A stretch of 48,996 bases of DNA. It comes from an uncultured archaeon (GTDB lineage: Archaea; Halobacteriota; Methanosarcinia; Methanosarcinales; Methanoperedenaceae). The position numbers were made by a program, and so were the translations under genes. Of this stretch, positions 1 to 48,996 are shown one piece after another (position 1 is the stretch's first letter; each line of letters begins with the position of its first letter). Where the stretch lies: assembly GCA_902384525.1 (NCBI GenBank), contig CABMCA010000100.1, positions 1-48,996 on the forward strand, given 5' to 3'. Below the pieces are notes generated by a model. It searched no databases. It was not told the origin of the DNA and saw only the letters and a list, made by a program, of their open reading frames with translations.

Positions 1-672
1 CTCAAACTTATTCATGGGAACCGCAAATGTCAGTTCATCCGCGGAAACATAGGGGCGTGCTGAAACATCGAACATCCCGATAATCCCTTTCGGGCTGTCC
101 GAATCCTTTTCAAGATAAGGGTTCTGGACAATAGAAGCGCATCCAGAGCTAAATGGTGCAATAACCCCATTGGGCTCGGATTCATCAAATCCACAGAGAG
201 TGAAGAGTCCTGACATAACATCAGGTCTTGCAAAAAAGATTACCACTTCGGGGTTATCCGATTCTTCAAGCATATCCCATCGCTTAAAAACAATATACTT
301 TGCAGGCGCCTTGAAAACAGGCTGCTTTCTCATCAGTTCCTTTACAAGTTCGGGGGATTTCTTGTACCGTTCACCTTCCATTTGCCCGGGAATGCCGCAT
401 GAGAGGAAATATTCGAAATTGGGCCTTATCGTTTCAGCAAAACCAAGATATCTTTTTCCCCCGAAGCATCCAATGGACCCTATATCGAAGCAATAAGATT
501 CACCTTTTCTTACATTCTGCAATGCACCAATAATGCATCTTGGGACAGTACCGGGTTTAGCGAGTTGGGCATGACCCTCTTCCCCGGTATAATAAAATGC
601 CATGGGAAGTTCTGCGTTATCGAAATATTTTTTCCAGAATTGAATGAAGTTATTTTTGAATTCCATATCCAT
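1..672 (-). CDS. DUF169 family protein (3' end outside window)
   Basis: I read an open frame without a stop from the ATG at 672 down to base 1, so the C-terminus is missing. An excellent Shine-Dalgarno (GGAGG) lies eight bases before the ATG. The 224 visible residues resemble the DUF169 (COG2043) family, common in methanogens and of unknown function: an early ELPMAFYYT stretch, the glycine/cysteine motif GCFGGKRYLGF, then VIFFARPDVMSGLFTL and a later Cys-containing stretch CASIVQNPYLEKD. Cysteines recur at motif positions, which may mean metal or cofactor binding, but that is inference. It is soluble, with no signal peptide. It lies 51 bases downstream of the membrane protein at 724-1428 on the same strand and may be cotranscribed with it. 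Confidence 0.8.
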   Translation of the reverse strand, partial: MDMEFKNNFIQFWKKYFDNAELPMAFYYTGEEGHAQLAKPGTVPRCIIGALQNVRKGESYCFDIGSIGCFGGKRYLGFAETIRPNFEYFLSCGIPGQMEGERYKKSPELVKELMRKQPVFKAPAKYIVFKRWDMLEESDNPEVVIFFARPDVMSGLFTLCGFDESEPNGVIAPFSSGCASIVQNPYLEKDSDSPKGIIGMFDVSARPYVSADELTFAVPMNKFE

Positions 673-723
673 GAATTATTCCTCCGATTTGTACTTAATT
701 TCAATGATGTCCTTTATATTTCT

Positions 724-1428
724 TTATTTCGATTGCTTTACCTCGAACAATCTGAATATTCCTATAACTGCTATTGTTATTAACACAGCTATCCCGGAAC
801 GGTAAACAACCGCAGGTACCCCAAATACAGGATTTACGTTAATACCCCCGAAAATCGCATATAAGGCAAATCCAATGCCTGCAAACATGAATTTTTTCCC
901 GGCAATCTCACCCGCAATGGCTTTCATCTTTCCTGAGAGATCAAAAAATGCATATGATGTAACAGCTGCACCAATTAATCCCAGACTGTAACGCTGCGCA
1001 AGGTCGGCTGCTTTATAATTTATACCCGTATCCTGGTTTGTAAAATCAAGTCCTGTAAAAACCAACAGCCAGATATACATCAGAAATGCCCCGTAAGGTA
1101 TTCCGCGAAGCCATCTGCGCTCTTCAATTCCTGCTGAGATTATATTCAATCCAAAGGCAAGGAGCGCTGCAAATGAACTTGAGACGAGTAACAACTTGAC
1201 AAGGTCAAAAATCCAGGAGGGCTGCCATGCCAGGAATCTGGGGATATCCGAATATTCGGCAAGACCATGAAGAAGCCCGAAAGCAGCCAGGTATTTAAAA
1301 TCATCCATGATCTCTATATGGCTTACCCTTTTTTTCCACAAAATCAATGCAGCAAACATTATAAGAAAACTTGTTCCATATATTAAATATACTGCAAGCT
1401 TGACCGTGTTGTCATTCCAATCAACCAT
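724..1428 (-). CDS. Seven-helix integral membrane protein, sensor-domain-like
   Basis: This is a 234-residue, very hydrophobic protein with about seven predicted membrane segments (near residues 12-30, 45-60, 75-98, 112-128, 145-163, 180-195 and 208-226). A good ribosome site (AAGGAG) precedes the ATG. The middle motif FGLLHGLAEYSDIP and the final segment running into a short basic tail resemble the membrane sensory regions that precede histidine-kinase domains, but here the protein ends where the kinase would begin. It could therefore be a stand-alone sensor or a kinase remnant; no catalytic domain is visible. It shares strand with the DUF169 gene 51 bases downstream. Function unknown. Confidence 0.7.
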   Translation of the reverse strand: MVDWNDNTVKLAVYLIYGTSFLIMFAALILWKKRVSHIEIMDDFKYLAAFGLLHGLAEYSDIPRFLAWQPSWIFDLVKLLLVSSSFAALLAFGLNIISAGIEERRWLRGIPYGAFLMYIWLLVFTGLDFTNQDTGINYKAADLAQRYSLGLIGAAVTSYAFFDLSGKMKAIAGEIAGKKFMFAGIGFALYAIFGGINVNPVFGVPAVVYRSGIAVLITIAVIGIFRLFEVKQSK

Positions 1429-1467
1429 TGTTTATTCTCCTTGAACCATCAGATTATATTAGGAGAA

Positions 1468-2139
1468 TCAATATTTATATATTTTGTTTGTTGTCCATTC
1501 CAGTAATTTATCGATCAGGCCAGGTTCCGAAATGAACATGTTAGTGCCATGTGAATTTCTCTTTATGATCTCTAACTCCTTATCACCCGGAAAAATCTTA
1601 AATAATTCCCTGCTGCTTTGTGCAGCATTTGTTGCATCCATTTCGCTTGCCAGGATATAGACCGGGCCGGAATAATGAGGAGCAAGTTGAGCCGCCTGTA
1701 TTCCCCTGTAATTGAGGCCGGGTGATAACAGGATAAGGAGCGAAACGTCTTTATCGATGGATGCCTGCCACAGGGCAAGGTTCGCGCCAATGCTTGCTCC
1801 TGCAATTGCCATTCCGGATATGTCCACATTTGCCTGGCCTTTCAGGAATTCCTTTGCAGCAGCAATGTCCTTCATGGATTCCCTGTGCTCGTGATCTTTG
1901 AATTCCTTATAATCTAATTTCGATCCATTCTTATCTGTGCTACTGCCATGCCCGCGCAGATCGATAGCAAGGGCAGCAAAACCTTTTTCCTGAAGACGGG
2001 TTGCAAATTCGGTCCAGCTTTCTTTAGTGGCTGGCATCATATGCAATAATAGAAAAACCGGTGCATGTTCTTTTTTTGGTTTGAAATAGTTCCCTGAAAT
2101 TTTCACTCCGTCTTCTGTAATAAATGTGATTTCTTCCAT
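1468..2139 (-). CDS. Alpha/beta hydrolase (serine hydrolase)
   Basis: A 223-residue alpha/beta-hydrolase fold protein, probably a cytoplasmic esterase, dienelactone-hydrolase-like or lysophospholipase-like enzyme; the substrate is not evident. The nucleophile elbow is GASIG (GxSxG) in the middle of the chain, the likely acid is the Asp in LASEMDATN, and the likely base is the His in NSHGTNMF near the C-terminus. An early HMMPATKESW stretch fits the oxyanion region. I chose the ATG at 2139 because GGAG lies eight bases upstream; in-frame starts at 2145 and 2169 exist but are less well placed. It is divergent from hsdR and shares a short AT-rich intergenic region with it. Confidence 0.85.
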   Translation of the reverse strand: MEEITFITEDGVKISGNYFKPKKEHAPVFLLLHMMPATKESWTEFATRLQEKGFAALAIDLRGHGSSTDKNGSKLDYKEFKDHEHRESMKDIAAAKEFLKGQANVDISGMAIAGASIGANLALWQASIDKDVSLLILLSPGLNYRGIQAAQLAPHYSGPVYILASEMDATNAAQSSRELFKIFPGDKELEIIKRNSHGTNMFISEPGLIDKLLEWTTNKIYKY

Positions 2140-2258
2140 TATCATCACTCCAATGTATAAGATAAACAATTCAATTTATATATTTATCCTTTATTAAGAG
2201 TATGAAGAAATTATATACTATTGCATCATTTTAAAATAGTGGTTAAAGGAATTTGACA

Positions 2259-4646
2259 ATGTCAAGAGATGAACATCAAACGCGCATCGAACTCATTAAT
2301 CCCGCTCTCTATAATCGTGGCTGGGGTGATTCCTTGATTCGGGAAGAAAAGACCCCTGGAGGGACGGATATCATAGATGGCAGACCGAGAAAACGAAGGG
2401 GAAGAACGGATTATCTTCTCTGTGTTCAAATTGTTAAAGGCAAACCCCCTATGCCTTTGGCAATACTTGAGGCGAAATCTGAAGATAAATTGCCATCACT
2501 TGGTATTCAACAGGCAAAAGATTACATGAAAAAATTCAATGTTCCTTTCGTTTTCTCAACCAATGGGAAGCTTTTTACTGAGTATGGAAAGGATACAGAA
2601 CAAATAAAGGACGCTTTGAGTTTATCAGATTTTCCAACACCTGAAGAACTTAAGCAGCGATATGAAAAAATTAACGGTTTCAAACTTGAATCAGAAGTTG
2701 CAAAACCATTGCTCATGCCTTATAAAGGCGGGGAAGCTGCACGATATTACTTTCAGGATGCTGCCATCCGTGCTGCGCTGGAAAAAATTGCTCTTGGAAA
2801 GAACAGATTGTTGCTATCCCTTGCTACAGGAACTGGAAAAACAGTAATTGCCGTACAGCTTCTTCATAAACTTGGGCAGGCATGTCAGCTTAAACGAGCT
2901 TTGTTTGTGTGTGATCGTGATGAGCTTAGAACACAGGGAATGGGAAAACTTCATAGCGTTTTTGGAGATAATGCCCAGATTGTTACTACGCAAGAACCTC
3001 AGGCAAATGCAAAGATCATTGTCGCCACATATCAGACTTTGAATGTTACAGCAGAAGATGATGAGCCAAGATTCTGGAAAGAAAATTATCCAAAAAATTA
3101 TTTCAGTCATATTATCCTTGATGAATGCCATCGCAGCGCATGGGGAAAATGGAGCGTAATTCTCACGGATAATCCAGATGCAGTACATATCGGTCTTACT
3201 GCAACGCCACGTATTGTTGTTGGCGGAAAAAAAGGATCGGACGGCAGAAATGGTGATGAAAATATAACCGCTCACAATATCGAGTATTTCGGCGACCCTA
3301 TCTATGAATATTCCATCAGCGATGGGCAGGAGGACGGTTATCTTGCAGCATGCGAAGTTATTCGAAGAACAGTTGATTTAGATAAGAAGGAAATTACAAA
3401 AGAAGATATAGAAAGGCGCTCGGCTTTCGATCCCTATACTGGCAAAAAGATTAATCCAAAGGATATTGAAGACCAGTATAATGCAAAAGATTATGAAGTC
3501 AAATTGATGCTGGATGACAGGGTAAAAGCTATGTCTGAAGATTTATTCCAGCATTTGCTCGATACCGGCGGACCTCATCAAAAGACGATCATATTCTGCG
3601 CAAGGGATTCTCATGCCAACCAGATTATGATTGCAATGAATAATCTTTACGAAAAATGGTGCAAAGTAAACAAGCAAATGGTCAGGGAATGGTATGCTTT
3701 TCAATGCACAGGAAACCCTGATTTGAGACCTCCGGCTGACAAAATTATTCCTGATTTCCGGGGTTCTAAGAATTCACACTTTATAGCTGCTACGGTTGAC
3801 CTGCTTTCTACAGGCGTGGATATTCCCAATCTTGGCAACGTTGTGTTTTTCAGATATCTCGAATCACCCATCAGTTTTTACCAGATGGTTGGCAGGGGAA
3901 CAAGAACAGGTGAGCCGCGCGGTTCTAAATTGATGTTCCGCTTATATGATTATACCAACGCTACCCGGCTTTTCGGCGAAGAATTCAAGAGCCGCGCCAA
4001 ACCCTCAAAGCCTGAAGAACCGCCAGAGGGTATCGAGTCTCCGACTTCTTCTTATGGTGACGATACGCCAAAGCGGAGGATTATTCGGGTTGGTGAACAG
4101 CAGTTCACTGTTCAGATCGAAGGCGAGGGGAGGTCTATTCTTTGCGAAGAGAATGGAAAAGAGGTTCTTGTACCTCTGGAAGAATATAAAGAAATACTTG
4201 CGCAAAGGCTTGTGGATGAAGCGCCGGGTGTTGATGATCTGCGGGAGAAATGGACTAAACTTGAAAAAAGGCTTAAATTGATATCTCAACTTGGAGGCGA
4301 TGGTGCAGTGCGGCTCATTCGTGAACTTGAGGATGAACGAGAGTGCGACCTTTTTGATGTGCTTGCCAAACTTGGATATGGCATACCGCCAAAATCAAGA
4401 ATTGAGAGGACAACAGCTTTCAAATACAAAAATAAGCAGTGGCTCCGTCAGTTCCCTGAGATAACGGGAAATGTGCTTGTTTCTATTGCGCGCCAGTTTG
4501 AAAAGGGAGGGATTGAGGAGCTTGAGACGACTGAAATTTTTAATGAGGCTGAGGTAGTGGCGAGCGGTGGATTTCAGGCGCTTGTCGGACTCAAAATAGC
4601 TCCGGAGATGCTGATTCAGGAGACAAAGACGAGGTTACTTACGTGA
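2259..4646 (+). CDS. hsdR: Type I restriction endonuclease subunit R (HsdR, EcoEI-like)
   Basis: The 795-residue motor/nuclease subunit of a type I restriction-modification complex, which translocates DNA and cuts it away from the recognition site. The N-terminal nuclease has a PD-(D/E)xK layout: D51 in GRTDYLL and E71-x-K73 in LEAKSED. The helicase core has Walker A ATGTGKT near residue 190, motif II DECH in ILDECHRSAWGKW, motif III GLTATPR, and motifs V/VI in STGVDIPNLGNV and YQMVGRGTRTG. The C-terminal part matches the EcoEI R family. The ATG at 2259 is preferred over the TTG six bases earlier because AAAGGA sits eight bases before it. It is first in the hsd island, about 470 bases before hsdS, with a repeat-rich patch between. 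Confidence 0.95.
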   Translation: MSRDEHQTRIELINPALYNRGWGDSLIREEKTPGGTDIIDGRPRKRRGRTDYLLCVQIVKGKPPMPLAILEAKSEDKLPSLGIQQAKDYMKKFNVPFVFSTNGKLFTEYGKDTEQIKDALSLSDFPTPEELKQRYEKINGFKLESEVAKPLLMPYKGGEAARYYFQDAAIRAALEKIALGKNRLLLSLATGTGKTVIAVQLLHKLGQACQLKRALFVCDRDELRTQGMGKLHSVFGDNAQIVTTQEPQANAKIIVATYQTLNVTAEDDEPRFWKENYPKNYFSHIILDECHRSAWGKWSVILTDNPDAVHIGLTATPRIVVGGKKGSDGRNGDENITAHNIEYFGDPIYEYSISDGQEDGYLAACEVIRRTVDLDKKEITKEDIERRSAFDPYTGKKINPKDIEDQYNAKDYEVKLMLDDRVKAMSEDLFQHLLDTGGPHQKTIIFCARDSHANQIMIAMNNLYEKWCKVNKQMVREWYAFQCTGNPDLRPPADKIIPDFRGSKNSHFIAATVDLLSTGVDIPNLGNVVFFRYLESPISFYQMVGRGTRTGEPRGSKLMFRLYDYTNATRLFGEEFKSRAKPSKPEEPPEGIESPTSSYGDDTPKRRIIRVGEQQFTVQIEGEGRSILCEENGKEVLVPLEEYKEILAQRLVDEAPGVDDLREKWTKLEKRLKLISQLGGDGAVRLIRELEDERECDLFDVLAKLGYGIPPKSRIERTTAFKYKNKQWLRQFPEITGNVLVSIARQFEKGGIEELETTEIFNEAEVVASGGFQALVGLKIAPEMLIQETKTRLLT

Positions 4647-4651
4647 AGGAA

Positions 4652-4676
4652 CCGCAGATGAACGCAGATGAACGCA
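4652..4676 (+). repeat. 25-bp dispersed repeat, copy 1
   Basis: A tandem of the unit CGCAGATGAA directly after hsdR. The 25 bases 4652-4676 are identical to the reverse complement of 18346-18370 inside the U32 peptidase gene. This is a short dispersed genomic repeat, not part of hsdR. A GTG-started frame from 4643 runs through it and continues into the HicB-like gene, but its N-terminal 99 residues are translated repeat and have no protein character. Confidence 0.85.
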
Positions 4677-4768
4677 TATTTAATACCGTAACTGAATTGG
4701 GGGGGATAAATCACAACAAAGTCAGCAATGAACCTCGGTACAAAGATAACAATAAAAAAGGTGTGATA

Positions 4769-4851
4769 GAACACGGATTGCACGGATTACACAGATGTGC
4801 ACGGATTAAACGTATCTGTGAAAATCCGTCCAATCCGTGTCATCCGTGTTC
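4769..4851. repeat. Imperfect palindromic repeat of CACGGATT units
   Basis: Three blocks are mirrored: 4769-4778 (GAACACGGAT) with 4842-4851, 4781-4788 (CACGGATT) with 4832-4839, and 4790-4796 (CACAGAT) with 4814-4820. The transcript could fold into a long bulged hairpin. A further repeat-like patch (GACGCAAAGAGTGCAAAG) follows at about 4884-4901. Together with 4652-4676, the 293 bases between hsdR and the next gene are mostly dispersed repeat; I see no gene there. Confidence 0.8.
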
Positions 4852-4939
4852 TACCTCAAAATGTTGGTCATTTATCATACCAGGACGCAAAGAGTGCAAA
4901 GTACGCCGACTGACCAATTTGCGACCTGTATGGTCAGAA

Positions 4940-5131
4940 ATGAAAAAAATCCGTTTTTTAATAGAGAAAGACCCAAAAGGCGGCTTTAATACCCGCGCCC
5001 TAGATTATTCTATCTTTAAGCAGAGTGAGACGATTGAAGAAGTGAGAGAGAATATTATTGATGCTGTGATGTGCCATTTTGATAATTCAAATGATATTAT
5101 TGTGGAGACAATCTTGCATGAGCATCGATAA
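4940..5131 (+). CDS. HicB-like small protein (orphan antitoxin-type)
   Basis: A 63-residue protein resembling short HicB-type antitoxins with a partial RNase-H fold. It begins MKKIRFLIEKDPKGGF and has the family pattern of a charged strand, an aromatic/leucine turn (ALDYSIFKQSETIEE), a helix (EEVRENIIDAVMCHF) and a closing strand. I chose the ATG at 4940 because homologous character starts there and everything upstream is repeat sequence; no strong ribosome site is visible. No HicA toxin lies next to it; the hsdS ATG at 5118 overlaps its end by 14 bases. It may be an orphan antitoxin or a coupling peptide inherited with the hsd operon. Confidence 0.65.
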   Translation: MKKIRFLIEKDPKGGFNTRALDYSIFKQSETIEEVRENIIDAVMCHFDNSNDIIVETILHEHR

Positions 5132-6365
5132 AAAAAGGAAACTACCCGTGGGTTGGAAGATGATGAAATTGAAGCAATTGGGATTGTTATCACAAGGCGG
5201 GACTCCAAGCACAGACGTATCAGAATATTGGGATGGTAATTATCCTTTTATTACCGGTGCAGATGTTACTGAATTGTTTGTTTCAAATGCCCGTTCTTAT
5301 TTAACTGAAAAAGGTCTCGATTCGGGTAAAACTCAAAGATGTGAAAATGGAGATTTACTCATTGTTTCAAGAACAAGAGTTGGACGGATTGGAATGGCAG
5401 CAAAAACCCTGGGAGTAAGCCAAGACGTAAGTGTTCTAAAAGTTGATAAAAGTTATGATGCTAAATACTTGGCTATCTTTTTAATTTCTATTTCAAAGCA
5501 ACTCGAAGAAGCCTGTCAGGGTTCAACAATCAAAGGTCTGACGAGAGGTTATATTGAGAATATCAATATTCCCATCCCCCCCACTCTTTCCGACCAGCTC
5601 ACCATCGCTTCCGACCTCGAAAAAAGGATGACGCAGGTCGAGAAGATGAGAGGGGCGGCATTGCGCCAGAAAGAAGCGATTGGAGCGATGAAGGGCGCTA
5701 TTTTGAGTGAGATTTTTTCTTATGAGGAAGGGGATGAGTTGCCGGAGGGGTGGAAATGGAAGACGATAAAGGATGTTATAGAAAAGAATATTCAAGTCTT
5801 CAACCCTGAAAATTATGGGAAGGAAAAATTTAATTATATCGATATTACAGGTGTAGACAATGTGCGCAAGAAAATTTCCAATGCCAGTCAAATATTAGTA
5901 AAAGAGGCTCCAAGCAGAGCGAAAACAATTTTAAGAGAAAATGATATAATCATTTCAACAGTTAGACCTAATTTGAACGCGGTTGCGTTATTGGATAAAA
6001 GTAATGAAGGAAATATTTGCAGTAGTGGTTTTTGTGTTATTAGATTAAAAGATGACTATCACGCACGATACTTTTTTCATTATCTTACCTCACCATATTT
6101 TGTCGATGCAGTTTCTAATATGGTTCAAGGCGCCATGTATCCAGCCATAAGTAATGATGATGTAAAGGGTTTCTCAATACCGCTCCCTCCCACTATATCT
6201 GAGCAGACCATCATATCCTCTGACCTTGAGCGCAAAATGTCAGAGCTTGAGAAAGCGCGCCTGGCAGCAGAAAAACAGCTTGATGCAATCGAGGCGCTGC
6301 CCGGGGCGATCCTGCGCGAAGTATTTGATTTTGAAGAGGAGTATTCAGGTTCGCAGAAGGAATAA
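5118..6365 (+). CDS. hsdS: Type I restriction-modification specificity subunit (HsdS)
   Basis: The 415-residue DNA-recognition subunit, which sets the bipartite target for both the methylase and the restriction complex. It has the classic duplicated plan. The first target-recognition domain opens with LPVGWKMMKLKQLG; the central conserved helix region holds PIPPTLSDQLTIASDLEKRM followed by GAILSEIF. The second half repeats this with LPEGWKWKTIKDV, then PLPPTISEQTIISSDLERKM and GAILREVF. The two PPT-S-(D/E)Q repeats are clearly homologous. The start at 5118 begins just before the first recognition domain; GGAG lies 11 bases upstream. The start overlaps the HicB-like gene. The DUF4258 gene begins one base after the stop, so translation is probably coupled. 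Confidence 0.93.
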   Translation: MSIDKKRKLPVGWKMMKLKQLGLLSQGGTPSTDVSEYWDGNYPFITGADVTELFVSNARSYLTEKGLDSGKTQRCENGDLLIVSRTRVGRIGMAAKTLGVSQDVSVLKVDKSYDAKYLAIFLISISKQLEEACQGSTIKGLTRGYIENINIPIPPTLSDQLTIASDLEKRMTQVEKMRGAALRQKEAIGAMKGAILSEIFSYEEGDELPEGWKWKTIKDVIEKNIQVFNPENYGKEKFNYIDITGVDNVRKKISNASQILVKEAPSRAKTILRENDIIISTVRPNLNAVALLDKSNEGNICSSGFCVIRLKDDYHARYFFHYLTSPYFVDAVSNMVQGAMYPAISNDDVKGFSIPLPPTISEQTIISSDLERKMSELEKARLAAEKQLDAIEALPGAILREVFDFEEEYSGSQKE

Positions 6366-6366
6366 A

Positions 6367-6711
6367 ATGAAATTTCAAATCATCGGAACCGAAGAAAAAC
6401 CCAAGGGCAGACTTTATAAAATTGATGTTGATAGTCTAAAACTTCATCTGCTTTTTACGCATCATTCTTTAGATCGCATTAGTGTTTGGGGCTTGAGTAT
6501 TGAACAAGTTCTGGATGCTTTGATATTTCCTGAAGAAGTTGTTACAGGTCATTTTAATAGGTTTATTGCACATAAAAGACATGATAAACATGTAGTTAGA
6601 GCAGTGTATGAATATGATATAAAATTACCCGTTCTTATAACAGTTTATTATCCATCAGCAGATAGATATTTTGAAGGAGGTGAAAAATATGCAGATAAAA
6701 TACTCACCTGA
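6367..6711 (+). CDS. DUF4258-like small protein, putative toxin
   Basis: A 114-residue protein starting one base after the hsdS stop. The core HHSLDRISVWGLSIEQVLDAL followed by FPEEVV fits the DUF4258 pattern (H-S-x-R-I...GI...V...P), a RelE-like fold often seen as the toxin partner of small antitoxins; the C-terminal ITVYYPS strand fits too. The ATG at 6367 is preferred because upstream in-frame codons lie inside hsdS. The 3' end overlaps the DUF2283 gene by 23 bases, the usual organisation of a two-gene toxin-antitoxin-like unit. The toxin role is inferred from family and arrangement. Confidence 0.75.
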   Translation: MKFQIIGTEEKPKGRLYKIDVDSLKLHLLFTHHSLDRISVWGLSIEQVLDALIFPEEVVTGHFNRFIAHKRHDKHVVRAVYEYDIKLPVLITVYYPSADRYFEGGEKYADKILT

Positions 6712-6901
6712 CGCAGATGCTTTGATAATACGCCTTCGTGATGGAAAGCCTGTAGATTCAGTTGATCTTGCGGAAGGGATCATAGCCCATTATTCAAAAG
6801 ATAAAAAGATACTTGAAATTGAAATTCTGGATGCTTCAAAGACAGTGCAAATGAGCGAATTGAACGTATCACTTAAAGGTGCACATGCAGTAGTAGCATG
6901 A
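6689..6901 (+). CDS. DUF2283 family small protein, putative antitoxin
   Basis: A 70-residue DUF2283 protein: the opening MQIKYSPDADALIIRL, the central VDLAEGIIAHYS and the following ILEIEILDAS are the family's hallmarks. A strong GGAGGTG lies seven bases before the ATG at 6689, inside the end of the DUF4258 gene. DUF2283 genes commonly follow DUF4258 genes, and the pair is regarded as a putative toxin-antitoxin module. It is lodged between hsdS and hsdM. Confidence 0.85.
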   Translation: MQIKYSPDADALIIRLRDGKPVDSVDLAEGIIAHYSKDKKILEIEILDASKTVQMSELNVSLKGAHAVVA

Positions 6902-6948
6902 AAAAATAATTAGATTAAAGAAATTACTTGCAATCGAATCAGGATTTA

Positions 6949-7224
6949 ATGAAGATGATATCAGAAGAAGATAAAGATACAATCATAAAATATGCTAAAA
7001 AATATAAAGTATCCTATATTATTCTATTTGGTTCTTCGATAAAGTATGACAAAGAATCCAATGATATAGACATCGGTGTTAATGGAATCGAACCACGCCT
7101 GTTTTTTGAATTTTATACCGAGTTATTTAAAAATTTGTCAAAACCTGTGGATCTCATTGACCTTTCCAGGAAATCATTATTTAGCGAGCTTGTAGAAAAA
7201 AGAGGACTAAAAATTTATGGATAA
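6949..7224 (+). CDS. MNT-type minimal nucleotidyltransferase
   Basis: A 91-residue minimal nucleotidyltransferase. The signature is LFGSSIKYDKESNDIDIGV, giving GS followed by the D-x-D metal-binding pair. Relatives (MntA/MenA type) act as antitoxins that AMPylate a HEPN RNase partner. The start is uncertain: ATG at 6949 or 6955, or TTG at 6928; I took 6949, with AGGAT a few bases upstream. An ATG at 7217 overlaps the stop, as a HEPN partner would, but that frame closes after 22 codons, so the partner seems missing. The gene lies 81 bases before hsdM. Confidence 0.8.
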   Translation: MKMISEEDKDTIIKYAKKYKVSYIILFGSSIKYDKESNDIDIGVNGIEPRLFFEFYTELFKNLSKPVDLIDLSRKSLFSELVEKRGLKIYG

Positions 7225-7285
7225 ACTGACTGAGAATATTCTCACAGCAATTTCAAAAAGAAATCAAGAATTTTTAATTGATTAA
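7217..7285 (+). pseudogene. 22-codon stub behind the MNT gene, possible HEPN remnant
   Basis: An ATG at 7217 overlaps the end of the nucleotidyltransferase gene and opens a 22-residue frame, MDKLTENILTAISKRNQEFL and two more residues, ending in TAA at 7283. The position and helical, charged character are what the start of a HEPN partner would look like. hsdM starts 20 bases later. It may be the remnant of a deleted partner or only a chance frame. Confidence 0.3.
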
Positions 7286-7305
7286 AATATATAGTTGGAA
7301 AAAAT

Positions 7306-8892
7306 ATGGCAAAAAACAACAACGGAAACGGCAAAATCATAAACTCACAGGCTGCCATGGACAAGGCGGTCAAATCTGTATGCGATATATTGCGCCGCGA
7401 TAGAGCAAAAGGGGCGAGACTCTATGTGCCTGAATTAACCTGGATGTTCTTCCTGCGCTACCTTGACATAATGGAGCAGAACGAGGAGCAGAAGGCGAAA
7501 GCACTTGGCACTCCGTACAGTGAAACATTAAAAGCCCCATACCGGTGGAGGGACTGGGCTGCGCCTTTTGATAAAACAGTTCCTTTCGATGAAATGATCC
7601 GGATGAAATTACCTGGATGGAAAAGGCGCGAACTCTCAGAAAAGACAATCGGTTCCTTCCTCTCATTCGTGAATGATGACCTTTTCCCACATTTAAAGGC
7701 TATTGGAAGCGTGACAGGAGCCAGCAATAAACAAAAAGTCATTTCTGAGATATTCCGCAATAAGGAAAAGACCATTTTATCAAGCGAAACCAACCTTCAG
7801 AACGCTCTTGATAAAATTCATACGCTCTCCGAAGCCAGTATCAGCGACCAGCACATGTTCCCCATTTCACAGGCATTTGAAGGACTATTGCCAAGCCTGG
7901 GTGAAAAGAAAAATGATGGGGGACAATTCTTCACGCCGCGCGAGATTATTCGTGTGATAGTCAATGTTATCAAACCACAGATAGGTAAAACAGTTTATGA
8001 CCCTTGTTGCGGCACAGGGGGATTTCTTATTGAAGCCTACAAATCGATGTATAGCCAAAATCCTCTGGGAACACAGATAAAAGAATTAAAAACAGAAACA
8101 TTCTGGGGAAGAGAGGATGCAAGCGAAGCAATTCCCATCTGTCTTGCAAATATGATGCTGCATGACGTTGATCTTCCGCGTATCTGGCATGGCAATACCC
8201 TGACAGGCGCAGTAACTTACGGAGACCTGTTTGAAGGCGCGCCGGCGCAGTTTGATTATGTTATGACCAATCCTCCATTCGGAAGCAAAGAAGGAAAAGA
8301 TGCACAGGCGCAATTTCCATACAAATCCGGAAAAGCTCAGATTCTCTTTCTTCAGCATATTATTGATTCCCTGGCAGACGGTGGAACTTGTGGCATGGTC
8401 ATAGATGAAGGGGTCATGTTCCATACAAAGACCGCAGCATATCAGCAAACTAAACGAAAATTACTGGATGAGTGCAACCTCTTTTGTGTTATCAGCCTTC
8501 CACAGGGCGTGTTTATTAATGCAGGTGCAGGTGTAAAGACTGATTTGTTTTTCTTCACAAAAGGACGGCAGACTGAGAGAGTATGGTATTATGATATGAC
8601 CTTAACTGATGACTTCCAACTGCGAAAGGTTAACAAAGGTAATCCACTTACGATAGAAGCATTCAATGATTTCTTTGAAAGATTTGCTCTTGATCCTGAT
8701 GACCCAAAAAGAACCAGCGAGCGAAGCTGGTATGTGTCTATTGAGGAAATAAAAAAGAAAAAATATGATCTGAAGGCAACCAATGATAATGCGCCGGACT
8801 ATTCAGATAAAAGAACCACATCTGAACTAATGGTAATTATTCAGGACTCTCAAAAAGAGATCGAAGAATGCTTAAAAGTATTGAACAAATGA
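7306..8892 (+). CDS. hsdM: Type I DNA methyltransferase subunit M (HsdM)
   Basis: The 528-residue N6-adenine methyltransferase of the type I system. The N-terminal HsdM_N helical region spans roughly residues 10-150. The SAM-binding motif I is VYDPCCGTGGFLIEAY near residue 225, preceded by GGQFFTPREI, and catalytic motif IV is MTNPPFGSKE near residue 320. It has the usual family length. It needs HsdS for specificity and HsdR for cleavage. The ATG at 7306 has GGA seven bases upstream. The hsdR-hsdS-(small genes)-hsdM order is unusual, since hsdM normally sits next to hsdS. Its stop overlaps the radC start (ATGA). Confidence 0.95.
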   Translation: MAKNNNGNGKIINSQAAMDKAVKSVCDILRRDRAKGARLYVPELTWMFFLRYLDIMEQNEEQKAKALGTPYSETLKAPYRWRDWAAPFDKTVPFDEMIRMKLPGWKRRELSEKTIGSFLSFVNDDLFPHLKAIGSVTGASNKQKVISEIFRNKEKTILSSETNLQNALDKIHTLSEASISDQHMFPISQAFEGLLPSLGEKKNDGGQFFTPREIIRVIVNVIKPQIGKTVYDPCCGTGGFLIEAYKSMYSQNPLGTQIKELKTETFWGREDASEAIPICLANMMLHDVDLPRIWHGNTLTGAVTYGDLFEGAPAQFDYVMTNPPFGSKEGKDAQAQFPYKSGKAQILFLQHIIDSLADGGTCGMVIDEGVMFHTKTAAYQQTKRKLLDECNLFCVISLPQGVFINAGAGVKTDLFFFTKGRQTERVWYYDMTLTDDFQLRKVNKGNPLTIEAFNDFFERFALDPDDPKRTSERSWYVSIEEIKKKKYDLKATNDNAPDYSDKRTTSELMVIIQDSQKEIEECLKVLNK

Positions 8893-9551
8893 AGCGAATC
8901 AAAGATCTACCGCAATTTAGCAGACCAAGAGAAAAACTGAAAGAAAAAGGGGCGGGAGCTTTATCGGATATTGAGCTAACTGCTGTAATATTAGGCAGCG
9001 GCAATAAGGGTCAGGATGTTTTGTCCCTCTCCTCTAAAGTTGCAAAATTATTAGCAGAAAAAAAAGGCAAATTGAGCCATGAAGAACTTTCGAAAATTGA
9101 AGGCATCGGGCCTGCAAAAGCATCACAAATTTTAGCTGGTTTTGAACTGGCAAGAAGATATATTGTGAAGGAAACGAACAAAATAACCGGAGCTAACGAC
9201 GTATTGCTTATGATTAATGATATAGCAGGCAAACAGCAGGAACATTTTATCTGTATTTCCCTTAATGGCGCCAATGAAGTTATTGAAAAGAGAATTGTAA
9301 CCGTGGGACTGCTTGATAAAAGCCAGGTGCATCCCCGCGAAGTTTTTGCCGATGTTATCACTGACAGAGCAGCATCTGTAATTTTTGCCCATAATCATCC
9401 TTCTGGCGAAAATAAACCAAGTAATAGCGATCTGAAAATACATGAACAATTAACAGAAGCTGGCAAAATCCTCGGAATCAAGATACTTGACCATATAATC
9501 ATTTCCAGAAAAGGTTATTATAGTTTTCAGGAAAATGGCTTGATTAATTGA
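8889..9551 (+). CDS. radC: RadC/JAB-domain protein
   Basis: A 220-residue RadC-family (UPF0758) protein: an N-terminal PREKL...GAGALSDIEL region, a helix-hairpin-helix (IEGIGPAKASQIL near residues 75-88) and a C-terminal JAMM metalloprotease-like domain with AHNHPSGENKPSNSDL, giving the H-x-H and Asp zinc ligands. Its role is unproven; the name comes from an abandoned link to DNA repair, and the family is often found with mobile and defence genes. The ATG at 8889 overlaps the hsdM stop and matches the usual family start MK-I-DLP; an ATG at 8868 is possible. It looks like the last gene of the hsd island. RadC is mainly bacterial, which fits horizontal acquisition. Confidence 0.9.
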   Translation: MKRIKDLPQFSRPREKLKEKGAGALSDIELTAVILGSGNKGQDVLSLSSKVAKLLAEKKGKLSHEELSKIEGIGPAKASQILAGFELARRYIVKETNKITGANDVLLMINDIAGKQQEHFICISLNGANEVIEKRIVTVGLLDKSQVHPREVFADVITDRAASVIFAHNHPSGENKPSNSDLKIHEQLTEAGKILGIKILDHIIISRKGYYSFQENGLIN

Positions 9552-9577
9552 TGGAAAAGTATAATTGTCCCCATTTC

Positions 9578-11035
9578 TCAATTAACCGTACTCTTCCTCA
9601 GCCAGTCGATATCGCTCTGGTACAACTCCCTTAGATCCTTCAATCCAAGGCGCAGCATCGCAACGCGGCTCACGCCCAGCCCCCATGCAAGCACAGGTTG
9701 TTTGATACCCAGTGGCAGCGTGACCTCTTTCCTGAATACCCCGGCGCCTCCGAGTTCGACCCACTTTCCCCTGCTTTCGATATACACTTCAGGCTCAACG
9801 CTTGGTTCTGTGTATGGGAAATATCCGGGCCTGAAACGAACTTCATCAAAGCCCATCCTGTGATAGAACTCGGTCAGGCAGCCAAGCAGGTTCTTGAAAC
9901 TCACGCCTTTATCCATGACCACACCCTCAAGCTGTTCAAATTCAGGTGTATGTGTCGGATCAATGGCCTCGCGCCTGTATGCCCTGTCTATGCAGAAAGC
10001 TTTCACAGCCGTATCAGGATGATCTGCAAGATATTTTATCGTGACTGCTGTTGTATGCGTCCGAAGCACCTGTTTTCTTGCAACATCTTCACTCCATTTG
10101 CCTCCCCATCCGCGTGATATACCGCCGCCTTTTTCATGCATTTCCTTAACTGGTTCAATATATTCTTCGGGGAGGTCGCATTCGGTAGCAAGATGGAAAG
10201 TATCCTGCATCTCCCGCGCAGGATGCTCCTGGGGCTGGAAGAGTGCATCGAAATTCCAGAATGAGCTCTGTACAATGTCGCCTTTTATTTCGGTAAACCC
10301 CATCTCAAGGAAGATCTGCCGCATCTCGTTTATAAGACGCTGGTATGGATGGATTTTTGCGCCGTATATCGGTTTTATGGGTGTATGGATATCATAAGGG
10401 CGGATACGTGCGTTTTTCCAGGAGCCGCTTGTGATTATTGTCGGTGTTAGCTGTACAATTTCCTCTTCGATGGTCAAACCCTTTGCTGTAAGGGCTTTTC
10501 CTGCGGATGTGATTATTATTATCCTGCTCTTTTTCTCTGTTTTTTCAACAAGATTACGTTTGATCAGGTCTCTCACTGCCTCCCCGATGTCTGAAAGCGG
10601 GCCTTTCTTGAGTTTTGTGAGGATATTTTCATCTTCACCCACCTCGGCTTTCTCTATGGGAATGATCCTGTCGCCTTCAATTTTTACCCAGTTCTTCTTC
10701 CGAAGCCAGCCAAGTGCGATCCCGACCATCTGCGGCGGGAATTTCTTTTTTAATTCCGAGAGCGAAAGCGGCTCCTTTAGCGAATTCATGACCTGGCGCT
10801 CAGGAAGCGATATTTGAGCATACTGTTCCCCTTCCTTTGTAAGGTTGTATGTTGCGGTGACTGTTTCTTTTATCTCGCAAAAGCCTTTTTCAGCCAGCAT
10901 GAATGCGGATTGCATGGAAGCTTCAATGCTTAATTCCGAAGCAGCAGCAAGGTCATCAGGTGAAAATTTATCTTTTCCAGAAAGTGCCAGCAAAACCCGC
11001 TTTTCGTTATTTGTGAGATTGATAGTCAGTGTCAT
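9578..11035 (-). CDS. pheS: Phenylalanine--tRNA ligase alpha subunit (archaeal)
   Basis: The 485-residue catalytic alpha subunit of the cytoplasmic alpha2-beta2 phenylalanyl-tRNA synthetase. The archaeal/eukaryotic-type N-terminus has winged-helix DNA-binding-like domains (about residues 1-190). The class II catalytic core follows, with [10 protein letters not shown], motif 2 in [20 protein letters not shown] and motif 3 [14 protein letters not shown] near the C-terminus. No pheT lies beside it. A box A-like ATTAAATAT about 30 bases upstream of the ATG suggests a short-leader transcript. It converges on radC. Confidence 0.96.
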
Positions 11036-11089
11036 GATATGGCATCAGAATGAACAGCAGGATATTTAATCATTTTTGATGGGTCATCA

Positions 11090-11156
11090 GGTTGTATTGA
11101 TAAATAACAACCAAAAATGGTTGTTTTTTAATAAAACAATCAAAACAGTTGTTTTT
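11090..11156. promoter_or_regulatory. Array of inverted GGTTGT/ACAACC half-sites before the satD-like gene
   Basis: The perfect palindrome 11106-11125 has AACAACCA and TGGTTGTT arms around AAAA. A second inverted repeat, 11133-11155, has AAAACAA and TTGTTTT arms. A further GGTTGT half-site is at 11090-11095. The sites lie directly upstream of a box A-like TTTAAATATA (about 11154-11163), which is 25-30 bases before the ATG at 11188. Autoregulation by the downstream HTH protein is the simplest reading; this is inference. Confidence 0.6.
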
Positions 11157-11187
11157 AAATATAAAAAGAACATATAGTATTTTACCT

Positions 11188-11835
11188 ATGGCCAGGAAAC
11201 TTTATGTCATGTCAGGGGATGTGATCTCTTCCCGCCTTATAAAAAATAAGGAATCATTTCAAGAACGGCTGGAGAAAATATGCTACAGTGTAAACAAGGA
11301 CTACTCCACCGACCTGTATGCTGAATTTAAGATATTAAAAGGTATAGACGAAATAGAAGGAGTCCTGCTAAATATATCGAAAATGTATGAAATAATTACT
11401 TCGATATTGGAGCAATTATATCCATATTCGATGAGGTTTGCTTTTGTATTTGATTCCATAGATACTGCTGTAGAGACACATGATGCGTCAAGAATGGACG
11501 GCCCTGCTTTTCATAAAGTTTCGGATCTCCTCAAAAACCTGAAAGAATCAAAGCTTATTTTTGCAATGTCAACCGGTAATGATATAACAGATAACCTGAT
11601 AAGTGGACAGATCAATTCAATTCTTTTATTAAAGAAAAACTGGTCAGCAAATCAGCACTTGATAGTAAGAAAATATAGAGAAACAAATAATCAATATGAG
11701 GTGGCAAAAGAGCTTGGAATAACACAGCAGGCAGTATCAAAAGCCCTCACACGTTCTATGTGGAAAGAGATACGGTATATAGAAGAGAAATTAAATCATG
11801 TGCTTGAAAGTATGAATGAAGCCACTGGAAGATAA
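11188..11835 (+). CDS. SatD-like regulatory protein with C-terminal HTH
   Basis: A 215-residue protein resembling the SatD family: it opens with LYVMSGDVISSRLI, a hallmark of these proteins, and ends with a helix-turn-helix (YEVAKELGITQQAVSKAL, about residues 170-190). The middle RFAFVFDSIDTAVETHDAS fits the family's nucleotide-cyclase-like core. The ATG at 11188 follows a box A by about 25 bases, so the mRNA is probably leaderless. The upstream palindromes are candidate operators for this protein. Its target is unknown; SatD homologues are often paired with a small membrane protein, as here. Confidence 0.75.
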   Translation: MARKLYVMSGDVISSRLIKNKESFQERLEKICYSVNKDYSTDLYAEFKILKGIDEIEGVLLNISKMYEIITSILEQLYPYSMRFAFVFDSIDTAVETHDASRMDGPAFHKVSDLLKNLKESKLIFAMSTGNDITDNLISGQINSILLLKKNWSANQHLIVRKYRETNNQYEVAKELGITQQAVSKALTRSMWKEIRYIEEKLNHVLESMNEATGR

Positions 11836-11865
11836 ATATGATTTTTAGGGAATTGAACTTTATGG

Positions 11866-12120
11866 ATGGATTTATCCTGTTGGGCAGCTATCTTATATTA
11901 CTGGGTACAAGCGGGAATTGGAAAATGCGAAAACCTGCTTATCCTCACTTTTATGATTCTTGAGGCTTATACCGCCCTTGCTCTTGTATTTGCCGCGAAA
12001 GCCATTGTCAGGCGGGAAGATATGAGCAAAAACACTTTATTTTTCCTTGCGGGGACTATGATCAATGTGACCTATTCAATAATGATAGGATTGATACTGA
12101 AAATCTTAATAGGGAATTAA
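11866..12120 (+). CDS. Small membrane protein, possibly frameshifted at its N-terminus
   Basis: An 84-residue hydrophobic protein with at least two membrane helices (NLLILTFMILEAYTALAL and NTLFFLAGTMINVTYSIMIG) and a basic turn between them. In the overlapping frame from 11838 or 11862, MDGFILLGSYLILLGTSGNW looks like a better first helix, but that frame stops at about 11963. A one-base indel in the A-rich stretch around 11920-11935 would join the two into a three-helix protein. I kept the longer uninterrupted frame. It follows the SatD-like gene by 30 bases and is probably cotranscribed. No family recognised. Confidence 0.45.
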   Translation: MDLSCWAAILYYWVQAGIGKCENLLILTFMILEAYTALALVFAAKAIVRREDMSKNTLFFLAGTMINVTYSIMIGLILKILIGN

Positions 12121-12159
12121 TAACAAGCTATTTTTAACCCAAACCCATATTGTCAAAAA

Positions 12160-14513
12160 ATGGTAAAGTTTAAATTGGCTGACACGAAAATAAAAAAAGA
12201 TAAAATCATCAAAGATAAAATTAAAGAAAAATCCCCTAAAAAATCAAAAATAACCGATTCTGAATTTATACCAGCCAATAAGATTAATAAACCTGCACCC
12301 ACTGAAAACGAAAAAAGGATAAAAATTATCGACCTCAACCTGCCAGCCCCTGTAAAACAATTTTACCTGGATTCAGGGATCCAATCACTCTATCCCCCGC
12401 AGTCAGCAGCCATTGATGCAGGGCTTCTTGAAGGAAAGAATATCGTGGCCGCCATCCCTACAGCCTCTGGTAAAACACTCCTTGCAGAATTTGTCATGTT
12501 GCAATCGGTATTGAATGAAACTAAAAAAGGAAAAGCTCTATATATAGTGCCTCTTCGCGCTCTTGCAAGTGAAAAGTACGAACGCTTCCGCAGTTTCGAG
12601 AGCATAAAGAAAAGCGACGGGCGTGGAGTTTCAGCAGGCATTGCCACAGGTGATTTTGATTCCAACGATGAATGGCTGGGAAATTTCGATATAATCGTTG
12701 CCACCTCCGAAAAAGTTGATTCACTGCTCCGGAACAGGTCGCACTGGATTAGTGAGATTACAGTAGTGATCGCAGATGAGGTGCATCTTATTGACTCGCC
12801 TGACCGCGGGCCAACGCTTGAGATAGTACTCGCGAAATTGATAAAACTTAGACCCCAGTTAATAGCGCTTTCAGCAACTATCGGAAATGCCCGGGAAGTA
12901 GCAAAATGGCTTTCTGCAGAACTTGTTTTGAGTGAATGGCGCCCCATCGTATTAAAAGAAGGAGTCTTTTTCGGGAATGCCATTACTTTTGGGGACAGGA
13001 GCCAGCGTGAGGTCAAGGAATTCCACAGGGACAGCGCCATATCACTCGTTGCCGATACTATAAAAGAGGGGGGACAGTGCCTTGTTTTGAAAGCAGCAGG
13101 AAGAACACTGAAGGTATGGCAGGGCGCATGGGTATTTCAATATCAAAACTTCTGGATAATGATACTAGGGAAAAACTAAAAAATCTCGCGGCAGAAGTTC
13201 ATGAAACAAGTGAAGTGGATACTGCAAAAAAACTTGCGATGTGTGTCGCGAACGGGAGTGCATTCCATCATGCTGGTCTTATTTCAGAGCAGCGAAAGCT
13301 TATCGAAGGAGGATTTCGTAATGGAATTATAAAAGTAATAGCAGCGACACCAACACTCGCAGCGGGGCTGAATCTTCCCGCGCGGCGGGTGATAATCAAA
13401 GGTTACAGGCGTTATGATGTGAATTTTGGCCAGGTCCCCATACCTGTTCTTGAATACAAGCAAATGGCAGGAAGAGCAGGAAGGCCGAGGCTTGATCCCT
13501 ATGGTGAATCTGTCCTTGTTGCAAAAACTTATGATGAACTGGATGAACTCAAGAAACAGTATGTGCTTGCGGGTCCTGAAAAAATATGGTCAAAACTTGG
13601 CTCTGAAAATGCATTACGCACACACATCCTTTCTTTGATCGTTACAGGATTTGCAAGAGATATGGTTGAATTGCTGGAGTTCATGCGTGCTACTTTTTAT
13701 TCCGCCCAGCAGGAACCATGGAGCCTCAAAGTTGTGATCGACAATATAATCCGTTTCCTTGTTGAAAAGAAAATGATCGTTCAAAAAGACGGGCTTTTTG
13801 CCACCCGTCTTGGAGAAATGGTTTCACGATTGTATATCGATCCGCTTTCAGCTTCATTGATGATCGAAGGGATGGAAAAGATTGAAGAAAAAGGCATGCA
13901 ATTTACAGAAATGACGCTTCTGCATCTTATTGCCTCGACGCCCGATATGCGCCAGCTTTATCTGCGCTCAAATGATTACAACTGGCTAAGCGATCTTGTC
14001 ATGGACCACCATACCGAATTCGTACATATACCGGCCCAGTTCAAGGTTGATTACGAATGGTTCCTCTCACAGGTAAAAACAGCATGTGTGATGCTTGACT
14101 GGATAAATGAGATCAAAGAAGAAGACATCGTAAAAAAATTCGGGATCGGAGAAGGGGATATCAGGGCGCTTTCAGAAACAACGCTCTGGCTTGTCCATTC
14201 AATGGCTGAACTTGGAATATTTCTAAAACGTTCATCGTCAGGTAAAGCAAGGGAACTTGAAAAACGAGTCGAATATGGGGCAAGTCCCGAGCTTCTCGAT
14301 CTTATCCAGATCCGGGGCATCGGAAGGGTACGCGCGCGCAAGTTATTTGATGCGGGAATAAAAGATATGGAGACGCTGCGGGCGCAAGAGCCAGATAAAG
14401 TTGCAAAGATCATAGGCACAAAAGTCGCGATAAAAGTCTTAAAACAGATAGGTGTCACTCCCCCGCCGGAAGAAAAATCGGAAGAACAACGCAAACTTCA
14501 TGACTTTGGGTAA
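12160..14513 (+). pseudogene. hel308: Hel308-type Ski2-like DNA helicase, interrupted by one frameshift
   Basis: This encodes a superfamily 2 3'-5' helicase of the Hel308 family, acting at stalled replication forks. The first part (frame from 12160) has a Lys-rich N-terminal extension, the [13 protein letters not shown] opening, Walker [13 protein letters not shown] box IADEVHLID and motif III LSATIGN. The second part (frame ending at 14513) carries [10 protein letters not shown], motif V TPTLAAGLNLPARR, motif VI QMAGRAGRP, a winged-helix/ratchet region and a C-terminal helix-hairpin-helix (IRGIGRVRARKLF). The frames meet in the T run at 13084-13087: one extra T restores [12 protein letters not shown], the expected motif IV. 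It may be a homopolymer sequencing error rather than a dead gene. Confidence 0.88.
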
Positions 14514-14554
14514 ATTTAAATACTTCTCATACCGTAAATGAGTCGAGTGATAAA

Positions 14555-15499
14555 TTGACTTTAACGGGATTATTGTATAGTGGCTATGAGGTATTACTTG
14601 CCAGGGAAATAAAGGACAAGCCTGTTCCTGAGCATGTTGCCATTATAATGGATGGCAACAGGAGGTTTGCAAGAACCCGGGGCCTGGCACAATATTATGG
14701 CCATTTCAAGGGAGCAGACACTACAGAAAAAGTCCTTGACTGGAGTTTTGACCTCGGAATTAAGCAGCTTACTGTTTATGCTTTTTCAACAGAGAATTTC
14801 GAGAGGGATGAGGTTGAGAAAAATAAGCTTTTTGAACTTATCGGGATCAAGTTCGATAAAATATGCACAGATCAGCGTACCCATAAACGCCGGATGAGGG
14901 TCAGGGTCCTGGGTAATATAGACCTGCTTCCGCCAGCATTGAAATCATCTGCGAAACATGCTGAGGAAATAACAAGGAATTACAATGGCGTGTATCTGAA
15001 TGTGGCTCTTGCTTATGGAGGACGGCAGGAACTTGTGGATGCGGCGCGAAAGATGGCGGGCAAGGTCAAAAATGGCGAATTATCTATAAAAGATATTAAT
15101 GAGGAGACTATTTCTAATAATTTATATCCTTCAAGCGGTTCTGTTCCGTATGTAGATCTTATTATCAGGACAGGTGGGGATGAAAGGATTTCAAATTTCC
15201 TTCCATGGCAGGCCAACGGTAATGAGTGTGCCGCATATTTTTGCGCTCCTTTCTGGCCTGAGTTCCGGCGTATTGACCTTCTTCGCGCCATTCGCACATT
15301 CCAGACACGAGAGCATGAAAGACAAAAGAATACCATTATACGGGTTGTGAAACTTTTAAGCTATTATGGTATGGTGGAAGTGGAAGACGTCATTCGAATA
15401 TCGAGGAGATCCATAACGATCCCGAAGGAAGAAGTTGTAAATATACTTCATGAAGTTGCACGACGTAATGTAGTATTGAATAATATGATCAAGTGGTAG
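14555..15499 (+). CDS. uppS: Cis-prenyltransferase, catalytic (UppS family)
   Basis: A 314-residue cis-prenyltransferase that condenses isopentenyl diphosphate into long polyprenyl diphosphates, the source of lipid carriers for glycosylation. The catalytic P-loop is intact: PEHVAIIMDGNRRFAR with catalytic D33. The C-terminal substrate/Mg motif is LIIRTGGDERISNFLPWQ. The TTG at 14555 is the only start giving the usual N-terminus (L-x-SGYE-LL-REI); an upstream ATG at 14538 is out of frame and stops at once. It begins 41 bases after hel308 and converges on a degenerate paralogue, 12 bases between the stops. Confidence 0.93.
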   Translation: MTLTGLLYSGYEVLLAREIKDKPVPEHVAIIMDGNRRFARTRGLAQYYGHFKGADTTEKVLDWSFDLGIKQLTVYAFSTENFERDEVEKNKLFELIGIKFDKICTDQRTHKRRMRVRVLGNIDLLPPALKSSAKHAEEITRNYNGVYLNVALAYGGRQELVDAARKMAGKVKNGELSIKDINEETISNNLYPSSGSVPYVDLIIRTGGDERISNFLPWQANGNECAAYFCAPFWPEFRRIDLLRAIRTFQTREHERQKNTIIRVVKLLSYYGMVEVEDVIRISRRSITIPKEEVVNILHEVARRNVVLNNMIKW

Positions 15500-15511
15500 T
15501 TTTTTAATTGA

Positions 15512-16165
15512 TCATTTCCCGAATCTTCTTTTCCGTTTCTGGAAATCCCTTAACACTCTCAGGAAGTCAACCTTCCTGAAATCCAGCCAGTTGACGTCTG
15601 TAAAATAAAGTTCAGAATAAACAGACTGCCAGATAAGAAAATCAGTCAATCTTTTTCCTCCTGCCCGGATAACAATATCAGGCTCCGATTTAAATAATAA
15701 ATGGGATTCGATCACATCTTCATTTATAGTATCAGGAGATAAGTTCCCCTCTTTTACCTGGAACATGACCTCTTTCAATGCTCTTGTCAATTCATATTTT
15801 CCGCTGTAACCAAGTGATATATCAATAATCATATCTTCTGTTTTGTGTTTACTTATTTCTTTGTCCCCTCTTTTAATGATATTAATATTTGGTGTGATAT
15901 TTTTAAGTGCCGGCGGAATTTCTGTTGATAGTTTATTGCAGATTTGATTGCTGATGTGGGTATCCACTTCGATTATATTAATATAAACAGTAACGGTCTT
16001 TACTCCGGTCTCTTTGCACCAGCACGCAAATGAATTTAATTTCAGATAATCCGTATCGGCAAAAAGATCACTTTCAAAAAGTGCAAGAACAATATGATCC
16101 GGAACATTCATTTCTTTTATCTTTGTCTTAAGTTTCCATTCATATAATTTTGAGATAAATCCCAT
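15512..16165 (-). CDS. Degenerate cis-prenyltransferase paralogue, likely non-catalytic partner
   Basis: A 217-residue UppS-family protein. It aligns with its neighbour from the start (LYEWKLKTKIKEMNVPDHIV), but the catalytic DGNRR is replaced by ESDLF (the Asp becomes E31). The C-terminal RAGGKRLTDFLIWQ keeps the R-x-GG and F-WQ features. A protein that loses the Asp motif but retains the C-terminal R-x-G element matches the NgBR/Nus1-type subunit of heteromeric cis-prenyltransferases; a heteromeric enzyme has been described in Methanosarcina mazei. I infer that it forms a complex with the 14555-15499 product. It is divergent from the DUF92 gene, only about 60 bases between the two starts. 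Confidence 0.85.
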   Translation of the reverse strand: MGFISKLYEWKLKTKIKEMNVPDHIVLALFESDLFADTDYLKLNSFACWCKETGVKTVTVYINIIEVDTHISNQICNKLSTEIPPALKNITPNINIIKRGDKEISKHKTEDMIIDISLGYSGKYELTRALKEVMFQVKEGNLSPDTINEDVIESHLLFKSEPDIVIRAGGKRLTDFLIWQSVYSELYFTDVNWLDFRKVDFLRVLRDFQKRKRRFGK

Positions 16166-16226
16166 CGCCCTTTTATTGGAGTATAAGGATAAAGTATTTG
16201 CCTGTAAATACCATTTCTGGGAACAA

Positions 16227-17603
16227 ATGATGCCAACAAAGGAATATGAGAAACAAATAAATTATATTCTTCTCGGATTGCTGGTTCTGTTTTTTCCGTT
16301 TTTCAATACAAATATTTTCCTGTTATCCCTTTTGTTTTTTATTGCAGCGATCATTTTTTCATTTGTACCTGCTGATTCATCATTTTTCCGGTTCTTTGCA
16401 AGAGAATCAGACCGGAAAGCGGGGAAGCTTGTCAGTATGATACAGCTATTCCTGACGACGGGATTTCTCCTGGCGATCAGCCTTATGATCGGGGTAGATA
16501 TTGCAGGAGTATATAAATTCCCATTATTTATTATAGGGGCTGCTTTTGTTATTACAACATTTGGTGACGGCATTGCAGATATCATACATATTATTGACAA
16601 AGAAAAAAAACAAACCGGGGATGATAAGCAAAGTAAGCTTAAAGTTTATTCTGCAAAATCAAGTATCATTTTCCTGATTTCAGGGAGTGTATTTGCTTTA
16701 TTTATAGGAGGATGGATATCCGGTTTCACTTTATATGTTCCTGTCGGGATGCTGATATTTCTTTCTGTGATCGGAGCCCTTACTGGCGCTCTTCTTGAAT
16801 CCATGACAAAGGATGAAGATAATATCGTGATCCCTTTTGGCTCAGCTATGGTAATGTGGCTTTTTTATATGTTCGGATATAATGTAGATACTATCTATCT
16901 TATGAAGGTGCTCGTATTTTCGTTCGTTCTCGGTTATCTTTCCTACAGGGCACATGTTGCCGACGTATCTGCCATGCTTTCTGCAACATTGCTTGGGGTA
17001 GTGATAATAATATCAAGTGATGTTAAATGGTTTTTTATGCTTCTTGCTTTTTTCCTGCTTGGCAGCATGTTTACCCGTTATAAATACAATTTTAAACTGA
17101 CCAGGGGGATTGCCGAAGGAAAAGGAGGGGTCAGAGGGTATAAGAATGTATTTTCCAACTCACTGGCAGGTCTTACGCTTGCCATAGCATATGGGATTTT
17201 TCCCTGGCATGGGCAGGTCCTGCTGGCAGCTTATATGGGATCAGTGGCAACAGCATGCGGTGATACCCTGGCAAGTGAGATAGGTGAGACCTATAAAGGA
17301 GAGCCAAGGATGATCACAACGTTTAAAAAAGCAAAGCCGGGAACTGATGGGGCAGTATCGATCCTGGGTGAAGGGGCGGCATTTTTCGGGGCATTAGTAA
17401 TTGCCCTTCTGGCTTTTATTCTGGTACCTATAAACCTTTCTCTTGTATTTATCGTGACAGCAGGAGGATTTATCGGTACGAACATTGATAGCCTGCTTGG
17501 CGCAACTCTTCAGCAAAAAGGTTATCTCACAAATAACGGAGTAAATCTTGTTGCAACTATTTCAGGAGCGATTGTTTCAGGTCTGCTTTATGTTATTATA
17601 TGA
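16227..17603 (+). CDS. DUF92 family polytopic membrane protein (VTE6-like)
   Basis: A 458-residue integral membrane protein of the DUF92/TIGR00297 family, with about ten or more membrane helices from the N-terminus onward. The C-terminal half has the conserved family blocks ACGDTLASEIGETYKGEPR, KPGTDGAVSILGEGAAFFG and GGFIGTNIDSLLGATLQ. The plant relative VTE6 is a phytyl-phosphate kinase, so a role in phosphorylating prenyl-phosphate lipids is plausible, and its position beside two cis-prenyltransferase genes fits. Start: ATG at 16227 with GGGA a few bases before it, or the overlapping ATG at 16230. The head part diverges from VTE6 and is larger. Confidence 0.8.
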   Translation: MMPTKEYEKQINYILLGLLVLFFPFFNTNIFLLSLLFFIAAIIFSFVPADSSFFRFFARESDRKAGKLVSMIQLFLTTGFLLAISLMIGVDIAGVYKFPLFIIGAAFVITTFGDGIADIIHIIDKEKKQTGDDKQSKLKVYSAKSSIIFLISGSVFALFIGGWISGFTLYVPVGMLIFLSVIGALTGALLESMTKDEDNIVIPFGSAMVMWLFYMFGYNVDTIYLMKVLVFSFVLGYLSYRAHVADVSAMLSATLLGVVIIISSDVKWFFMLLAFFLLGSMFTRYKYNFKLTRGIAEGKGGVRGYKNVFSNSLAGLTLAIAYGIFPWHGQVLLAAYMGSVATACGDTLASEIGETYKGEPRMITTFKKAKPGTDGAVSILGEGAAFFGALVIALLAFILVPINLSLVFIVTAGGFIGTNIDSLLGATLQQKGYLTNNGVNLVATISGAIVSGLLYVII

Positions 17604-17605
17604 TT

Positions 17606-20161
17606 TCATAAAATCCCCCTGAAGTAATGACCTGTAGTATGCTCACCCTGGCAATGTTTTCCATTCTCCCGTCCGCAAACAGCATCATCGATCGCGTCCC
17701 TGTATTCTTTCGTGATTTTTCCCGTCGTCTTTGCATCATATGTTCCTGCTTCTATTCTGAGGCAGCTGACACCTGCTTTTATTATATCGGGGATAGATCC
17801 AAGTAAACACAACTCGCGGGAATTCATAATATTAGTACGGTTATGTATGTCGGTCATGACCGGGAATTTAAAGCCTTTTTCATCCTTCAGGAAAATATCT
17901 TCCGTCTTTTCTCCGGAAAAAAGACTTCCTATGAGGTCATGCTCTGATACCATTAGCGGAAAAAAACCATGCACGATGCATTCTGCATGCCCGGACTGCG
18001 CAAGCTCTCTTATTTCATTCAGGGTAAGTTCCGGTGATAATGTCACTCTCCGGCTGAAATTCAAAAAATGATCTAAAGCCTGCCTGTTAAAGATGTTGAG
18101 TGGATAATCAATAACAATTGGCTTATTGGCAAAATTTGTCCGAAGGTGATACAGAACACCAAGATTTCCGACAAGGAAACCATCTGCTGCTTCAATTGGA
18201 TCTTTGCCATTCGGATTCGATTGAAAATAGGAAATTTCAAGCTCTTTTAAATCTTTTACTATCCGGGGAGTGCTGATTAGTACTTTAACACTCTTATTAT
18301 GTGCATATTCAATTGCCTCACTGTATTTATCTTTAGCAATAAATCTGCGTTCATCTGCGTTCATCTGCGGTTTGTTTTCTTTTTCAAATATGCATTTATC
18401 TGCGTCCCGATTACCCTTCGGGAGCGGGAATCCACGTATGCTCTGTTGGCATACGTGTCTGCGCCCTTCCGAGGCGCGACTCGGAATCTGCGGATTGTTT
18501 TCTTTTCTAAACCTGACATCCTTAAATGCTTCTTCTCCAAGGTAAATAACATCGGCTCCGCCATCAACCGCAGCTTTGAGACAATCAACAGAACCCGCAT
18601 TGACGGATAATATCGGCTTGATATCAAAATTTTTTGAACTGAAAGATATCTTCGGTTCACTGCATTCTCGTTTCCATTTCCGGGCGCGAATTTTCGTAAG
18701 CTCCTCAATCGCCTGCCTGCGGACAGAGTTCAATTCAGAAACAGGAATGAAAATATTCTTATCAAGTTCAAAATCCACCTCTTTCGCTTCAAAAACAGTG
18801 TTGCCAAGCTTTATTAACTGTTCAGCGACCGAACTTTTGGAAACTGGTGTTGTTTTTGCCGGATTTACTATATCTCCCCTCATCGTAACCTTATTTTCAC
18901 CGTCATCGATCAGGAGTCCAAGCGGCTCACCGATTCTTGCCTTAAAGGACATTTTTATCGGGATTTTCCTGGCATTCCCAATTTCCAGTGATGCCATTAG
19001 CTTGCTGTCAAAAGTCTTGAAAACAACTTCATCCTCTGAAACTTCGATATCAAGAGGTATTTTTACAGTAGAACCCAGGACGGCTTCTGCGGCAATTTTG
19101 TTGCCAATATACATATTCCTTACAGTAATTCCTGTTTCCCGGTTCCCTATACCTATGCCGTCCCCGATCCTCAACGGGGCCTTGAGGTCAATTGAAACCA
19201 ATTTTGTACGTGAATCATAATCAACCGTTTTTCCAAGCACTGTCCCGCGGTTATGCGGGTATTTCCGGCTCATTAACTGACTTGCGGGATTCCCGAAAAA
19301 GTACCCTGCTGTGAATTCCCTGTTGAACAATTGAAGCAATATGTGTTTTTCATCTTTTGTTACCCGGAAATCCGCGGGTGCGGCAAGGTACCTGTCTATG
19401 AGTTTCCGGTAAACACGAACCACTCCTGCAACATATTCGGGGCGCTTCATCCGTCCTTCGATCTTGAATGAATCAATGCCAGCATCCATCAATGCACCGA
19501 TATGCTCGCTCATGTTGAGGTCTTTGGGACTTAATAAATATCCTTCGACTTCACCGATCCTGTATTTTTTCCTGCATGGCTGGGCGCAGTAACCGCGGTT
19601 CCCGCTTCTTCCTCCTATCATGCTGCTCAACAGGCATTGGCCTGAATATGAAAAACATAATGCGCCGTGGATAAAGGTTTCAATTTCGATCGAAGTTTGT
19701 GATTTGATACGGGAAATCTCATCAAGCGACATTTCGCGCGCAAGAACCACGCGCTTTGCGCCCATATCCTGGAGGAACTTTACTCCTTCAATATTGTGGA
19801 TCGTCACCTGGGTGCTGGCATGTACCGGAAGGGCTGGAAGCTGCTCCCGAAGCAGGCTCAGGATTCCAATATCCTGGACGATGACCGCATCCGCGCCTGC
19901 GTTGCATAGAAATTGCAGATATTCACCTGCTTTTTCAAGTTCTGTATCCTTTACCAGTGTATTCATAGTCACATAGGCCCTGACTCCCCGGATATGAGTG
20001 TAATCAATAGCCCATTCCAGTTCCTCATTCGTGAAATTGTATGCAAATTGCCGCGCGCTAAAAAGCGTCCCGCCAAAGTATACAGCGTCAGCTCCATTCT
20101 CGATCGCTGCGATTAGCGCCTCTTTGCTGCCAACTGGAGCCAGTAATTCAGGTTTGTGCAT
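17606..20161 (-). CDS. U32 family peptidase (RlhA-like) with repeat-derived insert
   Basis: An 851-residue U32-family protein. The first half is typical: PELLAPVGSKEAL, GADAVYFGG, VHASTQVTIHN, RVVLAREMSLDEI, the Cys-rich GQCLLSSMIGGRSGNRGYC with C-x3-C (CAQPC), SFKIEGRMKRPEYV. A middle domain resembles DUF3656. The second half is a further U32-like barrel (SVNAGSVDCLKAAVDGGADVIYLG, later ECIVHGFFPLMVSEH). U32 proteins include RNA hydroxylation factors (RlhA) needing Fe-S clusters; the role here is unproven. Residues about 550-606 (18346-18511) are translated dispersed repeat that splits the second barrel just after its first strand, yet the frame stays open. Confidence 0.88.
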   Translation of the reverse strand: MHKPELLAPVGSKEALIAAIENGADAVYFGGTLFSARQFAYNFTNEELEWAIDYTHIRGVRAYVTMNTLVKDTELEKAGEYLQFLCNAGADAVIVQDIGILSLLREQLPALPVHASTQVTIHNIEGVKFLQDMGAKRVVLAREMSLDEISRIKSQTSIEIETFIHGALCFSYSGQCLLSSMIGGRSGNRGYCAQPCRKKYRIGEVEGYLLSPKDLNMSEHIGALMDAGIDSFKIEGRMKRPEYVAGVVRVYRKLIDRYLAAPADFRVTKDEKHILLQLFNREFTAGYFFGNPASQLMSRKYPHNRGTVLGKTVDYDSRTKLVSIDLKAPLRIGDGIGIGNRETGITVRNMYIGNKIAAEAVLGSTVKIPLDIEVSEDEVVFKTFDSKLMASLEIGNARKIPIKMSFKARIGEPLGLLIDDGENKVTMRGDIVNPAKTTPVSKSSVAEQLIKLGNTVFEAKEVDFELDKNIFIPVSELNSVRRQAIEELTKIRARKWKRECSEPKISFSSKNFDIKPILSVNAGSVDCLKAAVDGGADVIYLGEEAFKDVRFRKENNPQIPSRASEGRRHVCQQSIRGFPLPKGNRDADKCIFEKENKPQMNADERRFIAKDKYSEAIEYAHNKSVKVLISTPRIVKDLKELEISYFQSNPNGKDPIEAADGFLVGNLGVLYHLRTNFANKPIVIDYPLNIFNRQALDHFLNFSRRVTLSPELTLNEIRELAQSGHAECIVHGFFPLMVSEHDLIGSLFSGEKTEDIFLKDEKGFKFPVMTDIHNRTNIMNSRELCLLGSIPDIIKAGVSCLRIEAGTYDAKTTGKITKEYRDAIDDAVCGRENGKHCQGEHTTGHYFRGIL
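18346..18511. repeat. In-frame repeat insertion inside the U32 gene
   Basis: 18346-18370 is the reverse complement of 4652-4676. Two similar blocks, 18363-18388 and 18486-18511 (ATCTGCGG followed by a TTGTTTTC run), flank the inner part, suggesting insertion or duplication between direct repeats. In between is a perfect 9-bp inverted repeat, CACGTATGC 18433-18441 with GCATACGTG 18449-18457. Translated, it gives an uncharacteristic, charged stretch including PQMNADERR. Confidence 0.75.
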
Positions 20162-20309
20162 ATCGGGTTATATAATGTGCAAAGGTTAAAAAGCAGTTGC
20201 GCTCTTGTCTTTCAAAACCGCATACTTTTACAACTTATTCATGATGTAATACAACTAAATATATATATCTGCAAAAGAATATTCAGTATAGAAAAACAGA
20301 GGTGGATGA

Positions 20310-20630
20310 ATGGACACTAAGGATATCTCACTTGCAGTGATAATGACACTGTCTTCAGTTGTATTGACTATTAAATGGTTGACACGTCTTGGCAATCCTG
20401 CCGACCCCGTGATCATATTAGCAGCAGTTCTTTTAATTGGTTCTCTTGCAGCAATGATATTGCTGCTTGATAACAGATTAAGAAATATTGAAGAAGGCAT
20501 TGAAACAAAGGAACGCTCATTAAGGATAAACATCCAGGGAGTTGAAGATCATCTTGATAAAAAGATGGATGCTTTTGTCCAGAAAACAGAGGATAAGATC
20601 GGTGAATTCTCAAAGAGGATATATCGCTAA
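20310..20630 (+). CDS. Small two-helix membrane protein with C-terminal coiled coil
   Basis: A 106-residue protein: membrane segments near residues 7-24 and 33-53, then a charged heptad-like tail (about residues 55-104) likely to form a coiled coil in the cytoplasm. A good AGGTGG sits before the ATG at 20310. No family recognised. Its stop overlaps the stop of the convergent gene at 20627 by four bases. Confidence 0.7.
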   Translation: MDTKDISLAVIMTLSSVVLTIKWLTRLGNPADPVIILAAVLLIGSLAAMILLLDNRLRNIEEGIETKERSLRINIQGVEDHLDKKMDAFVQKTEDKIGEFSKRIYR

Positions 20631-20914
20631 AAAGCATCCCTGACCATTGATAATATTTTTTCAAGGAAGATCCGGGCCTCATCTGTGTTCCGGATTCTCC
20701 TGATATCTACCCGCCCGCTCTTGTATAACATCACGCTTTTTCCTTCAAGTTCAAAACGGGCAACACCAAGATTTAACGAGCATTTTAACTCATTAGCCCC
20801 GGTTTCCCGCAGGATATCGCATAATTTTTCCATGACGAATTGTTTTCCGAAATTACATTCCGCAATATATCGGGTGGGATCTTCAACACAAGGGCGTGAA
20901 AGCCGGATTTCCAT
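20627..20914 (-). CDS. Conserved archaeal-type small protein, function unknown
   Basis: A 95-residue soluble protein with regular alternation of helices and strands. It carries the conserved-looking VARFELEGKSVMLYKSGRVDIRR pattern in two pieces (ARFELEGKSVMLYKSG and VDIRRIRNTDEA). I have seen similar short proteins in methanogen genomes but cannot name a function. It is divergent from the NHEJ operon, with the starts 56 bases apart, so the two may share a control region. Confidence 0.7.
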   Translation of the reverse strand: MEIRLSRPCVEDPTRYIAECNFGKQFVMEKLCDILRETGANELKCSLNLGVARFELEGKSVMLYKSGRVDIRRIRNTDEARIFLEKILSMVRDAF

Positions 20915-20970
20915 GAAGGATGTCTATAGTGAAAAGGATATAAGAACTCTGCCATACAAATAAAACTATA

Positions 20971-21831
20971 ATGGACGAACTGACGAAAGTATCATTCACA
21001 AATCTGGACAAAGTCCTCTATCCAGGGCTGGGATTGAAAAAATCCCGGGTCATCAAATATTATATAGAGATTGCCCCCAGGATGCTTGGATTCCTGAAGA
21101 ACAGGGTAATAATCATGAACAGGTACCCTGATGGTATTGGCAAAGAAGGATTTTATGAAAAGGATGCACCGATGGGGATACCGGCATGGGTCGAAACTTT
21201 CAACCGGTATTCAAAGACAGCACAGCGGGACATCAACCATATTGTTTGTAATAACCTGGATACACTTATCTGGATGGCGAATCTTGCAGCTATTGAAATA
21301 AACACCACTCTTTCAACTATTGATAATTATGATACACCCGACCTTGTATTTTTTGATATAGATCCACAACCTCCCTATTCTTTTGATGATGTCATGGATA
21401 TAGCCTTTTCATTGAAAGAAAAGCTGGATGAACTCAACTTCAGGTCCTATGTAAAAACTTCAGGTAAAAAGGGACTGCATGTTGTCCTCCCGGTTATCAA
21501 TAAGTATAATTTCAGGCAGACAAGGGAATTTGTTCATCAATTCGGAAAGTTCATGGCAAGGGGATCTGATATTGTTGTATCTGAATTCAGGAACTCCAGG
21601 GATCCTGGAACTATCTTTATAGATTATCTGCAAAACATCAAAGGAAAGACCATGACAGCCCCATATAGCCTGAGAGCGAATCCCGAAGCAACAGTGTCTA
21701 CACCCCTTGAATGGAAGGAACTTAAGAAAGGATTAAGACCTGAGGAGTTCAATATATTTACTATATTAGAAAGAAAGAACGATCCCTGGGAGGGGTTACT
21801 GGAAAATAAACAGACATTGGAAGTGGAATAG
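20971..21831 (+). CDS. ligD-Pol: NHEJ polymerase/primase (LigD Pol domain, stand-alone)
   Basis: A 286-residue archaeo-eukaryotic primase-fold polymerase, equivalent to the Pol domain of bacterial LigD; it fills gaps during non-homologous end joining and prefers ribonucleotides in studied members. Features: LDKVLYPGLGLKKSRVIKYY, NRYPDGIGKEGFYEKDAP, the catalytic FFDIDPQPP with D129 and D131, the SGKKGLHVVLPV block and the closing TMTAPYSLRANPEATVSTPL. The length is that of an isolated Pol domain. Box A-like TATAAG lies about 30 bases before the ATG. First gene of a three-gene NHEJ operon; Ku begins one base after its stop. Confidence 0.94.
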   Translation: MDELTKVSFTNLDKVLYPGLGLKKSRVIKYYIEIAPRMLGFLKNRVIIMNRYPDGIGKEGFYEKDAPMGIPAWVETFNRYSKTAQRDINHIVCNNLDTLIWMANLAAIEINTTLSTIDNYDTPDLVFFDIDPQPPYSFDDVMDIAFSLKEKLDELNFRSYVKTSGKKGLHVVLPVINKYNFRQTREFVHQFGKFMARGSDIVVSEFRNSRDPGTIFIDYLQNIKGKTMTAPYSLRANPEATVSTPLEWKELKKGLRPEEFNIFTILERKNDPWEGLLENKQTLEVE

Positions 21832-21832
21832 A

Positions 21833-22642
21833 ATGGAAAATGATCAAGATCAGGACACAACTACAAGTAAACCCTCTGGCAGGCCCATCTGGAGCGGCAG
21901 TATCACAATAGGGCTTGTCAATGTGCCGATCAAGGTCTATACAATGATACGCGACAAGGCATTTTCATTCAGGCTTTTACACGATGAGGATGGACAGCCC
22001 TTGAAATATGAACGGGTCTGCACAAAGGATAATAAAGTGGTTGATTGGAAAAATACGGCAAAGGGATATGAAATACGAAAGAATGAGTTTATTGTTTTCA
22101 AAAAAGATGAATTGAATGCCATAAGACCTGAATCAGACCAGAGGATCAGGCTTGATAAATTTATCAGTTTACTCTCTATTGATCCAGTATATTTTGAAAA
22201 GTCGTACATCCTGGTCCCTGACAATAGCATAGACGCATACAGCCTGTTGATGACAGTGATCAGGCAAGAAGGTAAAGCAGGAATGGGAAAGATCACTATG
22301 AGAACAAAGGAATATCCGGTTGTCGTGTACGAATACAAGGGGGCTTTGATCCTGACAACCCTGCGTTATACTGATGAGGTGGTTAATCCGGGAGATTTAG
22401 AAGACCTTTCCAAACTCAAAAAACCTTCGCAAAAAGAGATGGAACTGGCCACGAGGATCATTCAGGGGCTATCCGGGGAATTTGATATAACCGAATACAG
22501 GGATAGTTACAGGGAAAAAATGGAACAGCTCATAGAAACGAAGATGAAGGGTGAAGTCATTGTTGCCCAGGTTCCAAAGAAAGAGGAAGTCAAGGAATTG
22601 ATGGTAGCACTTCAAGAGACGATCAAAAAACTGGGCAAATGA
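21833..22642 (+). CDS. ku: Ku protein (prokaryotic NHEJ)
   Basis: A 269-residue homodimeric Ku-core protein that binds DNA double-strand ends and recruits the ligase. After a short polar lead it has RPIWSGSITIGLVNVPIKVY, FRLLHDEDGQPLKYERVC, and FEKSYILVPD, all standard for bacterial Ku, then the long helical C-terminal region with EYRDSYREKMEQLIETKMKG. The lengths and domain order match bacterial Ku. The start is one base after the polymerase stop; the stop overlaps the ligase ATG (ATGA). Such Ku genes are rare in archaea, and horizontal transfer from bacteria at some point is likely. Confidence 0.95.
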   Translation: MENDQDQDTTTSKPSGRPIWSGSITIGLVNVPIKVYTMIRDKAFSFRLLHDEDGQPLKYERVCTKDNKVVDWKNTAKGYEIRKNEFIVFKKDELNAIRPESDQRIRLDKFISLLSIDPVYFEKSYILVPDNSIDAYSLLMTVIRQEGKAGMGKITMRTKEYPVVVYEYKGALILTTLRYTDEVVNPGDLEDLSKLKKPSQKEMELATRIIQGLSGEFDITEYRDSYREKMEQLIETKMKGEVIVAQVPKKEEVKELMVALQETIKKLGK

Positions 22643-24054
22643 AACAATATAAACCAATGTTTGCCAGACTGGCAGAAGCTCCATTTTCTTCTGATGACTG
22701 GATATTTGAAGTAAAATGGGATGGGATACGGGCTATCAGTTATATTACGGATGAATTAAGTCTCAAGAGCCGGAACCAGAAAGAACTGACAGATATTTTT
22801 CCGGAACTTTCTGAATTGAAGGCTCTGGCAGGCAATTCAGTGCTGGATGGGGAAATAATTATTATGAAGGATGGAAAATCTGACATCCAGACTCTCATCC
22901 AGAGAATGCAGGATACCAACCCGCGTGAAATAATGTTTATGGCTGGCAAATTTCCTGCGACCTATATAATATTTGATATCCTGGAAAAAGATGGAAAGGA
23001 GCTGTCAGATACCCCTCTTATGGAGAGAAAAAGGATATTGAAAAATTCAGTAAAAGAAGGGAATTTTATTGTCCTTTCCTTATTTGTTGAAGGGACCGGA
23101 GTTGCTTATTACAGGGCAGCCATGGAAAAAGGACTTGAAGGTATAATTGCCAAAAAGAAACAAAGCTCATATGAACCGGGAAAAAGGAGCAATAACTGGC
23201 TTAAAATAAAGCCGGAAAAGACATGTGATTGTGTAATTTTCGGTTATACGGAAGGTGAAGGGAACAGGGAGAAGATCTTCGGATCCCTGATCCTTGGATT
23301 GTATGATGCGAAAGGACCGGTCTTTATTGGTAAAGTCGGTACGGGTTTTTCCCGGGAATATATGGAAAATCTGAAGCTGACTCTGGATAAACATAAGGTT
23401 GAGGAGGAAACACTTCCCGGAGTGGATAAGGAAAGGGAAATTACCTGGTTAAGACCCGATATCGTGTGTGAAGTAGGTTATCAGTCCATAACAGATGATG
23501 GCAAGCTCCGTATTCCTGTGTTTAAAAGCTTAAGGGAAGATAAAGATCCCCTGGAATGCACTATTGATCAGATACGACCTGTTATTTCAGATTACGCGGA
23601 AAAAAGAGATTTTAGCATAACACCTGAGCCTCCAATGTTGCATGAAACGGAAAAGGATATGGGTACGGATATGGGTACGGGCATGAGTAAATTTGTGGTC
23701 CAGGAGCACCATGCGCGCAGGCTTCATTACGATCTGAGATTGGAAAAGGATGGAGTTCTCAAGAGCTGGGCGGTTCCTAAAGGTCCCCCGGAAATAAGCG
23801 GTGACAGAAGGCTTGCTGTCCAGGTGGAAGATCATCCGCTTGAATATGGTAAATTTGAAGGAACGATCCCGCAAGGGCAGTACGGGGCAGGAACTGTGAA
23901 GATATGGGATAAAGGATTTTATGAAACCATTTACTGGAAAGAGGACAAGATCGAGTTCATTGCAAAGGGAGAAAAGATGGAAGGAAGGTATGTACTTGTA
24001 AAATTCAAGAAAGCAGGGGAGAAGAACTGGCTGTTATTCAAAGGAAGTGAGTGA
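22639..24054 (+). CDS. ligD: ATP-dependent DNA ligase fused to a 3'-phosphoesterase domain
   Basis: A 471-residue NHEJ ligase. The ligase motif I is FEVKWDGIR with K26 as adenylation site; later motifs include LDGEIII, EGIIAKKK and WLKIKP. The oligonucleotide-binding domain follows (to about residue 320). After a short GTDMGTGM linker the C-terminal part is a LigD-type phosphoesterase: HHARRLHYDLRLE and VEDHPLEYGKFEG, with the His, His, Asp, Arg, His and Tyr set of the family. The order ligase-phosphoesterase differs from the PE-Lig-Pol order of Pseudomonas-type LigD. Its ATG overlaps the Ku stop. Confidence 0.93.
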   Translation: MKQYKPMFARLAEAPFSSDDWIFEVKWDGIRAISYITDELSLKSRNQKELTDIFPELSELKALAGNSVLDGEIIIMKDGKSDIQTLIQRMQDTNPREIMFMAGKFPATYIIFDILEKDGKELSDTPLMERKRILKNSVKEGNFIVLSLFVEGTGVAYYRAAMEKGLEGIIAKKKQSSYEPGKRSNNWLKIKPEKTCDCVIFGYTEGEGNREKIFGSLILGLYDAKGPVFIGKVGTGFSREYMENLKLTLDKHKVEEETLPGVDKEREITWLRPDIVCEVGYQSITDDGKLRIPVFKSLREDKDPLECTIDQIRPVISDYAEKRDFSITPEPPMLHETEKDMGTDMGTGMSKFVVQEHHARRLHYDLRLEKDGVLKSWAVPKGPPEISGDRRLAVQVEDHPLEYGKFEGTIPQGQYGAGTVKIWDKGFYETIYWKEDKIEFIAKGEKMEGRYVLVKFKKAGEKNWLLFKGSE

Positions 24055-24074
24055 GGTAAACAAAAGATGCTGCA

Positions 24075-24209
24075 TCAGCAGCATCCTTTGAAATCTTTGC
24101 ACATTTTAGCGCATTCTTCTGTACATTTTACGTTGAATCCGTCATCTGTACATTCAATGGTTGCAATCTCCTTTCCATCAGTTGTTATTTTGAATTCTCT
24201 GGTTTTCAT
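24075..24209 (-). CDS. Cys-rich 44-residue protein divergent from a PadR regulator
   Basis: A short gene on the minus strand. The perfect ribosome site GGAGGAGGTG lies eight bases before the ATG at 24209. The product starts MKTREFKITTDGKEIATIEC and ends with CAKMCKDFKGCC; its six cysteines lie in the second half (C20, C29, C33, C37, C43, C44). No family recognised. The cysteine-rich tail suggests metal(loid) or Fe-S binding. It is divergent from the PadR gene at 24328 with a 16-bp palindrome between promoter and ribosome site, so PadR control is likely. Confidence 0.8.
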   Translation of the reverse strand: MKTREFKITTDGKEIATIECTDDGFNVKCTEECAKMCKDFKGCC

Positions 24210-24230
24210 TCTATTTCACCTCCTCCGTAA

Positions 24231-24246
24231 TATCGTATATACGATA
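24231..24246. promoter_or_regulatory. 16-bp perfect palindrome, likely PadR operator
   Basis: TATCGTATATACGATA is identical to its reverse complement. It lies between the ribosome site and a box A-like AT-rich element of the leftward Cys-rich gene, at the expected transcription start. A related imperfect palindrome, GGTTATCCGATATAAACC (24275-24292), sits just before the box A-like TTTTTATACATA (about 24296-24307) of padR. Both promoters could therefore be repressed by the one regulator. Confidence 0.7.
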
Positions 24247-24327
24247 ATAAGATATTAAAGTATTTAATTGTGTCGGTTATCCGATATAAACCAACCTTTT
24301 TATACATAGTACCCAATATAATATTTC

Positions 24328-24627
24328 ATGAATTGCTGTGATATGAAAGGGTTTTTGTCCTACCTGATACTGTGGATATTAAGAAATAAGAAGATGAATG
24401 GGGCCGAGATATCAAGGGAACTGGAAATAAGGAGAGGCACAAAACCGAGCCCTGGGACACTATATCCTGCACTAAAAGAACTTAAGGATAAGGGCTTGAT
24501 AGAATCTGATGAGAATAAATACTATTCTTTAACTGATAAAGGAAAAATAGAATTGAGTTCTGCCTGCAATTTCTTCTGCAAGGCATTTTATGATATGAAA
24601 GAAATGTCTAACTGCTGCGAGCGATAG
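24328..24627 (+). CDS. PadR family transcriptional regulator, Cys-rich
   Basis: A 99-residue PadR-type winged-helix regulator: KGFLSYLILWILRNKKMNGAEI, SPGTLYPALKELKDKGLI (recognition helix) and KYYSLTDKGKIEL (wing) are the family core. The long C-terminal dimerisation helix is short here. Cysteines occur as pairs at the extreme ends (MNCCDM and SNCCER) and as CNFFC near residue 80, not usual for PadR; this suggests thiol or metal sensing. No clear ribosome site; the start lies about 25 bases after the box A, so the mRNA is probably leaderless. Confidence 0.85.
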   Translation: MNCCDMKGFLSYLILWILRNKKMNGAEISRELEIRRGTKPSPGTLYPALKELKDKGLIESDENKYYSLTDKGKIELSSACNFFCKAFYDMKEMSNCCER

Positions 24628-24700
24628 TCGTATATGTATCAGATTTTATAAAAAATATTGACAGCAGATAGATTAAATCCATCTGCCATTACTTTTTTCT

Positions 24701-26290
24701 TTACTCATCCAGAATTGCTTCTGCAACGTCCCTGTATGCATTCATCACATACGGAATGCCTGAAACTTTTGATGCGTCTTCTGTCAATGCCATTATATCC
24801 TGGCGCCCGATAGTTGAAACATTGAACCTGCGCGAGCCTGCCATCAATTGCTGCAAGCCTGTCCTGAATTTTTGCGCATATGTGTAGATGCCAATTGCAC
24901 CGAGTGGAAGGTTCTTTATATCGTCACCGAAGCGGTCTGCAAGTTCTTCATAGCAAACGAAGATTTCTTCAGGCCTGCTTCCGAACTCGGAAACTGTCTT
25001 GGGGAGGTCGCCATTTTTAATCCACTGTCCGATATTCTTGCCTACGAATCCGGGGATCATGAGCGCTCTTCCCATACATACTGCCTTGAAGTATGGTGCG
25101 CCAATTGCAAGAGCCTTGTAAACGCCGTCTTCACTTGAGAAGCCGCCTGCCATTGCAAGGTCGGGTACTCTCATGCCTTTCTTGCTCATCTTTTCTGCGA
25201 ATTCATAGATAAGTGACTGGAGATAGAACGTCGGGATACCCCATTCTTCCATCATGGGCCATGGGCTCATGCCTGTTCCGCCAGGTGCGCCGTCTATTGT
25301 GAGCAGGTCGATCTTGGCTTCCGAGCAGTATTTAATTGCCATTGCAGCTTCAACCATGGAATAGGCGCCGGTCTTGAGTGTAACTCTCTTGAAACCAAGG
25401 TCACGCAGGCGGTCTACTTCGTCTAAAAATCCTTCTTTTGTGACAAATCCGAGCCTTGAATGTCTCTCGAATTCTTTTATTGCCCCGTCCTTATATGCGG
25501 CCTTTATTGCGTGGTCTTCAGGGTCGGGAGTGACGATATATCCGCGTTTCTTAAGTTCAACTGCGCGCTCGATGCTATTGACTTTGATTTCTCCGCCAAT
25601 GCATTTTGCGCCCTGTCCCCATTTCAACTCAATGGTATCAAGGTCATGTTTTGATGATACATATTCGGCAACACCGAGTCTTGTATCCTCAACATTCATC
25701 TGGACAAGGATTTCGCCAAAGCCTTCATTATATTTATTATAAGTTGTAATTCTTCGGTCCATCTCAGGTGAATTCTTGATCTTCCTGTTGCTGTCAAGAA
25801 CAAGTCCGGGATCGATACCGCATACGTTTTCACCGCATACAAGGGTGATTCCTGAGATCGCTGCGCCTGCTGCAAAGTGTTCCCAGTTCTTGCGTGCGAT
25901 CTCTGTTGAACCAAGCGCTCCTGTGAAGATCGGAAGTTTCATCCTTACTTTTTTATCCCAGCCATATTCGGTCTCGGTATTGACTCTCGGGAAAATAGCT
26001 GTATCAGGGTTTGGTTCTTCTCCATTCGGAAGTCCCCATGCCCCCACTGCATAGCCCTGTATGTTAAGATGTGAGTAATCTACCGGGTAGTTTTTGTCTG
26101 CTCCTGCTGTTATTGTTCCGAAAGGACCGGGATATATGACTTCTCGGCCTCTGAATGAGGATTTGAAGATTTCGCAATTCCCGCGGCATCCGTCAAGACA
26201 CCGTGTGCATATCCCTGACATCGGGGATACGCTCTTTGAGCGATTATATGTCTGCGTCGCTTCATTCGCATTTGGTTGTCTAAGATTCAT
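24701..26290 (-). CDS. Archaeal-type glutamate synthase, FMN-binding domain protein
   Basis: A 529-residue member of the glutamate-synthase FMN-binding family (GltB central/FMN domain as a stand-alone archaeal subunit), which forms glutamate from 2-oxoglutarate with ammonia delivered by other subunits. An N-terminal Cys cluster (CTRCLDGCRGNC) precedes the TIM barrel; IELKWGQGAKCIGGE, TIDGAPGGTGMSPWP and PDLAMAGGFSSEDGVYKALAIG are typical FMN/Fe-S site blocks. I prefer the ATG at 26290: GGAG lies nine bases upstream, inside a five-codon longer TTG-started version. Promoter with a GGAA-N6-TTCC site upstream implies nitrogen control. No gltD-like genes lie next to it. Confidence 0.9.
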   Translation of the reverse strand: MNLRQPNANEATQTYNRSKSVSPMSGICTRCLDGCRGNCEIFKSSFRGREVIYPGPFGTITAGADKNYPVDYSHLNIQGYAVGAWGLPNGEEPNPDTAIFPRVNTETEYGWDKKVRMKLPIFTGALGSTEIARKNWEHFAAGAAISGITLVCGENVCGIDPGLVLDSNRKIKNSPEMDRRITTYNKYNEGFGEILVQMNVEDTRLGVAEYVSSKHDLDTIELKWGQGAKCIGGEIKVNSIERAVELKKRGYIVTPDPEDHAIKAAYKDGAIKEFERHSRLGFVTKEGFLDEVDRLRDLGFKRVTLKTGAYSMVEAAMAIKYCSEAKIDLLTIDGAPGGTGMSPWPMMEEWGIPTFYLQSLIYEFAEKMSKKGMRVPDLAMAGGFSSEDGVYKALAIGAPYFKAVCMGRALMIPGFVGKNIGQWIKNGDLPKTVSEFGSRPEEIFVCYEELADRFGDDIKNLPLGAIGIYTYAQKFRTGLQQLMAGSRRFNVSTIGRQDIMALTEDASKVSGIPYVMNAYRDVAEAILDE

Positions 26291-26397
26291 GTTTTTTTTC
26301 TCCAAGTTGGTTTTTTGAAGATGACTCTATCAATAAGAGAGTTCTTCCACACATTGTAAACGTTGTTTCAGCGTTCTTTCAAAAAACGCCCGGAAGC

Positions 26398-26423
26398 GGA
26401 AGGGTGTTTCCTCTATTTAAATA
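26398..26423 (-). promoter_or_regulatory. Box A and candidate NrpR operator of the glutamate synthase gene
   Basis: On the minus strand a box A-like TATTTAAATA (26423-26414) is followed at once by GGAA-N6-TTCC (26398-26411). NrpR, the nitrogen repressor of methanogens, binds operators of this form (GGAA-N6-TTCC in Methanococcus). The site would overlap the start of transcription and leave a leader of about 100 bases before the ATG at 26290. Confidence 0.55.
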
Positions 26424-26451
26424 TTGCGAGATAATCTTGGAGATTTTTTTA

Positions 26452-26714
26452 TGGTGGTTACCAATTCATGAGTTTTCCTTATAAATTTAACTATTTTTAA
26501 GACTTGCATAATGCAACTTTTTTGTATAAAGTTTGTAGAAGCTGGTAACCGATTGGATTTAAAAATTGGAAAATGCACTGGAACAGATAGTACTCCAATC
26601 AAGACACACAACGATCCTTGCAGCATGGAATAAAAGAAAATCTTTCTTCTTGCATATCTCACATAGGATGTAAAAAATCTACCAATGGTTTCAAGGGGGT
26701 CTTGGTAACCACCA
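26452..26714. repeat. 13-bp inverted repeat bounding a 263-bp gene-free stretch
   Basis: TGGTGGTTACCAA (26452-26464) is repeated in inverted form at 26702-26714. The interval has no convincing gene; a leftward 81-residue frame (26417-26662) shows no protein character. It could be a miniature inverted-repeat element or the ends of a decayed mobile element. The gene-free stretch as a whole is 26306-26740. Confidence 0.4.
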
Positions 26715-26740
26715 CATTAATAGCAATTGCAAAGAATTAT

Positions 26741-26876
26741 ATGTCACATTCCGCCCCTTTTCGGACGGAAATCGTTGCCCGAATCGAGGAGCAAAAATTG
26801 GTCGATGCGAATAAGAAGCTGATTGAGCTTTTTCGATGGGAAGATAAAGGCGAAGATTGCGGAGGTGTGGGGCTAA
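26741..26876 (+). pseudogene. Remnant of a restriction-system specificity protein C-terminus
   Basis: The translated 26741-26829 reads FRTEIVARIEEQKLVDANKK, a stock C-terminal sequence of HsdS and type IIG/I methylase-specificity proteins. The natural continuation, LIELF-DGKIKAKIAEVWG-stop, is found in the next frame; removing one T from the run at 26829-26833 joins them, ending in TAA at 26874-26876. Only about 45 codons remain, with no recognition or methylase domain upstream. Confidence 0.7.
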
Positions 26877-26924
26877 TCAACAAACGCACCATCAAATCGT
26901 TTCCGGTATTTGCTGCCATCTCCC

Positions 26925-27987
26925 TTAATATAATTTTTGATATTCGATGAATCCACCAACATGCTTTGCCAGGTATATTGCATCCACAAGGGTCAATTTA
27001 CCATTGCCATTTGTATCGCCAGTGAATGTCTGGCTAGAACTAATAATGGAGTATGTAGCTGTGGTTATGGTGCTTGGTGTAAAGCCAGTTTTCCATGCTC
27101 TGGCTTTTAAAGTGGTAGTTGAGGAAATAGGGATCGCAGATGTGTATATCCGGGAGGTTTCAGAGGGTGTTATTCCATCAGTAGTATAGCGAATTGTTGC
27201 GCCTGCGGTACCTGTAGAGATAACAATATTTTTAGAGTTTGAATAGGTGCCAGGTGAAGGAGAGAATGTTGGAGGTGAAACGATTGTTGACGGGGTTTTT
27301 GACGGACCGCACAACGAGGATACTGGAAGGTTATGCAAACCTTCATAAACTGTTTTTCCATCCACTATTTTATATGTCCACGCATATGCAAATATCATTT
27401 CCGCATTACCGCCGTATTCACAAGATTTTTCAACTTGCTGAAGAACCGCTGGGTTTGAATTGGGAAATGTTGTGCTAGAAGTAATATCTGATACCGGTAC
27501 AATAGGAATGTCATCTACTTCGTTTCGCTCTATCGAGACCAGCTTTCAAACTACTTGAAGACATTCCAACTGTCACTGCATACCAATCGAGTAAATAGTG
27601 ATCGGACATATACCTTGCATCGAATCCGTGTAGTGGTCTATAACCATTTGGTCCATTTGCTGAGAACAGCAAATTTGGGTTTGATTTGTTTGTATCGACA
27701 TAATGGCTCAATTTTGTAAAAAATTCATTGAAAACATCACGTTCTACGTCGTATATCTTTGCATAGGTCGGGCATTTGATATGATCTGTACCTACCATCG
27801 AACTGCCTCTACATAAAGGATATGCGAAATCGTTCTTGCCACTGATGTCGTAGCCGTTGAATTTTGCTTTGACCCTGACAACTATTTCCGGAGAATATGA
27901 TGCTGTCACATAGAACGGTTCTTCAATGTGGATTCCATCTAATGTAGGATAGTGTTTAGCAATAAATCCTATTAGATTGACTTCCAA
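26925..27987 (-). pseudogene. Frameshifted surface protein with chitobiase-C-like and dockerin-like domains
   Basis: Two leftward frames join into one protein. The upstream one (from 27987, TTG) reads HYPTLDGIHIEEPFYVTASY and later HYLLDWYAVTVGMSSSS, resembling the end of a glycoside-hydrolase-like TIM-barrel; it has no signal peptide or ATG. At about 27530 a one-base shift leads to LVSIERNEVDDIPIVP and on into a chitobiase/hexosaminidase C-terminal-like domain (TFSPSPGTYSNSKNIVIS, ATIRYTTDGITPS) and a dockerin-like calcium loop (GDTNGNGKLTLVDAIYLAKH). It is probably a 5'-truncated, frameshifted remnant of an extracellular protein. It starts 20 bases after the stop of the hydrolase gene. Confidence 0.7.
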
Positions 27988-28007
27988 AACGAATGAGATA
28001 TTTTCAA

Positions 28008-28988
28008 TTACCTTGCAACCGCTTTATCCCCGGTCACATTTATTGTAAGTGAACCGAAGCTGGCCCCGGCTCTTCTGAATATTCCCGATATACCCCTCAT
28101 TTCTGCTTTCTGGACAGGGTCATAATATTCCAGAGACCATGTTTCATTATTGTAAGATGCGTTAACAGCCACCGAATGCGCCCTCCACCTGAACATTTTT
28201 AGCTGCGGAAGTTCATCAGCAAGATGAAGCGCATTATCAAGACCGTCTCCTCCTGAGATCACATTCAAACGCGGAAAAGTATCATTGTATTGTGATGTTC
28301 CCTTCAAACCATTATATTCGTATATTTCTATTTTCGTACTCTCTTCTTTCTGTGCATACCAGTCGAAGGGATCCATGGTGGGAAAGGATTTAATCGAAAA
28401 ATCATGAAAAAATTGTTCTGCGCTGCTTTTTTCTGCAAACCGCAGGGCGCCCAATCCACCTGAAATGAGAAGTAAAATTATCAGGAATTTTGTGATCGTC
28501 CTGGTCTGGAAAGGCTTCCTGAATAAATATATTACCATTATCAAGCTGACTATTGTTAGATATATGTCCGTATAAAAGAACAATTCGGTAGAATATCTTG
28601 TTGCATCAAACGGGTAAAATAGCGGTACACCTCCTGATGTTGAATAATCAAGGATCAGATGGATAATGACACCTGCAAAAGCATAAACGATGTTTCGGCG
28701 CGAGAAAACCGGTTCAAAATGGATATACTTTTGCAATATTTTCTTAATAGCATTACTGGAAGCAAGATATAATATAATTACCCCGGTGAAAAATCCGAAA
28801 AAAAACGAATGAGTTATACCTCGATGTGTGATCAGGAAAAAAGTAGGATAGAGGTATTGTATCAACAAAAGAAAAATATCAAAATCCGGGGCAATGCCAC
28901 CGATAACAAAAGCTGTAATTTCCTCTTTCTTTTTTTTGAAATAATTCCCGAGCAGATATGGAAATAGCGCATGAGTGAATAGATCCAT
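28008..28988 (-). CDS. Membrane-bound metal-dependent hydrolase (YdjM/DUF457-like)
   Basis: A 326-residue membrane protein of the YdjM family. The N-terminal metal-binding motifs are MDLFTHALFPYLLG, GGIAPDFDIF and HRGITHSFFFG, with a further His in AGVIIHLILDY; about five membrane segments lie between residues 30 and 190. The C-terminal third is hydrophilic and probably faces outside. Substrate unknown. The ATG lies inside the stop of the MFS gene (TAATG), so the two are translationally coupled. Confidence 0.87.
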   Translation of the reverse strand: MDLFTHALFPYLLGNYFKKKKEEITAFVIGGIAPDFDIFLLLIQYLYPTFFLITHRGITHSFFFGFFTGVIILYLASSNAIKKILQKYIHFEPVFSRRNIVYAFAGVIIHLILDYSTSGGVPLFYPFDATRYSTELFFYTDIYLTIVSLIMVIYLFRKPFQTRTITKFLIILLLISGGLGALRFAEKSSAEQFFHDFSIKSFPTMDPFDWYAQKEESTKIEIYEYNGLKGTSQYNDTFPRLNVISGGDGLDNALHLADELPQLKMFRWRAHSVAVNASYNNETWSLEYYDPVQKAEMRGISGIFRRAGASFGSLTINVTGDKAVAR

Positions 28989-30136
28989 TACATCTGCCTC
29001 GAAGCTTTTCCAGTACTGGCTATTAAAAAAATCGCACCTATTAACACTATCAGACCGCTGAGTGTGTACATGATCTGGAAACCATAGTATTGCAGGACTA
29101 AACCCAGAATAATAGAACCAGCCCCTATTCCAAGGTCAAAAGCTGCGGTAAATGTACCCATGGCAGCGCCGCGGCCCTTGTCACTCACCTTGTCAACAAG
29201 ATATGCCATAAGCGACGGATGCACAAGCCCAAAACCAAGACCGTAAAGAAGCGCCGCTATAAGGAAACTTTCAAGTCCGCTTGCTGTCGATAAAACCCAG
29301 AGACCTGCGGCAATAAGAACCATCCCTGGTATTATTACATATTTTCTCCCTTTTATATCTGATAGTTTACCCGCAAGCGCCCTTACAAGAATGAGAGTCA
29401 CTGCAAACACTGTAAAAAAAATACCCGGGTTTGCTATTCCCTGTTTCTGGGCAAAAAGAGAAAGAAACGAAACTATTGAACCATAAGTTAATGAGACTGT
29501 GAACATAAGGGCCGATGGAAATAACGCTTCCCTGCTGAAAAGAGGAGTTTTCGGATGCACAACCATGGTTTCAGATATCGGAAGTGCAAGGAGCAAAGAA
29601 ACAAGTGAAATCCCTGCGCCTATTGAAAAAAGAATGGAAAAATCATATGCCTGGAGCAGTATCATGCTCAATGCAGGGCCTATCGCCATCGCGACATTGG
29701 AGGCCATTCCAAATACACCCATGGCCTCGCCTCTTCTGTTTGGAGGAGCGATATCAGCTATAAGAGTGGTTGCTGCGGTTGTTGCGGCGCCCCAGCCGAC
29801 ACCATGAAGCACCCTGAGGACAAGCAAAGAAGTAACACTTTTTGTATAATCATAAAGGAGCATGGATATCAGGAACACAAGGATGCCGGATATAAGGATG
29901 ATTTTCCTGCCCCGCCTGTCAACCTCCTGTCCTATGAACGGTCGAAGTGCTACCGCCGAGATGGTAAAAACGCCTATGATCAATCCGATTTCGGATTCAG
30001 TGCCGCCAATTTTCTGAATGTAAATTGGAAGCGTGATAAGAAGGAAATAAAAACTTGCGAAGAGGGTAAAAGTTGAAAGGCTTGTAAGGACAAAGTCCCT
30101 TGAGAAGAGTGTTTCGTTTTTCGCCGTTTTTTGCAT
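28988..30136 (-). CDS. Major facilitator superfamily transporter
   Basis: A 382-residue twelve-helix MFS transporter, probably a drug or metabolite exporter. The loop 2-3 motif appears as GQEVDRRGRKIIL (residues about 70-82) and its second-half copy as GKLSDIKGRKYVI. Helix 5 has GMASNVAMAIGPALS-like motif C. I chose ATG 30136 because the box A-like TTTTTATATA lies at 30163-30172, leaving a leaderless mRNA; an ATG at 30160 would overlap the promoter region. Overlaps the YdjM-like gene. Confidence 0.87.
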   Translation of the reverse strand: MQKTAKNETLFSRDFVLTSLSTFTLFASFYFLLITLPIYIQKIGGTESEIGLIIGVFTISAVALRPFIGQEVDRRGRKIILISGILVFLISMLLYDYTKSVTSLLVLRVLHGVGWGAATTAATTLIADIAPPNRRGEAMGVFGMASNVAMAIGPALSMILLQAYDFSILFSIGAGISLVSLLLALPISETMVVHPKTPLFSREALFPSALMFTVSLTYGSIVSFLSLFAQKQGIANPGIFFTVFAVTLILVRALAGKLSDIKGRKYVIIPGMVLIAAGLWVLSTASGLESFLIAALLYGLGFGLVHPSLMAYLVDKVSDKGRGAAMGTFTAAFDLGIGAGSIILGLVLQYYGFQIMYTLSGLIVLIGAIFLIASTGKASRQM

Positions 30137-30204
30137 GTAATATTCTTTAATGAAATTCATATATAAAAAATCATGACATTTTACACATATTTATTTTTCA
30201 AATT

Positions 30205-31176
30205 TCAAACTTTGAATCCCAGAATAAGCTGCTTTCCCTTTTTTGCAAGGTCAATAACTTCAACCCCCTGGAATCCTCCGTCTGTTAGCCATTCACGATA
30301 TTGCGCTTCAGACCAGGCATTTCCTTCTTCTGAGTTCGCAAGCATATTTACTGCAAAAATCTCAGCGTGTGGGCTTCTTCCACGTACGAAATCCTCTATT
30401 GCTATCATTCCTTTCTTATTCAGTAAATTATAAACATGCCTGATAAGTTTCCTGTTATTGTTTTCAGAATAAATATGGCAAATATTTCCCATGAAAACAA
30501 TATCAAATTTTTCGTTGAAAACATTTTCAATATCTTGTGTGAAATCCCCTTTTACAAGGGTAAGACTCTCTATCTGGCTCAGGTTGAACGTAGTACTGAC
30601 ATAATCGATTACTTCCTCCGTGTCAAAAAGAACTGCTTTTAGTCCCCTTTCAACAAAAGCTCTTGAATATTTTCCAGGGCCTCCGCCAAGGTCAAGCACA
30701 TTCTTCGCGTCTTTTTTCCTTATCATGATCTGGCTTACTGCCTCCTCTGCTATCGTATCCGGCCTTGATGCCATAGCGTGCATGAAAACCGGGATATCGC
30801 GGGGAACCGGTTCTCTTTCCGGCCTTTCTCCCCTGATAATTTCAGGAAGCGCAAGCCATGATTTCAATATATTCATAAGATGCGGCAGATAACCCCCTAC
30901 GTATTCTTCACCGTGCAGAAGGAAAAGAGGACGGGCTTTATCTGCAATTATATACCTGTCATGTGATTTATCAACATATCCCATGGAACACAGGGCCTCA
31001 AGCACGATGAAAAGTGCCCTTTCATCCGCTTTGAGTTCTTCATTAAGGGTGGCGATATCCTTTTCCGTACCAAGAGCCTGGAATATTCCTGCCTTCAGGG
31101 CAGAACCAAGCAGCACAAGCTTATTTGCATCATCTCCTGCTTTTTCGATATCCAATTCCTCTTTTGAATTCCACAT
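30205..31176 (-). CDS. SAM-dependent O-methyltransferase-like protein
   Basis: A 323-residue methyltransferase of the O-methyltransferase family 2 plan: an N-terminal winged-helix dimerisation domain (residues about 15-90, with ALCSMGYVDKSHDRYII) and a C-terminal Rossmann domain. SAM motif I is VLDLGGGPGKYSRAF, motif II VLFDTEEV, motif IV/post-I IVFMGNICHIYSENN and FVRGRSPHAEIFAVNML. Relatives methylate small hydroxylated aromatic compounds or tetrapyrroles; the substrate is not inferable here. GGGGA precedes the ATG. It has its own promoter region of about 95 bases upstream. Confidence 0.85.
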   Translation of the reverse strand: MWNSKEELDIEKAGDDANKLVLLGSALKAGIFQALGTEKDIATLNEELKADERALFIVLEALCSMGYVDKSHDRYIIADKARPLFLLHGEEYVGGYLPHLMNILKSWLALPEIIRGERPEREPVPRDIPVFMHAMASRPDTIAEEAVSQIMIRKKDAKNVLDLGGGPGKYSRAFVERGLKAVLFDTEEVIDYVSTTFNLSQIESLTLVKGDFTQDIENVFNEKFDIVFMGNICHIYSENNNRKLIRHVYNLLNKKGMIAIEDFVRGRSPHAEIFAVNMLANSEEGNAWSEAQYREWLTDGGFQGVEVIDLAKKGKQLILGFKV

Positions 31177-31272
31177 TGAGATTCCCCATTTTCTTAATTA
31201 TTGAAGAATATATTGTTAGATTGGATATAAAAATTTATTTAAAAGCTTCCAGCTATAAACGAAAATCTCCTT

Positions 31273-32571
31273 TCACAAAAAATACAATATCACAGGAAGC
31301 ATTATGACCCCCATTGCATTTATCTTCCTGATCTTCGCATACGATGCTATCATTCCAACAGGCGTGGATATTAAAAATATGATAAACCCGAACCAGCCTG
31401 TGAACATAAAGACCATAATTGATAATCCCGCTAACACAGTTGCACACAATTTAGAATAATTGATCCTTGAAAGGAATCCCGAAATCCTGTCACCAAGATA
31501 GATCGTAGTAAAATATGAAATTGCAGAAACAAGGATTATGACGATAAGCAAAAGAATAATTATTGAATAATCCCATTCACTGACTTTCACCAGCTGGTCG
31601 ATAGCGACCATTGCACCGCTTCTTGCTTTTCCAATAATGAATAGAGCGATCAGGCTGAAAATAGCATTGGCGGTATTAGCGCTGCTTATTGAAACCATGA
31701 ATTCCTTTGATGACATGCTATCTTTTTCTTCACGGACAATGAGCCTTGCAAGAAGCGTACCGACAGCTGATGATACACCCGGAAGCCATGCCACAAAAGA
31801 TCCTGCCGCAGTCCCGGTCACCATTCCCCTGATAATCCTTTTTTTAGGAAGCACGAACATGCAGTTCTTTTGCTGCGGCGGCAATTCGGATTTTGTCATG
31901 AGGCTAATAACAAGCATGGAAGCGCCGAACAATCCCGAAAGCAGGGGCAGGAGAATTGAGGGTTCACCGAATTTAACGAGGGGCTGCATCAATACTGTAT
32001 TGTCAAATGCAAATATACCAAGGAACCCTGAAATGAAAAAAAGGAGAATTGCATAAAACTTGAATTTAAGATGCACAAGTGACCCCTGCCCTTCCACATA
32101 TTCCCCATTTTCTGTGGCTATCATCAATACTACAATCAAAACGAGGATCCACCCGATGTATGCATTGATCATTCCATATATTTTCAAAAAGAAAAAAGCC
32201 ATCGGGATCGCCATTATCAAAGATACAATGACCGCTCCGGCGCTTCCGATAGCGGAAAGGCGTATTGCCTCAGCGCCCCTTCCCTCCATGAGGAGCACAT
32301 GACCAGGGAGCACAGCGAGGGCGGTATCCGCTTCAGGCGCGCCCAGGAAAATTGAGGGAATTATATCAAGAAAGGTGTGCGCTATCGAATTTGAAAGTAT
32401 TATCACCGCAATGTAGAATGGAGGAAAACCGATCCCTGAAAGAAAAGGCGATATCGCAACAAGTATTAAGGCGAAATTATTTACATGTATCCCCGGGGTA
32501 AGGCCTGTTATGATACCGAGCAGGAAGCCGAACATTATTGATATTATCAGGATTGTCAGGGAGATGTCCAT
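31273..32571 (-). CDS. TctA-family membrane permease (archaeal)
   Basis: A 432-residue TctA-like (PF01970) permease with about eleven hydrophobic segments. The family motif near the start is ITGLTPGIHVNN, followed by IPSIFLGAPEADTALAVLPGH; a second, inverted copy appears at GSFVAWLPGVSSAVGTLLA. In bacteria TctA works with TctB and a binding protein TctC for tricarboxylates; no such partners lie here, and archaeal single-subunit members have unknown substrate. AGGAG lies six bases before the ATG at 32571. Divergent from hemD, with 63 bases between the two starts. Confidence 0.85.
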   Translation of the reverse strand: MDISLTILIISIMFGFLLGIITGLTPGIHVNNFALILVAISPFLSGIGFPPFYIAVIILSNSIAHTFLDIIPSIFLGAPEADTALAVLPGHVLLMEGRGAEAIRLSAIGSAGAVIVSLIMAIPMAFFFLKIYGMINAYIGWILVLIVVLMIATENGEYVEGQGSLVHLKFKFYAILLFFISGFLGIFAFDNTVLMQPLVKFGEPSILLPLLSGLFGASMLVISLMTKSELPPQQKNCMFVLPKKRIIRGMVTGTAAGSFVAWLPGVSSAVGTLLARLIVREEKDSMSSKEFMVSISSANTANAIFSLIALFIIGKARSGAMVAIDQLVKVSEWDYSIIILLLIVIILVSAISYFTTIYLGDRISGFLSRINYSKLCATVLAGLSIMVFMFTGWFGFIIFLISTPVGMIASYAKIRKINAMGVIMLPVILYFL

Positions 32572-32634
32572 GGATTTCTCCTGAAAGCATCTCATAAACA
32601 AAAGGGTTATGTTTTCAAATGTGATTTTAGCCTT

Positions 32635-33333
32635 GTGAAAATCGCAGTAACTAAACTTGAAGAAAAATCCGAAGGTGTCCATGAACTATTCAGGAGCTAT
32701 GGCCATGAAGCAGTAATAGTATCAACGATGCTTGCGGCTGACCCATCCGACCCGGAGCCGCTTTTAAGATTATGCCAGATGATCTCAGAACAAAAGATAG
32801 ATATTCTTATTTTCACAAGTTCACTTGGCGTTGAAAAAGTTCTCGATAAGGTAAAGCCGGAAAAAAAAGTAAGGATCGTAAGCGTGGGGCCAAAAACTGC
32901 AAAGAAAGTGGAAGAATACGGATTGAAAAGCGAAGTCATTGAAAAATTCTCCTCAGAGAACTTCGCTGATCATCTGAATGAGATAAAAGGCAAGACGATA
33001 GGGATCGCCCGCGCCGAAGTTCCGAATCCTGAATTGATAGGATCATTGCAATCAAAGGGCGCTATTATCATCGAAGCCCCAGCGTATCGGTTGGAGCCGG
33101 CCGGGAACAGTATTCTGGAAGTATTAAATGATGTTGATGCTGTGATTTTCACAAGCGCAAAATCCTTTGATCTTTCAGGTTTCAAACCTGAAAATGCGAA
33201 AAAAATCAGATCAATTGCGATCGGACCAAAAACTGCTGATGCTATGAGGAAAGCCGGAATATATCCTGATTTTGTGGGAAATGGGACGTTAGAGGATTGT
33301 CTATCTTCATTTGATAGATATAGATCTCATTAA
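32635..33333 (+). CDS. hemD: Uroporphyrinogen-III synthase
   Basis: A 232-residue HemD, which closes and inverts ring D of hydroxymethylbilane to make uroporphyrinogen III, the branch point to sirohaem, F430 and corrinoids. Two Rossmann-like halves are visible: IAVTKLEEKSEGV, ILIFTSSLGVEKVLD, VSVGPKTAKKVEEYG, then IGIARAE, AVIFTSAKSFDLSGF and IAIGPKTADAMRKAG. Starts with GTG at 32635. No ribosome site is seen, so the mRNA may be leaderless. 520 bases upstream of a CbiA-type amidotransferase, so a tetrapyrrole context is likely. Confidence 0.93.
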   Translation: MKIAVTKLEEKSEGVHELFRSYGHEAVIVSTMLAADPSDPEPLLRLCQMISEQKIDILIFTSSLGVEKVLDKVKPEKKVRIVSVGPKTAKKVEEYGLKSEVIEKFSSENFADHLNEIKGKTIGIARAEVPNPELIGSLQSKGAIIIEAPAYRLEPAGNSILEVLNDVDAVIFTSAKSFDLSGFKPENAKKIRSIAIGPKTADAMRKAGIYPDFVGNGTLEDCLSSFDRYRSH

Positions 33334-33418
33334 TACGGTTCAGAGAACAAGAGATATAATTACCTTTATTTTAGCTTCATCAAAAAGTCTTTATAAGATA
33401 AATCTAAAATATAAGATT

Positions 33419-33492
33419 AGCCCTTGCAGTAAGGGATACCCACCACTTCCCTTACCCACCTATTTTTTCTTGCCTGCAAGGGCTTCTTTTTT
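33419..33492 (+). ncRNA. Nested hairpin with switch-like alternating pairing and T tract
   Basis: An outer perfect 11-bp stem (AGCCCTTGCAG 33419-33429 with CTGCAAGGGCT 33474-33484) encloses an 8-bp inner stem (GTAAGGGA 33429-33436 with TCCCTTAC 33448-33455), followed by a T-rich tract 33485-33492. CCCTT and AAGGG alternate four times, so other foldings compete. It could be the terminator of hemD, an attenuator-like element or a small RNA; the rest of the 520-base gap 33334-33853 has no gene that I can support. Confidence 0.5.
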
Positions 33493-33689
33493 ATTTATCA
33501 TTAAAATGCTTTTTCCCCAACATTACCCTAGTGCGTGTACCGGAAAATAATGAGAGACAGGCATCCACGCTGATACATCCAGGCCGAGCCAGCGCTAAAG
33601 CGGAAGGGGAAATTCCATTAATCGCTTTATCTTTTTCTGCATCTTGTCAAAAACCAGTTGAGCAATCATTTCATTAAAGCAGTTCTTCC

Positions 33690-33717
33690 GAGAGTATATT
33701 TTATATACTCTCTTTTT
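33690..33717 (+). terminator. Hairpin followed by T run, upstream of cbiA/cfbB
   Basis: GAGAGTATA (33690-33698) and TATACTCTC (33704-33712) form a 9-bp stem with a five-base loop, followed by TTTTT. It may instead be a palindromic operator for the gene at 33854. Confidence 0.45.
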
Positions 33718-33853
33718 ATAATGATATTAGTTTTCTTTCAAAAATATTTTCCCCTTCTTCTTATCAAAGAATAGATTGTCTGGAACTCTACCTTGTGATC
33801 TATGAAATATCCAACGAACTTTATATTCTTTTGACTCATATCCTTTGAAAATC

Positions 33854-35200
33854 ATGCCCATTACTAAAACAAAGGCGCTATTGATCGCAGGGACTGCTAG
33901 CGGCGTGGGAAAAACCACGGTCGCAACAGGTCTTATGGCTGCCCTTAGCAAAAATCACAAAGTCCAGCCTTTCAAGGTTGGTCCTGATTTTATCGACCCA
34001 GGGCATCATACGCAGATTTGCAGCCGCCCCTCAAGGAATCTTGACAGCTTCATGATGGGAGAAAAAGGGGTGCTGGAAACATTCGTGCGCGCATCCCAGG
34101 GCGCTGATTATTGTATAATTGAAGGTGTCATGGGCTTATTTGACGGTCTTGATTCAACCGAGGTCGCAAGTTCAGCCCATATCGCAAAGATCCTGAATGT
34201 CTCTGTTCTACTTGTTATTAATGCGCACGGGGTATCCCGAAGTATCGCAGCTATTGTAAAAGGTTTTTCTGAATTTGACCGCAGTGTCAATATTCGGGGA
34301 ATAATACTCAATAATACAGGAAGCGATAATCATATTAAAATCATCAGGGATTCACTGGACAGCGCAGGCATCAAAATACCTGTTGTCGGCGCGCTTCCGA
34401 GAAGCAAAGAATTATCAATCCCGTCCCGGCATCTTGGTCTTCATATGGCCGGTGAAAATAATCTGAAAAATACAGAACTTGCCAATTTTATTGAACAGCA
34501 TATCGATATGGATTCAGTGAAAACAATTGCAGAGAATTTTAACCCGTTTGATATCGATTTTAAGGCACATAAAGAGCAATTCAATGTGAAGATAGGCATC
34601 GCAAATGACAACGCCTTCTGCTTCTATTACCAGGATACATTTGATGCCCTCAAAATCTCAGGAGCAGAGTTCATCTTTTTCAGTCCGATGAGCGATAAGC
34701 TGCCGCAGGTTGATGGTTTATACCTTGGTGGAGGATATCCTGAACTTTTCGCAAAGGAACTTGAAGCTTCAAACACCCGGCATGAGATAAAAAAAGTAGC
34801 AGAAGACGGGATGCCCATATATGGCGAGTGTGGCGCGCTTCTATATCTTTGTAACAGTCTCAAAACCGATAAGGCTTATAAAATGGCAGGAGTCCTCGGG
34901 GCAAACTCAAGGATGACAGCAAAGCTCCAGGCGTTAGGTTATACCGAAGCTGAAGCTGTTATGGATTCTCCGATCGTGAAAAAGGGCAAAGTAATACGGG
35001 GGCATGAGTTCCACTATTCCTTAACAGAATGTAACCAGGATGCGCGTTTTGTGTATAAATTAAGGCGCGGGAAAGGGATTATTGAAGGGCGGGATGGGCT
35101 GATGGAGCATAATACAGTGGCAAGTTATATGCATACGCATCCGTCTTCTAATTCATTCGATGAGTTCCTGCGACAATGCAGTAAATATAAATCGAGATAG
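33854..35200 (+). CDS. cbiA: Cobyrinate / Ni-sirohydrochlorin a,c-diamide synthase
   Basis: A 448-residue glutamine-dependent amidotransferase that amidates two acetate side chains of a tetrapyrrole, either cobyrinate (CbiA, cobamides) or Ni-sirohydrochlorin (CfbB, coenzyme F430); the two are close homologues and I cannot separate them by eye. The N-terminal dethiobiotin-synthase-like domain has Walker A GTASGVGKTT and VGPDFIDPGHH, IIEGVMGLFDG; the C-terminal glutaminase has LYLGGGYPELFA and the catalytic Cys in YGECGALLYL. ATG at 33854 is preferred over TTG at 33845; a box A-like TTTATATT lies about 30 bases upstream. Confidence 0.93.
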   Translation: MPITKTKALLIAGTASGVGKTTVATGLMAALSKNHKVQPFKVGPDFIDPGHHTQICSRPSRNLDSFMMGEKGVLETFVRASQGADYCIIEGVMGLFDGLDSTEVASSAHIAKILNVSVLLVINAHGVSRSIAAIVKGFSEFDRSVNIRGIILNNTGSDNHIKIIRDSLDSAGIKIPVVGALPRSKELSIPSRHLGLHMAGENNLKNTELANFIEQHIDMDSVKTIAENFNPFDIDFKAHKEQFNVKIGIANDNAFCFYYQDTFDALKISGAEFIFFSPMSDKLPQVDGLYLGGGYPELFAKELEASNTRHEIKKVAEDGMPIYGECGALLYLCNSLKTDKAYKMAGVLGANSRMTAKLQALGYTEAEAVMDSPIVKKGKVIRGHEFHYSLTECNQDARFVYKLRRGKGIIEGRDGLMEHNTVASYMHTHPSSNSFDEFLRQCSKYKSR

Positions 35201-35207
35201 CTAACTT

Positions 35208-35259
35208 TAATGTCCAGCGACATGCCGGGGTTCATCTATGAACCTGTCAGTGGACATTA
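35208..35259 (+). terminator. Long bulged hairpin after cbiA/cfbB
   Basis: TAATGTCCA (35208-35216) pairs with TGGACATTA (35251-35259), GACA (35219-35222) with TGTC (35245-35248), and the tip is GGTTCAT-CT-ATGAACC (35229-35244). It starts eight bases after the stop. No T tract follows; it may act as a terminator, an mRNA 3' end or be a palindromic repeat. Confidence 0.45.
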
Positions 35260-35351
35260 GCTAACCGGCAAAAGTCATGGCGTGAGATTTATATATTGTG
35301 AAACATATTCCATACCGCAAAACAAAGGGTGGTTTTATTATTAACAACCGG

Positions 35352-37115
35352 ATGATCAGCAGGCGCAGATTCATGAGTATGTGCGGGAAGGCAGCGCTTC
35401 TTTCCGCAGGTATAGGGCTTTCAGGATGTCTTGAAGCCTCAAAGGACAAGTCAACCAATTTGACATCAGGCGTGTCTAAGCTGGGCGGGACTTTCATAGA
35501 CGGCGCATCAGGAGCCGATGCCGAAACTCTCAACTGGATACTTGCCGCAGATGCTACATCTCTTGGATATATCGGCCTCGCCCTTGATGGTTTAATAACT
35601 TATGACAACAAGTTCAATATTGTTAATCGCTGGCTAAAAAATGACATCCGGACATCTGATGACGGATTATCCTATACTGTCACAATTAGTGACGATCTTT
35701 TCTGGAGCGATGGCAAGCCTGTTACAGCAGATGATTTTGTTTACACCATGAAAAACCTGATGTTTTCCGACTGGATGGCATATACCTATGCAGGAGACTG
35801 GATGGAAGAGATTGACGGTAAGAGCGTTTACGTAGAACCTGTGGCAGAAAACGAAACTACTTTCACTATTCACAGGAAGACCGTTGATCCTGAGTTCCTG
35901 TACACTGTGACTGACCTGCTGGTATACCCAAAACATATCGTCTCAAAATATGAGGGAGATGTGAAAGCATTTACCCAGGCGCCTGAACTCAATAATCTAT
36001 CTTATACGGGAAATCTCGGCCCTTACCGATACAAGGAATGGATACGAAACGACAAGATCGTCATGGAGCGAAATCCTGATTATTATCTGGGAAAACAAAA
36101 TGGTGAGCCGTATTTTGAAGAATATGTGATCAAGATATTCGGGACATCAGCAGCCAGGCATGCAGCAATGGAAGCAGGTGATATTACTTCCACAGGTATT
36201 GATCCCGAACAGGTCATGAAGTTCAAGGCAATCCCAACGATCCAGGTTTTCACAATACCGACATCCGGGTACCGGGTGTTGCAGTATAATATGAGAGATA
36301 ACGGGTGGCCGGGTTTGCGGGAAAAGAAAGTCAGACAGGCGCTATCCATGGCGATAAGTAAAGAAAAAATAATCCAGCAGATCTTGCTTGGCTTTGGTGA
36401 GCCCGCATTCAGTTTCATTCCAAAGGTCTCTCCATGGTATGATGAAGCAGGGCTTTCGATGTTCGGAATTGGCACACTGTACGACAAGAACAGGGCAAAA
36501 CAATTGATGAAGGAAGCAGGCTATGGAATTGAAAAAAATGGAGAAATCCAGGTCGTTGATAAGAACGGCGGGAAAATAAAGTTTAATTTTGTCACAATTA
36601 CAGGAAGCGCAGTCCATGAATCAATGGCATATCTAATAAAACAGGAATTGGGCGATATAGGGATTGATGTTGATATAAAGTTCGTTCCATGGGAAACAAT
36701 TCTTCGTAAATATTACATGAATAAAGTTCCTGGCAGCGACCAGCCTGAAAGGAACAACAACGGCCCGCGTTCAGTAAGTGAGGAACCATGGGATCTTATC
36801 TATGCCTGACAGGTTACAGACCCATTGCAGCCCTCCGGAACTGAGATATTCTTTGTCACGGATGGGGGCCTGAATACTTATGGATACTCGAACCCACAGG
36901 TTGATGCCCTGTTCAAGAAAGCACGCTCAAAAGAAGCGCTTGATATAAATGCAAGGAAAAAGATATATTCAGAGTTATCAAAGATCATTTCAGATGACCA
37001 GCCCCTTGATTTCCTGGCATATCCGGCTGCGAATGTTGCCTATAAGACAAATGTGAAGGGAATAGAGCCGGGTATAAGTATGAGCTATAATTACCAGGAA
37101 TGGTATTTTGGATGA
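35352..37115 (+). pseudogene. dppA: Peptide/nickel ABC transporter substrate-binding protein with in-frame TGA
   Basis: A family-5 extracellular solute-binding protein, about 587 codons. The Tat-type signal SRRRFM and lipobox LSGC (C26) near the start at 35352 imply export and a lipid anchor. Body blocks: NPDYYLGKQNGEPYFEEYVI, VRQALSMAISKEKIIQQILLG. At 36807-36809 a TGA interrupts the frame after DLIYA; the same frame continues with QVTDPLQPSGTEIFFVTDGG to the true end at 37115. A single G to A change in TGG (Trp) explains it, as W is common at this place. The start at 35352 was chosen over a GTG at 35298, as the latter lies almost on the box A (35289-35295). Confidence 0.85.
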
Positions 37116-37179
37116 ATTGCACTCTATAAGACTGCAAAGAAACTGACCAAAAAGAAAGTATGAGCGTAAGAAACAAAAC

Positions 37180-37419
37180 TTATTCCATCAGTTTAATAAA
37201 TTCTTCTCTTGTTAACCCTGATTGCTTGATAATCGAAATCAAAGTTGCCTTTGGAACAGGATTTCTTTTTGGAATGATAACAAGATACTTATCACCATGA
37301 TTGCCTACTCTTATCAATGCCGTATGACTACCTTTACTTCTGATTGGAGCCTAATCAAACCCGGCTTTAAAGAGCCGCTTTAAAATCATATCAGATGAAA
37401 TAGAAGGAAGTTTGCTCAC
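37180..37419 (-). pseudogene. hicA: HicA-family toxin gene with internal amber codon
   Basis: Leftward frame of 79 residues: SKLPSISSDMILKRLFKAGFD, then TAG at 37353-37351, then APIRSKGSHTALIRVG, DKYLVIIPKRNPVPKATLI and QSGLTREEFIKLM. The KGSH motif with the catalytic His and the double-stranded-RNA-binding-like fold identify HicA (mRNA interferase). The amber codon falls at a variable aromatic position before the catalytic stretch. The GTG start overlaps the TGA of the hicB remnant. Confidence 0.8.
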
Positions 37420-37561
37420 ACTGCCACACCAATAGTGGAAGTGAATTTGTTTGGCGAATGTAAGGCGTGTCACCCGCACTGGCAACTTCAAGCTCAGGGC
37501 ACTTTGAGACATATACATCATCTTCCTGCCAGATTATAGCTGTAACATTGAATTTTTCCAT
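37416..37561 (-). pseudogene. hicB: HicB antitoxin remnant with internal deletion
   Basis: From the ATG at 37561 the first 32 residues are a good HicB N-terminus (MEKFNVTAIIWQEDDVYVSK, CPELEVASAGDTP), after which the frame loses family resemblance. The last codons before hicA, in another frame, read KFTSTIGVAV-stop, a HicB-like end. So most of the middle and the frame were lost. With the amber codon in hicA the whole pair is dead or dying. Confidence 0.75.
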
Positions 37562-37671
37562 ATTTTCCAATCTGTTAAAATGTAACTCTTGCTATTAAAT
37601 TTTTTGTTAAACTCTTTTCTATATTTGAATGCCCAAAACCTAAATACACTCACCACATATTTCACATCAGC

Positions 37672-38637
37672 ATGTCAATGAAATCCTACATCGCAAAAAG
37701 GCTCCTTCACACCATCCTTATCGCATGGGGTGTTATGACCGCCGCCTTTTTCCTGATGAGGATCGGCCCGCATTCCCCGGCCGATAAATATCTTGCAACT
37801 CTCGGAGCAGGGCATAATGTGAGCCAGGTTGCGGCTGCCATTGAATCCCGTTACGGTGTTGACCGCCCGCTCTATGAGCAGTATTTCACTTACATCACTT
37901 CCCTTCTCCACGGGGACTGGGGCTGGTCATTCAGTACTTCAATGCCTGTCAGCGACCTTATCCGCACTCACTGGGTATATTCCTTCCAGCTTATTCTCCT
38001 TAGTTCAATAGTCGCGATATTGCTCGGAATAACTATTGGGATATTTTCAGCCGCAAGGAAGAATACAACAGCAGACCACATTACGACATTTTTTTCATTT
38101 GCAGGCATCTCTATTCCTAATTTCTGGCTCGGGATGATGCTGATCCTTATTTTCTCGGTCAAACTCGGCTGGTTCAAAACATATTATGATACAGGTCTTC
38201 CCATGTTCTCACTTTCCAATCTATATGCCCTGATATTACCTGTAATGACTCTTGCTACTGGTATGATGGCAGGATACAGCAGGTATGTGAGAAGTTCGAT
38301 GCTTGAAAATATGAACAAGGACTATGTAAGAACGGCAAGAGCAAAAGGACTCCCTGAAAGTATAGTTTTAAGAAGGCATGTTTTTCGTAATGCCCTCCTT
38401 CCTGTTGTTACGATAATCATGCTCGATATGAGCGGCATCTTTTTCGGGGGCGCATATATTACCGAGGTGATCTTCGGGATACCGGGTCTTGGATGGATGT
38501 CCCTGAAGGCTGTTTTTTCCGATGATTATTCTGTTGTGCTCGCCGTTACATTGATAGGGGCATTTGTAACATTATTTTTTAATCTTGTAGCAGATATCGC
38601 ATATACATATTTAGACCCGAGGATAAGGTATGAATAA
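37672..38637 (+). CDS. dppB: Peptide/nickel ABC transporter permease (DppB-type)
   Basis: A 321-residue inner permease with six membrane helices. It opens MSMKSYIAKRLLHTILIAWG, has GVDRPLYEQYFTYI in the outer loop and the EAA-like coupling loop YVRTARAKGLPESIVLRRHV (about residues 215-235), typical of DppB/NikB. An ATG at 37678 is an alternative start. It is followed by the DppC gene after three bases. The binding-protein gene lies upstream, separated by the dead HicBA pair, about 560 bases. Confidence 0.92.
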   Translation: MSMKSYIAKRLLHTILIAWGVMTAAFFLMRIGPHSPADKYLATLGAGHNVSQVAAAIESRYGVDRPLYEQYFTYITSLLHGDWGWSFSTSMPVSDLIRTHWVYSFQLILLSSIVAILLGITIGIFSAARKNTTADHITTFFSFAGISIPNFWLGMMLILIFSVKLGWFKTYYDTGLPMFSLSNLYALILPVMTLATGMMAGYSRYVRSSMLENMNKDYVRTARAKGLPESIVLRRHVFRNALLPVVTIIMLDMSGIFFGGAYITEVIFGIPGLGWMSLKAVFSDDYSVVLAVTLIGAFVTLFFNLVADIAYTYLDPRIRYE

Positions 38638-38640
38638 AAT

Positions 38641-39543
38641 ATGAATATCACAACATACTACTGGGAAAGAATAAAAGGGCATAGACTTGCTATGTCTGGC
38701 CTGGCATTTATTATATTTCTCATTTTATTAGCTGCTATCGGTCCATTTTTCACTGTAAGCCCAACTGTTGTGAATTTTGATGAAAAGAACCTTCCACCCA
38801 TCGGTTTTTCCGTAGAACAATCAAAATTCAGTTCTGAAGCAGGAAGCTTGATTACAACTCATGTCCGGGGAAAATGGGAACATCCTCTTGGCACTGATGG
38901 CATGGGACGGGATTTGCTATCACAGCTCATTTCAGGGACCAGGGTTTCTTTGCTTGTTGGTTTGTTCGCCACGGGTCTTGCGATAATAATAGGTGCGATG
39001 GTAGGTGTAACTTCAGCCTATTTCGGAGGGATCATAGATAACATCCTGATGAGATTTACAGACATTATGATGACTTTTCCATTCCTTCTTCTCCTGATAC
39101 TTATCGTTTATATGTTCGGCTCCAGCCTGACATTAATAATACTTTCCATAGGTCTCACAGGCTGGACAGGAACGGCGCGGCTGGTAAGAAGCGAGACGCT
39201 GTCCCTTCGGACGCGTGAATTCATAATGGCATCAAAAGCTCTTGGGGCAAGCGATTTCAGGATAGTTTTCCATCACCTTCTCCCCAACACGATCAGTTCA
39301 ATAATCGTACTTGCAACCCTCACAATTCCGGGGGCGATCCTTGCTGAAGCTGCTTTGAGTTTTATAGGTCTTGGGGACCCGCAGGTTGCAAGCTGGGGAA
39401 ATATTTTAAATGCAGGACAGAATGACATCCAGACCGCATGGTGGATCGCAGTTGAGCCTGGAATTATGTTATTCCTTACTATTATTTCATTTAATTTCCT
39501 GGGAGAAGGTCTTCGTGATGCTTTTGATCCTAAAAGTGAATGA
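38641..39543 (+). CDS. dppC: Peptide/nickel ABC transporter permease (DppC-type)
   Basis: A 300-residue second permease. It has the N-terminal DppC leader helix (about residues 18-40), the HPLGTDGMGRDLLSQLISGT hallmark and the coupling loop RTREFIMASKALGASDFRIV (about residues 185-204). It pairs with the DppB product. The stop overlaps the start region of the first ATPase gene, so the four genes make a tight operon. Confidence 0.93.
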   Translation: MNITTYYWERIKGHRLAMSGLAFIIFLILLAAIGPFFTVSPTVVNFDEKNLPPIGFSVEQSKFSSEAGSLITTHVRGKWEHPLGTDGMGRDLLSQLISGTRVSLLVGLFATGLAIIIGAMVGVTSAYFGGIIDNILMRFTDIMMTFPFLLLLILIVYMFGSSLTLIILSIGLTGWTGTARLVRSETLSLRTREFIMASKALGASDFRIVFHHLLPNTISSIIVLATLTIPGAILAEAALSFIGLGDPQVASWGNILNAGQNDIQTAWWIAVEPGIMLFLTIISFNFLGEGLRDAFDPKSE

Positions 39544-39554
39544 GGGAAATGTAT

Positions 39555-40520
39555 ATGGAATCAATCTTATCTGTTGAGAATCTTAAGACCTATTTTTTTA
39601 CAAAAAAAGGAACTGTAAAGGCAGTTGATGATATTTCCTTTGATCTTCGGAAAGGAGAACTCCTGTGCATTGTTGGTGAATCAGGCTCCGGAAAAACCGT
39701 AACGGCGTTGTCCATCCTGCGACTTATAGAAAGTCCCGGGAAAATAATTGACGGGAGAATCATCCTGAATGGCAGGGATCTTCCTGGACTTTCCCCCGGA
39801 CAAATGCAGGATGTGCGTGGCAATAAAATTGCCATGGTATTCCAGGACCCGCATTCTTCTCTTAATCCTATCTTCACAATAGGATACCAGGTAGACGAAG
39901 CTATAACCGCACATAAAAGCGTCAATGAAAATGAAACTACATCAAAATCTATCGAACTTCTGGAACTTGTAGGAATTCCAATGGCTAAAGAACGGTATCA
40001 TGATTACTCCCACCAGTTTTCAGGTGGGATGAAACAAAGAGTTGTAATTGCAATGGCACTGGCATGCCATCCTGAGGTGTTGATTGCGGACGAGCCAACA
40101 ACTGCTCTTGACCTGACAGTACAGGCGCAGATCCTTGACCTTTTTTTAGAGCTTCGCAATAAATTTTTCATGTCAATTATTTATATAACACATGACCTTG
40201 CGGTAGTATCCGAAATAGCGGATAGCATAGTTGTTATGTATGCAGGAAGGATTGTGGAAAAAGGAAGCAGAGAAGATATAATGTCAAATCCGTTACATCC
40301 ATATACGAAAGGATTGATACGGTGTCTGCCCTCCGATCACGGGGAAATCGTTCCAATTCCCGGAACGATACCGAATTTAATAAATCTACCTCAGGGATGC
40401 GTTTTTCATCCAAGATGCATCCACTCAATGGAAATTTGCAGGAAGAAGAGACCCTCTCTAAACATGGTCAAGGAAGCACATTATGTCAGCTGCTTCCTAT
40501 ATGGGGATAATCATGAATAA
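39555..40520 (+). CDS. dppD: Peptide/nickel ABC transporter ATP-binding protein (DppD-type)
   Basis: A 321-residue ATPase: Walker A GESGSGKTVTA, Q-loop VFQDPHSSLNP, signature FSGGMKQRVVIAMA, Walker B VLIADEPTTALD, and the C-terminal oligopeptide-binding extension with CVFHPRCIHSMEIC (Cys-rich tail found in DppD/OppD). ATG at 39555 has GAGGGA seven bases upstream; earlier ATGs at 39540 and 39549 are possible. Its end overlaps the DppF start. Confidence 0.94.
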   Translation: MESILSVENLKTYFFTKKGTVKAVDDISFDLRKGELLCIVGESGSGKTVTALSILRLIESPGKIIDGRIILNGRDLPGLSPGQMQDVRGNKIAMVFQDPHSSLNPIFTIGYQVDEAITAHKSVNENETTSKSIELLELVGIPMAKERYHDYSHQFSGGMKQRVVIAMALACHPEVLIADEPTTALDLTVQAQILDLFLELRNKFFMSIIYITHDLAVVSEIADSIVVMYAGRIVEKGSREDIMSNPLHPYTKGLIRCLPSDHGEIVPIPGTIPNLINLPQGCVFHPRCIHSMEICRKKRPSLNMVKEAHYVSCFLYGDNHE

Positions 40521-41460
40521 CCTGATCGACATTGAGAACATCAGGAAATATTATCCTGTAAATCGCAGTTTTTTTTCAAAAAAAAGAGATGACGTTAAGG
40601 CAGTTGATGGTGTTTCATTTTCGATCAGGAAGTGTGAGACACTTGGCCTTGCAGGTGAATCCGGATGCGGTAAATCCACTTTGGGGCGAACCATTTTAAA
40701 ACTTGAAGAACTTGATTCCGGAAAGATATTGTTCAGGGGTAGCGATATTACCAATTTCAAAAAAGACCGGTTAAAAGAGTTCAGGAAAGAATGCCAGATA
40801 ATATTCCAGGATCCAAAATCCAGTCTTGATCCGAGAATGACGGTAGGGAATTCGATCGAGGAGGCATTGGTCATTCATAATATCGGCGGCAGGGAAAGTC
40901 GGGAAAGTATTGTTGAGGAGTTAATTACAAAAGTTGGTCTTGAGCCTGATTTTATCACAAGATATCCGCATGAGCTAAGCGGGGGCCAGCAGCAAAGAAT
41001 AGGCATTGCAAGAGCCCTTGCTGTTAATCCCGGATTGATAGTTGCAGATGAACCTGTAAGCGCTCTTGATGTTTCAGTACAGGCCCAGATCCTGAACCTT
41101 CTGATGGAGCTAAAAACAGAGCTTAAGCTTTCGTATTTATTCATCGCCCATAATCTGTATGTCATCCGCTATATCTCCGACAGGGTGGCAATTATGTATC
41201 TTGGAAAGATCGTGGAGCTTGCCAGTAAGGATGAGTTATTTGAGAATCCGCTGCATCCCTATACTGTGGCATTATTATCTTCGATTCCGGGCAGCAAGGA
41301 CAGGAAAATCTTAAGAGGAGAAGTTCCTTCACCAATAAATCCGCCGCCAGGTTGCAGATTTCATACACGGTGTGAAAAAAAGCTGGAAAGATGTAATATA
41401 ATTGAGCCTGGAATGAAAGAGGTCGGGAAAGGGCATTTTGTTATGTGCCATTTGTACTGA
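40513..41460 (+). CDS. dppF: Peptide/nickel ABC transporter ATP-binding protein (DppF-type)
   Basis: A 315-residue second ATPase: Walker A GESGCGKSTLGR, Q-loop IFQDPKSSLDPRMTV, signature LSGGQQQRIGIARAL, Walker B LIVADEPVSALDVSVQ, and the Cys-rich end CRFHTRCEKKLERCNI. Its ATG at 40513 lies inside the end of dppD, with GGGGA before it. Last gene of the operon. The substrate (peptide, nickel or other) cannot be inferred from the ATPases. Confidence 0.94.
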   Translation: MNNLIDIENIRKYYPVNRSFFSKKRDDVKAVDGVSFSIRKCETLGLAGESGCGKSTLGRTILKLEELDSGKILFRGSDITNFKKDRLKEFRKECQIIFQDPKSSLDPRMTVGNSIEEALVIHNIGGRESRESIVEELITKVGLEPDFITRYPHELSGGQQQRIGIARALAVNPGLIVADEPVSALDVSVQAQILNLLMELKTELKLSYLFIAHNLYVIRYISDRVAIMYLGKIVELASKDELFENPLHPYTVALLSSIPGSKDRKILRGEVPSPINPPPGCRFHTRCEKKLERCNIIEPGMKEVGKGHFVMCHLY

Positions 41461-41560
41461 TTGGACGATCGTATTTTTTATAAAAAATTATGTCCTTATA
41501 CGGGCAATTTCGTGCATCCAATGGATAAAATTATATACTCATCGACTGAAACTATTAATT

Positions 41561-42871
41561 ATGACAATAAGTGAAACCGTATGCCGTGAGAGCCTTTCAA
41601 ATCATCGTCCTGCTATTTCAATACCCGATAACCAGAAATATGATCTTGTATGTACAGGCTGTAATACAGCTTATTTTAACGACCGCCTCAAATGTGATTC
41701 TGACAATGGCCTGTTGCGCACAAATTACAGGAACAAAAAACTTGAATTAAAAGATGTTCCCGGAATTGGAAAATTTCATGACTGGCTGCCTGTTAATGAG
41801 CTCATCACCACTGATTCAGGCCCGGTCACATACAGAAGCACGGAACTTGCGCAATACCTGGGACTTAATAACCTTTTCATAGGTTTTAATGGCTACTGGC
41901 CCGAAAGGGGAGCTAACATCAAAACATGCAGTTTCAAGGAACTGGAGGCTTTCCCAACGCTCACTAAATTCAGGAGCGCAGGTAAATCCCTTGTTCTTGC
42001 TTCTGCCGGGAATACGGCGCGGGCTTTTGCCCATGTGTCTGCAATGACTGGTGTAAATGTTTATATCGTGGTGCCCGGAAGCGGAATATCAAGAATGTGG
42101 CTGCCGGAAGAGCCCACTGATTCAATTCATTTTATACAAATGGGTAATAACTGCGACTATACGGATTCCATCCACCTTGCAGAAAGACTTTCCGCCGCCC
42201 CAGGTATGCAGGCTGAAGGCGGTGCAAGGAACGTGGCACGAAGAGACGGTATGGGAACAGTGATGCTTGATTCATCGGTTTTTATGAAACGGATACCGGA
42301 TCATTATTTCCAGGCAATAGGAAGCGGAACAGGAGGAATAGCAGCATGGGAAGCATCACTCAGGTTACTTGAAGACGGAAGATTTGGTAAAGCGCTCCCG
42401 GAACTTCATCTTTCCCAGAACCTTCCATTTGTACCCATGTACAATGCATGGAAAGCCGGGCGGCGCGATATCATAAAAGATATCGATATGCCTGAGCCAA
42501 AAAAACTCATTCATGAGATGTATGCCGATATCCTTTCCAACAGGGAACCGCCATATTCAGTATCCGGGGGTGTCTATGATGCATTGTGTGCAACAAACGG
42601 CAGTATGTATGCGATATCCAACGATGCTGCGAAGAATGGTGTAACATTATTTGAAGATCTTGAAGGTATTGATATCTTCCCGCCAGCAGGAGTTGCCGTT
42701 GCCTCATTGATCGAAGCGGTAGATGCCGGAAAAGTGAAAAAGGATGATTATATCGTGTTAAATATCACTGGCGGCGGAGTAAAACGCGTTGAACAGGATC
42801 ATAAACTTTATAAGATCGAACCATCTGCATATGCTGAGAATGCGAATGTTCCCCTGGAAGGGATAATTTAA
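41561..42871 (+). CDS. Cysteate synthase (coenzyme M biosynthesis)
   Basis: A 436-residue PLP enzyme that makes L-cysteate from phosphoserine and sulfite, the first step of the Methanosarcina-type coenzyme M route. It resembles threonine synthase but with the cysteate-synthase blocks YDLVCTGCNTAYFNDRLKC (Cys-rich N-terminus) and PERGANIKTCSFKELEAF, where the SFK lysine binds PLP; further VLASAGNTARAFAHVSAMTG and FQAIGSGTGGIAAWEASLRL. The ATG at 41561 lies about 25 bases after the box A ATTATATA (41530-41537), so the mRNA is probably leaderless; longer in-frame starts reach into dppF. Next to the ComDE gene. Confidence 0.93.
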   Translation: MTISETVCRESLSNHRPAISIPDNQKYDLVCTGCNTAYFNDRLKCDSDNGLLRTNYRNKKLELKDVPGIGKFHDWLPVNELITTDSGPVTYRSTELAQYLGLNNLFIGFNGYWPERGANIKTCSFKELEAFPTLTKFRSAGKSLVLASAGNTARAFAHVSAMTGVNVYIVVPGSGISRMWLPEEPTDSIHFIQMGNNCDYTDSIHLAERLSAAPGMQAEGGARNVARRDGMGTVMLDSSVFMKRIPDHYFQAIGSGTGGIAAWEASLRLLEDGRFGKALPELHLSQNLPFVPMYNAWKAGRRDIIKDIDMPEPKKLIHEMYADILSNREPPYSVSGGVYDALCATNGSMYAISNDAAKNGVTLFEDLEGIDIFPPAGVAVASLIEAVDAGKVKKDDYIVLNITGGGVKRVEQDHKLYKIEPSAYAENANVPLEGII

Positions 42872-42920
42872 TACTGGATCAACATAATTGCATCATCATA
42901 AAAAACATAGATAAATATAA

Positions 42921-44051
42921 ATGAATGCAGATACCCCGGAACAGAAAGTCGTCGATATACTTAAACAAAACAGGATCGATATTGCAGCTACACTCCCATG
43001 TGACCGGATCAAGGCGCTGCTTCCGCTTATTGCCCGAAACATAAAGACAATTCCTCTCACGCGGGAAGAGAATGGTGCAGGGATATGCGCAGGTGTTTAT
43101 CTTGGCGGGGGGCGGCCTGTCATGGTCATCCAGAGTACTGGCATCGGCAACATGATAAATGCTCTTCTTTCACTTAACCTTACATACAGCATCCCTCTTC
43201 CGATAATCGCAAGCTGGCGCGGTGTTTATAAAGAATCAATAGAAGCGCAGTGGCAGCTTGGGAGAAGGTTGCCTGAGATCCTGGCATCTTCAGGAATTAA
43301 GTTTACGATCATAGAATCACTAAAAGAAATCGAGCGATTGGATGAAGCGATCAAAGAATCCTTCAGTAACTCTCATCCGCATGTGATCCTTGTTTCTCCT
43401 GCTATCTGGGAGGGTTCAACATGCGAAATTCCAGAACCTTCGCAGATTTGCTCAAGGAATGTCAATTCGGAATTCAAGGGAACCATAAAAAAACCGGAAT
43501 TAACAAGATACGAAGCCATCAAGACTATCGTGGAAACTATTAATAATGAAAATGAAGATATAATCGTCGCCAACCTGGGCATCCCATCAAAGGAATTATT
43601 TGAGATAAGGGACAGGGAGCTCAATTTTTATATGCTTGGTTCAATGGGGCTTGTTTCATCAATAGGTCTTGGTCTTTCGATCATTCAAAAAAAGCATGTA
43701 TATGCTATTGATGGGGATGGCAGTCTCCTCATGAATCCGAATGCCCTTATCAGCATTGGTGAATATCCAGCTACAAACCTTACAATTATTGCTATTGACA
43801 ATGCATCATATGGCTCAACCGGGAACCAGGAGACATGTACACAAAGCCTGATCGACCTTGAACTACTGGCAAAAGCAAGCGGGATAAACGATACAGTAAA
43901 AGCGCATTCTCAGGATGATCTAAGCGAAGCCCTGAGGCGCAAAGCACAGTTCATTCATGTAATCGTAAAACCAGCGAATGCCAGGTGTAAAGAGATCCCC
44001 TTTTCTGCTAATGAAATAAAAAAAAGGTTCATGAAAGCCCTGGAAACATGA
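42921..44051 (+). CDS. comDE: Sulfopyruvate decarboxylase, fused alpha and beta subunits (ComDE)
   Basis: A 376-residue thiamine-diphosphate enzyme that converts sulfopyruvate to sulfoacetaldehyde in coenzyme M synthesis. The N-terminal (ComD) half has TREENGAGICAGVYLGGGRP, the Glu being the likely activator, and VIQSTGIGNMINALLSL. The C-terminal (ComE) half has YMLGSMGLVSSIGLGLS and the TPP-Mg motif IDGDGSLLMNPN. In several methanogens ComD and ComE are separate; here they are one chain, linked around residues 165-195. It follows cysteate synthase by 49 bases; the aminotransferase needed between the two steps is not in the window. Confidence 0.93.
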   Translation: MNADTPEQKVVDILKQNRIDIAATLPCDRIKALLPLIARNIKTIPLTREENGAGICAGVYLGGGRPVMVIQSTGIGNMINALLSLNLTYSIPLPIIASWRGVYKESIEAQWQLGRRLPEILASSGIKFTIIESLKEIERLDEAIKESFSNSHPHVILVSPAIWEGSTCEIPEPSQICSRNVNSEFKGTIKKPELTRYEAIKTIVETINNENEDIIVANLGIPSKELFEIRDRELNFYMLGSMGLVSSIGLGLSIIQKKHVYAIDGDGSLLMNPNALISIGEYPATNLTIIAIDNASYGSTGNQETCTQSLIDLELLAKASGINDTVKAHSQDDLSEALRRKAQFIHVIVKPANARCKEIPFSANEIKKRFMKALET

Positions 44052-44136
44052 TTTGTATTATGGGACTGCAAAATATCTGCATTGCCTATTGCGATAATCT
44101 TATTATCTATTATGAATATGTAGCGTTACTCCCCCT

Positions 44137-44208
44137 GCCAAGGTGGCGGAACGGCCACGCAATCGCCTGCAGAGCGATTCCAATCCGGTTCGACTCCGGA
44201 CCTTGGCT
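44137..44208 (+). tRNA. tRNA-Cys (GCA)
   Basis: A full cloverleaf: acceptor GCCAAGG with CCTTGGC, anticodon stem ATCGC/GCGAT with loop CTGCAGA (anticodon GCA), and T arm with GGTTCGACTCC. Discriminator base is T; CCA is not encoded. No intron. A T-rich tract follows (44208-44218), the likely terminator. It lies 85 bases after comDE. Confidence 0.95.
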
Positions 44209-44219
44209 TCTTTTTTTCT
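44209..44219 (+). terminator. T-rich terminator of tRNA-Cys
   Basis: TCTTTTTTTCT directly after the tRNA end, an archaeal-style oligo-T stop. Confidence 0.6.
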
Positions 44220-44276
44220 GAAATGATTAGCGTAATATACTGCTAAAAAAAATAAAAATTTTTTCAAAATCCAATT

Positions 44277-44540
44277 TTATTCGTTACCGTGACATTGATG
44301 TACAAAGTCGGTTATTTTTCCGATTACATAGCCACAAGTTACTATAAATGGTATACTTTTTATCGTTATCGTTAGATTTTGTACTCCATCCCATTCAAAG
44401 TGTGCCTTAACACCACTGCCCTCCATGTCGCCACTGTTCCCAGGCGGAACATGAATTCCAGAGATCTCAAGTTTTTGTTTCATACATGTAAATACATCCG
44501 GTGGAACGTTATGATATGTTATTGGATTGCATCCTGACAT
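44277..44540 (-). CDS. Small Cys-containing protein, function unknown
   Basis: An 87-residue protein. A strong AAGGAGGTG precedes the ATG at 44540. Visible features: four cysteines (C4, C19, C69 and C83), an N-terminal MSGCNPITYHNVPPDVF, and a beta-rich centre (AHFEWDGVQNLTITIKSIPF). No family recognised. It stands alone, between tRNA-Cys and a gene-poor AT-rich stretch (44541-44735) with no further gene. Confidence 0.72.
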   Translation of the reverse strand: MSGCNPITYHNVPPDVFTCMKQKLEISGIHVPPGNSGDMEGSGVKAHFEWDGVQNLTITIKSIPFIVTCGYVIGKITDFVHQCHGNE

Positions 44541-44735
44541 TTTATCACCTCCTTTTATATTATGTTACATACTTATAATCATAGTTATATTCTTCTATTG
44601 TATCTAAGTACAGAGTACGGATATTATTTCGTTTTGCGTATCCAACACTCCAAAATCTTGAATACTCTTTTAATTATAAATGGGCAACTTTAATAACATT
44701 TAGCTACATGAAATCTCTAATATTTGGAGAAAATT

Positions 44736-45491
44736 ATGGATAAAAGCATAGCTCCGGAAATTTCAGTCATCGTTCCAGTCCTTAATGAGGCCAAATACCT
44801 TGAGTCAACGCTTGATTCGATCGTTAACCAGAACACAAACATACCTTTCGAGCTGATAGTGGTTGATAATGGAAGCACTGACGGAAGCCTGGATATCGCA
44901 AAGAGATACACTGACCTTGTGCTCAGGTGTGAGGAACCCGGAATCGGGGCAACGAGGCATTTTGGCGCTATGAATTCAAATGATAATAGCAAATATTTTG
45001 TATTCATCGATGCAGATACCATTATCCTGGGATATTTTCTTGCCTACACATACGAAACATTCAAAACCAATCCTGATCTTATCGCATTCTCAACTGGTTT
45101 TAAATTCTCAGAACGATCAAATAAAATAAAATTCGCTGAAAGTGTTGCCAATGAATATTTTTCATTGCGGGATAAATTGAATTCTGTAACTCTACCCGGA
45201 TTCAATACAATAGTCCGGCGTGATGCATATTTTAAATGTGGGGGATACCATAACGTCCTGCTCGAGGATGTTGATTTCAGCAGGCGGATCGGCAGGCTTG
45301 GAACTGTGAGGTACTTTCCCCAGATAAAAGTGATGAACTCATCCCGGCGTCTTGAGGCAACAGGGCTTCTTGGAACTCTCTACTATTATTCGCAATTAGA
45401 CCTGGGCTGGGAGTTAAACTCGACCTGGGTCGATAATCTGACAAAGAAAGTGGGGATAGCTGACCTTCGCAAATATATCGGTATTCGCTGA
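44736..45491 (+). CDS. Family 2 glycosyltransferase
   Basis: A 251-residue GT-A fold glycosyltransferase. ISVIVPVLNEAKYLESTLDS and IVVDNGSTDGSLDIA are the nucleotide-binding part; the metal-binding motif is FVFIDADT (D-x-D), and the acceptor-side acid is in LLEDVDFSRRIGR. No membrane helices, so it is cytoplasmic or peripherally bound. Donor and acceptor unknown. Start at ATG 44736 with TTGGAG six bases before; TTG at 44724 is an unlikely alternative. Confidence 0.9.
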   Translation: MDKSIAPEISVIVPVLNEAKYLESTLDSIVNQNTNIPFELIVVDNGSTDGSLDIAKRYTDLVLRCEEPGIGATRHFGAMNSNDNSKYFVFIDADTIILGYFLAYTYETFKTNPDLIAFSTGFKFSERSNKIKFAESVANEYFSLRDKLNSVTLPGFNTIVRRDAYFKCGGYHNVLLEDVDFSRRIGRLGTVRYFPQIKVMNSSRRLEATGLLGTLYYYSQLDLGWELNSTWVDNLTKKVGIADLRKYIGIR

Positions 45492-45580
45492 TTTTCATTC
45501 TTTTTTCCACCGATTCAGATTTTTCTGATTAATCAGTAAAGTATAAATATTCAGGAATCCCTCTTAAACTGAGGACGAAA

Positions 45581-45853
45581 ATGACCCAAAAAGATAAAAA
45601 CGAATCTTGCTGCGGATCCGATGCCAGATCAAGCTGCTGTAAGGTAGAATCCATGATTAGCGTTGATGAACGCGGACAAATGGTGCTGCCAAAAGAGATC
45701 AGAGAAAGGGCAAATATCCATGCGGGTGATAAACTGGCGGTTGTGAGCTGGGAAAAGGACGGGAAGATAAGCTGTCTTACTCTGATCAAGGCCGAAGAAC
45801 TTGCGGGAATAGTAAAAGACATGCTTGGGCCATTGATAAAAGATGTGCTCTAA
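45581..45853 (+). CDS. AbrB/SpoVT-like domain protein with paired-Cys N-terminus
   Basis: A 90-residue protein. The C-terminal two thirds is a swapped-hairpin AbrB-like domain (MISVDERGQMVLPKEIRERA, GDKLAVVSWE), followed by a helix (EELAGIVKDMLGPLIKDVL). The first 24 residues carry two Cys pairs (C10-C11 and C19-C20) in ESCCGSDARSSCCK. Homologues of this kind lie beside arsenite methyltransferase or the mercury-methylation genes hgcAB. It precedes arsM by 21 bases, with a likely common transcript. A metal(loid)-responsive regulator is the simplest reading. Confidence 0.8.
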   Translation: MTQKDKNESCCGSDARSSCCKVESMISVDERGQMVLPKEIRERANIHAGDKLAVVSWEKDGKISCLTLIKAEELAGIVKDMLGPLIKDVL

Positions 45854-45874
45854 AATGAAACAGGAGAGATCAAA

Positions 45875-46699
45875 ATGAAAGAAGAAGATATAAGAAAGAA
45901 TGTTCGGGAAGGCTATGCGAAAATTGCGACAAAAGGGAAATCATGCTGTTCACCTGTAACTTCCTGCTGCGGGAGCGAAGGAAGGGCGGTAGAAATAAGC
46001 CAGAAAATAGGCTATGGAAAAGATGAAATTGAATCCGTTCCTGAAGGCGCAAATCTTGGGCTTGGATGCGGAAATCCGGTAGCTCTGGCAACACTTAAGC
46101 CTGGTGAAATTATTCTTGACCTGGGTTCAGGCGCCGGGTTTGATTGTTTCCTTGCAGCAAAAAAAGTAGGAGCCAGCGGGAAAGTCATAGGTGTTGATAT
46201 GACTCCTGAGATGTTAGAAAAAGCAAGGGAAAATGCCCGGAATGGGAAATACGCGAATGTGGAATTCAGGCTTGGTGAGATCGAAAACCTGCCTGCTGCG
46301 GATAATTCGATTGATGCTGTCATATCCAACTGCGTGATCAATCTGTCTCCTGATAAAAAGCAGGTTTTCAAAGAGGCTTTCAGAGTCCTAAAACCGGGGG
46401 GCAGGTTCATGGTTTCTGATATTGTATTGCTAAAAGAGCTTCCTGAGGTCATTAAGAATTCAGTTGAATCGTATATCGGATGTCTTTCGGGTGCGATTAA
46501 GAAGGAGGAATACATAAAATCAATCAAAGGTGCAGGATTCAAAGATGTCAGGATAATCGATGAGACAAAATATCCGATAGAGTTAATGGCAAATGACCCG
46601 ACAGCAAATGCAATTCTTGAGAATTTCAATATCCCGGAGGATGAGTTAAGAAGTATTGCTGATTCTATTGTTAGTATCAAGGTACAGGGACTGAAATAA
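45875..46699 (+). CDS. arsM: Arsenite methyltransferase (ArsM)
   Basis: A 274-residue SAM-dependent arsenite methyltransferase giving methylated, mostly volatile arsenicals. SAM motif [17 protein letters not shown] and [14 protein letters not shown]. The As(III)-binding cysteines of the family appear as C65 (LGLGCGNP), C153 ([10 protein letters not shown]) and C203 (IGCLSGAI), with the last two 50 residues apart as in characterised ArsM. The N-terminus adds two Cys pairs (C24-C25 and C31-C32) in [13 protein letters not shown], close to the motif in the AbrB-like neighbour. It starts 21 bases after that gene. Confidence 0.92.
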
Positions 46700-46772
46700 C
46701 GAGTGCCTTAAATATATTGAATGGGTGCACATCACAGAAACGTATTTTATAAAGAAATCCCATGTAGCACCC

Positions 46773-48794
46773 ATGTCAAACTTTCCATCTGATAAACCTG
46801 TCCTTGTTACCTGCGGGCTTCCTTACGCTAATGGTAAATGCCATATAGGGCACCTGCGTACTTATGTGCCAGGAGATATTTTTGTACGGTCTCTCAGGAA
46901 ACAGGGGCAAGAGGCAGTATTCGTATGCGGTTCTGATGCCCACGGTACTCCGATCGTAGTAAATGCAGAGGAGCTAAAGACAACTCCAACAGAACTTGTT
47001 AATAAATACCATAAGCATTTTGAGAGTATTTTCAAAGCGATGGAAGTGGAATTCAGTATCTTCGGTAATACCGATTCACCCACAAACCATGCAAGAACGA
47101 ACAGCATTGTGGAAGCGCTGATCGACAGGGGGTATGTCTATCCTCAGGTCATAAGACTTGCCTATTGCCCGTATGATGAGCGATTCCTTCCTGACAGGTA
47201 TGTTGAAGGGATATGCCCTTATTGCGGAAAACCTGCACGCGGCGACGAATGCGACCAGGGATGCGGAAAACATCTTGAACCCGGTGAGATCAAGAAGGCA
47301 AAATGCCGCATATGCGGGAATCCCGCAGAGTATCGTGAGCAGGAGCATTTCTTTTTCAAGCTGTCGTCTTTTGGAGGCTTCCTTTCGGATTATCTTCAAA
47401 CACTCAGGGGTACATCCAATGCCATCAATTATGCAAAAGAATGGGCAAAGGAATTGAAGGACTGGTGCATCACGAGAAATCTCGAATGGGGCGTCCGGTT
47501 CCCCGGTCATGAAGACCTGGTTGTGTATGTCTGGGTGGATGCCCCGATAGGTTACATCTCGTTCACAGAGGAATGGGCAAAAAAAACAGGCGGAGACTGG
47601 GAAAAATACTGGCGGCGCGATTCGCGCATTATTCACTTCATAGGCGAAGATATCACATATCATCATTGCATATTCTGGCCTGCAATGCTAAGAGGAGCAG
47701 GTTACACCCCGCCGTGGGCTGTTGTTGCTTCAGGCATGCTGAAAATAGATGATAAGAAATTTTCAAAGAGCCGCGGGTACGTGGTATGGGTGGATGAGGA
47801 TTACCTTGATCATGGTTTCCATCCCGACCTTTTGCGGTATTATATCGCAAATTACACTTCCCATACAAAAGAATTAAATTTTTCATGGAAAGTGTTCCAG
47901 GATAAGGTCAACAACGAACTTGTGGGAGTGCTTGGTAATTTTCTGCACAGGACGCAGCATTTTGCCCAGAAGAATTTCGGCGCTGTCCCGGCTGGCAAAA
48001 TCGATAAAGAAATACTTGAAAAAATACGGGCGACTATTGAAACCGTAATTTCAGCTTTTGATGAATACGAGTTCAAGAAGGCTACGGATGCAATGATGGA
48101 ACTGGCTGCATACGGAAACTCGTATTTCCAGTCCAGAGAGCCCTGGGCGCTCATAAAGACAGATAAAGATGAATGTGCCCGTGTTGTTAAGAATTGCCTC
48201 CAGATAGGAAAGGCGCTAATATTGTTGTTTGAGCCCATCCTTCCGGGAAATATGGAAAAGGCATGGAAACAGCTTGGACTTTCAGGGGATGTTCACAGCG
48301 CGCGGTTTGAGGATGCGCTAATCGAGATACCTGCCGGGGAATTAAAAGTACCTGAGATATTATTCACAAAAATTGAAGATAAGAAGATCAAGGAAATGGA
48401 AGCGATCCTTGATAAAAGGATAAAGATTGCAATGTCAAAAGAGAAAAAGCATGAGGAAGAAGCAAAGCAGGAGAAGACTGAAATAACATACGAAGAATTC
48501 CAGAAGCTTGATATCAGGATCGGGAAAGTATTGTCGGCAGAGCCCATCAAGGGTTCGGATAAACTGCTGAAACTGGAAGTGGATATTGGCGAGAAGCGCC
48601 AGATCGTTGCCGGGATCGCAAAATCCCATGATCCTTCAGACCTTGTGGGCAGGCAGGTCGTTGTGATGGCAAATATGAAGCCTGCAAAGCTCTTCGGAGT
48701 GGAATCCTGCGGCATGGTGCTTGCCGCGGATGTTGAGGGCGCAGTGCTGCTGATGCCGGAGAAAGAGGTGAAGGAAGGGACGAAGGTAAGATAG
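46773..48794 (+). CDS. metG: Methionine--tRNA ligase
   Basis: A 673-residue class I synthetase charging tRNA-Met. The HIGH motif is HIGHLRTY, the KMSKS-like loop is KKFSKSRGY, and between are two zinc knuckles ([19 protein letters not shown] and CRICGN). An anticodon-binding helical domain (about residues 380-540) is followed by a lysine-rich linker and a C-terminal tRNA-binding OB domain ([20 protein letters not shown]). The ATG at 46773 starts the usual N-terminus; an earlier GTG at 46725 is unlikely. A box A-like TTAAATATA lies at 46707-46715. Only about 200 bases without a gene follow to the window end. Confidence 0.95.
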
Positions 48795-48996
48795 ATTTTG
48801 TGTTTTGTCAGATTGTATTTGTAAGTTCAGATAATACTGCCTATATATTTAAATCATATGTAATGCGATACTATAGTTACACGCATAACATATGATAATA
48901 ATTTGTTCCAAACAAGAATAATCCGATCCAACCCAATGCAAAGCTTAAACTCTTCGAAAATGTTTTAAAATTAGCTTGAATCAGGTCTTTCAATTC

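Follow-up and report, generated by a model that had tools for sequence, protein, structure and literature searches.

The window, i.e. the whole stretch of 48,996 nucleotides that was analysed, derives from a genome of Candidatus Methanoperedens. Two genes of the cis-prenyltransferase (UppS) family, here called chain 1 and chain 2, lie tail-to-tail in it, with a gene for a membrane protein of the DUF92 family on the far side of chain 2. The features of the locus are as follows.

14555..15499, plus strand: chain 1, 314 aa, called with a TTG start; probable DHDDS-like catalytic subunit of a cis-prenyltransferase, with DGNRR but without a C-terminal RxG, extended at the C-terminus by about 55 residues of helical structure
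14651..14665, plus strand: DGNRR catalytic and diphosphate-binding motif, chain 1 residues 33-37
15500..15511: intergenic gap, 12 bp between the two stop codons (tail-to-tail), with a T6 run after the stop codon of chain 1
15512..16165, minus strand: chain 2, probable non-catalytic NgBR-like subunit, 217 aa; without DGNRR, C-terminal part conserved
15515..15526, minus strand: C-terminal R-F-G-K of chain 2, residues 214-217; RxG motif, predicted to complete the active site of the partner in trans
16176..17603, plus strand: DUF92/TIGR00297 membrane protein (VTE6 family), divergent from chain 2; third gene of a conserved cluster

The preliminary description of this DNA had reported two convergent UppS-family genes 12 bases apart, and both the ORFs and the gap agreed with this. 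Searches against PF01255 (cut-off 27 bits) matched the whole domain in chain 1 (237 bits) and the C-terminal half of the domain in chain 2 (111 bits); in a genome-wide search these were the only PF01255 proteins of the source genome. Chain 2 was 97% identical to its counterpart in strain BLZ2.

Motifs and anatomy of the two chains

Chain 1 was aligned with UppS of E. coli and B. subtilis and with human DHDDS and NUS1 (NgBR). It keeps D33-G-N-R-R37 (within IMDGNRRF), STENF together with its R84, and RTGGDERISNF, and, like DHDDS, it continues past the C-terminus of UppS with additional residues that contain no RxG. DGNRR was invariant in the 45-row chain 1 alignment (A2), in which the substrate residues were also kept. 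The best PDB sequence-profile match of chain 1 was human DHDDS, with 251 bits versus 229 for the best bacterial enzyme, and the top eight PDB fold matches of its AlphaFold single-chain model (pLDDT 87) were all human DHDDS. A sister relationship of DHDDS and chain 1, at which the rank of the scores hints, was not adopted; the tree placed DHDDS on a weak branch (82/82). Chain 1 also scored 238 bits against TIGR00055, the equivalog of homodimeric UppS (cut-off 110). An assignment to that type, defined by DGN and RxG in one chain, was rejected, since the two motifs were found split over two chains.

At the site of DGNRR, the aligned stretch of chain 2 reads LALFESDLF, with Phe30 at the position of the catalytic Asp, so that the reported contrast between DGNRR in one gene and ESDLF in the other was borne out. 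Relative to chain 1 it has two deletions, one of about 11 residues behind the first strand and one of about 20 close to the third strand; the same two segments are missing in human NUS1 in this alignment. The C-terminal R-x-GG ascribed to chain 2 in the preliminary description merged two features. IRAGGK (residues 166-171) belongs to the RTGG region, while the motif actually located at the C-terminus is the RxG of the ending KRKRRFGK (R214-F-G216); a C-terminal motif is thus kept, though not the one described. NUS1 ends in RLGK, chain 2 in RFGK. Unlike NUS1, chain 2 retains the UppS-like RAGGKRLTDFLIWQSVYSELYFTDVNW block, which is lost in the human protein, and has no transmembrane N-terminus.

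Conservation within chain 2 was uneven. The mean majority fraction was 0.35-0.61 for residues 1-160 and 0.82-0.87 for residues 161-217, a segment better conserved than most of chain 1; 26 positions were invariant, and 31 of the 43 invariant or near-invariant residues lay within 161-217. Judged by these values, the former active-site half of chain 2 has drifted and the interface half and tail have been retained. The AlphaFold single-chain model of chain 2 (pLDDT 83.5) showed a cis-prenyltransferase fold, with bacterial UppS ranking first and TM scores of 0.60-0.75 over the matches listed. NUS1 was not among the best 50 fold matches, so that NgBR is not distinguished by the fold alone. A placement of NUS1 in the tree was also discarded, as its branch (length 6.1) was too divergent to give a usable position.

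Distribution of the pair and joint absence with AglB

Motifs were counted over all collected loci, some of them overlapping. DGNRR was present in 102/102 chain-1 ORFs and in 0/133 chain-2 ORFs. The C-terminal RxG was found in 131 of the 133 chain-2 ORFs, the remaining two having KFG, and at the aligned site in none of the 102 chain-1 ORFs, in which two chance matches to the pattern occurred elsewhere near the C-terminus. The most divergent copies, found subsequently, obeyed the same split. In the tree, chain 1 (95/92), chain 2 (80/87) and a third, MM_0014-like paralogue (100/100) each formed one group. Proteins of the MM_0014 type (DGNRRW, C-terminal TLGG) are likewise archaeal members of PF01255, and some relatives have one as their third family member. 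The type forms a clade of its own and is absent from the source genome. Such a third copy, with DGNRRW and ending in TLGG, was seen in two other Methanoperedens genomes (G007, G009; loci L170, L171). One genome of a Methanosarcinaceae-like family (G045; L176, L009) had chain 1 in duplicate and a single chain 2, in addition to the MM_0014 type.

Co-occurrence was surveyed in the phylum of the window, using 119 genomes that were at least 90% complete. Two or more PF01255 genes were present in 117 of these and none in two; no genome had exactly one. The second copy was chain-2-like in all 117, so both chains occurred in 117 genomes, neither in two and a single one in none.

This distribution bears on the possibility that chain 1 is a self-sufficient homodimer like bacterial UppS and chain 2 has an independent, regulatory or unrelated role. 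Every catalytic residue sits in chain 1, and archaeal enzymes of the MM_0014 type are active without RxG (PMC8131916), so the lack of RxG in chain 1 is not by itself proof of dependence on chain 2. Nevertheless, RxG is lacking from each chain 1, no genome has chain 1 without chain 2, and the two are absent together; the nearest relative of solved structure, human DHDDS, shows poor activity by itself (PMC7573591). We therefore regard a self-sufficient chain 1 as quite improbable.

Both genomes without the pair belonged to one family (f12), and PF01255 was found in none of its five genomes (G065, G073, G183-G185). The AglB/STT3 family PF02516, to which the oligosaccharyltransferase AglB belongs, was present in 117 of the 119 genomes and was absent from exactly the two that lacked both chains. 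Within f12, four of the five genomes were without PF02516; the fifth (75% complete, 5% contamination) gave an incomplete match close to the end of a contig. The joint absence of the pair and AglB thus concerns one lineage, and perhaps one event. It connects the pair with N-glycosylation by a route that does not depend on homology.

A second connection was seen in the Methanotrichaceae-like family f6, where AglB lay just downstream of chain 2 and in the same direction in five of the six sampled genomes. Reading of two f6 genomes confirmed AglB ORFs of 893-902 aa with WWDYG beside chain 2; in two named Methanothrix loci that were examined, AglB was not found adjoining chain 2. In two loci of a Methanotrichaceae-like genus (L238:474-4105 of G118 and L239:379-4168 of G093), an AglB with WWDYG directly followed chain 2, in the place of chain 1. 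The source genome has two AglB-family genes above the cut-off. The shared absence of the two chains and AglB, and the position of AglB beside chain 2 in one genus, speak in favour of the carrier-lipid role suggested in the preliminary description.

Gene order and the DUF92 neighbour

Linkage, defined as a distance within 10 kb, was examined in 106 genomes. Chain 1 and chain 2 were linked in 42 of these and were convergent in all 42. Chain 2 and DUF92 were linked in 45/106 genomes and divergent in 45/45, and nine further divergent pairs were recognized by coordinates (54 in total). All three genes were linked in 21/106 genomes, in the order DUF92 <- -> chain 2 -> <- chain 1. This arrangement was found in Methanoperedens, Methanocellales, haloarchaea and many further families and is therefore ancestral or very old. 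It is broken in the Methanosarcinaceae-like family and variable inside Methanoperedens; chain 1 and chain 2 are non-adjacent in Methanosarcinaceae, in the Methanotrichaceae-like family and in several others. Since the two chains are convergent, they do not form an operon and are not co-transcribed. In most linked pairs the spacing between the two 3' ends ranged from -54 to +42 bp. In nine loci from several lineages (L061, L062, L072, L075, L144, L179, L181, L182 and L189) the 3' ends of the two genes overlapped by 13-54 bp; with such an overlap, the stretch coding for RxG of chain 2 also codes, on the opposite strand, for the C-terminus of chain 1.

The DUF92 gene of the window scored 221 bits against PF01940 and 239 bits against TIGR00297 and contains the conserved motifs DTLxSExG and GTxG. 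DUF92/TIGR00297 is the family of VTE6, the phytyl-phosphate kinase. Archaeal biochemistry for a prenyl-phosphate kinase activity of DUF92 was not found in the literature search. An internal duplication of the protein (kinase fused to kinase) was considered and discarded, as a half-versus-half profile comparison was negative and the N-terminal half gave no Pfam match. DUF92 was present in 119/119 genomes, including the two f12 genomes without the pair. Its function therefore cannot depend strictly on the pair, and a dedicated role is unproven. The earlier proposal that DUF92 marks a local carrier-lipid locus thus held in part: it is a neighbour with an old linkage of fixed orientation, but genomes without the pair keep it all the same.

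Given the higher number of genomes in which chain 2 is linked to DUF92 than to chain 1 (54 versus 42), chain 2 might be thought to partner mainly DUF92, e.g. in a complex handling polyprenyl phosphate, the pairing with chain 1 being secondary. We consider this still less probable than a homodimeric chain 1, because the f12 genomes keep DUF92 without either chain and because a heteromer is already known from M. mazei (PMC8131916). The partial correlation of distances, with the third gene removed, also pointed away from DUF92, being 0.73 for chain 1 and chain 2 versus 0.15 for chain 2 and DUF92 (36 loci), a weak test in which species-tree effects remain. Owing to these effects, the correlation was rejected as proof of an interaction and was taken as weak support only. 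The notion that chain 2 is a functionless, decaying duplicate, to which its lost catalytic motif and variable N-terminal half might point, can practically be dismissed: chain 2 was present in every sampled family with chain 1, and the invariant positions and the strongly conserved residues 161-217 already contradict it.

Probable assignment as a heteromeric enzyme

Chain 1 and chain 2 very probably make up a cis-prenyltransferase that is an obligate heteromer of the DHDDS-NgBR or M. mazei type, as the preliminary description had proposed. This assignment is based on the complementary motifs, the joint presence and absence of the chains, their conserved linkage, folds and anatomy resembling DHDDS and NgBR, the co-absence with AglB and orthology, by elimination, to the M. 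mazei heteromer. Heteromeric enzymes of this kind had correctly been said to be known from eukaryotes (PMC7573591) and from M. mazei, in which MM_0618/MM_1083 forms a product of C45-50 (PMC8131916, citing Emi et al. 2019). Named Methanosarcina genomes had chain 1, chain 2 and no further type except, in some of them, an MM_0014 type that ends in TLGG, which makes MM_0618/MM_1083 orthologous to the pair by elimination. Both are pairs of PF01255 paralogues; unlike the tail-to-tail genes of the window, the two genes were unlinked in 16/16 sampled genomes of the Methanosarcinaceae-like family f5.

In the human enzyme (hcis-PT), NgBR lacks a cavity for the substrate, and its RxG tail reaches across the interface into the active site of DHDDS (PMC7573591). 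Chain 1 resembles DHDDS in having DGNRR and a helical C-terminal extension and in lacking RxG; chain 2 resembles NgBR in being non-catalytic, in the two matching deletions and in its C-terminal RxGK. Homodimeric UppS of E. coli and B. subtilis shares the fold and the family but carries DGNGR and RxG in one chain, whereas here they are divided between two genes.

By analogy with these homologues, the two chains would form a physical dimer or tetramer. Chain 1 would bind the allylic diphosphate and Mg2+ through DGNRR, the N and R of STENFxR, and RTGGxER, and would contain the elongation tunnel while lacking the C-terminal RxG. Chain 2 would have lost its substrate site and kept the dimerization half of the fold, and its RFGK tail is predicted to reach across the interface and complete the isopentenyl-diphosphate site of chain 1 in trans. 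The product, probably a long polyprenyl diphosphate to judge by the C45-50 product of M. mazei, would then be dephosphorylated to serve as carrier for AglB-dependent glycosylation. A wider proposal is that the three genes of the cluster constitute a carrier-lipid module that is ancestral in the phylum, with DUF92 acting on the polyprenyl phosphate of the heteromer, and that eukaryotic DHDDS-NgBR descended from the archaeal heteromer; taken together, we regard this as speculative and rather unlikely.

The biochemistry is not new, as MM_0618/MM_1083 of M. mazei is the same kind of enzyme. The present analysis adds that the pair occurs almost universally in the phylum, that the motifs are strictly divided between its chains, that it clusters with DUF92 in a fixed orientation and that it is lost jointly with AglB; a prior published description of these four points was not found in a partial literature search. 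In eukaryotes, dolichol is made by a catalytic subunit together with one that is catalytically dead, and human disease results from mutations in either of them. A near-universal archaeal pair with a strict split therefore offers a comparison set for how the dead subunit became necessary, and f12, with no pair and mostly no AglB, offers a natural test of the role of the carrier in N-glycosylation.

Several observations concern other parts of the window. A Hel308-like helicase upstream of chain 1 is divided between two ORFs that overlap each other (12160-13179 and 13077-14513). This would fit a frameshift, due either to an assembly error or to a pseudogene; in BLZ2 (L032) the helicase is a single frame of 764 aa. 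In the region 2253-9551, the ORF content points to HsdR, HsdS and HsdM of a type I restriction-modification system, with a RadC-like gene after them; this region is unrelated to the pair. A 27-base inverted dispersed repeat (AACCGCAGATGAACGCAGATGAACGCA) occurs in two copies, at 4650-4676 and at about 18346-18372, the second lying inside a U32-peptidase-like gene (17606-20161) and close to an unusual insert that keeps the frame.

Follow-up and report, generated by a model that had tools for sequence, protein, structure and literature searches.

A putative thiol-responsive PadR divergon with a small cysteine-rich partner in a Methanoperedens-like archaeon and its relatives across the archaea

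What do two short genes do that are transcribed away from each other and each encode a protein with adjacent cysteines? The pair lies in the window, by which we mean the whole 48,996-nt stretch of DNA analysed here, from a Methanoperedens-like archaeon that at this locus comes closest, among named organisms, to Candidatus Methanoperedens sp. BLZ2, METP1 and FeB_1. According to the window sequence and its list of open reading frames, the gene for a small protein and padR diverge from a 118-bp spacer, with a DNA-repair run (LigD polymerase, Ku, ligase) on one side of the pair and a glutamate-synthase-like gene on the other. The end-joining set adjoining the divergon, at 20971-24054, is split over three genes encoding a LigD polymerase domain, Ku, and a ligase with a phosphoesterase domain. 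An earlier note on this DNA had described both reading frames, cysteine pairs in their products, a perfect 16-bp palindrome in the spacer and a related site ahead of padR, and had read the whole as a metal(loid)- or redox-sensing unit. The frames are as it described, the 44-aa protein and the 99-aa PadR both carry cysteine pairs, and both DNA sites were located, as laid out below.

24075-24209, minus strand: 44-aa cysteine-rich protein, the class A small partner (open reading frame)
24216-24223, minus strand: ribosome-binding site of the small gene, GGAGGTGA, read from the sequence and conserved in all five orthologues
24231-24246, no strand: putative operator site 1, a perfect 16-bp palindrome, TATCGTATATACGATA, kept in five orthologues
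24252-24267, minus strand: AT-rich stretch with two candidate TATA-like boxes of the small gene, read by eye
24271-24286, no strand: putative operator site 2, TGTCGGTTATCCGATA, immediately 5' of the padR promoter box
24299-24306, plus strand: TATA-like box of padR, TTTATACA, read by eye from general archaeal promoter rules
24328-24627, plus strand: PadR regulator, 99 aa, with an N-terminal CCDMKG motif (open reading frame, Pfam PadR)

The 99-aa regulator belongs to the PadR family, scoring 55.3 bits against Pfam PF03551 (cut-off 27), and the top PDB fold matches of its model are PadR proteins, Rv3488 among them; the idea of a categorically new regulator was dismissed, since this is a clear PadR. 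The model (pLDDT 91.1) is that of a winged helix followed by a C-terminal helix: three helices cover residues 7-18, 25-36 and 42-54 and lead through a wing to the long last one at 70-97. Its six cysteines are at positions 3, 4, 80, 84, 96 and 97, of which C3 and C4 are modelled ahead of the first helix, C80 and C84 within the last helix and C96 and C97 at its end. Dimers of PadR proteins have the first and last helices of both subunits packed against one another, which makes a thiol site shared between subunits plausible. The fold also matches LmrR and other PadR structures, as would be expected if the cysteines were structural or incidental, the regulator sensed an organic molecule in the dimer pocket as LmrR does, and the small protein had an unrelated task. 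However, the conserved cysteine pair belongs to the N-terminal end, beyond the core of the fold (residues 1-10 have a mean pLDDT of 71), and the partner genes described below encode cysteine-rich proteins or the arsenite methyltransferase ArsM, and we regard such a pocket-based sensor as very improbable.

Both sequence and fold match the short PadR regulators Rv3488 (5zhc, 5zi8, 7wh4), CdPadR_0991 (5dym) and TA0346 (3elk), which share with the window PadR the winged helix, the single C-terminal helix and a length of about 100 residues; the hand-chosen structure alignment (A7) holds 68 PadR rows. By contrast with these regulators, the window PadR has a CCDM[KR]G motif, the common operator TATYGGNNNNCCRATA and a cysteine-rich or ArsM partner, and its 31.2 bits against the NCBIfam Rv3488 model NF053635 are far under the cut-off of 140.

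Sites 1 and 2 are separated by 40 bp within the spacer, and the start expected for the small gene's transcript, a position read by eye, falls within site 1. The padR translation start follows about 25 bases past its TATA-like box, leaving hardly any room for a leader, and, as read from these spacings, the padR transcript is probably leaderless. A sigma-70 promoter scan was set aside because it does not apply to an archaeon. Perfect 16-bp palindromes are not rare in such a window (two found, against a mean of 0.98 in 40 simulated windows), so the length of the palindrome was not counted as evidence; its place, sequence and conservation exceed what chance would give, and a chance palindrome was rejected on these grounds. 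The classical PadR operator is ATGT-N8-ACAT, from which both sites depart in following TATYGGNNNNCCRATA instead, and since many PadR proteins deviate from the classical operator, this does not lower the case for PadR membership.

The small protein occurs in 5 of the 31 genomes of the genus, and a close PadR orthologue is found in the same five, with 86-95% identity to the window PadR in the other four. A search for the gene pair and palindrome in other genomes, which the earlier note had proposed as a check, recovered the pair in four genomes besides the window's own, each with the palindrome site, and both operator sites are retained in all five. Site 1 is a perfect palindrome only in the window; in the other four it reads TATCGGATATACGATA, with one mismatched pair, and site 2 reads TATCGGTTATCCGATA. 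Spacing between padR and the small gene is about 118 bp in four of the five. The fifth, G020 (L068, G020:C55, about 118079-118958), carries an insertion of ~760 bp between padR and both sites that ends no more than 14 bp before the padR ATG and may have removed padR from its own control. Loss of the cysteines or of the palindrome in orthologues would have spoken against the earlier reading, and most cysteines are kept: C3, C4, C80 and C84 of PadR in all five, with the C-terminal pair broken in G003 and G020, and C20, C29, C43 and C44 of the small protein in all five, with C33 and C37 each in four. Pairwise dN/dS among the orthologues is 0.08-0.24 for padR and 0.03-0.39 for the small gene, indicating purifying selection on both, and the existence of orthologues, these ratios and the conserved ribosome-binding site exclude a spurious small reading frame.

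Metallothioneins, which bind metal clusters, contain many C-x-C and C-C motifs; the small protein has six cysteines in 44 residues (positions 20, 29, 33, 37, 43 and 44) with one CC pair and no CxC. It matched no Pfam family above the cut-off. Sub-threshold Pfam matches, including a weak one to DUF2969 (12.5 bits against 25), were discarded. The small protein is modelled with one helix, three strands and a CC tail that hangs loose (pLDDT 81.5, pTM 0.52), and a PDB fold search with this model gave no match at E 0.001. Relatives divergent from a PadR gene were found in DPANN archaea and Methanobacteriaceae. The profile of the small protein matched only two of a sample of 392 phylum genomes, namely the window's own and one with a weak match inside a long frame.

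When species genomes were searched with 11 aligned PadR sequences, 214 relatives were confirmed, the best 80 of which were analysed and are archaeal, coming from DPANN groups, Bathyarchaeota, Thor- and Hermodarchaeota, Methanobacteriaceae, Thermoplasmatota and others. Judged by its sequence, the window PadR falls in an archaea-wide subfamily marked by C-C-D-M-[KR]-G at the N terminus. We define the subfamily by this motif, an upstream operator and a divergent gene for a cysteine-rich protein or ArsM, and the window has all three, the divergent gene being of the cysteine-rich kind. The second cysteine of the CCDM motif is present in 74 of these best 80 relatives; because one of the two search patterns itself contained cysteine, it was also counted among the loci matching the cysteine-free pattern, where 62 of 68 have it. 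In L072, the motif reads RYYDM and the N-terminal cysteine pair is absent, with the operators and a class A partner still present.

The 16-mer TATYGGNNNNCCRATA was derived from the window, its orthologues and L008, a locus of another family, and related sites in the relatives had already been noticed before the count was made, in which TATYGGNNNNCCRATA with at most one mismatch lay in the 250 bp ahead of the PadR match at 75 of the best 80 of 214 loci (exact at 57). The palindrome named in the earlier note therefore recurs well beyond the five orthologues. Without the three Methanoperedens loci, the site remains at 73 of 77 (exact at 55), and 63 of these 77 have at least two sites; elsewhere in the same loci, there were 3 sites in 398,494 bp, and 200 shuffles gave a mean of 0.16 loci. 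Among the best 80 of 214, the upstream site is missing in L071, which is the insertion case, and in L098, L099, L101 and L113. Start-to-start distances between operators in the upstream regions of L072-L148 cluster at 14 bp (20 pairs), 30 bp (14 pairs) and 40-44 bp (38 pairs), and such fixed distances suggest that PadR may bind cooperatively in set arrangements.

Among the best 80 of 214, the genes facing padR were sorted into classes with regular expressions and by visual inspection: 28 divergent partners are ArsM, 18 are class A proteins, which are relatives of the window's small protein, 25 are class B proteins and 9 are something else or nothing clear. These counts place L071 in class A despite a small gene 880 bp off behind the insertion, and L098 and L099 in class B though their small frames lie 638 and 346 bp off without an operator; the small protein of L077 is truncated, and L117 and L141 count as ArsM yet fall outside the 26 ArsM proteins that were aligned. 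All 26 aligned proteins match the NCBIfam arsenite methyltransferase model NF008823 at E 0.001 or better (345 bits against a cut-off of 263 for the first member, 106 for the partly masked L110), and they share conserved cysteine columns, which we take to be the arsenic-binding cysteines. Mapping the ArsM partner onto the tree of PadR sequences requires 4 changes, against 23.6 with shuffled labels. The ArsM partners are not restricted to a single PadR clade, as L086, whose PadR groups with that of the window, faces ArsM; the fork uniting this group has support 86/89, computed from few columns. At L076, a close relative, a class A small protein lies beside acr3, which is above its cut-off, and a thioredoxin-type arsC, which at 128.9 bits is below its cut-off of 174.3.

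Class B (within L088-L148; alignment of 21 of the 25 loci) is an unnamed family of ~50 residues with N-terminal cysteines and the core F[FL]TKEEKxxxLxEYKxxLExExKGVxE, for which no Pfam model above the cut-off was shown. Several unrelated small cysteine-rich families thus occupy the divergent position beside PadR. That such families or ArsM recur in one and the same place suggests that they handle the ligand of the regulator, and because this PadR so often stands beside an arsenic-detoxifying enzyme in archaea, the probable signal is arsenite or another poison that binds thiols in a similar way. Arsenite is the simplest ligand to assume, with general thiol stress as the main rival.

A soft metal ion such as copper, mercury, cadmium or zinc might be sensed instead, with the small protein as its chaperone or buffer. 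The class A locus L078 adjoins a heavy-metal P-type ATPase, and ATPase-like matches lie near L125 and L137 too. Rv3488, the PadR with matching structures, reportedly binds cadmium and zinc, which would also suit a metal sensor. However, such an ATPase is found at only 3 of the 80 loci (best 80 of 214), and L125 and L137 also face ArsM, and we therefore consider a soft metal ion improbable as the ligand.

The second genes of the divergent operons bear on the redox half of the earlier reading, since 10 of 31 encode flavin enzymes (four nitroreductases, four flavin reductases and two FMN reductases). Oxygen, quinone or disulfide stress could oxidise or alkylate the cysteine pair, and repair of the damaged thiols would then fall to the cysteine-rich protein, flavin reductases, nitroreductases and flavoprotein; ArsM would figure among the outputs of such a sensor because arsenite is a thiol poison. 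A paralogue in the window genome fits this picture. At L063 (3424-4553, G000:C103), the gene of a PadR with the motif SCDMRG and that of a flavoprotein with a cysteine-rich loop point away from each other, and the only exact TATYGGNNNNCCRATA match of the window genome lies between the two; one locus with the SCDMRG paralogue also has an MTH895/ArsE-type thioredoxin-like gene. YodB/HypR-type thiol regulators of Bacillus use a cysteine switch beside nitroreductase or azoreductase genes, and in this they resemble the switch proposed here, but they belong to the MarR/DUF24 family. RosR of Halobacterium, a haloarchaeal oxidative-stress regulator and in this respect different, is not known to carry such a cysteine pair. 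Its archaeal PadR-like fold (6qfd, 6ez1) is matched by the window PadR. A thiol-based archaeal winged-helix regulator is on record in the TrmB-type OxsR of Haloferax, which acts in hypochlorite stress (PMC9426492). OxsR likewise has one winged helix, a conserved cysteine at the N-terminal end and a motif beside the BRE/TATA element, but differs in its TrmB family, single cysteine and CG-rich motif. The window PadR reaches 21.7 bits against the TrmB model, below the cut-off of 25.6.

By contrast, ArsM is the commonest single partner enzyme (28 of the best 80 of 214) and is hard to connect with redox stress in general, and adjacent CC pairs equally suit the binding of a soft metal(loid). Of the two ligands offered by the earlier note, the metal(loid) gains support from ArsM in 28 of these 80 loci and from acr3-arsC at L076, and redox or electrophile sensing keeps its place because flavin reductases and nitroreductases recur as partners; we judge a general thiol, electrophile or redox sensor to be the strongest of the alternatives and still unlikely.

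Taking these observations together, we favour, with moderate confidence, the view that the two genes form a compact stress switch operated through thiols, in which a PadR repressor freed by an arsenite-like thiophile controls a cysteine-rich ligand binder. A PadR dimer would bind both TATYGGNNNNCCRATA-type sites in the spacer; binding at site 1, over the expected start, would shut off the divergent cysteine-rich gene, and binding at site 2, which adjoins the promoter box, would tune padR itself. A thiophilic compound, most likely arsenite, would then bind or modify the N-terminal cysteine pair, perhaps together with the cysteines of the last helix, whereupon PadR would release the DNA and the 44-aa protein would be made and might bind the same kind of ligand through its own cysteines. 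The ArsR/SmtB arsenic repressors would work alike, as winged-helix proteins near arsenic genes that arsenite releases through cysteines, yet the window PadR is not one of them (12.5 bits against a cut-off of 55 for NCBIfam NF033788, and 14.4 against 22 for Pfam HTH_5).

Several observations count against an arsenic switch: besides the flavin second genes, the flavoprotein of the paralogue and L072, these are the arsM genes of the genus, G003 and G020, and eight loci elsewhere in the phylum that lack a cysteine-rich or ArsM partner. Within the genus, arsM is above its cut-off in 26 of 31 genomes, at 45875-46699 in the window, and in all 26 loci (one per genome) it adjoins a cysteine-rich AbrB-type, HgcC-like gene. 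The PadR operator was not found in these 26 arsM stretches. With a different candidate regulator at every locus and the operator absent, ArsM was rejected as a target of the window PadR in the genus, and this PadR does not look like the arsM regulator there. G003 and G020 have the divergon pair and no arsM above the cut-off. At 45581-46699 of the window, the AbrB-type gene, with a cysteine-rich N terminus and 126.6 bits against a cut-off of 70 for NCBIfam HgcC, is followed by arsM, and it is possibly a second, different cysteine-based arsenic regulator.

Across the phylum sample of 392 genomes, 12 have strong members of the subfamily, at 13 places with E 3e-31 or better (the next at 4e-21). 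Eight of these loci lie beyond those already described, with the motif cysteine in seven and the operator in four, and no cysteine-rich small or ArsM partner was seen by eye in any of the eight. In other lineages of the phylum (L213, L215-L220), a PadR with a CDM motif lies upstream of a gene like that of the archaeal release factor aRF1 (by eye, five loci), close to it in some, and a cysteine-rich partner is absent. In the window genome, TATYGGNNNNCCRATA with at most one mismatch occurs 46 times and the reversed control 23 times; a wider regulon was considered by reading 14 further places, several of them inside reading frames, and by eye no target was convincing.

Beyond this locus, we propose tentatively, with rather more doubt than belief, that archaea have arsenite sensors of their own on the PadR fold and not on that of ArsR/SmtB, with a CCDM cysteine pair and one operator across Asgard, TACK, euryarchaeal and DPANN lineages, which would drive either methylation or exchangeable tiny arsenic-binding proteins, the 44-aa protein included. 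Such an arsenite-responsive functional class of PadR is predicted from gene context. Titles and the opening parts of abstracts in the open literature, a body that leaves out most subscription papers, described neither such a PadR nor a link from PadR to arsM, and the main text of PMC6205960 does not mention PadR. If the proposal is true, uncultured archaea, methane oxidisers and Asgard among them, would sense arsenic or other thiol poisons with a family missed by ArsR-based surveys, and the operator and motif would make the regulon predictable from sequence. Methane-oxidising archaea have been linked to arsenate reduction. The tiny partner proteins would then form a new group of metal(loid) binders open to experiment, with a bearing on methylated arsenic from sediments.
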